This document shows positions 1 to 46,657 of a stretch of DNA of 46,657 bases, in pieces. The stretch comes from Candidatus Methylomirabilis sp. (GTDB taxonomy: Bacteria; DYJV01): positions 1 through 46,657 of the forward strand of contig DYJV01000011.1 of the NCBI GenBank assembly GCA_020722945.1. Direction: 5' to 3'. The translations under genes were made by a program, and so were the position numbers. The notes below the pieces were generated by a model. That model saw nothing but the letters and a program-made list of their open reading frames with translations, was not told the DNA's origin and did not search any database. Position 1 is the stretch's first letter, and every line of letters starts with the position of its first letter.

Positions 1-148
1 TACCCCGAGTTTGTCAAAAGTGTTTATAACACATTGATATTATTAGATACTTAAAGTCATTCTACACTACAAATTTTTAAACTACCCATTTAATAGAGAG
101 TTGTTCTGTGTATTTTTGTGATAAACTCAGGATAAGATATCTGCTCAA
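1..148. other. Non-coding left edge with a possible terminal inverted repeat
   Basis: I see no gene here. The first 16 bases (TACCCCGAGTTTGTCA) resemble, in inverted orientation, bases around 119-136: 13 of 16 positions match after reverse complementing. Two such ends about 135 bp apart would fit a small non-autonomous element (MITE) or one end of a larger repeat. The match is imperfect and was found by eye. Confidence 0.25.
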
Positions 149-1006
149 TTACTCTTTTAGATATTTAAAATAGATCTCTTTAAGCTTTGATATAATCTCT
201 GCTCTGCCAGAAAATTTGTGATCATCTATAGAAATTATCGGATATATTAAGGAAACAGAGTTGGTAAAAAATGCACCATCAAAATTTTTAAGATCTTTAA
301 CCCCACTCTCTTTAAATCTTACACTAAATTTGTATTCAGGGAATTTTTTAATACCTTTTAGGATTATCTCCCTTGTAACACCTTTAAGAAATAGATCATC
401 ACGATTTGAGGTATATAATGTTTTCCCCTTGTAGAAAAAGAGGTTAGCTGTTATCCCTTCAATAAGATTGCTCTCTTTATCAATAAAGATAACATCATCA
501 TAATTTCTCCTATTAACAAAACCTACTATTGAGGAAAGGTAGTTAAGAGTCTTATAATTATACAAAACACTCTCTCTTTTCTTAAGATCGTAAAGGATAG
601 TTGCTTTTACACCCTTTTGGCTTTTATCATTAATATAATCTGAAATACCTCTTGCCTCTATTACCACCGTAGGGATATGGGTCTCCTTAATTGTAGGACC
701 TGAAGAATCTATCCCCCTTGTTACAGTCACTCTAAAGTAGCACTCTTTATTATCAAAGTTGTTTTTAGATTTAAGGTCCTTCATTATATTGATAAATTGA
801 CTTTCCGATAATGGGAGAGGGATATTTAAAAATCTGGACGTCCTCAACATTCTGCTGTAATGAAATTTAAAATCATAAAATTCACCATCAAAAGCTCTGA
901 ATGTATCAAAATAACCATCACCATAGAGAAACCCTCTATCATGTATTGATATAAAAACTTTATTGAGAGGGGTAATTTTGTTGTTAAAAAATATGTAATT
1001 ATCCAT
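149..1006 (-). CDS. pabC: Aminotransferase class IV, probable 4-amino-4-deoxychorismate lyase
   Basis: This 285-residue fold-type IV PLP enzyme probably releases pyruvate from aminodeoxychorismate to give p-aminobenzoate for folate. The N-terminal HDRGFLYGDGYFDT segment (about residues 22-35), the likely PLP lysine in YNYKTLNYL (K152) and the EGITANLFF stretch (183-191) are hallmarks of the family. Its start overlaps the end of pabB by 8 bases, so the two are probably translationally coupled. That neighbour is the main reason to prefer PabC over branched-chain (IlvE) or D-amino-acid aminotransferases, which share the fold. No amidotransferase pabA is visible here. Confidence 0.85.
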   Translation of the reverse strand: MDNYIFFNNKITPLNKVFISIHDRGFLYGDGYFDTFRAFDGEFYDFKFHYSRMLRTSRFLNIPLPLSESQFINIMKDLKSKNNFDNKECYFRVTVTRGIDSSGPTIKETHIPTVVIEARGISDYINDKSQKGVKATILYDLKKRESVLYNYKTLNYLSSIVGFVNRRNYDDVIFIDKESNLIEGITANLFFYKGKTLYTSNRDDLFLKGVTREIILKGIKKFPEYKFSVRFKESGVKDLKNFDGAFFTNSVSLIYPIISIDDHKFSGRAEIISKLKEIYFKYLKE

Positions 1007-2387
1007 TTGATAATTCCTTTAGAGTTTTGGTAAAACTCTCACCTTTCACTATTGTTTCAATATATTCATCTTCAGGATCAGAATCCGCAACAATTCCACC
1101 CCCAACCTGAAAATATATATTATTACCCTTTATAATTGCAGTTCTTATAGCTATATTTAGATCAATATCTCCGTCAAAACCTATATACCCTACTGCTCCT
1201 GTATAAACAGAGCGATAAGTAGGCTCTAACTCTGAAATTATCTCCATTGACCTTATCTTTGGTGCACCTGTTATTGAACCTCCGGGAAAAGAATTCTTGA
1301 TGCAATCTATCACCGTCCATCTTTTATCAATTTTTGCAGATACAGTTGAGACAAGGTGATGAACATTTGCATAAGATTCAATAGATTCAAATTCTGAAAC
1401 TGTAACAGAATTAAACTCTGCAATTCTGCCAAGATCATTTCGCTCAAGATCAACTATCATAAGATGCTCTGCTCTATCTTTGGCACTATTTTGTAACTCT
1501 TCAATTAATTTAGTGTCCTCTACGCTACTGATCCCCCTTTTTCTTGTCCCTTTTATTGGTCTTGTCTCTATATATTGCCCATTAGTCATAAGATATCTCT
1601 CAGGAGAGTTGGATAGTATCTGAAACTCTCCATAATCTAAAAAAGCTCCAAATGGTGCAGGTGATACTTTTCTAAATACACGATAAAATTGGTAAGGATC
1701 ACCACAAAATGAAGTTTGAAACCTCTGGGAAATATTAACCTGATAGATGTCACCTGCAAAGATATACTCTTTTGCTCTGTTGATAGTCCGCTTGTAATCA
1801 TCCTTTGAAAAATTTGAAGTCAAACTTTGACCAATTGAGAAAAGGGTGCTATCCTGAACAGCTTTAAAATCGTAAAATTTCTCCAACTCACATTTAAACT
1901 TATCAACCTTATCTGAAAAATATTGACCTCTATCATAACCAGCAATATAAAATTTGTCGGCTAAATGGTCATAACAGCATATAGTATCATAACCAGCAAA
2001 ATAGAAGTCAGGAAGGTTATAATCATCTACTCTATTATCTTTTATATCTTCGATATAATTTCCAAGTTCATAACCAAGATAACCTACAAAACCACCCTGA
2101 AAAGGGAACTGCTTCCCTCTATCATCACATTTAAACTTATTGAATATAAAATTTAAAAAAGTGAACGGATCATCTTTTATCTCTTTTTGAAAACCATCCT
2201 CAACTATCTCAACCAAACCATTTTTAAATTTAAAAGTAACAAAAGGATCAAAACCAAAAAATGAGTATCGCCCTATATTTTTAAAATAACTCCCACTATC
2301 AAGATAAAAAGGGTAATTTTTACCTTTTAAAAAGGGTAGTATACACTCTGTATCTATATTTTTAATCTCAAAAGAGAAATAACCCAT
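999..2387 (-). CDS. pabB: Aminodeoxychorismate synthase component I
   Basis: This 462-residue chorismate-utilising enzyme adds ammonia to chorismate for p-aminobenzoate synthesis, normally with glutamine amidotransferase PabA. The C-terminal catalytic domain is clear: PIKGTRKRG around 277-285, DRAEHLMIVDLERNDLGR at 304-321, and FPGGSITGAPK at 367-377. The lysine in PIKGT (K279) is the residue that marks PabB; anthranilate synthase TrpE has alanine in the equivalent PIAGT. The pabC gene overlaps its 3' end. It starts 5 bases after the xerD stop on the same strand, so it may be read from the upstream psr-xerD transcript. Confidence 0.92.
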   Translation of the reverse strand: MGYFSFEIKNIDTECILPFLKGKNYPFYLDSGSYFKNIGRYSFFGFDPFVTFKFKNGLVEIVEDGFQKEIKDDPFTFLNFIFNKFKCDDRGKQFPFQGGFVGYLGYELGNYIEDIKDNRVDDYNLPDFYFAGYDTICCYDHLADKFYIAGYDRGQYFSDKVDKFKCELEKFYDFKAVQDSTLFSIGQSLTSNFSKDDYKRTINRAKEYIFAGDIYQVNISQRFQTSFCGDPYQFYRVFRKVSPAPFGAFLDYGEFQILSNSPERYLMTNGQYIETRPIKGTRKRGISSVEDTKLIEELQNSAKDRAEHLMIVDLERNDLGRIAEFNSVTVSEFESIESYANVHHLVSTVSAKIDKRWTVIDCIKNSFPGGSITGAPKIRSMEIISELEPTYRSVYTGAVGYIGFDGDIDLNIAIRTAIIKGNNIYFQVGGGIVADSDPEDEYIETIVKGESFTKTLKELSNG

Positions 2388-2392
2388 ATAAA

Positions 2393-3262
2393 TTAACTCC
2401 TTGGATGTCTTTTCTGGTACTCTTCTTTCAATTTCTCAATAGAAAGGTGTGTGTATATCTGAGTAGTTGAGATATCAGCATGCCCAAGCATTTTTTGAAC
2501 ACTCCTCATGTCCGCTCCACCTTCAAGAAGATGAGTTGCAAAAGAGTGCCTAAAAAGATGAGGATATATATTTTGATCAAGCCCACTTTGAGCAGCATAA
2601 TTCTTAACCATTTTCCATAAAAATTGTCTTGTCATCTTACTGCCAAACTTTGTAATAAATAGATAATCTGATCGTTTTTTACTTATCCTCTCTCTAACTT
2701 TAAGGAGATACAACTCCAAAAAATGTATAGCTTCATAATGAAGCGGAACCAAACGTTCTTTTGAACCTTTCCCAAAAACTTTGAGCAATCCTTTATTTTT
2801 ATCGTAATCAGATAGTTTAAGGTTTATAATTTCAGAAGCTCTCACTCCTGTGGCATATAAAATTTCTAAAATAGCCCTATCCCTTATTTTCAAAGGAGAT
2901 GTCTCTGATATCGATTCTATAACATTTAAAATCTGATTAACGGATAATATCTCTGGTAAAGATTGCTCTCTCTTAGGAATAGGGATGTTTCTCTCAAAAT
3001 CTACATCTACAATCCCCTCTTTTTTGAGAAACTTAAAAAACAATCTTAAAGAGGAGAGCTTTCTTAATATTGAAGATATCTCGTATCCTCTCTCTTGTAG
3101 TGTAACAATAAAGGAGAAGATGTTATATTTGGATAAATCTTGAAGTTCTACATTTACACCTTCAATAAATTGCTTTACATCTTGTGTATAATCTAAAGAT
3201 GTTTTAATGGATAACCCTTTTTCAACAGTGAGGAATATCTTAAATTTATCGAGTAATTCCAT
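2393..3262 (-). CDS. xerD: Tyrosine recombinase, XerD type
   Basis: This 289-residue site-specific recombinase probably resolves chromosome dimers at dif. The N-terminal SAM-like DNA-binding domain covers about 1-85. All catalytic residues are visible: R141 (ATGVRASEI), K165 (GKGSKER), H235 and R238 (HLFRHSF), H261 (LGHADIS) and Y270 (IYTH). The tail ending KRHPRS resembles XerD more than XerC. The gene begins directly after the stop of the ferredoxin subunit of the upstream reductase with no gap, an odd position for a housekeeping recombinase. No dif site was recognised in the window. Confidence 0.92.
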   Translation of the reverse strand: MELLDKFKIFLTVEKGLSIKTSLDYTQDVKQFIEGVNVELQDLSKYNIFSFIVTLQERGYEISSILRKLSSLRLFFKFLKKEGIVDVDFERNIPIPKREQSLPEILSVNQILNVIESISETSPLKIRDRAILEILYATGVRASEIINLKLSDYDKNKGLLKVFGKGSKERLVPLHYEAIHFLELYLLKVRERISKKRSDYLFITKFGSKMTRQFLWKMVKNYAAQSGLDQNIYPHLFRHSFATHLLEGGADMRSVQKMLGHADISTTQIYTHLSIEKLKEEYQKRHPRS

Positions 3263-3820
3263 TTATTTTTTACTTTTGATATAAAAAACTCTCGGTTTGG
3301 TTCCTTGCTCTTCTTTAAGAACATAGTAATCACTTGAATGAAATTTTTTGTAAACTTCAGAATTTCTATCATTCAAATCACCAAATGTTCTAACATTTGC
3401 AACACAAGTATCGACACATGCAGGGAGCAACCCTATATCAATTTTCTGAACACAAAAGGTGCATTTATTGACAACCCCCTTATCGTCATTGAGATATCGT
3501 GCATCGTATGGGCAGGCAGAGATGCAAAGTTTGCAACCAATACATCGCTTCTCATCTATCCTTACCAAACCATCCTCCCTTTTAAATGATGCTCCAGTAG
3601 GACATGCACTTATACAGGGAGCATTGTCACAATGGTTACACTGCTGAGGCTGAAATTTCAAAAAAAGATTTGGAAATTCACCCTTAGAATACTCAACTAC
3701 CCAATTTCTGTAAACTTTATCCTGAACATCATTTTCAGCTTTACAAGCTACCATACATGCAAAACAACCTATACACTTATCCTCCTCTATGAGCATAACC
3801 CAATTTTTCTTATAAGCCAT
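3263..3820 (-). CDS. psrB: Four-cluster ferredoxin subunit of a molybdopterin reductase (PsrB/PhsB type)
   Basis: This 185-residue electron-transfer subunit has sixteen cysteines in the four-group arrangement of the DMSO-reductase family beta subunits. The groups are CIGCFACMVAC near residue 16, CNHCDNAPCISAC near 61, CIGCKLCISAC near 93, and CTFCVQKI with a later CVDTC near 120-138. It should carry four [4Fe-4S] clusters linking the quinol-oxidising membrane subunit to the catalytic subunit. It lies between psrC and xerD in a minus-strand operon. There is no signal peptide; in this family the beta subunit is exported with the Tat-dependent catalytic partner. The gene symbol is by analogy. 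Confidence 0.85.
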   Translation of the reverse strand: MAYKKNWVMLIEEDKCIGCFACMVACKAENDVQDKVYRNWVVEYSKGEFPNLFLKFQPQQCNHCDNAPCISACPTGASFKREDGLVRIDEKRCIGCKLCISACPYDARYLNDDKGVVNKCTFCVQKIDIGLLPACVDTCVANVRTFGDLNDRNSEVYKKFHSSDYYVLKEEQGTKPRVFYIKSKK

Positions 3821-3835
3821 CTCACCCCTCCCCCA

Positions 3836-5023
3836 CTAATGGTTACTACTTTTGAAATTCAAAACATAATCTGCCACTGTATAGATAAGAACAGTAAGAG
3901 CAATAACACCAGCAACAATAAGAATTTCATAAATTGAAGGTGTATAAGGATTGTAGAGATATTTTTCAGGGAATCTATATATTGTAGTAGGTATTTCTGG
4001 CATTCTGAGTGGAACTATCTGACCCCCTACCACAAGATCGTATCTAATAACAAAAATCCCAATCAAATTTGACAAACCAGCAATCAGATAACCCTTTAAA
4101 TTTTTAAAATTAGGGGTCAGAAGAATCAGAATAGGGATAACAAGAGCCAATAAAATTTCAAATATCCAGAAATTTAGTGAGTATTTACCATTTAAAAAAG
4201 CCATAATAGCTTCATATTCGTGTGGAGGATGACCATATGTTCCAACAAGGAGTTTCCATACCTCAAAAAATAGATATACAAATAGGAGGAATAAAAATAT
4301 TTTGGATACATAATCGAGACTTTTCACCTCATCATCAGTAAAAGTTTCACCTTTAAATAGCTTTGGAACAATATATATCAAGAGTATTAGTCCTGCACCT
4401 GATAGCATTGCTGACATTATGAAGTAAACGGGCATAAATGGACCATGCCAGAAATGCCTTGTGAGCTGATAACCAAAGACTGCTCCCAAATTACTATGTG
4501 CAGCAACTGCCGAGATAACACCAAGTAACCCAAATAGGCGGGCTTTTTTATGCTTCTCTATTGCAAGGAATACAAATTCAAAAGACATAAATATAAGGTA
4601 AAAAACATACAGTATTCCCATCCATAAGATTGGAGAAGCAGGATTAGGGGATATCACCCCCCATATAAACAGCCTAAAAGGGTGTTCAAGCTCTACAGAT
4701 ATAGTGGCAAATCCCATCAGCATACAAACAATAGCCATAAATATCGACCTTTTAGCAAATATCATCATCTTATCAACACCAAAAACATGACCAATAGAGG
4801 AAACAAGACAGAGTCCTGTAGAGGTAACTACAAAAAAAACATATGTAGAGAGTAAAATACCGAGTGGAACCTTGTTGGTAACATTAAAGGCATGATGATG
4901 ACCAGCAATTATAGAGTATAATACTGCATATGCCCCTACCAATACTATCATAAACCAGAAACCACTCCATAATTTATTGATATTTTTTAGATTTCCAAGA
5001 TTTATAAAGTCTGAGAGTTTCAT
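3836..5023 (-). CDS. psrC: NrfD/PsrC-type integral membrane subunit
   Basis: This 395-residue membrane protein has about ten hydrophobic helices and belongs to the NrfD/PsrC family that exchanges electrons with the quinone pool. The first helices (about 20-40 and 52-75) and the segment with HGPFMPVYFIMSAMLSGAG (about 190-210) look typical. It is longer than the roughly 317-residue Wolinella PsrC and resembles the longer NrfD group. The loop with VVGGQIVPLRMPE (about 330-345) is characteristic of that group. It sits between the catalytic and iron-sulfur genes, giving the usual three-subunit reductase. Confidence 0.85.
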   Translation of the reverse strand: MKLSDFINLGNLKNINKLWSGFWFMIVLVGAYAVLYSIIAGHHHAFNVTNKVPLGILLSTYVFFVVTSTGLCLVSSIGHVFGVDKMMIFAKRSIFMAIVCMLMGFATISVELEHPFRLFIWGVISPNPASPILWMGILYVFYLIFMSFEFVFLAIEKHKKARLFGLLGVISAVAAHSNLGAVFGYQLTRHFWHGPFMPVYFIMSAMLSGAGLILLIYIVPKLFKGETFTDDEVKSLDYVSKIFLFLLFVYLFFEVWKLLVGTYGHPPHEYEAIMAFLNGKYSLNFWIFEILLALVIPILILLTPNFKNLKGYLIAGLSNLIGIFVIRYDLVVGGQIVPLRMPEIPTTIYRFPEKYLYNPYTPSIYEILIVAGVIALTVLIYTVADYVLNFKSSNH

Positions 5024-5038
5024 TATAATCCCCCTATT

Positions 5039-7240
5039 TTATGCTTTTTCAATTTTAACAAATGTATTTTCGTAACCTTGAGAGTGGGATATAGGGTCAA
5101 AAGCAGGCTTCTGTATAAGAAGATTGTCAAATACCCCCTTACGATACGTTCTGTGTAAACCTTTTGATAATCTCCCAAAACCGTGTGCAGCAAAAACTAT
5201 CCCCCTTCTTATCCTCTGAGTTACATAAGCAATTACTTTGTCAGATTTATAATTTTCTACAACTAACTTTATATAATCTCCATTTTTTAAATTTAATTTC
5301 TTTGCATCTTCAGTATTGATCCATACCATATTTTCAGGGTAAAGTTCTGTAAGCCATTTGTTGTTTTGGGTTCTCGCATGAGTATGAGCAGAAACCCTCC
5401 CAACAGTGAGCCTAAATGTCCCTTCAGGTGGCTGTGGAACTCTCTGATATTCAGGAAGAGGATTAAATCCATTCTCCTCAAACTCACTCGAATACAACTC
5501 TATCTTATTTGATGGAGTTCTAAAAAACAACATCTCTGGATCATCTTCATAGATTCTTTTATCATTAAAAGATATAAATCCCTCTTTTTTTAATTTGTTG
5601 TAATCAAATCCCGATAAATTTATCCTTTTCTCATTGACCTCCTCAATATCTTTAAAATCAAAATAATCATCAAGCCCAAGTTTTAAACCGAGACTCTTTG
5701 CAATCCACCAAGCAGGTTTACTCTCATAGAGCGGTTCAACAGCTTTGGAACATAGAGATATAAATGGATAAGGAAAATTACCAATTCTTAAATTATCATC
5801 CCTTTCTAAGTATGTTGCTTCAGGCAAAATAATATCAGAGTAAAGTGCAGTCTCTGTCATCTGTGTCTCAATAGTAACAGTGAACGGAATTTTTTTGAGC
5901 ATATTTATGACTTTGGTGGTTTCGGCCATATTAGTAATAAGGTTAGTCCCATAAACAAATAGAGATTCAACCATCCCTTTATCTGTAAGTTCTGGTAGAG
6001 AGTTTATAAAACCTTCACCAAGATCACCAAGTGGGGAAGTATTACCTTTGCCTGCCCCATCAACTCTAACAGATTTAGGGAATGCTATTCCGGGATAAGG
6101 CTTAACTTTTACTTTTGCAGGAAGGAAAAACCCACCTTTTTTGCCATAGTTCCCCATAAGTGCATTTATTATTGCAATAGCTCTTGAAGTCTGCGTCTCA
6201 ACTCCATACCTTGCATTTCTTCTTGGAGGAACAGCTATGCAAGCAGGCTTAAACGCTGCAAACTCCCTTGCAGTTTTAAATATTTGCTCCTTAGGTATAT
6301 CTGTCTCTTTTGCTGCCCATTCAACAGAGTATTTTTCGATAAATTCTTTTAGCTTGTCAAAACCAACTGTAGCTTTTTGGACAAAATTTTTATCGTAAAG
6401 CTCTTCGTCAATTATAACCCTTATAATGCCAAGTGCAAAAGCAAGATCTGCCCCAGGTTTTATAGGAAACCATTTGTAGGCTTTAGCAGCAGTAGTAGTA
6501 AAACGAGGGTCAAGATATACATATTTCCCCCCATTTTCTATAAATTTGAGAAAACCTCCCGTTTCCCCAACCATAAGTGCTTCTAATAAATTTCTACCAA
6601 AATTTATAACATATTTTGAATTCTCATAATCGTATAAAGGGTAACTTGTTAAATGATGTCCGTAAGTAACATCCCATGCAACCTCTCTTGAACCTTTACA
6701 CTGCGTCCAGCTCGCTGCATAAATATTTGAACTACCCATTGCTTTTAGAAGATATTTGATGTTACTTCCACCATGTCCATGAGAAGCTAAGTGAATTTTC
6801 TCAGGATTACTCTCCATAATAGGTTTTACTTTTTCAGTAATAATATTAAAGGCATCATCCCATGAAATTCTTTTCCACTTATCCTCACCCTTTTCACCTA
6901 CCCTTAAAAGAGGATATTTTACCCTATCTTCATCGTAGAGAGCAGCTATCCCTGCATTACCTTTTGCACAAATCTTACCATTATTAAGAGGGTGTCCAGC
7001 TATCCCCTCTATTTTTTTTACAACACCATTGACACTTTTAACTTTTACACCACAAGTCCAGAAACACATATTACAAATAGTGTAACTCCACTTGCCATCC
7101 TCATATTTTTTGTAATCATCCATACTTACAGGTCTGAGAGGTGTGGAAAAAAGCTCTGACAACATAATAGGTGAAATAGATACTGCAGTTGTTCCAAGAG
7201 CAGTTGATTTAAGGAAAGCTCTTCTTGTTAGTTTTGGCAT
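5039..7240 (-). CDS. psrA: Molybdopterin oxidoreductase catalytic subunit, polysulfide/thiosulfate reductase type
   Basis: This 733-residue periplasmic bis-MGD enzyme probably reduces polysulfide, sulfur or thiosulfate. A Tat signal (TRRAFLK, residues 5-11) opens the protein. A [4Fe-4S] site follows at C56, C59, C63 and C91. Cysteine 181 in SWTQCKGSREVAWD is the likely molybdenum ligand, as in PsrA/PhsA. The C-terminal MGD-binding domain includes GRVSAHTHART and later NGDYIKL. Length fits PsrA/PhsA (about 760) rather than arsenate reductase ArrA. A strong AGGAGG at 7247-7252 lies six bases before the ATG. It heads the operon psrA-psrC-psrB-xerD. The substrate cannot be fixed from sequence alone. 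Confidence 0.87.
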   Translation of the reverse strand: MPKLTRRAFLKSTALGTTAVSISPIMLSELFSTPLRPVSMDDYKKYEDGKWSYTICNMCFWTCGVKVKSVNGVVKKIEGIAGHPLNNGKICAKGNAGIAALYDEDRVKYPLLRVGEKGEDKWKRISWDDAFNIITEKVKPIMESNPEKIHLASHGHGGSNIKYLLKAMGSSNIYAASWTQCKGSREVAWDVTYGHHLTSYPLYDYENSKYVINFGRNLLEALMVGETGGFLKFIENGGKYVYLDPRFTTTAAKAYKWFPIKPGADLAFALGIIRVIIDEELYDKNFVQKATVGFDKLKEFIEKYSVEWAAKETDIPKEQIFKTAREFAAFKPACIAVPPRRNARYGVETQTSRAIAIINALMGNYGKKGGFFLPAKVKVKPYPGIAFPKSVRVDGAGKGNTSPLGDLGEGFINSLPELTDKGMVESLFVYGTNLITNMAETTKVINMLKKIPFTVTIETQMTETALYSDIILPEATYLERDDNLRIGNFPYPFISLCSKAVEPLYESKPAWWIAKSLGLKLGLDDYFDFKDIEEVNEKRINLSGFDYNKLKKEGFISFNDKRIYEDDPEMLFFRTPSNKIELYSSEFEENGFNPLPEYQRVPQPPEGTFRLTVGRVSAHTHARTQNNKWLTELYPENMVWINTEDAKKLNLKNGDYIKLVVENYKSDKVIAYVTQRIRRGIVFAAHGFGRLSKGLHRTYRKGVFDNLLIQKPAFDPISHSQGYENTFVKIEKA

Positions 7241-7314
7241 GGACAGCCTCCTAAAAAATAGATTAATAAAGTTGGGAATAAATCAAATAACTACTTATTT
7301 TGAAAGGAAAAATA

Positions 7315-7935
7315 TCAATCTAATTTCTTTAAAAGTGCATTGACTATAGCAGCTGCTACAGGTGTCCCACCTTTTCTGCCAAGAGATGTAATGTAAGGGA
7401 GTTTCCCAAAAGCAACAAGAGCATCTTTACTCTCTTTAGCTCCCACAAAACCAACAGGAACTCCTATTACTGCAGCAGGTGATATTTTGGAATTAGAGAA
7501 GAGATTGATGACTTCAAAAAGTGCAGTAGGAGCATTGCCTATTACAATCAACCCATTATCAGCTTTGTGTCCATATAATCTCATTGCTGCCATTGAACGG
7601 GTAATCCCCTCTCTCTTAGCAAGAGCAACTGTTTCCTTGTCATCGATAAAATTTTCAACAATATTACCTTTTTTACTTATACCCTCTTTAACCATCTTTA
7701 TGTCTGTAATAATGTTGCACTTATTTTTGAGGGCATTTGTAGCAATATTAAAAAAGTCTTCTGAAAATTTGATAAGATTGAGAAACTCAAAATCAGCAGT
7801 AGCATGAATGATCCTAACAATTACATCTTTCATCTCATCAGGTATTTGAGAAAATTTCTCTTTAGAAATTTCTGATTTTATTATCTCAAAACTTCTTCTC
7901 TCTATCTCTTGTGGATCTTTAATCTCTTTTTTCAT
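7315..7935 (-). CDS. cobH: Precorrin-8X methylmutase
   Basis: This 206-residue CobH/CbiC protein moves the methyl group from C-11 to C-12 of the corrin ring in cobalamin synthesis. The catalytic histidine is H44 in VRIIHATADFEF. The GITRSMAAMR segment near 115-124 and the glycine-rich GVPVGFVGAKESK near 158-170 are family signatures. Its start overlaps the end of def by 17 bases. No other corrin-ring gene adjoins it; the only other cobalamin gene in the window is cobD, 11 kb away. Confidence 0.9.
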   Translation of the reverse strand: MKKEIKDPQEIERRSFEIIKSEISKEKFSQIPDEMKDVIVRIIHATADFEFLNLIKFSEDFFNIATNALKNKCNIITDIKMVKEGISKKGNIVENFIDDKETVALAKREGITRSMAAMRLYGHKADNGLIVIGNAPTALFEVINLFSNSKISPAAVIGVPVGFVGAKESKDALVAFGKLPYITSLGRKGGTPVAAAIVNALLKKLD

Positions 7936-8452
7936 TACTTTTCACCATTTTTAAATATTTTTTGATAAGAAAATTCTGCTTTAGCTTACTCAACCTGTCT
8001 ATAAAAAGGGTCCCTTCAAGATGATCATTCTCATGCTGTAATGCAATTGCAAGAATACCTTCTGCATCAATTGTAAATGTCTCGCCATTGATATTTTGGG
8101 CTGAAACTCTACATTTGTTAAACCTTTTCACATCTTCTCTGATATTTGGAAGGCTAAGACAACCCTCTTTCTCCATTACAATTTCATCTTGAAAGTTTGA
8201 AAGCTCAGGATTTATGAAAACATTAACTTTATCCCTATTTTTCTCCCCACTCTCTCTCTGGTCAAAATCAATTATAAAAAGTCTGAGTGGTTTACCAACC
8301 TGAATAGCTGAAAGTCCAAGTCCATTTTCAAAATACATTGTGTCAATCATATCTTCAACAAGAGACTTTATGGAATCATCGATCAGATCAATAGATTTTG
8401 ATTTTAATCTTAATCTTTTGTCTGGAAATTTTACTACATCCAATATAGGCAT
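7919..8452 (-). CDS. def: Peptide deformylase
   Basis: This 177-residue metalloprotease removes the formyl group from the N-terminal methionine of new proteins. Motif 1 is GLGLSAIQVG (44-53), motif 2 is EGCLS with metal ligand C98, and motif 3 is QHENDHLEG with metal ligands H140 and H144 and catalytic E141. Length is normal. The usual partner fmt lies at 13.6-14.5 kb on the same strand instead of next door. The overlap with cobH suggests a two-gene transcript starting in the AT-rich gap upstream. Confidence 0.95.
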   Translation of the reverse strand: MPILDVVKFPDKRLRLKSKSIDLIDDSIKSLVEDMIDTMYFENGLGLSAIQVGKPLRLFIIDFDQRESGEKNRDKVNVFINPELSNFQDEIVMEKEGCLSLPNIREDVKRFNKCRVSAQNINGETFTIDAEGILAIALQHENDHLEGTLFIDRLSKLKQNFLIKKYLKMVKSNEKRD

Positions 8453-8924
8453 CTTAGTTGTTACACCCCTTTAAAATAGATAATATCTTTTCAAAGCATT
8501 TATTTATTAACACTCTTAATAAATTAAATCAAGCAGTAATCTCTATCATTAAACTATTTTAATTAATAGAATAATTATTACCGTGTTTATCTTTGTAGGG
8601 TAAATGGTAAATCAATTATAGATTTTTTTATAGTAATCGATTTTGCAACAACTCTAAAGTTATATTATTCAATTACAACTTTAAAAATAAAATGTTCACA
8701 ATTGAATCCATTGCTACTTTTTGATATTCTGTCACCCTACCCTAATATTAAAGATAGAGAATTCATATTTACCTTTACAAATATTTTAAAAAATTTATAA
8801 AAAAATTAATCACCTTAAATTATTTGAAAATCAATTAATTCTTTTTTTGATAAAAAACATTTAACATATTATAAAAATTATAATATTCACTATCCACAGT
8901 AAACAATAATCAAAAGGAGTTTTT
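8453..8924. other. AT-rich intergenic region between divergent def and solute-binding protein gene
   Basis: No protein or RNA gene was recognised in these 472 bases. A TATAAT at 8879-8884 could be a -10 element for the plus-strand gene; no convincing -35 was found. GTAGGGT at 8595-8601 and its exact complement ACCCTAC at 8734-8740 form a widely spaced inverted pair, which may be chance. The rest is low-complexity A/T sequence. Confidence 0.4.
8912..8919 (+). promoter_or_regulatory. Strong ribosome binding site placed before an AUA codon
   Basis: AAAAGGAG ends five bases before ATA at 8925. The only in-frame stop upstream is TAA at 8907. No ATG, GTG or TTG occurs in frame between that stop and the ATG at 9114, which lies well inside the mature domain. 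The position of this site is the main argument that translation starts at 8925. Confidence 0.65.
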
Positions 8925-9680
8925 ATAAAAAAAGGTATTAAATTATTTTTATTAGTTTTACTATCCTCTTTATATCTAAGTTTTAATCTTTATGGAGATT
9001 CTCTGACTGAAGATGAGAAAGCCTTCCTAAAGCAGAAATCAACCATTACTTTTGTTAGTCAGACTGAATATCCACCATTTGAATTTGTTGACAGTAGTAA
9101 CAAGCATACAGGTATGTCTGTAGAGCTTGCAAAGTGGATAGCAAATGAATTTGGCTTTAAAGCAAACTTCGTCAATACCTCATTTTATAAAGCCCAAGAA
9201 ATGATACTTGAAGGTAAAGCAGACGTTATCACTGTTTTTTTCTATAGTGAAGAGAGAGATAAGAAATTTGATTTCACTAAAACAGTTTTTAATATCCCTG
9301 CTTCAATTTTTGTAAGTTCATCAAATTCCAATATCAAAGAGATAAAAGATCTAAATGACAAAAATATAGCCATTCAGAAAGGGGATTATGCAATCAGCTT
9401 TTTAGAAAAGAGTGGAGTAAAATTTAAATTGACACCAACAGATAGTTTTATCAATGCAGCAGATGAATTGATAAAAGGGAAAGTTGATGCTCTTGTGGGT
9501 GATGAGCAGGTAGTTCTCTACTATCTTGAAAGAAACAATTTATCTTCAAAGGTTAAGATAGCAGGTAAACCTCTATATATAGGTCTATCTTCAATGGCAG
9601 TCAAGGAAGGTAACAAAACCATTATTTCAATACTAAACAAAGGTATCGAACTTGCCAAACAAAAGGGTATCTTAAAATAA
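8925..9680 (+). CDS. Periplasmic solute-binding protein, family 3, with AUA start
   Basis: Read from ATA 8925 the product is 251 residues: a clear signal peptide (KKGIKLFLLVLLSSLYLSFN, cleavage likely after LYG at about 23) and then a complete SBP_bac_3 domain. That domain has TITFVSQTEYPPFEFVD at its start, the GMSVELAKWIANEFGF segment, and ADVITVFFYSEERDKKFDFT. The next standard start (ATG 9114) would remove the signal and the first ligand-binding strand. The ligand is probably an amino acid or similar small polar molecule. No permease or ATPase gene is adjacent, so it is an orphan. Alternatives are a mutated, poorly expressed start or a sequencing error. Confidence 0.75.
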   Translation: MKKGIKLFLLVLLSSLYLSFNLYGDSLTEDEKAFLKQKSTITFVSQTEYPPFEFVDSSNKHTGMSVELAKWIANEFGFKANFVNTSFYKAQEMILEGKADVITVFFYSEERDKKFDFTKTVFNIPASIFVSSSNSNIKEIKDLNDKNIAIQKGDYAISFLEKSGVKFKLTPTDSFINAADELIKGKVDALVGDEQVVLYYLERNNLSSKVKIAGKPLYIGLSSMAVKEGNKTIISILNKGIELAKQKGILK

Positions 9681-9868
9681 TTCTGAAAATCTAAATTATC
9701 TAAAAAATAAGAACATATTTACAACTTTTTATACCACCCTATAATTTTTTAAAACCTTAAAATGTCTAAAAATCAAATCTATGAATAGAGTTTCTTCTTT
9801 GAGTAGATATACTTTGAATAGACTCTTTATTTTTATAAAAAATTTTTAGTTGAATAAGAGTTTATGAT

Positions 9869-10723
9869 GTGTTAATATTCTCGATTATGAAAATTTCTGT
9901 AATTGTTGCTGTTTACAACAGATACAAACATTTAGCCTGCTGCCTAAATAGTTTATCTCATCAAACTTTCAAAGATTTTGAGGTAATTGTTGCAGATGAC
10001 GGTAGTAGCGGAGAAAATTTAGAGAAAATAAAAGATATAATCTCAGATTACTCAAGAATATTACCAATACAGCATATATGGCACGAGGATAAAGGTTTCC
10101 AAAAAACTCTTATACTTAACAAAGCTGTCAAAAAAAGTATTGGAGAGTTACTTATATTTCTCGATTGCGATGTCATATTCAACTCTGAATTTATCAGTAG
10201 ATATTACAACTTTTACATCAAATACAGACAACACTACAACAAACTTCTACTTACAGGTGATGTAATTTTTTTAAAAGAGGATATCAGCACCAAGATTTTA
10301 GAAAATAGTAAAATAAATATTGATGATGCAATAAATATGATAAAAAATAGCTTTACTTTGGAAGAAATTTTATACAGAGAATCTCGCTACATAAAATACC
10401 GATTATACAAACTTTTTAGAAACAGATATCCAAAAGGTTGGGGAGCTAATATGGCTGTTTCAAGGGAAGCCTTCTTGTCAGTCAATGGATTTAACAACGA
10501 TTTTACTGGTAGAGGTGAAGACACCGATTTTATGAAAAGAGTTGTATTAAAAGGGAGTAAAAGGATAGGGGTAAATACCAGCAATATATCTTATCATCTC
10601 TACCACAAAATGGTTATAGAACCTTCCGAAATCAGAAAAAAAACGAGAGAAAAACTTAGATGGGATTATTTTAAAGAGAACCCTGATATTATATTTACCC
10701 CAAACGGATTTGACAATCTATGA
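9869..10723 (+). CDS. Glycosyltransferase family 2
   Basis: This GT-A enzyme probably adds a sugar to an envelope glycan. It shows the N-terminal ISVIVAVYNRYKHL strand, ADDGSSG, FLDCDVIF (the DXD-like metal site) and, near the C-terminus, GWGANMAVSREAF and GRGEDTDFMKR, typical of the GT2/galactosyltransferase C-terminal fold. The start is uncertain. GTG at 9869 has a weak AAGAG upstream; ATG at 9887 gives the more conventional MKISVIVAVYN beginning but has no clear ribosome site. It precedes gltX on the same strand by about 50 bases. No other glycan genes are nearby. Confidence 0.82.
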   Translation: MLIFSIMKISVIVAVYNRYKHLACCLNSLSHQTFKDFEVIVADDGSSGENLEKIKDIISDYSRILPIQHIWHEDKGFQKTLILNKAVKKSIGELLIFLDCDVIFNSEFISRYYNFYIKYRQHYNKLLLTGDVIFLKEDISTKILENSKINIDDAINMIKNSFTLEEILYRESRYIKYRLYKLFRNRYPKGWGANMAVSREAFLSVNGFNNDFTGRGEDTDFMKRVVLKGSKRIGVNTSNISYHLYHKMVIEPSEIRKKTREKLRWDYFKENPDIIFTPNGFDNL

Positions 10724-10771
10724 TACTTATTTCAAAAATATAAAACAATCTTTTACAACAGAAGTAAATTT

Positions 10772-12229
10772 ATGGAGGATAAATTGGAGAATTTCAGAGT
10801 AAGATTTGCACCAAGCCCTACAGGTAAATTGCATATAGGTAATGCAAGAACGGCTATGTTTAACTACCTCTTATCAAGAAAATATCATGGCAAATTTGTA
10901 TTAAGAATAGAGGATACTGATTTTGAACGCTCTACAAAAGAGTCAGAGATATCGATACTTCAAGATCTCAAATGGCTCGGTCTTGAGTGGGACGAAGGTC
11001 CTGATACAGAAGGACCTTACAAACCTTACAGACAATCTGACCGCTTTGATATTTACAACAAATTTACACAGCAGTTAATTTCTCAAGGTGATGCCTACAA
11101 ATGTTTCTGCTCTGCAGAAGATATAGAAGTTATGAGACAAGAGTGCATAAAAGAGAACAAACAGCCACGTTACAATGGTAAATGTAGGAATTTATCAAAA
11201 GAGGAGATCGAAGCAAAGGAGAAAAGTGGCCTCAAACCTTCTATAAGATTCAAGGTAGAGGAGGGTGTAAATATCGTAGTTAATGACCTACTTAGGGGCA
11301 AAATTGAATTTAACTCTTCAAACATTGGGGGGGATTTTATAATCGTAAGATCTGACAATGTCCCTGTTTACAACTACATAGTTGTTATTGATGATGACCT
11401 TATGAAGATAACTCATGTTTTAAGAGGAGAGGATCACCTTTCAAATACTCCAAAACAGATTTTAATAGCAAAAAAACTTTCACTGAATATTCCCCAATAT
11501 GCACATCATGCACTTATTTTGGGACCAGATAGAGCAAAACTTAGCAAAAGACATGGGATTACCTCTGTTGCAAATTATAGAGATGAAGGTTATCTCTCTG
11601 AGGCACTATTTAATTATCTATCACTTTTGGGGTGGTCATCAGAAACAGGTGAGGAAATATTTACAAAGGATGAGCTTATATCCCAGATCGATATCTCAAG
11701 AATCGGCAAGAGTGCTGCTGTTTTTGATTTTAAAAAATTAAGATGGATAAATGGAATTTATATAAGAAATTACGATTTAGATAAACTTCTAACTCTCATA
11801 AAACCTTTTCTGAATAAAGATTACGATATAAGCAACCTATCTGATGTTTGGCTAAAAGATGTATTAGAGGCAATCAGGGGCAATCTTGAAGTTTTAAGCG
11901 ATATAAAAGAGTGGTTTCCAATTTTTTATAACGAGACAATAAATTACGATGATGACTGCAAAGATATTATAAAACAAGATATAAATCAAACTTTAATCAA
12001 CTCTCTACTAAGTAACATAGAGAAAGTGGACACACTAAATCATGACTCTTACAACATTATCATGAAAGCCGTAATGGAAGAGACTCAACTCAAAGGTAAA
12101 AAATTATTTATGCCCGTTAGAGTCTTAATAACCGGTAAAACAAAGGGTGTAGATCTTGACAAAACTATGGAGCTAATAGGTAAAAAACGTTTGATAGCAA
12201 GAATCAAATCTTTTAGGGTAAATGGATAA
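10772..12229 (+). CDS. gltX: Glutamyl-tRNA synthetase
   Basis: This class I synthetase charges tRNA-Glu (and tRNA-Gln if the organism uses transamidation). The HIGH-type motif is in APSPTGKLHIGNART (about 13-27) and the KMSKS-type motif is AKLSKRHG (about 254). A CFC...YNGKC zinc-type element lies near 114-142. The ATG at 10772 gives 485 residues. A GGAGG at 10774-10778, inside that reading, sits five bases before TTG 10784, so the true start may be TTG 10784 (481 residues, beginning MENFRVRFAPSPTG). The 3' end overlaps rsmG by 8 bases. Confidence 0.95.
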   Translation: MEDKLENFRVRFAPSPTGKLHIGNARTAMFNYLLSRKYHGKFVLRIEDTDFERSTKESEISILQDLKWLGLEWDEGPDTEGPYKPYRQSDRFDIYNKFTQQLISQGDAYKCFCSAEDIEVMRQECIKENKQPRYNGKCRNLSKEEIEAKEKSGLKPSIRFKVEEGVNIVVNDLLRGKIEFNSSNIGGDFIIVRSDNVPVYNYIVVIDDDLMKITHVLRGEDHLSNTPKQILIAKKLSLNIPQYAHHALILGPDRAKLSKRHGITSVANYRDEGYLSEALFNYLSLLGWSSETGEEIFTKDELISQIDISRIGKSAAVFDFKKLRWINGIYIRNYDLDKLLTLIKPFLNKDYDISNLSDVWLKDVLEAIRGNLEVLSDIKEWFPIFYNETINYDDDCKDIIKQDINQTLINSLLSNIEKVDTLNHDSYNIIMKAVMEETQLKGKKLFMPVRVLITGKTKGVDLDKTMELIGKKRLIARIKSFRVNG

Positions 12230-12827
12230 TTTTAGTAACTTCAAACAACTTGTTATCCAAAATTTTACAAACAAAGATCTTCAACAGCAGATATTAAGTA
12301 AAAAAGAACTTTTTAAGAAATATTTAGATTTTATTATCAAATGGAAGCAACATATAAATATTACAGGATTTGATGAAAAAAAATTTATTTATAATGGAAT
12401 TATCGAACCTCTCCTTATATTAAATAAATTTACATCCTTCTCAGATTCGATTACAGATATTGGAAGCGGTGCAGGGATACCCTCTATATCTTTATCTATT
12501 TTTCACCCTGATATAAAAGTCTTCGCAGTAGAGATCAACAAAAAGAGATTATCTTTTCTAAACTATCTCAAATTTAATCTTGCTTTAGAAAATCTTACTG
12601 TGTCAGACTCCCCGCCAGAGTATTCCAAATTTGTAACATCAAGGGCTTTTATGAGTTTTGAAAAATTCATCATATTTTTGAAAGAGAGGGGTATAAATTA
12701 CGATTATATACTTTTCTATTTTAAAGATAAGGTAGCATACTCTGATGAATTAAAAGAGGTAACCTCTCTCTCTTACAACAGCTACTATCAGGTTATCTTT
12801 GAGAAGTCTCATCAAATTAGAAAATAG
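12222..12827 (+). CDS. rsmG: 16S rRNA (guanine-N7) methyltransferase
   Basis: This 201-residue RsmG/GidB enzyme methylates G527 of 16S rRNA. The SAM-binding motif ITDIGSGAGIPSISLSIF (about 78-95) is followed by VFAVEINKKRLSFLNYL. Its start overlaps the gltX stop, suggesting coupled translation. Its 3' end overlaps the convergent DUF116 gene by 16 bases, so there is no room for a terminator between them. It is not next to mnmG or parAB, where this gene often sits. Confidence 0.9.
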   Translation: MDNFSNFKQLVIQNFTNKDLQQQILSKKELFKKYLDFIIKWKQHINITGFDEKKFIYNGIIEPLLILNKFTSFSDSITDIGSGAGIPSISLSIFHPDIKVFAVEINKKRLSFLNYLKFNLALENLTVSDSPPEYSKFVTSRAFMSFEKFIIFLKERGINYDYILFYFKDKVAYSDELKEVTSLSYNSYYQVIFEKSHQIRK

Positions 12828-13570
12828 TTTATCGAATTTTCAAGTTTATCAAGAGAAATATCTGTATTAAAACATGGTCCAAAAGGTCTATTATTGATAA
12901 TACCATACACAGGTAGTGGATATGCATCTTGTATCCCGCTTGCCAAATCCCTCTCACAAGCTACTGCAATAACAAACAGCGGTCTTGACTCTTTAAGTAT
13001 CCTTCTTGCCATAGTCCCACCAGTTGCAATATGAGCTTTGATTTTGTATTTTGAAGATATTTCAAGGATATTTTTTATTTTACATTTGCCACACATTTTA
13101 CAATTTTCTATTCTGTTGGTTATCTTGTATGGGCATTCAGAGTTTTGCAAACAGTGTGGCAGCAGTATCAAAACCTGATCATTTGTGAATTTACCCTTAT
13201 AGTCTCTGAGTAATGAATTATTTATCTGGATAAAGGAGTTTCTGATTTTATCAGGCTCAATTTTAAAAAGATTCCCCATTAAAATTACAAGTGGATAAAG
13301 AATTTTTATTGCAATAGGTCTTACTTTTTTAAAAAAGATGATCTCCTTACCATAAATAATTGAAATTACGAGAAGAATTATTAGTAGTGTAAGGATTGCT
13401 GGGATCCCAATCAATATAGAGAAAAAGATATACTCTACCCAAACAGGAAGGTTTTTAAAACCTATGTATGGAACAAGATACAAAATACCAAAAACCAGAT
13501 AAACAAATATTACAATTGTGCCAAAGAGAAAAAATATTAATCTTTTCTTAGGGGTTTCATTCTCCAACAA
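12812..13570 (-). CDS. DUF116 membrane protein with cysteine cluster
   Basis: This 252-residue protein of unknown function has two N-terminal membrane helices (about 12-35 and 45-72), then a soluble domain matching DUF116. The domain has LPHCLQNSECPY and ENCKMCGKCKI (about 135-166), which could bind metal or an iron-sulfur cluster, then a Rossmann-like AHIATGGTMARR and VIAVACERDLASGI. It starts 2 bases after fmt on the same strand. I recall fmt and DUF116 being neighbours in other lineages, for example deltaproteobacteria. The function is not known to me. Confidence 0.8.
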   Translation of the reverse strand: MLENETPKKRLIFFLFGTIVIFVYLVFGILYLVPYIGFKNLPVWVEYIFFSILIGIPAILTLLIILLVISIIYGKEIIFFKKVRPIAIKILYPLVILMGNLFKIEPDKIRNSFIQINNSLLRDYKGKFTNDQVLILLPHCLQNSECPYKITNRIENCKMCGKCKIKNILEISSKYKIKAHIATGGTMARRILKESRPLFVIAVACERDLASGIQDAYPLPVYGIINNRPFGPCFNTDISLDKLENSINYFLI

Positions 13571-13572
13571 TT

Positions 13573-14499
13573 TTATAATTTATCTCCTGTATCAAATTTG
13601 TTCCCATTCATAAAAGCCTTTGAATCTACTTTACTCTTCCCCTCTATCTGTAATTCAAGAATTTTAAGAACAACACCATCACCAGCAACTATACCAAATG
13701 ACTCTTTTGATAATTTTATCATACTCCCAAATTGTATATTTGAAAACTCTTGGGTCACTTCTGCTTTATATATTTTTAACAACTTCCCTCTAAAATAAGT
13801 ATAAGCAATAGGCCATCCAGATAAAGCTTTTACTTTGTTGGCAATATTGTGAGCAGTATCTTCCCAATCAATTTTACCATCACTTTTATCAAACAATCTA
13901 CAATATGTGGCATCTGATTCATTTTGGTCAATCTTTCTAATATTATCAGGGAACTTTGCAACACTCTCAGCAAGCAACTCCCCTCCAATAAAAGATAATC
14001 TACTGTGCAAAGTAACATAATCATCAAAAGGGGATATATCAACCTCTTTTTGAGAAATTATAGGACCAGCATCCATTCTTTTATTTATCTCAATTACAGT
14101 AACACCTGTTTTTTTATCATCATTTAATAGAGCACTCTGTATTGGAGATGGCCCTCTATATTTTGGAAGAAGAGATGGATGAAGGTTAATCATATGAAAT
14201 TTTGGCAGAGAAAATATATTTTCATTTATAATCTGAGCATACGACACAACTATACCTAAATCTATCTCTCTACTTTTAATAAGATTTTCAACATCTTTGG
14301 AGTTTATATCGTGAGGTTGAAAAATTGGAAGGTTACTCTCTAATGCAAAAATTTTGACAGGTGATAAAATCTTTTTGAGTCCCCTGCCACCAAATTTATC
14401 AGGCTGAGTAATGACTGAAACAATATTGAAACCCTTTTTTAGTAATACATCTAAAGGTGAAACTGCAAATTCAGAAGTTCCTATAAAAAGTATATTCAT
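13573..14499 (-). CDS. fmt: Methionyl-tRNA formyltransferase
   Basis: This 308-residue enzyme formylates initiator Met-tRNA. The formyl-transfer site shows the expected N, H and D: INLHPSLLPKYRGPSPIQ (about 107-124) and RMDAGPII (about 143-150). The N-terminal MNILFIGTSEFAVSPL and KFGGRGLK segments match the family. The smaller C-terminal OB-like domain begins around 205. It lies in the run gyrA-gpsA-hisI-fmt-DUF116. Its functional partner def is 5 kb further along the same strand. Confidence 0.94.
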   Translation of the reverse strand: MNILFIGTSEFAVSPLDVLLKKGFNIVSVITQPDKFGGRGLKKILSPVKIFALESNLPIFQPHDINSKDVENLIKSREIDLGIVVSYAQIINENIFSLPKFHMINLHPSLLPKYRGPSPIQSALLNDDKKTGVTVIEINKRMDAGPIISQKEVDISPFDDYVTLHSRLSFIGGELLAESVAKFPDNIRKIDQNESDATYCRLFDKSDGKIDWEDTAHNIANKVKALSGWPIAYTYFRGKLLKIYKAEVTQEFSNIQFGSMIKLSKESFGIVAGDGVVLKILELQIEGKSKVDSKAFMNGNKFDTGDKL

Positions 14500-14510
14500 A
14501 GAGATAAAAG

Positions 14511-14894
14511 TTACTTCTTGTAAACTTTTTCAGGATCAAAAACTTTACTATCTTTGATTATAACTTCACTACCATCTGGATTGACTTTGGTATAAAAGCA
14601 TGAATTATAACCTGTATGACAAGCAGCACCACCAATTTGGTTGACCTTCAAAACAAGAGCATCTCTATCACAGTCTATAAGTATCTCCTTTACTTCTTGA
14701 AAATTACCAGATTCTTCACCTTTTCTCCATAATTTTTTTCTACTTCTGCTGTAATAACATACTCGCCCTGTTTTCAGAGTTTCTTGATATGCTTCATAAT
14801 TCATATAAGCAACCATAAGAATTTCACCAGTTTTCCAATCTTGTGCTACCGCAGTAATTAACCCACTATTTTTATCAAAATTCAAATCTAACAT
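14511..14894 (-). CDS. hisI: Phosphoribosyl-AMP cyclohydrolase
   Basis: This 127-residue HisI opens the adenine ring of PR-AMP in histidine synthesis. The signature run is intact: VAYMNYEAYQETLKTGRVCYYSRSR, then the metal-binding DCDRDALVLKV (about 80-90) and CHTGYNSCF (about 99-107). It is the cyclohydrolase alone, without the HisE pyrophosphohydrolase domain. Its start overlaps the end of gpsA by 7 bases. No other histidine gene is nearby. Confidence 0.94.
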   Translation of the reverse strand: MLDLNFDKNSGLITAVAQDWKTGEILMVAYMNYEAYQETLKTGRVCYYSRSRKKLWRKGEESGNFQEVKEILIDCDRDALVLKVNQIGGAACHTGYNSCFYTKVNPDGSEVIIKDSKVFDPEKVYKK

Positions 14895-15883
14895 TTTTCC
14901 TCCTTCAGTTCCCTGCTCATGAGGTCTCTTATTGCTTCAGAAACTGATTTCCCTTTATAGATTATATTGTATATTTCGTTGGAGATCGGCATCTCTACAT
15001 CGTGGAGCTCAGAAAGTTTATACACAGAGTAGCTTGTATCAACACCTTCAGCCGCCATTTTTAAATGGCAGAGTATATCTTGCAATAATTTACCTCTCCC
15101 AAGTTCCATCCCTACCTTTCTGTTCCTGCTTAAATCTCCTGTGCATGTCAATACAAGGTCACCTAATCCTGTCAAACCTGCAAAAGTTTGTGAATGTGCT
15201 CCAAGTTTTTTCCCAAGTCTTGCTATTTCTGCAAGCCCTCTGGTTATTAGGGAGGCTCTAGTGTTGTTCCCTAAACACATAGAATCAACTATCCCAGCAC
15301 CTATTGCAATAACATTTTTTATCGCCCCTCCGAGAAGGACACCCTTTACATCTGTCTCTGTATAAACTCTAAAATATTTGTTATTGAATAATTTTTGAGC
15401 AAGATGTGCAATTTGTTTATCAGTTGAAGCAACAGTAGTTGCAGTAGGTAATCTTTTTACTACTTCAAGAGCAAAACTTGGTCCAGACAAAAAAGCCAAC
15501 TTAAAATCTTTATTATGAAAAATATCAGCAAATATCTGATCTATCAAAAATAAACTTGTTTTCTCGATCCCTTTTGAGCTGTTTATTAATATTTTATCTT
15601 TAAAGAGAAGAGAAAATGGTGAATATACAGACCTTATATGCTGTGTTGGTATCGAATTGACGATAATATCTGATTTTGAAATAACTTTCTCAATATCAGT
15701 ATCAGCTTTAAGCTTATCATTTAAAATAAACCCTTTTAGGTATTTAAAATTTTCGTTGAGGCTGTTTATTGATTTAACTACATTTTCATCCCTGCCACAA
15801 ATAGTAACATCACAATTATTATCTGCAAGTATATTTGAAAGAGCTGTCCCCCAACTTCCTGCTCCTATAACTCCAACTTTCAA
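14888..15883 (-). CDS. gpsA: Glycerol-3-phosphate dehydrogenase [NAD(P)+]
   Basis: This 331-residue enzyme makes sn-glycerol-3-phosphate for phospholipids. The N-terminal nucleotide-binding loop is GAGSWGTALS (about 7-16). The catalytic lysine region is LGGAIKNVIAIGAGI (about 186-200). GLAEIARLGKKLGA and FAGLTGLGDLVLTC follow as in other GpsA proteins. The length is normal. It starts 27 bases after gyrA and overlaps hisI. Confidence 0.95.
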   Translation of the reverse strand: MKVGVIGAGSWGTALSNILADNNCDVTICGRDENVVKSINSLNENFKYLKGFILNDKLKADTDIEKVISKSDIIVNSIPTQHIRSVYSPFSLLFKDKILINSSKGIEKTSLFLIDQIFADIFHNKDFKLAFLSGPSFALEVVKRLPTATTVASTDKQIAHLAQKLFNNKYFRVYTETDVKGVLLGGAIKNVIAIGAGIVDSMCLGNNTRASLITRGLAEIARLGKKLGAHSQTFAGLTGLGDLVLTCTGDLSRNRKVGMELGRGKLLQDILCHLKMAAEGVDTSYSVYKLSELHDVEMPISNEIYNIIYKGKSVSEAIRDLMSRELKEEKC

Positions 15884-15910
15884 AATAATATCCTCAAAAA
15901 ATATTTATAT

Positions 15911-18406
15911 CTATTCAAAGATGCCTTTAGTTTGAACATCTTCTGTATCATCAATAGTATCATCATCTTCAACATCATCCTCTTTCACAGGTGTAACTGA
16001 AACAACTTTCTCTTTTGAATAATCTATCTGAACCAGCTTTACCCCTTGGGTCACTCTCGAATACTGACCAATATCAGATATAGCTATACGAATTATTTTA
16101 CTTGAATCTGTAACAATTATGATGTCATTATTATCACGAACCTGCAATGCATCAACTATAAAACCTGTCTTATCAGTAACCTTTGCAAGTAATTTACCTT
16201 TACCGCCTCTTCTCTGATCAGCATATTCATTAAGCTCTGTTTTCTTACCAAAACCATGTTCAGTAATTGTAAGAATTGGTTTATCTGAAATTATAACCTC
16301 CATTGTAACCAATCTATCATTTTTAGAAAGAGCTATACCTGTAACCCCTATAGAATTTCTACCGGTACTCCTTACCTGATTTTCCTTAAATCTTATTGCT
16401 TGCCCTTTATATGTGGCCAAAAGAAGATCATTAGAACCATTTGTCAATTTTGCACAGACTAATTGGTCATCCTCTTCAAGTTTTATAGCTATTATACCTG
16501 ACGCTCTTAAATTGGAGTAAGCTTTTAATGATGTTTTCTTTATCAAACCTTTCTCTGTTGCCATAACAACATAAAGTTCATCAGAAAAATCTTTTATAGG
16601 TAAAACAGATAAAACCCGCTCACCATAAGAGAGATTTACAAGGTTGATCATCGCCCTACCCTTAGTATTTAACCCTGAAGGCTGAGGAATTTCGAATACC
16701 TTTAGCCAATAGACTTTTCCTCTGTTTGTAAAGATAAGGAGATAATCTTTAGTTGAAGCGATAAAAATATCACTTACAACATCATTCTCCTTTGTTTTAG
16801 CACCAAGTTTACCTTTACCACCTCTTCTTTGTATCTTATATAATTTGATAGGAGTTCTCTTGATATAACCATCTTTTGTAATCGTAACAACCTGATCCTC
16901 ATCAGGTATGGTATCCTCGTCAGTTATCTCGTCATTCTCCTCTTCAATTACAGTTCTCCTCTTATCAGAGTAAATTTTCTTTATTTCATATAATTCAAGT
17001 TTTATTACTTCCATTAATTTATTTGTATTATTTAATATCTCTTTTAACTCTGATATTAATTTGATTATCTGATTATATTCATCAATTATCTTCTCTATCT
17101 CAAGACCTGTCAATCGTTGCAATCTCATATCAAGTATTGCCTGTGCCTGAATTGGAGTAAAATCAAACTTATCAATAAGAGCATTTTTAGCTTCTTTTGG
17201 ATCTTTAGAACTCCTAATTAATGAAATAACTTCATCAAGATTCTCTATTGCTTTTTTGAGACCTTCTAAAATATGTGCCCTCTCTTCAGCTTTTTTAAGC
17301 TCAAAAAGGGTTCTTTTGGTTACAACATCTTTTCTATGCTGAATAAAGTTGAGCAAAAGCTCTTTTAGGTTGAATATTTTAGGTTGATTATCAATTATTC
17401 CAAGGAGTATAATTCCAAAACTTGTCTTTAATGAGGTATGCTTGTAAAGAAAATTAAGTATAATCTGAGGCTGGACATCTCTTTTTACCTCAATTACAAT
17501 TCTCATCCCCTCTCTACTGCTTTCATCCCTTATATCTGTAATCCCTTCAATCTTCTTACTTTTTACAAGAATAGCTATATTCTCTATCAACTTTGCTTTA
17601 TTCACCTGATAAGGCAACTCTGTAATTATAATCGCAAGCTTTTTACCTTTTATCTCTTCAATATCTGTTTTCCCAAAGATAGTTATGCTTCCTCTACCTG
17701 TTTTATACGCTTCAAATATATTTTTGCTACCTTTAATTATCCCGTAAGTAGGAAAATCTGGACCTTTAATTATTTTAAAAAGATCAACAATTTCAAGATC
17801 ACTATTCTCTATAAGAGCAACAAGAGCATCTATTACCTCTCCAAGGTTATGAGGAGGGATATTGGTTGCCATACCAACTGCTATACCAGATGAACCATTG
17901 ACCAATAAATTAGGGATCTTTGTAGGTAAGACTTCTGGTTCAAAAAGTGAATTGTCATAGTTGGGAATGAGATTTACAGTATCTTTATCGATGTCGGTCA
18001 AAAAATCTGAAGATATTTTAGACATTCTGATCTCAGTATATCTCATTGCAGCGGGTGGATCTCCATCAATTGAACCAAAGTTACCCTGTCCATCAACAAG
18101 GGGATATCTCAATGAAAAATCTTGTGCCATCCTCACTATCGCATCATACACAGCAGAATCACCATGAGGGTGAAATTTACCTATTACCTCCCCTACAATT
18201 CTTGCAGATTTTTTGTATGGTTTGTTGTGGACATTGGCAAGCTCATTCATTGCAAATAGTATTCTTCTATGAACAGGTTTTAAGCCATCCCTTACATCAG
18301 GCAGTGCCCTACCTACAATTACACTCATAGCATACTCAAGATAAGATTTCTTTAGCTCATCTTCTATCGGAATCTGATGTATGTTAGTGGGAAACATCTC
18401 ATTCAT
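15911..18406 (-). CDS. gyrA: DNA gyrase subunit A
   Basis: This 831-residue subunit breaks and rejoins DNA in the supercoiling tetramer. The catalytic tyrosine is Y123 in [10 protein letters not shown]. The quinolone region [17 protein letters not shown] keeps S84 and D88, the residues usually found in sensitive strains. A GyrA box ([10 protein letters not shown], about 533) opens the C-terminal beta-pinwheel, which identifies GyrA rather than ParC. A near copy, [10 protein letters not shown], recurs later in the pinwheel (about 735). The protein ends in an acidic tail. Its ATG overlaps the cobD stop as ATGA. No gyrB is nearby. Confidence 0.96.
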
Positions 18407-19491
18407 TTATAAACCTCTTCCCTTCCCTTTTGGAAATTATTAATTATTTCCAATAATTTGATATTATTTTCTCTTGTATTAATACCTATTCTGAAAAATT
18501 TGTTGCTTAAGCCAATAAAATTAGAACAATCTCTGACAAAAATATTATTAGAAAGAAGAAATGTCTTAAAATCAGATAGCTCAAAGTCTCCTATAATTTT
18601 GATAAGAAAGTAGTTTGTGCAAGAGTTAAAAATTTTAAAATTAGAGTGATTAAAAAAATTTTTTAAGAAATAATCTCTCTCTTTATCAATATAATCTCTG
18701 GTTTGGATAATAAATTTGTCGTCAGATAGAAGATTCCTTCCAATAATATCACTAAAAGCATTTACTGACCATGGCTGAATAAATTTTGTAAGCTTCTTTG
18801 CTAAATATAAAGATGTTTTAAGGTAACCAAGCCTTAACCCTGCTATGCCAAATATCTTAGTCAAAGATCTAAGTAATATTAAATTTTTTACTCTGTGTAA
18901 AATCAATCCTTTGTAATGAGTAAAATCTATAAAAGCTTCGTCAAGAATAAAATATTTGCTATTACGATTAAGATAGTTGGCAAGATATAGAACTTTATCA
19001 TCATCTAAAATTGTTCCAACAGGATTTGAAGGATTGCAGAGATATAATGAATCGTATTTTCTCCTTTTTAGAAAGATAATAAGTCTATCAATATTGAGAT
19101 TAAAATCACTCTCTTCATCTAAAATAAAGTAACTTGGGCGAATGTTTGATATTTTTAAAGATTTATCATATTCAGAAAAAGTGGGGTGAACTATAATAGG
19201 AGACTTTAGTGCAAGAGCTAACGGCAGTAGATAAATCAACTGAGTAGAACCATTGCCAACAATTATATTATCAGGAGAGCAATTAAACTTATCTCCTATT
19301 ACACTCTTTAATGAATCAGAAAAAATCTCAGGGTAGTAGTATATCCTATGAAAGTTATTTAATATTTCATCTTTTATGTAGGTGGGATAACCTAACGGGG
19401 TAAGATTAACACTAAAATCTAAAATATCTTTTTCACTGATATTTAAGTTTTTACTATAATGTAAAACATTTCCACCATGTTCAAATTTCAT
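18403..19491 (-). CDS. cobD: PLP-dependent aminotransferase-fold enzyme, probable L-threonine-O-3-phosphate decarboxylase
   Basis: This 362-residue fold-type I PLP protein probably makes aminopropanol phosphate for the cobalamin nucleotide loop. It begins FEHGGNV and [14 protein letters not shown], the HGGN pattern of CobD rather than histidinol-phosphate aminotransferase HisC. CNPSNPVG, the ILDEAFIDF strand and the PLP lysine in [15 protein letters not shown] are intact. I chose ATG 19491: the longer reading from TTG 19527 adds 12 residues with no ribosome site and breaks the family-like N-terminus. Residual risk is that it is a HisC paralog. It is translationally coupled to gyrA, an unusual pairing. 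Confidence 0.75.
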
Positions 19492-19598
19492 AAAAAATAC
19501 TTTATCACACTTCAAAAGTAGATACAATAAAATAAAATAATTTAAAAATATTTTATTAAAATTAGGTATAATTCTGTGGCTATCAGATAAAAAAGAAA

Positions 19599-19672
<74 letters not shown>

Positions 19673-19689
19673 AAAAAAATGACAAAAAA

Positions 19690-19762
19690 TAGGCGAAACA
19701 GGGATTGAACCTGTGACCCCCGGCTTGTAAGGCCGGTGCTCTCCCAGCTGAGCTATTCGCCC
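19690..19762 (-). tRNA. tRNA-Val (anticodon TAC)
   Basis: The minus strand gives a cloverleaf with acceptor GGGCGAA pairing TTCGCCT (G1-U72 wobble). The D arm is GCTC...GAGC. The anticodon stem CCGGC/GCCGG encloses loop CTTACAA with anticodon TAC, and the T arm is ACAGG-TTCAATC-CCTGT. The discriminator is A, and no CCA is encoded. Its 5' end is only 9 bases after the hup stop codon, so it is probably processed from a hup transcript. Confidence 0.95.
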
Positions 19763-19771
19763 AATAAAAAA

Positions 19772-20041
19772 CTAAACTAAATCTTTAAGATTTTTACCAG
19801 GTTTAAACTTTGGAGCTTTGCAAGAAGGAATTTTTATTTCGGCTCCAGTTTGAGGATTTCTACCCATTCTCTCTTTTCTTTGAATAACTTCAAAAGTCCC
19901 AAAACCAACAAGATTAACTTTGTCACCCTTAGCAAGAGAATCCTTTACAACGTCTATAAATGCATTTACTGCAATTTCTGAATCTTTTTTTGTGAAACAT
20001 GTTTTCTCACTAAATTTTGAAATAAAATCTGCTTTTGTCAT
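19772..20041 (-). CDS. hup: HU-family DNA-binding protein
   Basis: This 89-residue nucleoid protein bends and compacts DNA as a dimer. It starts MTKADFISKFSEKTCFTKKDSEIAVNAF. The DNA-binding arm GFGTFEVIQRKERMGRNPQTGAEIKIPSCKAPKFKPGK (about 47-83) includes the intercalating RNPQTG turn. A good AAGGAG precedes the ATG by seven bases. It is the first gene of a minus-strand run followed immediately by two tRNAs. A single HU gene is seen here; HU and IHF subunits cannot always be told apart from sequence. Confidence 0.93.
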   Translation of the reverse strand: MTKADFISKFSEKTCFTKKDSEIAVNAFIDVVKDSLAKGDKVNLVGFGTFEVIQRKERMGRNPQTGAEIKIPSCKAPKFKPGKNLKDLV

Positions 20042-20082
20042 GCAAATCTCCTTAAGTCTTTTTTGTCACCCAAGCTTTGGCG

Positions 20083-20111
20083 TATATAACTATATTGAAT
20101 CTGTTTGTCAA
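20083..20111 (-). promoter_or_regulatory. Sigma-70-type promoter for hup and the tRNAs
   Basis: On the minus strand TTGACA (20106-20111) is followed after 17 bases by TATATA (20083-20088), about 40 bases before the hup ATG. It probably drives hup and the tRNA-Val and tRNA-Asp genes that follow. Confidence 0.6.
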
Positions 20112-20219
20112 GATTTTTTTATAATAAAAAATATTGATTTTTATTTTTTTTTAATATATTGAATTGTATTGGTAATTAGAGAATCTACAAACAAGACAAC
20201 TTCAAAAGGAGCCCTTTAC

Positions 20220-20843
20220 ATGGCAAACAAAAGTAGTATTAACGAACTTTGCAAATATTTTTGCACATCAACAAAAGAGATAGTAGAAGCAAATACAAAT
20301 TCCACAATATCTTTCTCCCCTACTATACAGAAGATACCAGCTACTTTTCTTAAGCCTGATGTCGGATCATTTGTGGAGTTTTACGGTGATTTTTCTGGAT
20401 TAGTAATAATAAATTTCTCAAAAGAAGCTGCAATAGAGATATACAGAAATTATATGACAAATCTCGGAATTCCTGAAGAAGAGCTTACCGACAATTACAA
20501 CTCCAATGAAGTTTCAGACAGTCTTGGAGAGATAATTAACCAAATAGGTGGTAAAGTAAGGAAAGAGATAGAAAACAACTTCAATCTATCTGTAAAGAAC
20601 AACCAACCCAAAGTAATAACAATATCAAATACAATCCTTATATCAATCTCTTCAGACATCAACAAACCATACTGCAGAAGAATATCATTTAAAACAGCGG
20701 GGCAGAAATCATTTTATATAGAGATAGCAATTGAGCAGATTGACTTTATCTCTTTATTTGAAAATGAGAATACAAAAGATAACTCGTCACCTAACGACAT
20801 TTACGATTTAGATGTTGAATCAATTATAGCATCCATCAAATAG
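20220..20843 (+). CDS. CheX/CheC-like protein (resembles DUF3334), probable chemotaxis phosphatase relative
   Basis: This 207-residue protein has a single CheX-like domain. FYGDFSGLVIINFSKEAAIEIY (about 52-73) matches the conserved strand-helix. SDSLGEIINQIGGKVRKEI (about 98-116) fits the CheC/CheX active-site helix pattern with spaced E and N. Such proteins dephosphorylate CheY-P or act as targeting paralogs. I chose ATG 20220 because AAAAGGAG lies about eight bases upstream; a longer reading from 20169 has none. It also resembles the poorly described DUF3334 family. It stands alone, with no cheA/cheY nearby, but is close to the flagellar genes. Confidence 0.65.
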   Translation: MANKSSINELCKYFCTSTKEIVEANTNSTISFSPTIQKIPATFLKPDVGSFVEFYGDFSGLVIINFSKEAAIEIYRNYMTNLGIPEEELTDNYNSNEVSDSLGEIINQIGGKVRKEIENNFNLSVKNNQPKVITISNTILISISSDINKPYCRRISFKTAGQKSFYIEIAIEQIDFISLFENENTKDNSSPNDIYDLDVESIIASIK

Positions 20844-20997
20844 TATATTTTAAAGTAAATAGAGAAACATTAATACAATAAAATTAGACTTTATTTGTCA
20901 GATTAATAATGGCAAAGATATATTTTAAGATTTGATAAATATTGAAATAAAATATTTTAGTTTTAGAAAAGGGAGAAATTGGGTCTATAAATAACAA

Positions 20998-22266
20998 TTA
21001 ATCCCTTTTTTTGTTAAACTCTTCAGATATAATTTTTTGTGCAATTTTTGGAATTATCTCTTTTGAAACTTCCTCTATTATTTTGGGAGTAACTTTTGCT
21101 ATCCCCTGAGCTATCTCTATGGTAGCCTGCTCTATCGCTTCAACTATCTTCTGAGATGCTTCAAGGAGCTTATGCTCTACTTCTGAAAATTTAACTAACT
21201 CCTCATTAGAATTATACTTCTCTACCCTTTTATATGAAGGCTTCTCCTTCTTCTCATAAATAAATCGTGTATCATCATCCTCCTGATCGATCTCTTTGGC
21301 AAGTTTAATAGTTTCTTTATCAATGGGGATAGCAATTTCATCTTCAACCAATGCTTCCCTCTTATCCTCTCTCTTTTGAGATTCTTGATAGTTGGATGTT
21401 TTAGGTGGAGAAATATCTTGACTTTTGCTGGTATTGAGACTCTCAAGATGCTCTTCAATCTCAGGTGGAGTATCTGTATCTTTATTATCCGCTTTAAAAT
21501 TCAAAATATCATCCATATCTGTTATAGATTGCTCTTTTTTTGGGGGGGTCTTTGCAGTAGGTGTAGGTGTGGTATCTAATATTTCAAATTCATCATCTGC
21601 TGGCAAATCAATCTTACTTTGGCCTATATCTTCACTCTTTGCAACTGGTGAAGAGTCTAACTTATCAAGGTCAGCAATATCTTCATTTTTAAGAATATTA
21701 TCAATACTGTTTTCATCAGAATTTTTACTGTTATTCGGTGCCATGCTATCTAATTCTTCCATATCAAAATCAAACTCATCAAGACCCTTTTTCTTATTTT
21801 CTTGTGTGGATAAAATATCTGATACAGCGTTTGATGACTCTTCAACAATATCTGTAAGCTCAAGAATATCTGAATCGTCATTAATATCCTGCTTCTTATC
21901 TTCCGGCATTTTTGTCTCCTCAGTTTTGATCTTAACTCCTGTTATCTTCTCTATTTCTTCAATTAATACTTCATCTGTGAATGGCTTCTTTATTACAGTA
22001 GCATCAAATCGTCCTATGTCAGGGGTATCCTCAAATAAATCTTCAAGAATTATGAGAGGCTTTGTTTGACTTTTTACCTTTTTTAAAATTTCTGTTATTG
22101 ATTCTGAGATGTTAGTGTCAATTATTACAATTTCGGAATCTGCTATCTTTTTATCAATATGATCAGCTGTATCAGTAAACAAAAGTTTAAACTCAGAATC
22201 TTTCAGAGCTATAGAAATAACTTTTGAATATACTTTCTCTTTTGATATAAATAATATATTCCTCAT
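20998..22266 (-). CDS. Degenerate-receiver scaffold protein with acidic disordered linker and helical C-terminus
   Basis: This 422-residue protein begins with a response-regulator-like fold (1-110). The phospho-acceptor position (D50 in VIIDTNI) and the KP turn (K94-P95) are kept, but the acidic Mg pair after strand 1 is replaced (FISKEK), so phosphorylation is doubtful. Residues about 115-345 are highly acidic, low-complexity and probably disordered. The last 60 residues form amphipathic helices (ASQKIVEAIEQATIEIAQGI, then TPKIIEEVSKEIIPKIAQKI). The layout recalls FrzS-like and PopZ-like polar organisers. I chose ATG 22266 (AAAGAG six bases upstream) over TTG 22305. It is divergent from flgH. 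Its function is unknown. Confidence 0.6.
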   Translation of the reverse strand: MRNILFISKEKVYSKVISIALKDSEFKLLFTDTADHIDKKIADSEIVIIDTNISESITEILKKVKSQTKPLIILEDLFEDTPDIGRFDATVIKKPFTDEVLIEEIEKITGVKIKTEETKMPEDKKQDINDDSDILELTDIVEESSNAVSDILSTQENKKKGLDEFDFDMEELDSMAPNNSKNSDENSIDNILKNEDIADLDKLDSSPVAKSEDIGQSKIDLPADDEFEILDTTPTPTAKTPPKKEQSITDMDDILNFKADNKDTDTPPEIEEHLESLNTSKSQDISPPKTSNYQESQKREDKREALVEDEIAIPIDKETIKLAKEIDQEDDDTRFIYEKKEKPSYKRVEKYNSNEELVKFSEVEHKLLEASQKIVEAIEQATIEIAQGIAKVTPKIIEEVSKEIIPKIAQKIISEEFNKKRD

Positions 22267-22371
22267 TATAACTCTTTTATTAACATCTAACTTATTGAGT
22301 GTCAATAATTTCTTTGATAATTAAAACATCTTTTTAAAAACTAAAAAAATAATCTTACTCCTATAATACTA

Positions 22372-22388
22372 TGGCACCTTTATTGCTA
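22372..22388 (+). promoter_or_regulatory. Sigma-54 promoter of the flgH gene group
   Basis: TGGCAC at 22372-22377, five bases, then TTGCTA at 22383-22388. The GG and GC dinucleotides are separated by exactly ten bases, the required -24/-12 spacing. Transcription would begin near 22398, about 20 bases before the flgH ATG. This implies RpoN and an enhancer-binding activator control the flgH group. Confidence 0.85.
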
Positions 22389-22417
22389 CATCATCGTAAA
22401 ATTTATCGGAGGGAAAG

Positions 22418-23113
22418 ATGGAAAGGAAATTATTTCTTTTAATTTTAATTAGTTTAATCATTTCAGGGTGTGTAGGCTCTGACAGTAATGTCAAAAAGCA
22501 GACAATAGACCCTGAAATATTCAATACAAAGTTTAATTACCAGGCCACTCCAAACAATGAGGGCTCATTATGGCCGGGAGACTCTGTAAGGACAGGTATG
22601 ATTTTTCAAGATAGAAAAGCTCGTTATTTAGGTGATTCTATTACTGTAGTTATATCAGAAGATATATCAGCAGTAGGAAAATCAGATACAAACTCAGCAG
22701 CATCAGACAAAAATTCTTACGGGATACCTTATATATTTGGAAAGAGTGGAATCAATTATCACAATAAAGATTGGTCACATTTCTTAGAAACATCAAGGAA
22801 AAACGAGTTCAAAGGTGCAGGCACTGTTTCAAGGAGCAATAAGATGAGCGCAAAGATAACAGCTCAAGTCATAGAGGTCTTACCAAATAATAATCTCAGG
22901 ATAGCAGGTAAAAAATATATTACAATAAATGGAGAACAGCAGTATATTCTGCTTACAGGTATAGTCAGGGGTGACGATATAGCAGCAGACAATACTGTTT
23001 TATCAGCAGCTATTGCTGATGCACAGATAGAGTATAATGGGAAGGGCATTTTAAGCAGTAAGCAAACAAGGGGCTGGGCATCAGTTCTCCTTGATATGAT
23101 ATGGCCATTTTAA
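22418..23113 (+). CDS. flgH: Flagellar L-ring lipoprotein
   Basis: This 231-residue outer-membrane lipoprotein forms the L-ring bushing of the flagellar rod. The signal ends in LIISGC (lipidated C18). The family core is clear: GSLWPGDSVRTGMIFQDRKARYLGD (about 49-73), the ITVVISEDISA strand, FKGAGTVSRSNKMSA, and the C-terminal GIVRGDDIAADNTVLSAAIADAQIEYNGKG. GGAGGGAAAG lies just before the ATG. A sigma-54 promoter precedes it. The usual next gene flgI (P-ring) is absent here, replaced by an LPP20/FlgP-like lipoprotein gene. Confidence 0.95.
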   Translation: MERKLFLLILISLIISGCVGSDSNVKKQTIDPEIFNTKFNYQATPNNEGSLWPGDSVRTGMIFQDRKARYLGDSITVVISEDISAVGKSDTNSAASDKNSYGIPYIFGKSGINYHNKDWSHFLETSRKNEFKGAGTVSRSNKMSAKITAQVIEVLPNNNLRIAGKKYITINGEQQYILLTGIVRGDDIAADNTVLSAAIADAQIEYNGKGILSSKQTRGWASVLLDMIWPF

Positions 23114-23135
23114 ATAATATTGAAAGGATAAAAAA

Positions 23136-23585
23136 ATGAACAGATATTTATATTTACTAATCACTCTAACAGTTTTAATTTCTAACAGTTGTGCTACTTC
23201 ATCAATAATGAATTTTTCAAAAAAGGAGGAGCCAAAACACTCTGTTATCTCTGGTCAATTCTCAAACCAAACAGTTATTGTTACAGGTAAAGGGATAACT
23301 TCATCCTCAAACAATGATGATCCCAAAAATTCCCTTATGGCAGAGAGAGCCGCAATTATTGATGGATATAGGCTTCTCACAGAAAAGATATCAGGGATAC
23401 TTTTAGAGACTTACTCACTCACTGACAACTACAACATTAGTAAAGACCAGATTGCTGCACAAGCAAAATCTTTTGTTAAAGGTGCAGAAATTATTGGAGT
23501 AAAACATCTTAAAAATGGAGTTGTCGAAGCTGACATAAAATTGATTCTTCCACAAAATTTGATATCTGCAACAGCAAATTATTAA
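23136..23585 (+). CDS. LPP20/FlgP-like lipoprotein
   Basis: This 149-residue protein has a hydrophobic N-terminus ending at C19 (LISNSC); the -3 position is serine rather than the usual L/V, so lipidation is likely but not certain. The remainder matches LPP20/FlgP lipoproteins: VIVTGKGI, MAERAAIIDGYRLLTEKISGI (about 69-89), and VKGAEIIGVKHLKNGVVEADIKLILP. In Campylobacter, FlgP forms a basal disk around the flagellar motor. Its place 22 bases after flgH, under the same sigma-54 promoter, supports a flagellar role here. Confidence 0.72.
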   Translation: MNRYLYLLITLTVLISNSCATSSIMNFSKKEEPKHSVISGQFSNQTVIVTGKGITSSSNNDDPKNSLMAERAAIIDGYRLLTEKISGILLETYSLTDNYNISKDQIAAQAKSFVKGAEIIGVKHLKNGVVEADIKLILPQNLISATANY

Positions 23586-23587
23586 TC

Positions 23588-23604
23588 ATCTATAAATTAT
23601 AGAT
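23588..23604. repeat. 17-bp perfect palindrome after the flgH pair
   Basis: ATCTATAA, one base, then TTATAGAT forms perfect 8-bp arms three bases after the lipoprotein stop codon. It is too A/T-rich for a strong terminator but could be a weak one, or a protein-binding site for the gene group that follows at 23749. Confidence 0.35.
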
Positions 23605-23748
23605 AAATATATTTACATTTTAATTTTTTAAAATTATTTACTGCTTTACTCCTCACTCTGGATAAGTGAGGGAAAGATATAAAAGTTCCTTTTATAATTT
23701 TCGCTTAATTACACTAACTGCTTAATTGAAATGAGGAAGGAGTAAATT

Positions 23749-24432
23749 TTGGCTGTTTCATCAATTTATCACATTCAAATAGAGCAAACTTTCAAAGAGA
23801 GTTTGAATAAATCACCTGAAAAAAAATTTCAGGAGATATTCAATGAATATGTTATAAAAGATGGTGATACCCTTTACAAAATAGCAAAAGAACATCTTAA
23901 AAAAAATTCTCAAAATGTTTCAGAAAATCAGATTTCATCACTCGTAGATAATCTATCAAAGATAAACAATATAAAAAATCCAAATCTGATTTTTCCAAAT
24001 CAGGTTATATCATTTAACAACATAGAGAAAGATAATAAAATTGGCCATACTCTTTTGACTCCTGTTGATGGAAATATAACTTCTAAATTTGGAATGAGAA
24101 GAGACCCATTTACAAAAGAGGTAAAATTTCATTCAGGGATAGATATTGCCGCCCCTGAGGGAACACCTATAAAGGCTGCTGAAAATGGCAAGGTTGTTTT
24201 TAGTGGAGTTCAAAATGGTTATGGAAATATAGTTGTAATCCAACATAAAGATGGTATAGTTACAAAATATGCACACAACAGTAAAAACATTGTAAAAGTA
24301 GGTGATATTGTCAAAAAAGGGCAAGTTATTTCACTTATAGGGCAAACTGGGAGATCTACAGGTCCTCACCTTCACTTTGAGGTTTTGTCAGGTGACAAAC
24401 ATGTAAATCCTCTAAATTATCTAAATGTATAG
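23749..24432 (+). CDS. LysM plus M23 peptidoglycan endopeptidase without signal peptide
   Basis: This 227-residue protein has a LysM-like domain (34-90: YVIKDGDTLYKIAKEHL ... NPNLIFPNQVISF) and a complete M23 domain (about 100-225). The zinc and catalytic residues are visible: H128 and D132 (FHSGIDIA), H176 (KYAHNSK) and H207/H209 (TGPHLHFEV). The start is TTG 23749, set by AAGGAG six bases upstream. There is no signal peptide or membrane segment at the N-terminus. Its neighbours suggest opening peptidoglycan for the flagellar rod, like the hydrolase part of FlgJ, possibly secreted through the flagellar apparatus. That last step is inference. Confidence 0.85.
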   Translation: MAVSSIYHIQIEQTFKESLNKSPEKKFQEIFNEYVIKDGDTLYKIAKEHLKKNSQNVSENQISSLVDNLSKINNIKNPNLIFPNQVISFNNIEKDNKIGHTLLTPVDGNITSKFGMRRDPFTKEVKFHSGIDIAAPEGTPIKAAENGKVVFSGVQNGYGNIVVIQHKDGIVTKYAHNSKNIVKVGDIVKKGQVISLIGQTGRSTGPHLHFEVLSGDKHVNPLNYLNV

Positions 24433-24883
24433 AACACTCCTCTCTCTTCTGATAATATCTATATTCTCAATTCCCAACTATATAAATGCAAAACAACTAA
24501 TATTACAACAGATAGAGGTGGTAAAAAATTATAATTTAGTAAAATTAAATTTTGATTATACTTATGGTGACTTCTATCTTAAAGAGTTTGACAGCATATA
24601 CATTTTGACTGAAAAGATTAATGATCTAAAATCCACAGTCCAATCACTCTTTAATTCTGACAACACTCTGATAGAAAGTAGTTATATTGAAAATTATACT
24701 TTAATAGATGATGAAATTATTTTAAAAAAATTTTTAATACTTGACACAGATTACCAAATAGTTAATAGTGGTAACAACTATTTTTACAGATTCAAAGTTT
24801 ACTCACCAAAAAGAGAAGATGAGAAAAGGAATTTTTTAAAAAACATCATAAATCAATTCAGGATAGAGTATGGACTCAGATAA
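24425..24883 (+). CDS. Exported protein of unknown function
   Basis: I do not recognise this 152-residue protein. It has a convincing signal peptide (MYRTLLSLLIISIFSIPNY, cleavage likely after INA at 22) and a small mature domain rich in aromatic and hydrophobic strands with no cysteines and no clear motif. The gene overlaps the end of the M23 peptidase and the start of nth, so it is read in the same transcript. An accessory periplasmic protein for the peptidase is possible but unsupported. Confidence 0.7.
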   Translation: MYRTLLSLLIISIFSIPNYINAKQLILQQIEVVKNYNLVKLNFDYTYGDFYLKEFDSIYILTEKINDLKSTVQSLFNSDNTLIESSYIENYTLIDDEIILKKFLILDTDYQIVNSGNNYFYRFKVYSPKREDEKRNFLKNIINQFRIEYGLR

Positions 24884-25484
24884 AATATTAAAAATATTAA
24901 AGGATATATACCCATCTCCAAAGATTGAGCTTCAATACTCTTCACCCTTTGAATTGCTCATTTCAACAATCTTATCTGCACAATGCACAGACCAGCAAGT
25001 CAATAAAGTGACAAAAGAGCTTTTTAAAAAATATAAACATCCAGATGATTTTGCCAAATTGAGTAATGAACAGCTTGAAAACATTATCAAATCGACAGGT
25101 TTTTATAAAAATAAATCTAAGAGCATAATTAATACTTCTCGAATATTAACCGAAAAATACAATGGAGAGTTACCTCTTGATATTGAAGAGTTATCAAAAT
25201 TACCCGGAGTGGGTAGAAAGACTGCAAATGTTGTTTTGGGTGAATGCTTTAATATTCCATCTATAGTTGTGGATACCCATGTAAAAAGATTTTCAAAAAG
25301 ATCAGGGCTAACAACATTAGACGATCCTGTAAAGATTGAATTTGACCTTATGAAGAAGCTACCCCAAAATGAATGGACTTTCTTTTCCAAAGCAGCCATA
25401 CTTCATGGACGTTATGTCTGTAAAGCCAAAAACCCTCTCTGTGATTCATGTTTATTAGAAAAGGTCTGTCCTAAAATTTTTTAA
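24870..25484 (+). CDS. nth: Endonuclease III
   Basis: This 204-residue DNA glycosylase/AP lyase removes oxidised pyrimidines. The helix-hairpin-helix LPGVGRKTANVVL carries catalytic K117; the catalytic aspartate is D135 in VVDTHVKR. The C-terminal [4Fe-4S] loop is complete with C184, C191, C194 and C200 (C-x6-C-x2-C-x5-C). Its start overlaps the upstream unknown gene. It is followed 5 bases later by a methyltransferase repair gene. Confidence 0.95.
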   Translation: MDSDKILKILKDIYPSPKIELQYSSPFELLISTILSAQCTDQQVNKVTKELFKKYKHPDDFAKLSNEQLENIIKSTGFYKNKSKSIINTSRILTEKYNGELPLDIEELSKLPGVGRKTANVVLGECFNIPSIVVDTHVKRFSKRSGLTTLDDPVKIEFDLMKKLPQNEWTFFSKAAILHGRYVCKAKNPLCDSCLLEKVCPKIF

Positions 25485-25489
25485 GATAA

Positions 25490-25972
25490 ATGATAAATCT
25501 ATATATTGAAATTTTTAAAAATTTTGGGTATTTAAGTCTATACGTAAAAGATGAAAGGATCATAAAGATAGACTTCCATGATAAATTCAATAACAAAAGC
25601 TCCAACACTCCTATGAAAAGCGAAAAGATAGCATATCAATTTTTTGAAACATTTTCTAATTACCTTAATGGAAGTAGGGTTGACTTTAATTTTCCATATC
25701 ACCTTGAAGGACTCACAGATTTTGAATCATTAATCCTCAAAAATATATCTGACATCCCCTACGGAGAGACATTATCCTACAAACAATTAGCCGACATATC
25801 AGGAAGACCTAATAGTTTCAGAGCTGTTGGGAATGCATGTTCCAAAAATCGTATTCCACTTATAATCCCGTGCCATAGAGTTATAAGATCTGACGGAGGA
25901 TTAGGTGGATTCAAAGATGGTGTATCATTTAAAAAAAAGTTACTACTTATAGAAAAGGGAGCTATTTTATGA
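25490..25972 (+). CDS. ogt: Methylated-DNA-protein cysteine methyltransferase
   Basis: This 160-residue suicide enzyme removes O6-methyl from guanine. The acceptor cysteine is C128 in IIPCHRVIRSDGGLGGF. The preceding DNA-binding helix region SYKQLADISGRPNSFRAVGNA (about 97-116) contains the arginine finger. The N-terminal 70 residues are poorly conserved, as usual for Ogt/MGMT. It sits between nth and a STAS protein, overlapping the latter by 4 bases. Confidence 0.93.
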   Translation: MINLYIEIFKNFGYLSLYVKDERIIKIDFHDKFNNKSSNTPMKSEKIAYQFFETFSNYLNGSRVDFNFPYHLEGLTDFESLILKNISDIPYGETLSYKQLADISGRPNSFRAVGNACSKNRIPLIIPCHRVIRSDGGLGGFKDGVSFKKKLLLIEKGAIL

Positions 25973-26304
25973 AATTTGAGATAGAGAGAGACGAAGAGAA
26001 CATAATCATCATAAGATTAGCAGGTGAGCTTATAGAGGGGGAGATATTACCTCTGAAAAAAGAGTTCGAAAAACTATTAGCAGAAAACCTTACAAAATTT
26101 ATAATTGACTTTTCAGCTCTTAATTTTATAGATAGCTCAGGTATAGGATTTTTGATAAATTTAAAAAAAATTATCTCAGCAAAAGATGGAACACTCAAAT
26201 TTACAATGGTAAACCAAAATATCAAATCCATCCTTAATACACTTAAACTTACACCATTTTTTGATATGTACAAATCCATTGACGAAGCTATTTTTTCATT
26301 CTAA
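25969..26304 (+). CDS. STAS-domain anti-anti-sigma-like protein
   Basis: This 111-residue single STAS domain has the usual phosphorylation loop FIDSSGIGFL (about 54-62), with S57 as the likely phospho-serine. Such proteins relieve an anti-sigma factor kinase or act in partner switching. No matching kinase or phosphatase is in the window. It is in the middle of a plus-strand run between ogt and a FapA-like gene, upstream of motAB, so a link with motility control is possible. Confidence 0.85.
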   Translation: MKFEIERDEENIIIIRLAGELIEGEILPLKKEFEKLLAENLTKFIIDFSALNFIDSSGIGFLINLKKIISAKDGTLKFTMVNQNIKSILNTLKLTPFFDMYKSIDEAIFSF

Positions 26305-26325
26305 TCCAAATGAGGAGAAATTATT

Positions 26326-27513
26326 TTGTATTACATAAAATTTAATTTCAATATATCATCAAACAATAAAAATAAAAATCTAAAAAATGAACAGATTGAC
26401 TACCGCAACATCAGTAATATAGAAAACATAATTAAAGATCAAGTGGTTGCAGAGGTGTTTTCTGAAGATGCAATCCAAGAGCTCGATAATCAGGAAAATA
26501 TCATCAAAATCTCCAACCCAAAAGATATCGAAAATTTTATTGGTGAAGGGGTTTACATAAATACAAACCAACCTTCAAGACTCTATGCTGACAAAAATGG
26601 TGCAGCTTTTCTAAAAAACAATAAGATTTATATAGAAGATAAACTTTATTTTGATGAAATCAGTTACAAAACAGGGAATATAACTTTTGTCGGAGATATT
26701 TTTATCAAACATGATGTTAAGCCCGGTTTTGTAATCAATGCACGCAACATAACTATCGATGGCTCTGTTGACAATTCAAAACTTATTGCAGGTGAGAGTG
26801 TAATTATTAAAGGTGGAGTAATCGGTTCCCAAAAAACAAACTCTTCTTACATAAAAGCTGGCAAACTTGTTGCTTTAAATTTTATCGAAAATACAATTGT
26901 AGAATGCCACAATGGACCAGTTTATATCAAAAAATCATCTATGCATTCAAGTATATATGCAAAAGGTCGTATTGCTGTATACGGTTCTCCGGGACTGGTT
27001 GTTGGAGGGGAGATAATGGCACAAGATACACTCCTAATAAATATTGCAGGCTCCAAATGGGGCACAGAAACCATCCTTAAGGTAGGGATAGACCCATTTA
27101 AGTATCTAAGACTCAAAAACTATGAAAATGACCTCAACAATAAGCTTTCACTCTTTGAAGACACAAACAAAAGCATAGAATATATAGAATCTGTTTTAGA
27201 GAACTCTTCAGAAAGTGGTGAAAAGAGAGAATCGCTGATTAATGAGCTTGAAGATATAAAAATAAAGAGAGACAACTTTAACAAAAAAATAAACAAACTA
27301 CAATCAATAATATCAACCACCAAACTACTAATTGAAGAGGAGAAGCAAAATCTCCATCTTAAAGACACCAAAATATGCATCTACAACAAAATTTTTCCAG
27401 GCACAGAGATTAGACTTGGACTAAACCATCATAGAATATATGACGATATGGAGGGACACATATTTCAGCTTAATGAAAATGGTGAAGTTACTTTTAACAA
27501 ACTTACTAATTGA
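26326..27513 (+). CDS. FapA/DUF342 polymer-forming domain protein
   Basis: This 395-residue protein of the FapA (DUF342) family reads from TTG 26326, with GAGGAG eight bases upstream. After an N-terminal region (1-105) comes a repetitive beta-strand domain: GNITFVGDIFI, NITIDGSVDN, GESVIIKGGVI, GRIAVYGSPGLVVGGEIMA (about 120-245). A coiled coil covers about 265-350, then a short C-terminal strand region FPGTEIRLG. FapA members influence flagellar assembly or polar signalling in Vibrio; the family is otherwise poorly understood. Its neighbours here are STAS and motAB. Confidence 0.8.
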   Translation: MYYIKFNFNISSNNKNKNLKNEQIDYRNISNIENIIKDQVVAEVFSEDAIQELDNQENIIKISNPKDIENFIGEGVYINTNQPSRLYADKNGAAFLKNNKIYIEDKLYFDEISYKTGNITFVGDIFIKHDVKPGFVINARNITIDGSVDNSKLIAGESVIIKGGVIGSQKTNSSYIKAGKLVALNFIENTIVECHNGPVYIKKSSMHSSIYAKGRIAVYGSPGLVVGGEIMAQDTLLINIAGSKWGTETILKVGIDPFKYLRLKNYENDLNNKLSLFEDTNKSIEYIESVLENSSESGEKRESLINELEDIKIKRDNFNKKINKLQSIISTTKLLIEEEKQNLHLKDTKICIYNKIFPGTEIRLGLNHHRIYDDMEGHIFQLNENGEVTFNKLTN

Positions 27514-27630
27514 CACTCTCAAATATATTAAACAATTATCTTAAAGAGGTCAATATTAATACCAAAATATTAGTAAATAAAAAATTTAAAATTTATATAT
27601 TAATTCAAGTAATTTATTAGAGAGGTTTTT

Positions 27631-28386
27631 ATGGATATAGCAACCGTAATCGGTATAGTCCTTGCATTTGGCTTATTAATAGGGGGTATTCTTATAGGAA
27701 GTGGACTTGGTATTTTTATAGATATACCATCCGTATTGATAGTTGTTGGAGGGACAATAGCCGCACTACTAATATCTTTCCCATTAAAAAGTGTCATAGG
27801 TGCAATCAAGATATTTTTAAAAACTATTTTAGGTAAAGTCCCACCTACCAATGTCCTGATAGACCAAATAGTTGATCTTGCAGTAAAAGCAAGAAAAGAC
27901 AGTATTCTTGCTCTTGAAAAAGTTGAAATTGATGACCCTTTCCTTGCAAAAGGGATAAAGCTTGTAGTTGATGGGACAGCTCCAGAGCTTGTAAAAGCTA
28001 TATTAAACACTGAAATAAAATATATGAAAAACAGACACTCTGAAGGTGCAAAGATATTTGGGATTCTTGCAGCTATGGGTCCTGCTTTTGGTATGATTGG
28101 GACACTTATAGGTCTTGTCCAAATGCTACAAAATTTAAGTGATCCATCTTCTATCGGTCCATCTATGGCTGTTGCATTGCTAACCACTTTCTACGGTGCT
28201 ATCATTGCAAATATTTTTGGTATTCCAATTAAAGCAAAACTTGAATGTAAATCTGTAGAAGAAACTTTACTTAAAGAGATAATAATACAAGGTGTAATAT
28301 CTATAATGGAGGGGGACAACCCTATGATAGTGCGAAGTAAATTAGAGGCATTTTTAGCCCCTGCATTGAGAAAAGTAGAGGAGTAG
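27631..28386 (+). CDS. motA: Flagellar motor stator protein A
   Basis: This 251-residue protein forms the ion-conducting, torque-generating stator with MotB. Four membrane segments are visible: about 3-25, 32-52, 145-170 and 180-205. The GPAFGMIGTLIGLVQ segment holds the conserved proline in the third helix; the cytoplasmic loop (about 70-140) is rich in charged residues. It is followed 4 bases later by motB. GAGAGG precedes the ATG. I found no sigma-28 or sigma-54 promoter in the 117 bases upstream. Confidence 0.94.
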   Translation: MDIATVIGIVLAFGLLIGGILIGSGLGIFIDIPSVLIVVGGTIAALLISFPLKSVIGAIKIFLKTILGKVPPTNVLIDQIVDLAVKARKDSILALEKVEIDDPFLAKGIKLVVDGTAPELVKAILNTEIKYMKNRHSEGAKIFGILAAMGPAFGMIGTLIGLVQMLQNLSDPSSIGPSMAVALLTTFYGAIIANIFGIPIKAKLECKSVEETLLKEIIIQGVISIMEGDNPMIVRSKLEAFLAPALRKVEE

Positions 28387-28390
28387 TCTA

Positions 28391-29140
28391 ATGGCTGAAG
28401 ATCAATCAAAAAATTGCCAGTGTGAAGAGTGTGAAGATTGCCCCCAATGCGAAGAGGGAGCTCCAGGATGGATGGCAACTTTTTCAGACCTTTGCACCCT
28501 GCTTTTGACATTCTTTATTTTACTTTTATCTTTTTCCACTATGGATATCATGAAATTTAAGCAGATGATGGGTTCAGTAGAGAAAGCATTCGGCTATCAG
28601 ACTGAAAGACCGGGGAGTTATAGTGCTCAATCCGACACTCCTGTTACAATACAGCTTTCTGACCAAGAGAACAAAATGCTTGACAATGTTGAGATAGGAG
28701 ACAAAATAAAGCAGAGTGCTGAAGAAGCCAATATCTCTGAGGATACAGAAGTTGAGATAAATAAAGATGGTGTTATGATGAGGCTTAAGGGAAATGTCGG
28801 ATTTGGAGCTGGTAGTGCTTCAATTGACGACAAATTAAAATCTTTCCTTCAAAAAGTAGCCGAAATCCTCAAAGAGCATCCAGATTACAACCTTAAAGTT
28901 TTAGGGCATACTGATAATATTCCTATTAAATCTGCCAAATACGACTCAAACTGGGAATTATCATCTTCAAGAGCTGTTCAGGTTATAAAAATTCTTGTTG
29001 ATCAATACCAGATAGATCCCAAAAGATTGACAGCTATCGGTTATGGTGAGACCCGGCCACTTACTTCCAATGACTCACCAGATAATAGAGCTAAAAATAG
29101 AAGAGTTGAATTTATCTTTTACAAGGAGGTCACAAACTAA
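28391..29140 (+). CDS. motB: Flagellar motor stator protein B with cysteine-rich N-terminus
   Basis: This 249-residue protein has a single membrane helix (about 33-53) carrying the ion-binding aspartate D33 in TFSDLCTLLLTFFILLL, then a linker and an OmpA-like peptidoglycan-binding domain (about 125-248; VLGHTDNIPIKS, LSSSRAVQVIKIL, GYGETRPL, NRRVEFIF). The short cytoplasmic N-terminus has five cysteines in twelve residues: C9, C11, C14, C17 and C20. That spacing could bind a metal or form redox-sensitive bonds. The coupling ion cannot be assigned confidently. The stop overlaps the next gene's ATG. Confidence 0.93.
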   Translation: MAEDQSKNCQCEECEDCPQCEEGAPGWMATFSDLCTLLLTFFILLLSFSTMDIMKFKQMMGSVEKAFGYQTERPGSYSAQSDTPVTIQLSDQENKMLDNVEIGDKIKQSAEEANISEDTEVEINKDGVMMRLKGNVGFGAGSASIDDKLKSFLQKVAEILKEHPDYNLKVLGHTDNIPIKSAKYDSNWELSSSRAVQVIKILVDQYQIDPKRLTAIGYGETRPLTSNDSPDNRAKNRRVEFIFYKEVTN

Positions 29141-29598
29141 TGCTCTTTACAGGACCACACATATTTACAATGGATAAATGGATTAGCTGTGCACCATTTG
29201 AGAAACTTCTAAACATAGAGATAGTTAAAGCCGAAAATGGCGAAGCAGTATTGAGGCTACCTTTTCTGCACGATTTTGCACAGGGCGCTGGATTAATGCA
29301 TGGTGGAGTTTTGGTATCTCTTGCAGATACAACTGTCGTAATGGCAATCAAAAGCATTTTAGAGCCTATGACACATTTTGCAACCATCAAATTAGAAACA
29401 GAGTTTTTCAAACCTATAAAAAAGGGTTATGTGACATGTCGTGGCAAGGTCGGTAAATCTTATGAGGAGAGAATACTTATAGGTTCTGCTAAAATATTTG
29501 ATGAGCAGGATCAAGATATTGCAATTTTTAACTCTACCTTTAAAATAGCAAAAAATGCAGAGATCAAAAACATCAAATTTTTAGATGCTCCCAAATAG
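29140..29598 (+). CDS. Hotdog-fold thioesterase, PaaI family
   Basis: This 152-residue protein has the PaaI/4HBT core: GAGLMHGGVLVSLADTTVVMA (about 47-67), with the HGG turn and an acidic catalytic candidate D61, then ATIKLETEFFKPIKKG. It should hydrolyse an acyl-CoA or aryl-CoA thioester; the substrate is unknown. It is coupled to motB (TAATG overlap) and to nfo (14-base overlap), but no functional link to either is evident. Confidence 0.85.
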   Translation: MLFTGPHIFTMDKWISCAPFEKLLNIEIVKAENGEAVLRLPFLHDFAQGAGLMHGGVLVSLADTTVVMAIKSILEPMTHFATIKLETEFFKPIKKGYVTCRGKVGKSYEERILIGSAKIFDEQDQDIAIFNSTFKIAKNAEIKNIKFLDAPK

Positions 29599-30436
29599 TA
29601 TCTATCTCGGTTCCCACCAATCAATATCTGGTGGTATCTTCAATGCACTTATTCAAGCTTCACGGCTAAATACAAATTGTGTTCAGATATTCACCAAAAA
29701 TTCCAATAGGTGGGAAGGCAAACCAATTTCTGATGAGGATGCCAACAAATTTATAACTCTACAAAATCAACTAAATATAGAAGTAGTCGGTCACTCACCC
29801 TATCTTATAAATCTTGCCTCAGAAAACAACAGTAATCTTGAAAAATCAAAGAAATCTCTAAAAGAGGATATTTTTAATTGTCTAAAATTAAAAATAAAAT
29901 ACCTTGTTCTCCACCCCGGTTCGCATAAAGGTAGAGGGATAGATAACGGTATCAGGAGAATTGCAGACTCTTTAAATGATATTTTATCTGACTTCAAAGA
30001 TGCCCCATTTACGCTACTACTTGAAACAATGGCTGGTCAGGGGGACAGCATAGGTTCAAGATTAGATGAATTACAAAAAATCAGGGAATTGGTCAATAGT
30101 AAACAGCAGATAGGCTACTGCCTTGATACATGCCACCTTTTTGCAGCAGGTTACAAATTTACCGACAAAGATAATTTTGAAATTTTTAAATCAGCTCTCG
30201 ATAATATTTTAGGTTTAGAAAATATCAAAGTTATTCATCTCAACGATTCTAAAAGAGAATTAGGCTCAAGGGTTGATAGACATACCCATATAGGAATTGG
30301 GAAGATCGGAGTTGATGCTTTTTCACTATTTTTAAATGATAACGACCTAAAATCTAAAATTTTCATTATAGAAACACCTAAAGAGGGTGAAATGGACAAT
30401 GTAAATCTAAAAATATTAAAAGATATGATACGATAG
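29585..30436 (+). CDS. nfo: Endonuclease IV
   Basis: This 283-residue zinc AP endonuclease cuts 5' to abasic sites. The TIM-barrel metal-site segments are present: GSHQSISGG near 8-16, HSPYLINLAS near 73-82, LVLHPGSHKG near 109-118, LLLETMAGQG near 142-151, CLDTCHLFAAGY near 178-189, HLNDSKRELGSRVDRHTHIGIG near 218-239 and IIETP near 260. It ends the plus-strand cluster, 21 bases from the convergent fliI. Confidence 0.94.
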   Translation: MLPNSIYLGSHQSISGGIFNALIQASRLNTNCVQIFTKNSNRWEGKPISDEDANKFITLQNQLNIEVVGHSPYLINLASENNSNLEKSKKSLKEDIFNCLKLKIKYLVLHPGSHKGRGIDNGIRRIADSLNDILSDFKDAPFTLLLETMAGQGDSIGSRLDELQKIRELVNSKQQIGYCLDTCHLFAAGYKFTDKDNFEIFKSALDNILGLENIKVIHLNDSKRELGSRVDRHTHIGIGKIGVDAFSLFLNDNDLKSKIFIIETPKEGEMDNVNLKILKDMIR

Positions 30437-30457
30437 GGGATAGAAACTCTCTAATTG

Positions 30458-31768
30458 CTAAGTAATAAAGATTTTTTTGATAATATCCAAAGTTTCATCC
30501 ATAGTAAACTTCTCCTCTACTCTCTGCTTTAGAAAACTATTTATCTGGTCTATCTTTGAAATTGAATAATCTATATTTTTGTTGGCACCTCTATTGTATG
30601 CACCAATATTTATTATATCTTCAGATTCTTTGTATATAGAGTAGGTTGAGATAAACTTGCCGTAAAGCTCTTTATGCTCCTCCGATATAACATCATTCAT
30701 AACCCTACTTTTACTATTGAGTATATCTATGCAAGGATAATGATTCATAGCAGCAAGATTTCGTGATAAAATTATATGCCCATCCAAAATAGCTCTCGTA
30801 GAGTCAGCTATCGGCTCATTCATATCATCGCCCTCCACAAGAACTGTATAAATAGCAGTAAGACTCCCTTCTGATGAGGAATTCCCAGCTCTTTCGAGGA
30901 GTTTAGGCAAGGTAGAAAATACACTTGGAGTATAACCTTTGGTTGTAGGAGGCTCACCTATTGCAAGACCTATCTCCCTTTGAGCCATTGCAAATCTTGT
31001 AATAGAATCCATCATAAGGAGAACATCTTTACCCTGCTCTCTAAAATATTCAGCTATACTGGTAGCAACAAATGCCCCTCTCATCCTGAGAAGTGGAGAG
31101 TTGTCAGAGGTAACAGCAACAACTACAGAGCGTTTGAGACCCTCTTCACCTAAATCTTTCTCTATAAATTCACGAACCTCTCTCCCCCTTTCTCCAATAA
31201 GCCCAATGACATTTATATCAGCGTTTGTATACCTCGCCATCATTCCAAGCAAAGTGCTTTTGCCAACACCAGAACCAGCAAGAATACCAATCCTCTGACC
31301 TTTACCAATTGTAAGGAGTCCATTGATAGATTTTATACCTACATCAAGCGGGTCTTTTATCCTCCTCCTTTTTAAAGGGTTAATCGGTTCTTGATAGAGG
31401 CTAACTGAATCTTTGGTATAAACACTACCTTTATCGTCAATAGGATTACCCATTGCATCTATAATTCTCCCAAGTAACTCTTGACCAACACTAATTGTAT
31501 TTAAACCTTTTGCAGCATATATCTTACAATTTGGAGTAAGTCCTTTTATATCTTTAAATGGCATAAGTAAAACTTTATTACCCCTAAACCCTACTACCTC
31601 ACACTGGACTATTTTGTTATTTTCGTTTATCACAGAACATATTGTCCCAATAGAAACACCAGGTCCCACACCTTCAATAACTATCCCAGCAACATTTGAA
31701 ACTTTGCCATATATTTTAAAAAAATCATTATCAGCAAGGATATTTTCAATTTTATCAATAATTTTCAT
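30458..31768 (-). CDS. fliI: Flagellum-specific ATPase
   Basis: This 436-residue ATPase energises or regulates flagellar type III export. The Walker A loop is AGSGVGKSTLLG (about 163-174) and Walker B is DVLLMMDSITRFA (about 241-253). GLIGERGREVREF and GYTPSVFSTLPKLLERAG are diagnostic for the FliI/YscN group against F1 beta. ATG 31768 is preceded by GGGAG at good spacing; a GTG at 31780 would start inside that site. It stands alone: fliH, fliG and fliJ are not adjacent, which is unusual. Confidence 0.93.
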   Translation of the reverse strand: MKIIDKIENILADNDFFKIYGKVSNVAGIVIEGVGPGVSIGTICSVINENNKIVQCEVVGFRGNKVLLMPFKDIKGLTPNCKIYAAKGLNTISVGQELLGRIIDAMGNPIDDKGSVYTKDSVSLYQEPINPLKRRRIKDPLDVGIKSINGLLTIGKGQRIGILAGSGVGKSTLLGMMARYTNADINVIGLIGERGREVREFIEKDLGEEGLKRSVVVAVTSDNSPLLRMRGAFVATSIAEYFREQGKDVLLMMDSITRFAMAQREIGLAIGEPPTTKGYTPSVFSTLPKLLERAGNSSSEGSLTAIYTVLVEGDDMNEPIADSTRAILDGHIILSRNLAAMNHYPCIDILNSKSRVMNDVISEEHKELYGKFISTYSIYKESEDIINIGAYNRGANKNIDYSISKIDQINSFLKQRVEEKFTMDETLDIIKKIFIT

Positions 31769-31831
31769 TTTAACTCCCACTTTTTGCTACCATCACTATC
31801 AAAAAAATTCAATAAAAAATTTCTAAACTTC

Positions 31832-31860
31832 TTGACATAAAAGATAGAGAGTGTTAATTA
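31832..31860 (+). promoter_or_regulatory. Putative sigma-70 promoter of the TonB receptor operon
   Basis: TTGACA at 31832-31837, a 17-base spacer, then TAATTA at 31855-31860. The -35 is perfect and the -10 is weak, as expected for a regulated promoter. It lies about 130 bases before the receptor ATG and overlaps an inverted repeat. Confidence 0.5.
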
Positions 31861-31872
31861 GATAACTAATTA
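31855..31872. promoter_or_regulatory. Inverted repeat overlapping the -10 region, candidate operator
   Basis: TAATTAG-ATAA-CTAATTA is a perfect 7-bp inverted repeat with a four-base centre. Its position over the -10 element would let a repressor block the TonB receptor operon. The regulator is unknown; a Fur-like protein is one possibility given the uptake genes. Confidence 0.45.
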
Positions 31873-31927
31873 GATTCAACTCATGAAGAGTTTCAATTCA
31901 ATCCATATTTAATCTTTTTACCAATCT

Positions 31928-31944
31928 TTAGCTAAGAAAGCTAA
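31928..31944. promoter_or_regulatory. Second inverted repeat in the TonB receptor leader
   Basis: TTAGCT-AAGAA-AGCTAA has perfect 6-bp arms 45 bases before the receptor ATG. It could be a second operator or a small leader hairpin. A metabolite riboswitch was looked for and not recognised. Confidence 0.3.
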
Positions 31945-31988
31945 TTCTTTAAAAATTTTTTTAATTAAATCAAAGGGGGAGTTTTATT

Positions 31989-34205
31989 ATGTTAAGGAAA
32001 AATTTTGTTTTCTTTACTCTACTATTTTATATAGTTATTTCAATGGTTTCTACTCTAAATGCTGACAATACCACCGAATATTCATTAGGTAAAATCACTG
32101 TAACAGGTGAATTTATTCTACCTACAAAACAAACTGGAGACTCAATCTACACAGGGACAAAAGTTACAAAAAATGGTATAGAGCTTGCAGGTGAGAGTGG
32201 TTCAAACAGTGTTTACGAAACATTTTCCTTATTGCCCGGAATTAATATTGAAAGTAAAGACCCTTACGGATTATCTGACAAAAATGTCAGAATACGAGGA
32301 ATAAAGAATTACTACTCAGGTATGGCAGTCAATGGTATCCCAAATTATGGTATAATGCCAATTGGACCAAGAGAAGATATTTACGATATGGAAAATATGG
32401 AGAGTATCTCCATTTATAAGGGTGCTACACCTTCAGATATGAATACAGGGACTGGAAACAGAGGTGGATCAGTTGATCTTACTTTCAGAAAACCTCTTGA
32501 CAAGTTAAGTGCTTCTATAAAAGAAGCTTTTGGCTCTGATAGTTACAGCAAAACTTTTTTGAGAATAGATTCAGGCAAGCTCCCAACAGACACAAAAATG
32601 TTTGCTTCATACTCATATGCAGATGCAGATATGTGGAGAGGTAAAGGTGATTTAGGGGAGAGAGAGCATATCAATTTTGGAATATCCCAAGAGATAACCG
32701 ATAAATTTTCATCAGAACTATATTTTAATTTTAATAACTCAAATAGAAATTTTTTTATGCCACTTACATATGAAGAAGCAAAAGATGTTGATTCTTACTA
32801 CTCTAAACATTACAACTCTACCTTTTATGCCAACCCTTCAAAAGATGTCAATTATTACGATTTTAATAAAGGTAATTTTATAAATAGAGATATCTTTGCA
32901 ATATTCAAATACCAATTTTCAGATAGTATCGCTACTTCAATCAAACCATACTTTTCAACAGAAGATGCAAATTATTTTGAAACAACAACCAAAACTACAC
33001 CTACCGGAAAAAATTATCTTGATCTTAAAAAAATGAGAAAATCTGATAAATATGGTGTTATTCCAGAAGTTTCCATGAACTTTCAATCTTTAAATATCAC
33101 AACAGGTTATTGGTTTGAATCGTTTGACCTTGACAAATCTGTAAAGATTTATGGAATAACTCCCAAAGGCATTACATACAAAGGTTATCAATACTACGGC
33201 AAAAATGACAATAGAGGAGTAATACATTCACCATATCTAAAGTTATCCCAAAATATTGATAAATTCACATGGCAGGGTGGCTTAAAATACTTTTATTATG
33301 AAGAGCCTGAAATAAAAGGTTACTCAGGAGGTAAATATGACCCTGATCTTACTGTATCAAAAAGTAATTTTGACAAATTACTACCAACAGCGGGGATAGG
33401 TTATAAACTTAATCAACATATCGAAACATATCTCAATTACGGCAAAAATTATATGAGACCTTATGCTTATGTCCCAATTACAAATTTATACAGTGCAAAC
33501 AAAACCAAATTCAAAGCATCTGGAATATTGCTTGATGATATTTTTAAAGATTGGAAAATGGAAACATCAGATAATGTTGATTTTGGATTAAGATTTAACA
33601 CAAAATATATAGAAATTAATTCTACAATTTTTTACGGTAAACATTACGATCTTTTAACTAATATTTTTGATCCTACAGTAGGAATCAACTATTATCAGAA
33701 TGTTGGTGATGCAACATCTTATGGTGCAGAATTAGAAACTTTTATCTATCCTTTAGAGGGGTTAATTTTATTTTTTAACCCAAGCTATACAAATATAACT
33801 TTTGACAACGACTTTACAAGAGTCCAAAATGGAAAGAAATACTCAGTCAAAATTGAAGGTAATCAACTTCCCGATACACCTGAATGGATTATAAAAACAG
33901 GTTTCATCTACAGAATAAACAACTTTGAAATCAATCCAAATATAAATTGGATTGATACACGATATGGAGATGCAACAAACAACGATTCTCTTCCATCTTA
34001 TACATTGGTCAATTTAGGACTCAGCTACAATATAAAGAAAATTTTATCATTTAATAATATCAAACTTTCACTCGAATTTAAAAACCTTTTCAATAAAAAA
34101 TATATAAGTGTTATCGATGCGAGTGACGATTCCGAATCTGGCACTACCTCTTACTATTCAGGATCTCCATTCTCTACAATTTTCTCTATAAGTGCTAACT
34201 TTTAA
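31989..34205 (+). CDS. TonB-dependent outer-membrane receptor
   Basis: This 738-residue receptor has a signal peptide (cleavage likely after LNA, residue 25), a TonB-box-like KITVTGE (about 34-40) and a plug domain with LLPGINIES, KNVRIRGIKN and GTGNRGGSVDL (about 80-165). A 22-strand-type barrel follows and ends in ...STIFSISANF with a terminal phenylalanine. Aromatic, Tyr-rich strands dominate the barrel. The substrate is probably a metal chelate or cobalamin-like compound, by association with the following iron-complex-type binding protein. A GGGGGAG precedes the ATG. It is the first gene of a three-gene operon closed by a strong terminator. Confidence 0.9.
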   Translation: MLRKNFVFFTLLFYIVISMVSTLNADNTTEYSLGKITVTGEFILPTKQTGDSIYTGTKVTKNGIELAGESGSNSVYETFSLLPGINIESKDPYGLSDKNVRIRGIKNYYSGMAVNGIPNYGIMPIGPREDIYDMENMESISIYKGATPSDMNTGTGNRGGSVDLTFRKPLDKLSASIKEAFGSDSYSKTFLRIDSGKLPTDTKMFASYSYADADMWRGKGDLGEREHINFGISQEITDKFSSELYFNFNNSNRNFFMPLTYEEAKDVDSYYSKHYNSTFYANPSKDVNYYDFNKGNFINRDIFAIFKYQFSDSIATSIKPYFSTEDANYFETTTKTTPTGKNYLDLKKMRKSDKYGVIPEVSMNFQSLNITTGYWFESFDLDKSVKIYGITPKGITYKGYQYYGKNDNRGVIHSPYLKLSQNIDKFTWQGGLKYFYYEEPEIKGYSGGKYDPDLTVSKSNFDKLLPTAGIGYKLNQHIETYLNYGKNYMRPYAYVPITNLYSANKTKFKASGILLDDIFKDWKMETSDNVDFGLRFNTKYIEINSTIFYGKHYDLLTNIFDPTVGINYYQNVGDATSYGAELETFIYPLEGLILFFNPSYTNITFDNDFTRVQNGKKYSVKIEGNQLPDTPEWIIKTGFIYRINNFEINPNINWIDTRYGDATNNDSLPSYTLVNLGLSYNIKKILSFNNIKLSLEFKNLFNKKYISVIDASDDSESGTTSYYSGSPFSTIFSISANF

Positions 34206-34206
34206 T

Positions 34207-35250
34207 ATGAAAAGTATATTGTTAACCATAGTTATACTAATATTATGGGTAAACACCATTTTTGCAAAAAATATTACCGATATTTTGGGAAGGGATATCA
34301 ATATTCCTGATAAAATAGATAAGATAGTAGCTATTGGTCCAGGAGCAGTCAGATTTGTAATTTATCTTGGTGAGAGCAACAAATTGTGTGGGATAGAAAA
34401 TATTGAAAATAAAGTTGAAGATAAACTTTTCAGACCTTACACATTTGTAATTAAGGATAAAATTAAAAATCTTGAAATAGTTGGAGAGGGTGGCCCCGGT
34501 AAAATGCCATATTTCGAGAAACTTACTATACTTAACCCCGACTTGATAGTAGGGACACTCTTTTCAAAATCTCAGGCAGATCTTATTTCAGAAAAAACAG
34601 GAGTCCCTGTATTAATCCTTGATTACGGTGAAACAGGTCTTTTTAATGAAATATTCTTTAAATCATTAAAAATATTATCAATAGCATTAAATAATGAGAA
34701 AGTTTATTTAGAGCTTGAAGAATTTATACAATCTATTAATGATGACCTTCAAAAAAGAACTTTAAATATCAAATATCCAAAGAGGATCTATATTGGCGGA
34801 GTAGCATATAAGGGTATTCAAGATATCAACAGCACAATAAGAGATTTCTACCCTCTAAGATTAATCAACATAGATAATGTTGCCAAAAATATAAAATCAA
34901 ATGGTCATGCTGTCTTAAATTGGGAAAGTCTTTACCAATTCAACCCTGATTATATTTTTATAGATAAATATTCATTAAATATGATAAAAAGAAACTTTGA
35001 AAAGAATAGGGATAAATTTAATTTGCTTAAAGCTTTTCAAGAGAGGAGAGTTTATACAATACTCCCTTACAACTCCTACAATACAAATGTGGAACTTGGA
35101 TTTATCGATGCCTATATTATTGGGAAAACAGTTTATCCAGATAGATTCAAAGATATCGAATTAAGATCAAAAATAGAGGAGATATTAAAGAAATTTTTAA
35201 AAGTTGATACTGTTTTAGAAGATATCGATATCAATTTCAATTTTTTCTAA
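34207..35250 (+). CDS. Periplasmic metal-complex binding protein (FecB/BtuF-like)
   Basis: This 347-residue substrate-binding protein of the iron-siderophore/cobalamin class has a signal peptide (MKSILLTIVILILWVNTIFA, cleavage after 20). The mature part starts DILGRDINIPDKIDKIVAIGPGAVRFVIYLG, typical of the family, with LNPDLIVGT and FNPDYIFIDK as the paired lobes. I prefer ATG 34207 over GTG 34192, which lies inside the receptor gene; the ATG is 2 bases after the receptor stop. The FecCD permease and ATPase needed to import the ligand are not in the window. Confidence 0.85.
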   Translation: MKSILLTIVILILWVNTIFAKNITDILGRDINIPDKIDKIVAIGPGAVRFVIYLGESNKLCGIENIENKVEDKLFRPYTFVIKDKIKNLEIVGEGGPGKMPYFEKLTILNPDLIVGTLFSKSQADLISEKTGVPVLILDYGETGLFNEIFFKSLKILSIALNNEKVYLELEEFIQSINDDLQKRTLNIKYPKRIYIGGVAYKGIQDINSTIRDFYPLRLINIDNVAKNIKSNGHAVLNWESLYQFNPDYIFIDKYSLNMIKRNFEKNRDKFNLLKAFQERRVYTILPYNSYNTNVELGFIDAYIIGKTVYPDRFKDIELRSKIEEILKKFLKVDTVLEDIDINFNFF

Positions 35251-35274
35251 AAAAATACAAGAGGAGATTACAGT

Positions 35275-36105
35275 ATGGAAATTTTTACACCTGAATTTTG
35301 GAGAAATTACATAAAAGAGAGAAAGTCTGAATTTAAGACCAATAGGGTCGCAAATAAAAATCTATGGGATGAAGCTGCTCACTTTTACAAAGATTTTGAG
35401 AAAGAGAGTTCATATTCCGATATCAAAAAATTACCTATAAAATTTTTACAAGAGAAGAATGTGCTGCATAGTAATATGTCCGTTGCTGATATAGCTTGTG
35501 GTCCAGGGACTCACGCACTTGATCTTGCACAACATTGCAGAGAAGTTTTTGCATTAGATATATCAGAAGATATGATTAACAACCTAAAAGAGAAAATTTC
35601 AAAAAATAGTATCCAAAATATAACTGTCAGTTGCAAAGATTTTTTTAAAGAGGATTTTAAAAATAAATTTGATCTGGTCTTTGTTTCAATGAGTCCAATT
35701 TTGAATGAGCTTGAGACAATTGACAAACTTCTTGATATTTCAAGAAGGTATATTTTTCTTATATTCTGGGCAGGTAAAAGGGAAAATACAATTTTTAACA
35801 ACTGCTACAAAGCTATCTTTAAAAAAGATTTCAAATGGGATATTCTCGATATTACAGCCATTTTTAACTATCTCTACTCTCTCGGTTACTCTCCATCTAT
35901 ATTTTATAAAAATATGAAATGGTATAGTAATTTTGATTTTGAATCAGTTTACAATCATATTGTATGGCATATGAAATTTTATAAAGATGAACTTTCAGAA
36001 GATGAGAAAGAAAAAATAAAAGATATTTTGAGAAATTCAGAAAAGTCTGAAACAAATGTCAGAATAGGGTATCTTTTTCTCGATAAAGAGGAGTATAGTG
36101 AGTGA
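35275..36105 (+). CDS. Class I SAM-dependent methyltransferase in a TonB uptake operon
   Basis: This 276-residue methyltransferase has motif I VADIACGPGTHAL (about 70-82), an acidic end to strand 2 (VFALDISEDMI, about 92-102) and motif post-I NITVSCKDFF. The N-terminal WRNYIKERK...NLWDEAAHFY helix pair resembles small-molecule methyltransferases. No specific substrate is identifiable. It follows the binding protein by 24 bases with a GAGGAG ribosome site, so it should be co-expressed with uptake genes. It may modify the imported metal carrier or ligand; this is inference. Confidence 0.8.
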   Translation: MEIFTPEFWRNYIKERKSEFKTNRVANKNLWDEAAHFYKDFEKESSYSDIKKLPIKFLQEKNVLHSNMSVADIACGPGTHALDLAQHCREVFALDISEDMINNLKEKISKNSIQNITVSCKDFFKEDFKNKFDLVFVSMSPILNELETIDKLLDISRRYIFLIFWAGKRENTIFNNCYKAIFKKDFKWDILDITAIFNYLYSLGYSPSIFYKNMKWYSNFDFESVYNHIVWHMKFYKDELSEDEKEKIKDILRNSEKSETNVRIGYLFLDKEEYSE

Positions 36106-36118
36106 TTATCTACAAAAT

Positions 36119-36151
36119 AAAAAAGCAGCAATTTATGGTTGCTGCTTTTTT
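36119..36151. terminator. Perfect bidirectional intrinsic terminator
   Basis: AAAAAAGCAGCAA, a seven-base loop (TTTATGG), then TTGCTGCTTTTTT gives an uninterrupted 13-bp stem. It has a T-run on both strands. It separates the plus-strand methyltransferase from the convergent ferritin gene and should stop transcription from both sides. Confidence 0.9.
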
Positions 36152-36176
36152 GGATATTTGAATCTGATTCTTTTTT

Positions 36177-36689
36177 TTACTTTGTTGCTGGAGGCATTAC
36201 AAAAACTCTCTGGCCTAATTCTTTATCAAGCATAAAAATACCGTTACCTTTATCACCAATCAATTTTAATTTCTGAAGAATAGATTCAGCTGATGCTTCT
36301 TCCTCAACCTGCTCAGCAACAAACCATTGTAAAAAATTGTTACTTGCATGATCTCTCTCTTTTATTGCAAGATCGACAAGTTTGTTGATACAAGAAGTTA
36401 TATGCTGCTCATGTTTGTAGGTATCTTCAAATGCTTCAAGAGGACTCTTCCAATCTATCTGAGGCTTTGCAATTGAATCAAGTGTGACTCTTCCACCCCT
36501 TTCAATTATAAAATTATAAAATTTTTGAGCATGTATCATCTCTTCCATAGCCTGAACCCGCATCCAACTTGAAAATCCTTCAAGAGCAATCGATGCAAAA
36601 TAAGCCGACATTGATAGATAAAGATAAGATGAGAAAAGCTCCTCATTTATCTGCTTATTAAAAGCTACTTCTATTTTATTATTAAACAT
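36177..36689 (-). CDS. ftnA: Non-haem ferritin
   Basis: This 170-residue four-helix ferritin stores iron as ferric mineral. Di-iron ligands are in place: E17 (QINEELFSSYLY), the EEMIHAQKF pair with H53, and the second-half glutamates in KHEQH and AEQVEEEA. Length matches bacterial FtnA rather than the smaller Dps or haem-containing Bfr. It is the third gene of the perR-superoxide reductase-ferritin operon and ends just before the shared terminator. Confidence 0.93.
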   Translation of the reverse strand: MFNNKIEVAFNKQINEELFSSYLYLSMSAYFASIALEGFSSWMRVQAMEEMIHAQKFYNFIIERGGRVTLDSIAKPQIDWKSPLEAFEDTYKHEQHITSCINKLVDLAIKERDHASNNFLQWFVAEQVEEEASAESILQKLKLIGDKGNGIFMLDKELGQRVFVMPPATK

Positions 36690-36709
36690 ATCCCCTCCTG
36701 ATTATAAAT

Positions 36710-37087
36710 TTATTTTTTCCACAAACCGTGTAGATTACAATACTCTCTTACACTCACCACTTCATTTTCAACAGAGAAAAATGCTGATGGCTTCTCTCCG
36801 GGATTGAGAAATTTTCTGTAAGATTTACCATCATCTGTAATCAACTCTATCCATTCGATATAATGCTTCTCTTCCATAGGATGCTCAACACTTCCAACTG
36901 TAACTTTGTAACCGTTTTTAACTTTTTCTACCATAGGAACATGCTTCTCTTTTGATGCATCAACCGTATTTTCAGTAACTAAAACCATCTCTTGATTACA
37001 GCAAACAAGCTTTCCTGCACCACCGTGAACAACCTCAACGATATTTCCACAAACATTACATTTGTAAATTTCTAATTTTTTTGCCAT
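36710..37087 (-). CDS. dfx: Desulfoferrodoxin, two-iron superoxide reductase
   Basis: This 125-residue enzyme reduces superoxide to peroxide without releasing oxygen, suiting anaerobes. Centre I ligands C10, C13, C29 and C30 (CNVC...VCC) form the desulforedoxin-like iron site. Centre II ligands H49 (EKHVP, with E47 and K48), H69, H75, C117 and H120 ([10 protein letters not shown]) form the active square-pyramidal site. Both sites are complete, so it is class I. It lies between perR and ferritin on the same strand with short gaps. Confidence 0.95.
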
Positions 37088-37108
37088 TTTATCCCCCTTT
37101 TTAATTTA

Positions 37109-37525
37109 TTAATTAAAACTTAGAGCATCATTTCTACAATCACTACAAAGACCTGACATCTGAATATCACAACCCATAATTTTAAATGCTGTCTTATCTT
37201 TTACAAAATTTGTAATAAAATTATTTATGTAGTCAAAATTGTCTAAAAATATATCTTCAATTTTACCACATTTTATACATTTGACATGTAAATGATCACT
37301 TGTATTGCCATCAAATCTTTTCATTTTACCACAAATTTCTATCTTTTTTACTATACCCTCTTCAGACATAATCTCCAAATTTCTATATATAGTCCCCAAA
37401 CTTACACGAGGTAATTTATCTTTAACAATCATAAAAAGCTCATCAGCAGTGGGATGAGAGGTAAGTTTGCATAGTTCGTTGTAAATTACCTCTCTCTGTT
37501 TTGTTTTTCTAACAAGTTTTTTCAA
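37109..37525 (-). CDS. perR: Fur-family peroxide regulator, PerR type
   Basis: This 138-residue repressor has a winged-helix domain (1-75) and a metal domain. The structural zinc site is C83, C86, C127 and C130. The PerR regulatory iron set is present: H24 (SHPTADELF), D72 (KRFDGN), H78 and H80 (SDHLH), and D91 (CGKIEDIF). The aspartate at D91 is the feature that favours PerR over Fur, whose equivalent is usually glutamate. It leads the superoxide reductase and ferritin genes and probably represses its own promoter, which contains a palindrome. Confidence 0.88.
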   Translation of the reverse strand: MKKLVRKTKQREVIYNELCKLTSHPTADELFMIVKDKLPRVSLGTIYRNLEIMSEEGIVKKIEICGKMKRFDGNTSDHLHVKCIKCGKIEDIFLDNFDYINNFITNFVKDKTAFKIMGCDIQMSGLCSDCRNDALSFN

Positions 37526-37558
37526 GATAACACCCCCATAATCTTTTTGATAATTATT

Positions 37559-37586
37559 ATTATATATAATTATATATTTTTGTCAA
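37559..37586 (-). promoter_or_regulatory. PerR operon promoter
   Basis: On the minus strand TTGACA (37581-37586), 16 bases, then a perfect TATAAT (37559-37564). It lies about 35 bases before the perR start codon. It should drive perR, superoxide reductase and ferritin together. Confidence 0.75.
37562..37577. promoter_or_regulatory. Palindrome within the perR promoter, candidate Fur/PerR box
   Basis: ATATATAATTATATAT is a perfect 16-bp palindrome between the -35 and -10 elements. It is similar in A/T character and symmetry to PerR boxes but does not match the canonical 7-1-7 form exactly. Autoregulation is the natural reading. Confidence 0.5.
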
Positions 37587-37593
37587 CCATTTT

Positions 37594-38814
37594 TTAAAGA
37601 GAATCAAAAACCATTACAGGGACAAGTGAGCCTTTCTTTATATCTTGAACACCCTCCTCAACAATGATAAAGCAATTCCCTTTAAGCATAGATGATAAGA
37701 TACCTGAACCTTGCATACCTGTGGTCGTAACAGTAAATCCCTCTTTACCCTTTTTCAAAACTCCTCTTATAAACTCTGTTCTTAAATCTTTCCTCTCTAT
37801 ATCTTCAGTCAGGAGAGCTTCAAGTTCAAAAAAATCTTTACTCACAGAATTTTGTATCTTCTGAATCAAAGGATAAATAAAGAGATAGTAAGTAGTCATT
37901 GTTGAAACAGGATTGCCGGGAACTCCTATATATAATTTCCTCCCTTTTTTAGCAAGAAATAAAGGTTTACCAGGTTTAACACGGACTCCCCAGAAGATAG
38001 GTGTATACCCCAATTCTGATACAACATCTTTGACAAAGTCATATTCACCCATTGAGACTCCACCTGTTGACACAATAATATCAGCATCAGAGTTGTCAGT
38101 GATTGCTTCAATCAGAGCCTCTTTACTATCTTTTGTTATCCCTGAAAGCCTGACAGATATTTGCTGTTGTTTGAATAACCCCAAAAGAGTAAATCCATTG
38201 GAATTCCTTACTTTACCCTCTACAAAAGTATCATCTATATCAAGAATTTCATTCCCTGTAATAATAACAGAAACAGTAGGCTTTCTATAAACTTTTATAA
38301 ATGCTCTCCCCAATGAACTGAGCATTCCCATAGATGCTGGAGTAATTTTACTCCCTATTTTTATAACTGTATCACCCTTTTTTACATCCTCACCTGCTTT
38401 TCTTACATCAAGAGAAAAGTTAATAGGGTTGTAGATATATACATAACCACTCTCCTCTTTTATAGACTCTTTTCTTATTACAGAATCTGCACCAAAAGGT
38501 ATTATCCCACCGGTCATTATCCTCATTGCCTCAAAACTACCAAGATTTTTTGGAGTAATATCACCAGCAGGAACTTCATCAATAATTTTAAGTTTGACAG
38601 GGTTATCTATGGTTGCACTCAATGTATCAGCCGCTCTAAGAGCAAATCCATCCATTGCCGAATTATCAAAAAAAGGTATATCGTAATCTGATACAATATC
38701 CTCTGCAATTATACGATTAAGAGCATCACAGAGGAATACCTTTTCTACTCCCAGAGTCTCACCACTTTGAAAAATAAGTTCTAATGCCTCTTTATAAGAT
38801 ATATTTTTTAACAT
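37594..38814 (-). CDS. moeA: Molybdopterin molybdenumtransferase
   Basis: This 406-residue MoeA inserts molybdate into adenylated molybdopterin. Landmarks are PFFDNSAMDGFALRA (about 44-58), MRIMTGGIIPFGADSVI (about 96-112), STGGVSMGEYDFVKDV (about 249-264) and the YIGVPGNPVST loop (about 296-306). The length is normal. It starts directly after the BamD-LptA gene with no gap, so both are probably on one transcript. It would supply cofactor to the PsrA-like enzyme 30 kb away. Confidence 0.93.
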   Translation of the reverse strand: MLKNISYKEALELIFQSGETLGVEKVFLCDALNRIIAEDIVSDYDIPFFDNSAMDGFALRAADTLSATIDNPVKLKIIDEVPAGDITPKNLGSFEAMRIMTGGIIPFGADSVIRKESIKEESGYVYIYNPINFSLDVRKAGEDVKKGDTVIKIGSKITPASMGMLSSLGRAFIKVYRKPTVSVIITGNEILDIDDTFVEGKVRNSNGFTLLGLFKQQQISVRLSGITKDSKEALIEAITDNSDADIIVSTGGVSMGEYDFVKDVVSELGYTPIFWGVRVKPGKPLFLAKKGRKLYIGVPGNPVSTMTTYYLFIYPLIQKIQNSVSKDFFELEALLTEDIERKDLRTEFIRGVLKKGKEGFTVTTTGMQGSGILSSMLKGNCFIIVEEGVQDIKKGSLVPVMVFDSL

Positions 38815-40194
38815 CTAATCACCCTGAATAATAATTTTACTTCTATTTTTCTTATCACCTGTCACAAATACCTGCTCTTTTTTAACAAAGAAAATTATCT
38901 TCTCACCATTTATGTAATTCTTCCCATCTTTTAAGTAAGGCTTCCCTTCAAACTCAACTTTATCCTCCTTTACAAAGTATGTAACCTTCTCAGCACTACC
39001 CTCTTTTGTAAAATATGTAACCAAGACATTGTTTAGAGCTTCAATTTTCTTTATGCTTTGGGTGCTATTATCTAAAAAAGCAATTATTTTGTTACTGTTA
39101 ATAGTGAGATCACCCCTTGAAACAACAACATCACCTTCAAATAGAACTTCTTGATCAGATTTTAGGTAAGTTACTTTATTTGCAGAGACATTAACAGGGA
39201 TAATGCCCCTATCATTATCTTTTTTGGAAGACTCTTCTGCTTCAGCAACCTCTGCCTTAACTTTTTCTGAGGTCTCCATTGTAACAAAAGTTCTCTTTTT
39301 GTCCAAGAGATCAGCACTCTCCATAATATCTTCAGGGGATGCAGGATAAGAGAAACTTTGATAACCAGAAATGTAATATTTATCTTTTACATCAAGTTCA
39401 TCGTGAAAGTAGTATTCTTTAACTCTTTGAGTAAAAGAGAAAGGTTTTGGTTTGAGGGTTTTCAATGTGTTGGCTGACCTTTGGTGATATTTACTTTTCG
39501 GAAAATTATCCACTACCTTTTTTAAGCAATCTTTCCCTTTATTCTCCTCACCTTTTAACAAGAGTGAACTCCCAAGGTAGTATAACACTTTATCATCTAT
39601 ATATCCGGGGTACTTTTGTAAAACTTTCTCAAATCTGTAAATAGCTGCTTTATAATTTTTCTTTTTAAAGTAAAAATAACCTATATAAAAATTATTTTTT
39701 GCTATTTTCCTTTTGCATTCGTGCATTCTGTGAGTTGCAATAGCAGAATATTTGCTGTTAGGAAACTCTTTTGTAAGAGCAGAAAAGTAATCGTATGCAA
39801 GATGCAGCTTCGATTGATCCCTATCGATTGTAGATATCTGCTGGAATTGAACCATCCCAAGCTGATACTTGGCATAAGGAACCAACTCATTTTTAGGGTG
39901 AAGTTTTATAAAATCGAGATACGCATTCTCTGCCTCTATATACATCTCAGCCTTGTAGAGACTATCGCAATATTTTATCTCTACTTCATTGATTCTTGAA
40001 TCGAAGGGGAATCTATTTTTAAATTCAAGAAAATTTTCAGAAGCTTTCTCAAATTTCCCTTTACTGTAAAGATCTACAGCATTTGAATAAAGAGGATCTG
40101 CCTCTGTAATTTGGGGGATACTCTTTTTACCACATGAAATCATAAAAAAGATAATAATTGCAAGAAAAATTAGGATGGATTTTATGCTATTCAA
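38815..40194 (-). CDS. Fusion lipoprotein: BamD domain plus LptA/OstA-like domain
   Basis: This 459-residue protein has a signal with lipobox FMISC (lipidated C21). Residues about 30-245 are BamD-like TPR repeats, with the family hallmarks IDRDQSKLHLAYDYF (123-137), FPNSKYSAIATHRM (144-157) and KNYKAAIYRFEKVLQKYPGY (179-198). A charged linker (about 250-335) leads to residues 335-458. These repeat the LptA/OstA pattern: VSANKVTYLKSDQEVLFEGDV, SRGDLTINSNKIIAF, GSAEKVTYFVKEDKVEFEG and INGEKIIFFVKKEQVFV. BamD normally stops near 245 residues, so the LptA-like half is extra. No lptB, lptC or separate lptA is nearby. moeA follows directly. Confidence 0.82.
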   Translation of the reverse strand: MNSIKSILIFLAIIIFFMISCGKKSIPQITEADPLYSNAVDLYSKGKFEKASENFLEFKNRFPFDSRINEVEIKYCDSLYKAEMYIEAENAYLDFIKLHPKNELVPYAKYQLGMVQFQQISTIDRDQSKLHLAYDYFSALTKEFPNSKYSAIATHRMHECKRKIAKNNFYIGYFYFKKKNYKAAIYRFEKVLQKYPGYIDDKVLYYLGSSLLLKGEENKGKDCLKKVVDNFPKSKYHQRSANTLKTLKPKPFSFTQRVKEYYFHDELDVKDKYYISGYQSFSYPASPEDIMESADLLDKKRTFVTMETSEKVKAEVAEAEESSKKDNDRGIIPVNVSANKVTYLKSDQEVLFEGDVVVSRGDLTINSNKIIAFLDNSTQSIKKIEALNNVLVTYFTKEGSAEKVTYFVKEDKVEFEGKPYLKDGKNYINGEKIIFFVKKEQVFVTGDKKNRSKIIIQGD

Positions 40195-40373
40195 CTTTAC
40201 TCCTACTTTTGAAATAAGATATTAAGATAAAATTTTAAGTTAATATAAAATAAACTTGTTAAGAGAAAGATTTAAGAAACATCGTAGCTCCATAATGAGC
40301 TTTAAAAAATAATTTTGATATACTTAAATAGCAAAATTAAAGATTTAGCTATAAATAAAAATAGTTTAAAATA

Positions 40374-40889
40374 TTACAATATCTCTCTGATTATCAGCTC
40401 AGTAAGATCTTTCCTCTTTCTCGGTTTATCATCTTTTTCATTAGGATAGCCAAAAGCAACAATTCCAAGAAATTCGTAATTATCACTAACTTCAAGTATC
40501 TTCTCAACTTCTTCCTTTGCTTTTAAGATTTCTCCAAGCCAAACACCTCCAAGATTAAGATGGTGTATCTTTAGAAGCATATTCTCTACTGCTGCACCTA
40601 CCCCCATAAGGTCTTTCTCTCTATCGTAGATAGAATTTTTATCAATGAAAAAAGGGATCAAGACTGGAGCTTCAAGAAATATCCTTTTATAATGAGAGAG
40701 GTTTGCAATCTTCTCTTTAACTTCCCTACTCTTTACAATAGCAAATCTCCATGGCTGATTGTTTAAGCCTGAGGGTGCCCATCTTGCTGCTTCTATAACA
40801 GAGTAAACAACTTCAATATCAACATCTTGCTCTTTAAAATGTCTGATACTTTTTCTGTATGTTATAGCCTTCTCACAGTCACTTAACAT
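40374..40889 (-). CDS. Nitroreductase-family flavoprotein
   Basis: This 171-residue FMN enzyme has the family opening YRKSIRHFKEQDVD and AARWAPSGLNNQPWRFAIV (about 33-51). The middle GVGAAVENMLLKIHHLNLGGVWLGEIL (about 96-122) and the final GIVAFGYPNEKDDKPRKRKDL complete it. Substrates of such proteins range from nitroaromatics to flavins and cannot be predicted. It follows a small unknown gene on the same strand by 28 bases. Confidence 0.88.
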   Translation of the reverse strand: MLSDCEKAITYRKSIRHFKEQDVDIEVVYSVIEAARWAPSGLNNQPWRFAIVKSREVKEKIANLSHYKRIFLEAPVLIPFFIDKNSIYDREKDLMGVGAAVENMLLKIHHLNLGGVWLGEILKAKEEVEKILEVSDNYEFLGIVAFGYPNEKDDKPRKRKDLTELIIREIL

Positions 40890-40917
40890 TAACTCTCCTC
40901 CAGATTATTGAAATATC

Positions 40918-41136
40918 TTAAAGATAAAAATACGCTTCCACAAGACCAATTTGTAGATTACTATTAAATTCATCGATATTTTTCTGATTTATCGATACAC
41001 TTACAAAATTATATCCCGGTTTGACAAAAGGGTTAAGTGCATTTATCGCTTCTACAAAAATAGGGGGTTTGGAGCTTGCTTCACTCCTCAAAATATAGTG
41101 TATTATTTTTTTACCATCAAGTGAAATAGTTTCCAT
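40918..41136 (-). CDS. Small protein of unknown function
   Basis: This 72-residue reading frame has AGAGG seven bases before its ATG and lies in tight order between a GGDEF gene and a nitroreductase, so it is probably real. It has no signal, membrane helix or cysteine. The sequence METISLDGKKIIHYILRSEA and the later GYNFVSVSINQK suggest a compact mixed alpha/beta fold. I do not recognise it. Confidence 0.55.
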   Translation of the reverse strand: METISLDGKKIIHYILRSEASSKPPIFVEAINALNPFVKPGYNFVSVSINQKNIDEFNSNLQIGLVEAYFYL

Positions 41137-41155
41137 TTCTTAACCTCTTATAATA

Positions 41156-42154
41156 TTACTCTACACATATAATATTTTTTATCTGTTTAGCTTTGTATAA
41201 AAGAGCATCAACTTTCTCTAAAACTTCTTTGAAGGACAACCATTTGTTAACCTTACATAATCCTCCACTTACTGTAATTTTGATGGATTTATCGTTGTAG
41301 AAGAAAACTGCCTTTGAAATACGCTTTTTTATCCTCTCTGAAATAACTTTTGCAAATTGAAGATTACTATTTCTTAATATAATAACAAATTCATCTCCAT
41401 AAACTCTCGATACTATATCACCATCTCTAATAGAAGTTAGTAAAATATTTGCAAATTTTTTCAAGATAAGATCACCTGCAAGATGCCCATAAGTGTCATT
41501 TACAATTTTAAAGTGATCAATATCTAAAAACAATATACATGAATCTCTACTCGACCTTAGCATCAAATTGTAAGACTCTTCCAGACCCCTTTTGTTAAGC
41601 AGGGATGTCATTTCATCAGTATATATCTGTTTTTTGAGATTAAATACAGCTGCTTCATACGACAAAATACTCTGTATCTGATCATTAATCTCTTTCTGTA
41701 TACCAGCTATATCTTCTTTTATTTTTAGGGTAAACTGTATAAAATTTCTAACTTGAGAGGATAAAAGTTCCTTAGCAACAACAATATCATCATAATTTTC
41801 TGCAGAATCAACTTTTGATAAAATATTTTCCATTTCGTTATTTACAGTAGATATTGATTCTATTATCTTATCTGAATTATCTTTTAGGTTTTCAGCAAAT
41901 TTTTTGTTTTGTCCCTGCTCCTTCTCTTTGAATTTAAAGAGAGATATATTTATCTTGTCAAACAGCTCAGAGATTTTTGATTTAATCTTCTCTGGATCCT
42001 CTTCTCCTTCACTCTGTTGCTCTAATAGTTGGCGGATAGTTTTGATCTCATCAAGGACAATATTCTTACAATCAAAAACAAAATTTTGGTTAAAAAGTTC
42101 TATATGCTTAAGTATTAGTTCTATGATTAATCTGCACTCTTTGAAATTACTCAT
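41156..42154 (-). CDS. GGDEF protein with altered signature (YGDEF)
   Basis: This 332-residue protein has a helical, coiled-coil-rich N-terminus (about 1-165, no membrane segment) and a GGDEF domain (about 170-332). The metal aspartate D211 (LFLDIDHFK) and the TYGHLAGD helix are conserved. The signature is YGDEF (252-256): the first glycine of GGDEF is replaced by tyrosine. An inhibitory I-site RDGD (243-246) sits the usual five residues upstream. It might be a weak cyclase or a c-di-GMP sensor. It follows the DUF3786 gene by 16 bases. Confidence 0.82.
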   Translation of the reverse strand: MSNFKECRLIIELILKHIELFNQNFVFDCKNIVLDEIKTIRQLLEQQSEGEEDPEKIKSKISELFDKINISLFKFKEKEQGQNKKFAENLKDNSDKIIESISTVNNEMENILSKVDSAENYDDIVVAKELLSSQVRNFIQFTLKIKEDIAGIQKEINDQIQSILSYEAAVFNLKKQIYTDEMTSLLNKRGLEESYNLMLRSSRDSCILFLDIDHFKIVNDTYGHLAGDLILKKFANILLTSIRDGDIVSRVYGDEFVIILRNSNLQFAKVISERIKKRISKAVFFYNDKSIKITVSGGLCKVNKWLSFKEVLEKVDALLYKAKQIKNIICVE

Positions 42155-42170
42155 CTTCCCCCTTCCTTTG

Positions 42171-42797
42171 CTATCTTACAAAAAGAAGTCTTTTACTCAT
42201 CATTGAAGAAACAACAACAACATCTTCAAGAGAAAGCATATCTTTTATGCTCTCATCAAACAAAAAATCGATAGATGGTGCAAACTCGTCATCTCCTGCC
42301 CAGAATATAAAAGTAATATCAATTTTGGGCAGTGCTTTAAGCTTAAAAGAGAAAGTTCCAAGATTCTCCTTTACTGCAAATATTTTGGAGAATAACTCTT
42401 CAACTTTTGAGAGAGAGTTGTATTTCTCAATCAGTGGAGTTATAGCTTTCTTCTGAAAAACAGGGTAATAATTGAATGCACCGGGGATATATTTGTAGCT
42501 TATAAGATTGTTGAGTTGATTTATATTGTGATTCATCTTTTCAAGATAATGCAAAATTATAATTTTGGATACAAGTGAAACAACCCCTCCATTTATCATT
42601 TCAAAATTGAAATCAGGGTATGAGATCCTTATATCATCATCAAATAATTTGATAGTAAAAGTAATTTTGCCACTCTCTCCCTTCACATCAGATGCACCTG
42701 AATAGTAAACTTTATCTAAAATATCTGAATAAGGTAGTGCTATAAGTGAATTAGTGGCAATTTGATATGCTTGCTCATAACTTTTCTGTTTTATCAT
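42171..42797 (-). CDS. DUF3786 protein
   Basis: This 208-residue protein matches DUF3786. The diagnostic end is IDITFIFWAGDDEFAPSIDFLFDESIKDMLSLEDVVVVSSMM (about 156-197), in which the WAGDDEF...LFD pattern recurs in the family. DUF3786 genes occur in anaerobes, often near cobalamin- or iron-sulfur-related proteins. The function is unknown to me. It is first in a minus-strand run with the GGDEF gene. Confidence 0.75.
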   Translation of the reverse strand: MIKQKSYEQAYQIATNSLIALPYSDILDKVYYSGASDVKGESGKITFTIKLFDDDIRISYPDFNFEMINGGVVSLVSKIIILHYLEKMNHNINQLNNLISYKYIPGAFNYYPVFQKKAITPLIEKYNSLSKVEELFSKIFAVKENLGTFSFKLKALPKIDITFIFWAGDDEFAPSIDFLFDESIKDMLSLEDVVVVSSMMSKRLLFVR

Positions 42798-42973
42798 AAA
42801 CTCTCCATAGTAAATTTGAAAATTAAACAGTATTTTAAAGAGGTTCTTTTATCTAAACAAACAGGAAAAAAGTAAACAATGTAAAAGATAAATTGTTTAT
42901 ATAACAAAAATAAATAATATTGTAAATTAAAAACAAATTGATAAAAGTAAATTTTTATGATATTTTACTTTAT

Positions 42974-44689
42974 ATGAAAAAACAATGGGTTTTACACAAT
43001 GAAGACAAACTACTACAAAAAAAAATATCAGAAAGACTTAAAATAAGTAATATCACTTCCCAAATATTGATTAATAGGGGATTTAAAGATATCGAAACAA
43101 TAGAAAAATTCATTAACACTACCCTTAGCAAGCTCTCCTTTCCACTTCTAATGAAAGATATCGAAAAAGCGTGTGACAGAATAGTATTTGCAATCAAAAA
43201 AAGCGAGAGGATACTCATTTATGGAGATTACGATGTTGATGGAGTAACCTCTGTAGCTCTCCTTATAAATTTTCTAAAACTAATCGGTTACTATAATTTC
43301 AGATACTATATACCAGAAAGACTCAATGAAGGATATGGACTCAATATAAATGCAATCAAAAATTTTAAAGATGACAATGTAAAACTGATAATCACTGTTG
43401 ATTGTGGTGTAAGTGATACAGAAAAAATAACATATGCAAAATCGATAGGGATTGACACCATAGTCACCGACCACCACGAGATATCCGATACTCTGCCCGA
43501 AGACGCCTTTGCACTAATAAATCCAAAACAGAAAGATTGTAACTTCCCATTTAAAGAGATGGCAGGTGTTGGAATAGCATTTTACCTTATTGCAGGCTTA
43601 AAAATGAAGCTCAAAGATACCAATTTCTCAAAAAATATCGAAAATTACGATCTCAAACAATTTTTATCATTTGTGGCATTAGGCACAGTTGCTGATATCT
43701 GCCCACTTCAAAATGAAAATAGAGTTTTTGTAAAATACGGTTTATCCGAACTTGAACACACTAATAATCCCGGTCTAAAAGCACTCAAACAGATCTGTAA
43801 TATTCGTGAAGGACAGCTCAGTTATTGGACAGTCGGCTACAGACTTGCTCCAAGAATAAATGCAATTGGAAGACTTGGAAAAGCAGATATTGCGGTTGAG
43901 CTTCTAACCACAAATGATTATTCGAATGCTCTCAAATTAGCCTCTCTTTTAGAGAGGACCAACTATGAACGCCAAAAAATAGAAGAGACTACCCTAAATA
44001 ACGCAATAAAAATGATAGAGAGCAGTAAATATTTTAACAACAAAAAGAGTATAGTTCTTTATTCAGACACATGGCATGAGGGTGTAATAGGGATAGTTGC
44101 CTCACGCCTCGTTGAGAAGTATAACAAGCCAGCAGTTTTGATAAGCTTCACCAATGAAATCGGGAAAGGTTCAGGTAGAAGCATAAAAGATTTTGATCTT
44201 TTTCAAAGTTTGAACCTCTGTTCAGAATATCTTATAGATTTTGGTGGTCACAAGTATGCTGCTGGACTCAGTATACACAAGAATCAACTCTCAAAATTTA
44301 TAGAAGCATTTGAATCAATTGCCTCTAAGATATCTATAAATAAAGATAACTACAAAAATTTATATATTGATAAGAAGATAGCTTTTTCAGAGCTTGATAC
44401 TGCTCTTATGGATGAGTTTTCCCTTCTCGAACCATTTGGCAATGCCAACAGCGAACCTATTCTTCTCTCTGAAGATGTTCTTGTTACATCTGTGAAAATT
44501 TTTGGCACAAATCATATCAAGCTTATCTTGGAGCAGTGTAACAAAAAATTTGAAGCTATTGCATTCAATCAGGTCAACAAAGATATTACTATGGGTGATT
44601 CTCTCCACGTCAGCTACTCCCCCTTTTCATACAAGGAGAACACCAAAGTCAATATCAAACTTAAAATAAAAGATTTAATAAAGATATAA
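42974..44689 (+). CDS. recJ: Single-stranded-DNA exonuclease RecJ
   Basis: This 571-residue 5'-3' exonuclease acts in recombination and mismatch repair. DHH-family motifs are intact: LIYGDYDVDGVTSVALL (about 83-99), VDCGVSD, VTDHHEISD, then GTVADICPL and the DHHA1 motif DFGGHKYAAGLS (about 423-434). I prefer ATG 42974 (MKKQWVLHNED, the usual family beginning); a TTG at 42938 would add 12 residues. Neither has a strong ribosome site. mutL follows after 2 bases, pairing two repair functions. Confidence 0.93.
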   Translation: MKKQWVLHNEDKLLQKKISERLKISNITSQILINRGFKDIETIEKFINTTLSKLSFPLLMKDIEKACDRIVFAIKKSERILIYGDYDVDGVTSVALLINFLKLIGYYNFRYYIPERLNEGYGLNINAIKNFKDDNVKLIITVDCGVSDTEKITYAKSIGIDTIVTDHHEISDTLPEDAFALINPKQKDCNFPFKEMAGVGIAFYLIAGLKMKLKDTNFSKNIENYDLKQFLSFVALGTVADICPLQNENRVFVKYGLSELEHTNNPGLKALKQICNIREGQLSYWTVGYRLAPRINAIGRLGKADIAVELLTTNDYSNALKLASLLERTNYERQKIEETTLNNAIKMIESSKYFNNKKSIVLYSDTWHEGVIGIVASRLVEKYNKPAVLISFTNEIGKGSGRSIKDFDLFQSLNLCSEYLIDFGGHKYAAGLSIHKNQLSKFIEAFESIASKISINKDNYKNLYIDKKIAFSELDTALMDEFSLLEPFGNANSEPILLSEDVLVTSVKIFGTNHIKLILEQCNKKFEAIAFNQVNKDITMGDSLHVSYSPFSYKENTKVNIKLKIKDLIKI

Positions 44690-44691
44690 CT

Positions 44692-46464
44692 ATGACCAAA
44701 AAGATAAAATTACTCTCTGAAAAACTTATAAACAAAATAGCTGCCGGAGAGGTAATTGAAAGGCCAGCATCTGTTTTAAAAGAGTTATTAGAAAACTCCA
44801 TTGATGCCAAAGCTACCTCAATCAAGATAGAGATAAAAGGTTCAGGGAAGAAGCTAATAAAAATTACCGACAATGGTGAAGGGTTATCAAAAGAGGATCT
44901 CCTCTTAGCATTTGAAAGACATGCAACAAGTAAAATATCTGACATTACTGACCTTAACAACATTACAACACTCGGTTTCAGAGGTGAAGCCCTTCCAAGT
45001 ATCGCATCAATAGCAAAAATTCGTGCAAAATCAAAAAATGAAGAGTCTAATATAGGCTTTGAAATCGTTATTGAAGGTGGTAGTATCAAAAATGTATTGG
45101 AGACTGCTGCTAATAGAGGATTTACCATAGAGGTAAAAGATATCTTCTTTAATGTCCCTGCAAGGAAGAAATTTCTCAAGAGTGACTCTGTAGAAACATT
45201 CGTAATAGAAACAATAATAAAAAAATTTGCTCTCTGCTACCCATCAATCGAAATAACCGTAAACCACAATATCAAAACAAAAGTTTACCCCAAAACCACA
45301 AATCTCCTAAAAAGGATCGAGCAGATATACCCCAAGAATATTACACAATCCCTTATACCCTTTGCCATAGAGGATGATTACTTCTCAGCAAACGGCTATA
45401 TATCACCACCAGATATAACATCATCAAGTAGCTACGATATAAATATATTTCTAAATGGGAGATTAATAAAAGATAAAACCATCTACTATGCATTAAAAGA
45501 TAGCCTAAAAGGTAAGATATTTGATAAAAGATACCCTTATCTCTTCCTTTTTATTAACATATCCCCTGACAAAGTTGATGTAAATGTTCACCCATCAAAA
45601 CTTGAAGTCCGATTTTCAGATGAAAAGAAAATCTACACATTAATAAAAAATACTTTTGACACCATCACAACAACCAGAGCAAACAACCACTCTGATATTT
45701 CAGACGAAGTAAAATCTACAGAAAACTTTGACAAAATTTCAAAAATAAAAAACTTTGTAAAATCATCATTCGAAAAATATAATATCATTGCAAAAGATAG
45801 GGGTATTGAAGAAATCGATAATGATGAATTCTCTCTTTTTGATACCAACACAACAGAAATTCTTCCAAAAAGTAATGACTCTTTTTATCTCAGCCTCGAT
45901 TTTGTAGGGACTTTTGCAGATACATTTATAATCTTAAAAAATAACGACTCTCTCTTTCTCCTTGATCAGCACGCCGCACACGAGAGAATTCAAATGGAAA
46001 AATTTAAAATAGTAGCAGCTCAAAATAATTTTACAAAAAAACTTTTAATCCCAGAGATACTTGATTTATCCGAACATCAAAAGAAAATTGTTGAAGAAAA
46101 TTTGAAAGATATCAATCTGCTCGGCTTTGAAATAGATAATCTCGATAATACAACATTAATAGTCAAAGGTATTCCAGCATCTCTTTCAGATTTTGAAATA
46201 AACGATATAATAGAAAACATTATCGAGGAGATAAAGATCAAAACATCGTCAACTACCGTAGAGGAGTTGAACAACAAACTAATTGCAAGACTTGCATGCA
46301 AATCTGCAGTAAAAGCAGGTGCAAAACTTGACGAAAATAGTGTAAAATATCTCCTTAAAGAGTTGGACAACACCCCAAACAACTCCACCTGCCCACATGG
46401 AAGACCAATACTAATCGAAATAACCAAAAACGAACTCTTCAGACGATTCAAACGCACTTTATGA
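44692..46464 (+). CDS. mutL: DNA mismatch repair protein MutL with endonuclease motif
   Basis: This 590-residue protein has a GHKL ATPase domain with NKIAAGEVIERPASVLKELLENS (13-35), DNGEGL (near 63) and TLGFRGEALPSI (near 96). The C-terminal dimerisation domain has DQHAAHERIQMEKF (about 425), the endonuclease metal motif found in MutL of organisms without MutH, plus ACKSAVKAG and CPHGRPI near the end. It should therefore nick DNA itself. It is co-transcribed with recJ. No mutS is in the window. Confidence 0.95.
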   Translation: MTKKIKLLSEKLINKIAAGEVIERPASVLKELLENSIDAKATSIKIEIKGSGKKLIKITDNGEGLSKEDLLLAFERHATSKISDITDLNNITTLGFRGEALPSIASIAKIRAKSKNEESNIGFEIVIEGGSIKNVLETAANRGFTIEVKDIFFNVPARKKFLKSDSVETFVIETIIKKFALCYPSIEITVNHNIKTKVYPKTTNLLKRIEQIYPKNITQSLIPFAIEDDYFSANGYISPPDITSSSSYDINIFLNGRLIKDKTIYYALKDSLKGKIFDKRYPYLFLFINISPDKVDVNVHPSKLEVRFSDEKKIYTLIKNTFDTITTTRANNHSDISDEVKSTENFDKISKIKNFVKSSFEKYNIIAKDRGIEEIDNDEFSLFDTNTTEILPKSNDSFYLSLDFVGTFADTFIILKNNDSLFLLDQHAAHERIQMEKFKIVAAQNNFTKKLLIPEILDLSEHQKKIVEENLKDINLLGFEIDNLDNTTLIVKGIPASLSDFEINDIIENIIEEIKIKTSSTTVEELNNKLIARLACKSAVKAGAKLDENSVKYLLKELDNTPNNSTCPHGRPILIEITKNELFRRFKRTL

Positions 46465-46657
46465 AAACTATTGACAGCAATAGTCTCTAAGTTAGTTACC
46501 CAAAAAAATTAGTATAACTAATTAAAATATCTTGATAAAGATACAAATATTGTAGAAAAACTTCCAGAAAAAGGTGATAAATCAATAAAAAATGGGAGTT
46601 TATCATTATAATTTAAGTTTTGAACTTGTAGTTGTTTTTTCCTTTTTCTTTTCCCTT
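46465..46657. other. Non-coding right edge with two inverted repeats
   Basis: ACTATTG-ACAG-CAATAGT (46467-46484) begins 3 bases after the mutL stop and could be a weak terminator or pause hairpin. TTAGTTA (46492-46498) and TAACTAA (46515-46521) form a second inverted pair. The final 45 bases, read on the minus strand, encode a lysine-rich tail ending in TAA at 46613, possibly the 3' end of a gene running off the edge; this is weak. Confidence 0.3.

Follow-up and report, generated by a model that had tools for sequence, protein, structure and literature searches.

Outer-membrane biogenesis depends on two essential machines, BAM and Lpt, which are built from separate sets of proteins that meet as BAM folds LptD, and the jobs of BamD and LptA are normally carried by separate proteins. 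Domains of the LptA type pair with one another and with LptD edge to edge, holding LPS in a groove, and LptA homologues bind LPS. LptD is assembled with LptE by BAM, in a step coordinated by BamA and BamD, and stalled LptD intermediates stay at the complex (PMC10567701; PMC13067283); LptA is degraded if its docking sites are improperly assembled (PMC8727689). The composition of BAM also varies, with BamB, BamC, and BamE absent from most delta-proteobacteria (PMC3359395) and extra subunits present in Bacteroidota (PMC12578637), and these losses and gains by lineage set a precedent for lineage-specific change in the complex.

Known BamDs (YfiO; TIGR03302/PF13525, e.g. Escherichia coli 5d0o_D) stop after their TPRs or have short extensions, and a 60-residue C-terminal extension is mentioned for alpha-proteobacterial BamD (PMC3359395). 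LptA (YhbN; TIGR03002/PF03968, e.g. 2r1a) is soluble and periplasmic, has its own signal sequence, and is encoded beside lptB/lptC. The outer-membrane lipoproteins LptM and LptY of the enterobacterial LptDE translocon (PMC10567701, PMC12644819) are also comparable with the protein described here, and the action of LptM on LptD assembly at BAM is the kind of role proposed below for the fused jellyroll, but both are small, separate, not fused to BamD and, as far as is known, unrelated in sequence. A lineage-specific enlargement of BAM is likewise found in Bacteroidota, where BamG-K form an extracellular dome of separate proteins (PMC12578637), whereas the present addition is a periplasmic jellyroll joined to BamD. 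Both the BamD and LptA families are known, and the new part is their covalent union. No description of a BamD-LptA fusion was found in the open-licence papers searched, among them one surveying the lipoproteins of BAM (PMC3359395), and a review of the complex from 2026 (PMC13067283) leaves LptA unmentioned and does not contain the word "fused"; this order of domains may already be recorded in annotated sequence databases.

A BamD Extended by an LptA-type Jellyroll

The stretch of DNA analyzed here (the window) is a contig of 46,657 nucleotides (DYJV01000011.1) from Candidatus Methylomirabilis sp. The bamD-lptA fusion gene occupies positions 38815–40194 of the reverse strand as a frame of 459 codons, open throughout with no stops and no frameshifts, with a TTG start and a Shine-Dalgarno-like AGGAG, read from the sequence, 5 nt upstream of it (40200–40204, reverse strand). 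Residues 1–21 (40132–40194, reverse strand) comprise a predicted outer-membrane lipoprotein signal sequence with the lipobox MISC, the cysteine of which (Cys21) is invariant across an alignment of 40 BamDs. The single unbroken frame with a lipobox that the initial annotation had described is thus borne out. The first base of a moeA-like gene (37594–38814, reverse strand; family recognized by eye) directly follows the fusion stop codon, and the two genes are probably co-transcribed, with no obvious functional tie between them.

The TPR domain of BamD spans residues 22–250 (39445–40131, reverse strand). The N-terminal half of the protein scores 186.2 bits against the BamD profile TIGR03302 (cut-off 81.4) and 120 bits against Pfam YfiO, and this half matches solved BamDs (E 1e-15). 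An AlphaFold2 model has a pLDDT of ∼97 over residues 32–250, and its best Foldseek matches are solved BamDs, with TM-scores by target mostly of 0.72–0.92. Arg187 aligns with Arg197 of E. coli BamD, a residue that we take to contact BamA, and a BamA is encoded in the genome (TIGR03303, 617.6 bits). In a search of the genome the fusion was the sole full BamD, so that the BAM lipoprotein itself bears the LptA domain. The protein therefore shares with known BamDs the lipobox, the TPR fold, its place as the only genomic BamD and an arginine at the Arg197 position, and differs from them in continuing beyond the TPRs into an LptA jellyroll.

The two domains are separated by a linker of ∼80 residues (251–331; 39202–39444, reverse strand). 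Its first ∼30 residues (KEYYFHDELDVKDKYYISGY) are conserved in a BamD from the same phylum (genome G001) and in the fused BamDs of two families, f268 and f300, of another phylum, both discussed below; the remainder is charged and has low AlphaFold2 confidence.

The LptA-type β-jellyroll itself comprises residues 332–459 (38818–39201, reverse strand). The C-terminal half scores 79.2 bits against LptA (TIGR03002), above the equivalog cut-off of 71.7, and 65.2 bits against Pfam LptD_N (cut-off 20.4), and this half in turn matches solved LptAs (E 7e-8). The C-terminal 138 residues are modeled as an all-β jellyroll with a mean pLDDT of 92.8 (AlphaFold2, with 28 LptA relatives), for which the top solved structure is E. 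coli LptA (2r1a_C; Z 19.5, r.m.s. deviation of 1.6 Å over 126 aligned residues), followed by LptH (4uu4; Z 18.7), LptC (Z 15.7), and LptD (Z 15.5). The domain has the full jellyroll and above-cut-off equivalog score of an LptA but, unlike LptA, it has no signal sequence of its own, following BamD in a continuous frame, it is carried on a lipoprotein, and its gene lies away from the lpt genes. Both the reading of the locus as a lipoprotein BamD with an LptA/OstA domain, through profile searches of the two halves, and the β-jellyroll expected of its C-terminal half are confirmed. As judged from sequence and predicted structure, the gene product is a true BamD, putatively anchored in the outer membrane, with an additional LptA-type jellyroll attached at its C terminus by a flexible linker.

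Separate lpt Genes in the Same Genome

The genome also has its own lptA, in a kdsC-lptC-lptA-lptB-rpoN cluster on contig C23 (all names but lptA assigned by sequence recognition), and an LptD, itself equipped with an LptD_N domain, on contig C152. Because an ordinary lptA is present in the lpt operon, the fused domain is an extra jellyroll and not the bridge itself, which corrects the picture of it as the LPS bridge that had been drawn from the window; the stand-alone genes that the initial annotation had proposed looking for were thus found in part, as lptA in the lpt operon, with the fusion being the only full BamD. The fused domain is 22.8% identical to the operon LptA, and the LptD_N score is 65.2 bits for the former versus 42.5 bits for the latter. 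An origin of the fused domain as a recent copy of the lptA of the genome is disfavored by this identity and by an approximately unbiased (AU) test in one sampling (p 0.0024), but p was 0.074 in another sampling; an older duplication of that gene as the source was not rejected (AU p 0.18–0.21).

Recurrence of the Fusion in Another Phylum

BamD and LptA were found in one open frame in 34 of 297 genomes of another phylum (that of genome G171), in eight families (f267, f268, f270, f280, f283, f300, f312, and f338), and Pfam bore out the fusion in the ten that were sampled. It was present in all nine sampled genomes of f267 and all three of f280, and most genomes of the phylum are without it. A first sweep of 386 genomes (∼260 families), in which at most four candidates were scored per genome, gave no second fusion; none was seen among 24 genomes of the phylum of G064, and searches of other assembled genome contigs and of viral contigs gave no further example. 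The search of relatives that the initial annotation had called for therefore yielded at least 34 genomes in eight families, and the fusion is no one-off. That annotation was aware of no description of such a fusion, and none turned up in the literature searched. G001 (contig JALVYZ010000276.1) was the one genome from the phylum of the window; its BamD is 53% identical to that of the window and runs on into the same linker motif, but the contig stops inside the linker, and any fused domain there would lie past its end.

The linker in the fusions of the other phylum varies from ∼13 to ∼280 residues, with the shortest (∼13–30 residues) in f270 and f312. The neighbors of the fused gene, all recognized by eye, also vary: it lies between an aminotransferase gene and ffh in f267, adjoins mtnA in f300 and f268, precedes rimO in f270 and f283, and is upstream of tolQ/tolR-like genes in f280. 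Nearly all of the fusion genomes have a separate LptA, usually with lptB next door; a stand-alone LptA was not found in G641, G464, and G465, which are drafts from which a contig may be missing. No conserved neighborhood was seen in which bamD and lptA are separate genes.

Selection and History of the Fused Domain

Among pairs of fused genes for which dS was usable, the dN/dS of the fused LptA domain was 0.03–0.16 in f267, f300, and f268 and 0.15–0.34 in f270, about like that of the BamD part (0.07–0.24). Values for the linker were mostly higher, and it evolves faster than both domains. These ratios all come from the phylum of G171. In that phylum the fused LptA domain is kept by purifying selection and is no decaying passenger.

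In a tree of BamD, the window protein has that of G001 as its sister (SH-aLRT 100), and the pair falls with the fused BamDs of f268 and f300 (SH-aLRT 86). A motif after the TPRs, approximately (K/R)(E/D)Y(F/Y) ... D(I/V)xDxY, is common to the BamDs of the window, f268, f300, and G001. Together, the grouping and the motif suggest a common ancestry, whether by descent or by transfer, of the fused forms in the window and in f268/f300. The LptA tree carries too little signal to bear on this ancestry: it is unresolved at depth, with the domain of the window on a long branch, and its backbone gives no link between the fused domains and the LPS-operon copies. AU tests gave p 0.315 for a group of the window with f268/f300 and p 0.217 for all fused domains as one origin, which was thus not rejected. 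The well-supported branches of the BamD tree require the fused state to have changed at least four times, so that several gains or losses of the fusion are likely.

A Possible Role at the BAM Complex

The function that we tentatively favor, while holding it to be somewhat short of probable, is that the BamD-borne jellyroll acts at BAM to couple LptD maturation, or docking of the LPS bridge, to barrel assembly. In the periplasm, BamD would position the jellyroll next to the point of LptD folding by BAM, where it would dock, by the edge-to-edge strand pairing that LptA itself uses, either on the jellyroll at the N terminus of LptD or on soluble LptA. Docking could stabilize LptD during assembly of its barrel or, alternatively, could let the LPS bridge attach once LptD is finished, and outer-membrane protein assembly and LPS delivery would thereby be coupled in place. 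Put more broadly, and with close to even confidence, there may be a conserved branch of BAM in at least two phyla whose own LPS-transport jellyroll physically couples LptD assembly or bridge docking to outer-membrane protein assembly.

In favor of this proposal are the two domains and their folds, the one frame, the lipobox, the occurrence of the fusion in two phyla and in differing gene contexts, purifying selection on the fused jellyroll in the phylum of G171, and the presence of a normal LptA, LptD, and BamA. The published findings on LptD assembly at BAM and on LptA stability speak for it too. The tether from BAM to the LPS bridge that had been suggested for the window agrees with the anatomy of the protein and with a fusion kept under purifying selection, but the linkers of f270 and f312 argue against a long, bridge-anchoring tether; they argue for a jellyroll acting close to BAM, near BamD, with no long reach needed. 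Against the proposal, LptD already carries an N-terminal jellyroll as a docking site, so that there is no obvious need for a further one, and most genomes of the phylum of G171 do without the fusion. Linker length also differs ∼twentyfold across the fusions, so that no fixed geometry is conserved. Finally, the fused domain of the window is on a long branch and has diverged from the operon LptA to the extent given above, and for these reasons it may have changed function.

The same anatomy could serve other ends. The jellyroll might bind LPS or another lipid at BAM and not LptD, keeping lipid near the machine for barrel folding or catching misplaced LPS in the periplasm; we consider this rather unlikely, although the complete LptA fold is retained, the binding of LPS by homologues is established, a short linker near BAM would be enough, and transport is already done by the separate LptA, since domains of this type also have a known part in strand pairing between proteins. 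Alternatively, the jellyroll could itself be a functional piece of the LPS bridge, the fusion being the last, outer-membrane-anchored LptA that hands LPS to LptD and can replace soluble LptA partly or wholly. This would fit an LptD_N match better than that of the operon LptA (65.2 versus 42.5 bits), a score above the LptA equivalog cut-off, and the three genomes in which a stand-alone LptA was not found. Those three are drafts, however, a stand-alone LptA is kept in nearly all of the fusion genomes, and the very short linkers of f270 and f312 limit reach, making such a segment improbable. The domain could also have been re-used as a generic β-rich module of BAM with no link to LPS, for instance to chaperone or scaffold nascent barrels or to bind some other periplasmic partner. 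Other BamDs do have C-terminal additions (NTF2-like of the Cds6_C type in f280, weakly AMIN-like in one other), and the LptA tree does not join the fused domains to LPS-operon copies, but LptA sequence features persist above a curated cut-off after long divergence, and we regard a generic module as quite improbable.

The suggestion that the fusion is neutral or artefactual, with chance read-through or misassembly having joined bamD to an lptA-like gene, takes its force from the state of the genome, a draft of 184 contigs with an estimated contamination of 5.8%. Exact matches between the junction and the rest of the genome, however, do not exceed 17 bases, and there is thus no sign of a repeat-driven misjoin. 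The same domain order in 34 independent genomes, the purifying selection on the fused domain, and the linker motif common to G001 and the fused BamDs of f268/f300 also speak against an artefact, which is largely refuted already and is hardly credible. Misassembly in particular is unsupported, the junction being free of repeats and the architecture recurring in independent genomes.

If the coupling of LptD assembly or bridge docking to BAM is true, the fusion would be a direct covalent link between both essential pathways of outer-membrane biogenesis in at least two phyla. A BAM subunit joined to an LPS-bridge domain, and kept so by conservation and selection, would be a natural experiment suggesting that both machines work at the same spot, and through it the question of how a finished LptD is found or checked by the LPS bridge would become testable.

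Other Domain Combinations

Several further arrangements of these domains were observed. In three f280 proteins (L161, L162, and L165, from G441, G405, and G477, respectively), a third region lies C-terminal to the LptA domain, identified by Pfam in L161 and L165 as a Cds6_C NTF2-like domain. The BamD at L158 (1089–2603, forward strand; G667) has a C-terminal stretch that resembles AMIN weakly (17.2 bits, below the Pfam cut-off). At L063 (733–2994, reverse strand; G296), one open frame with no intervening stop encodes both a hexapeptide acyltransferase of the LpxD type and a BamD that has a lipobox of its own, an arrangement that may be a fusion, an assembly error, or the result of an unusual start. 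LptA is followed by a SPOR domain at L070 (620–1711, reverse strand; G205), and a tandem pair of LptA domains forms one protein at L071 (1079–2146, forward strand; G344), each with an lptB-like gene nearby.
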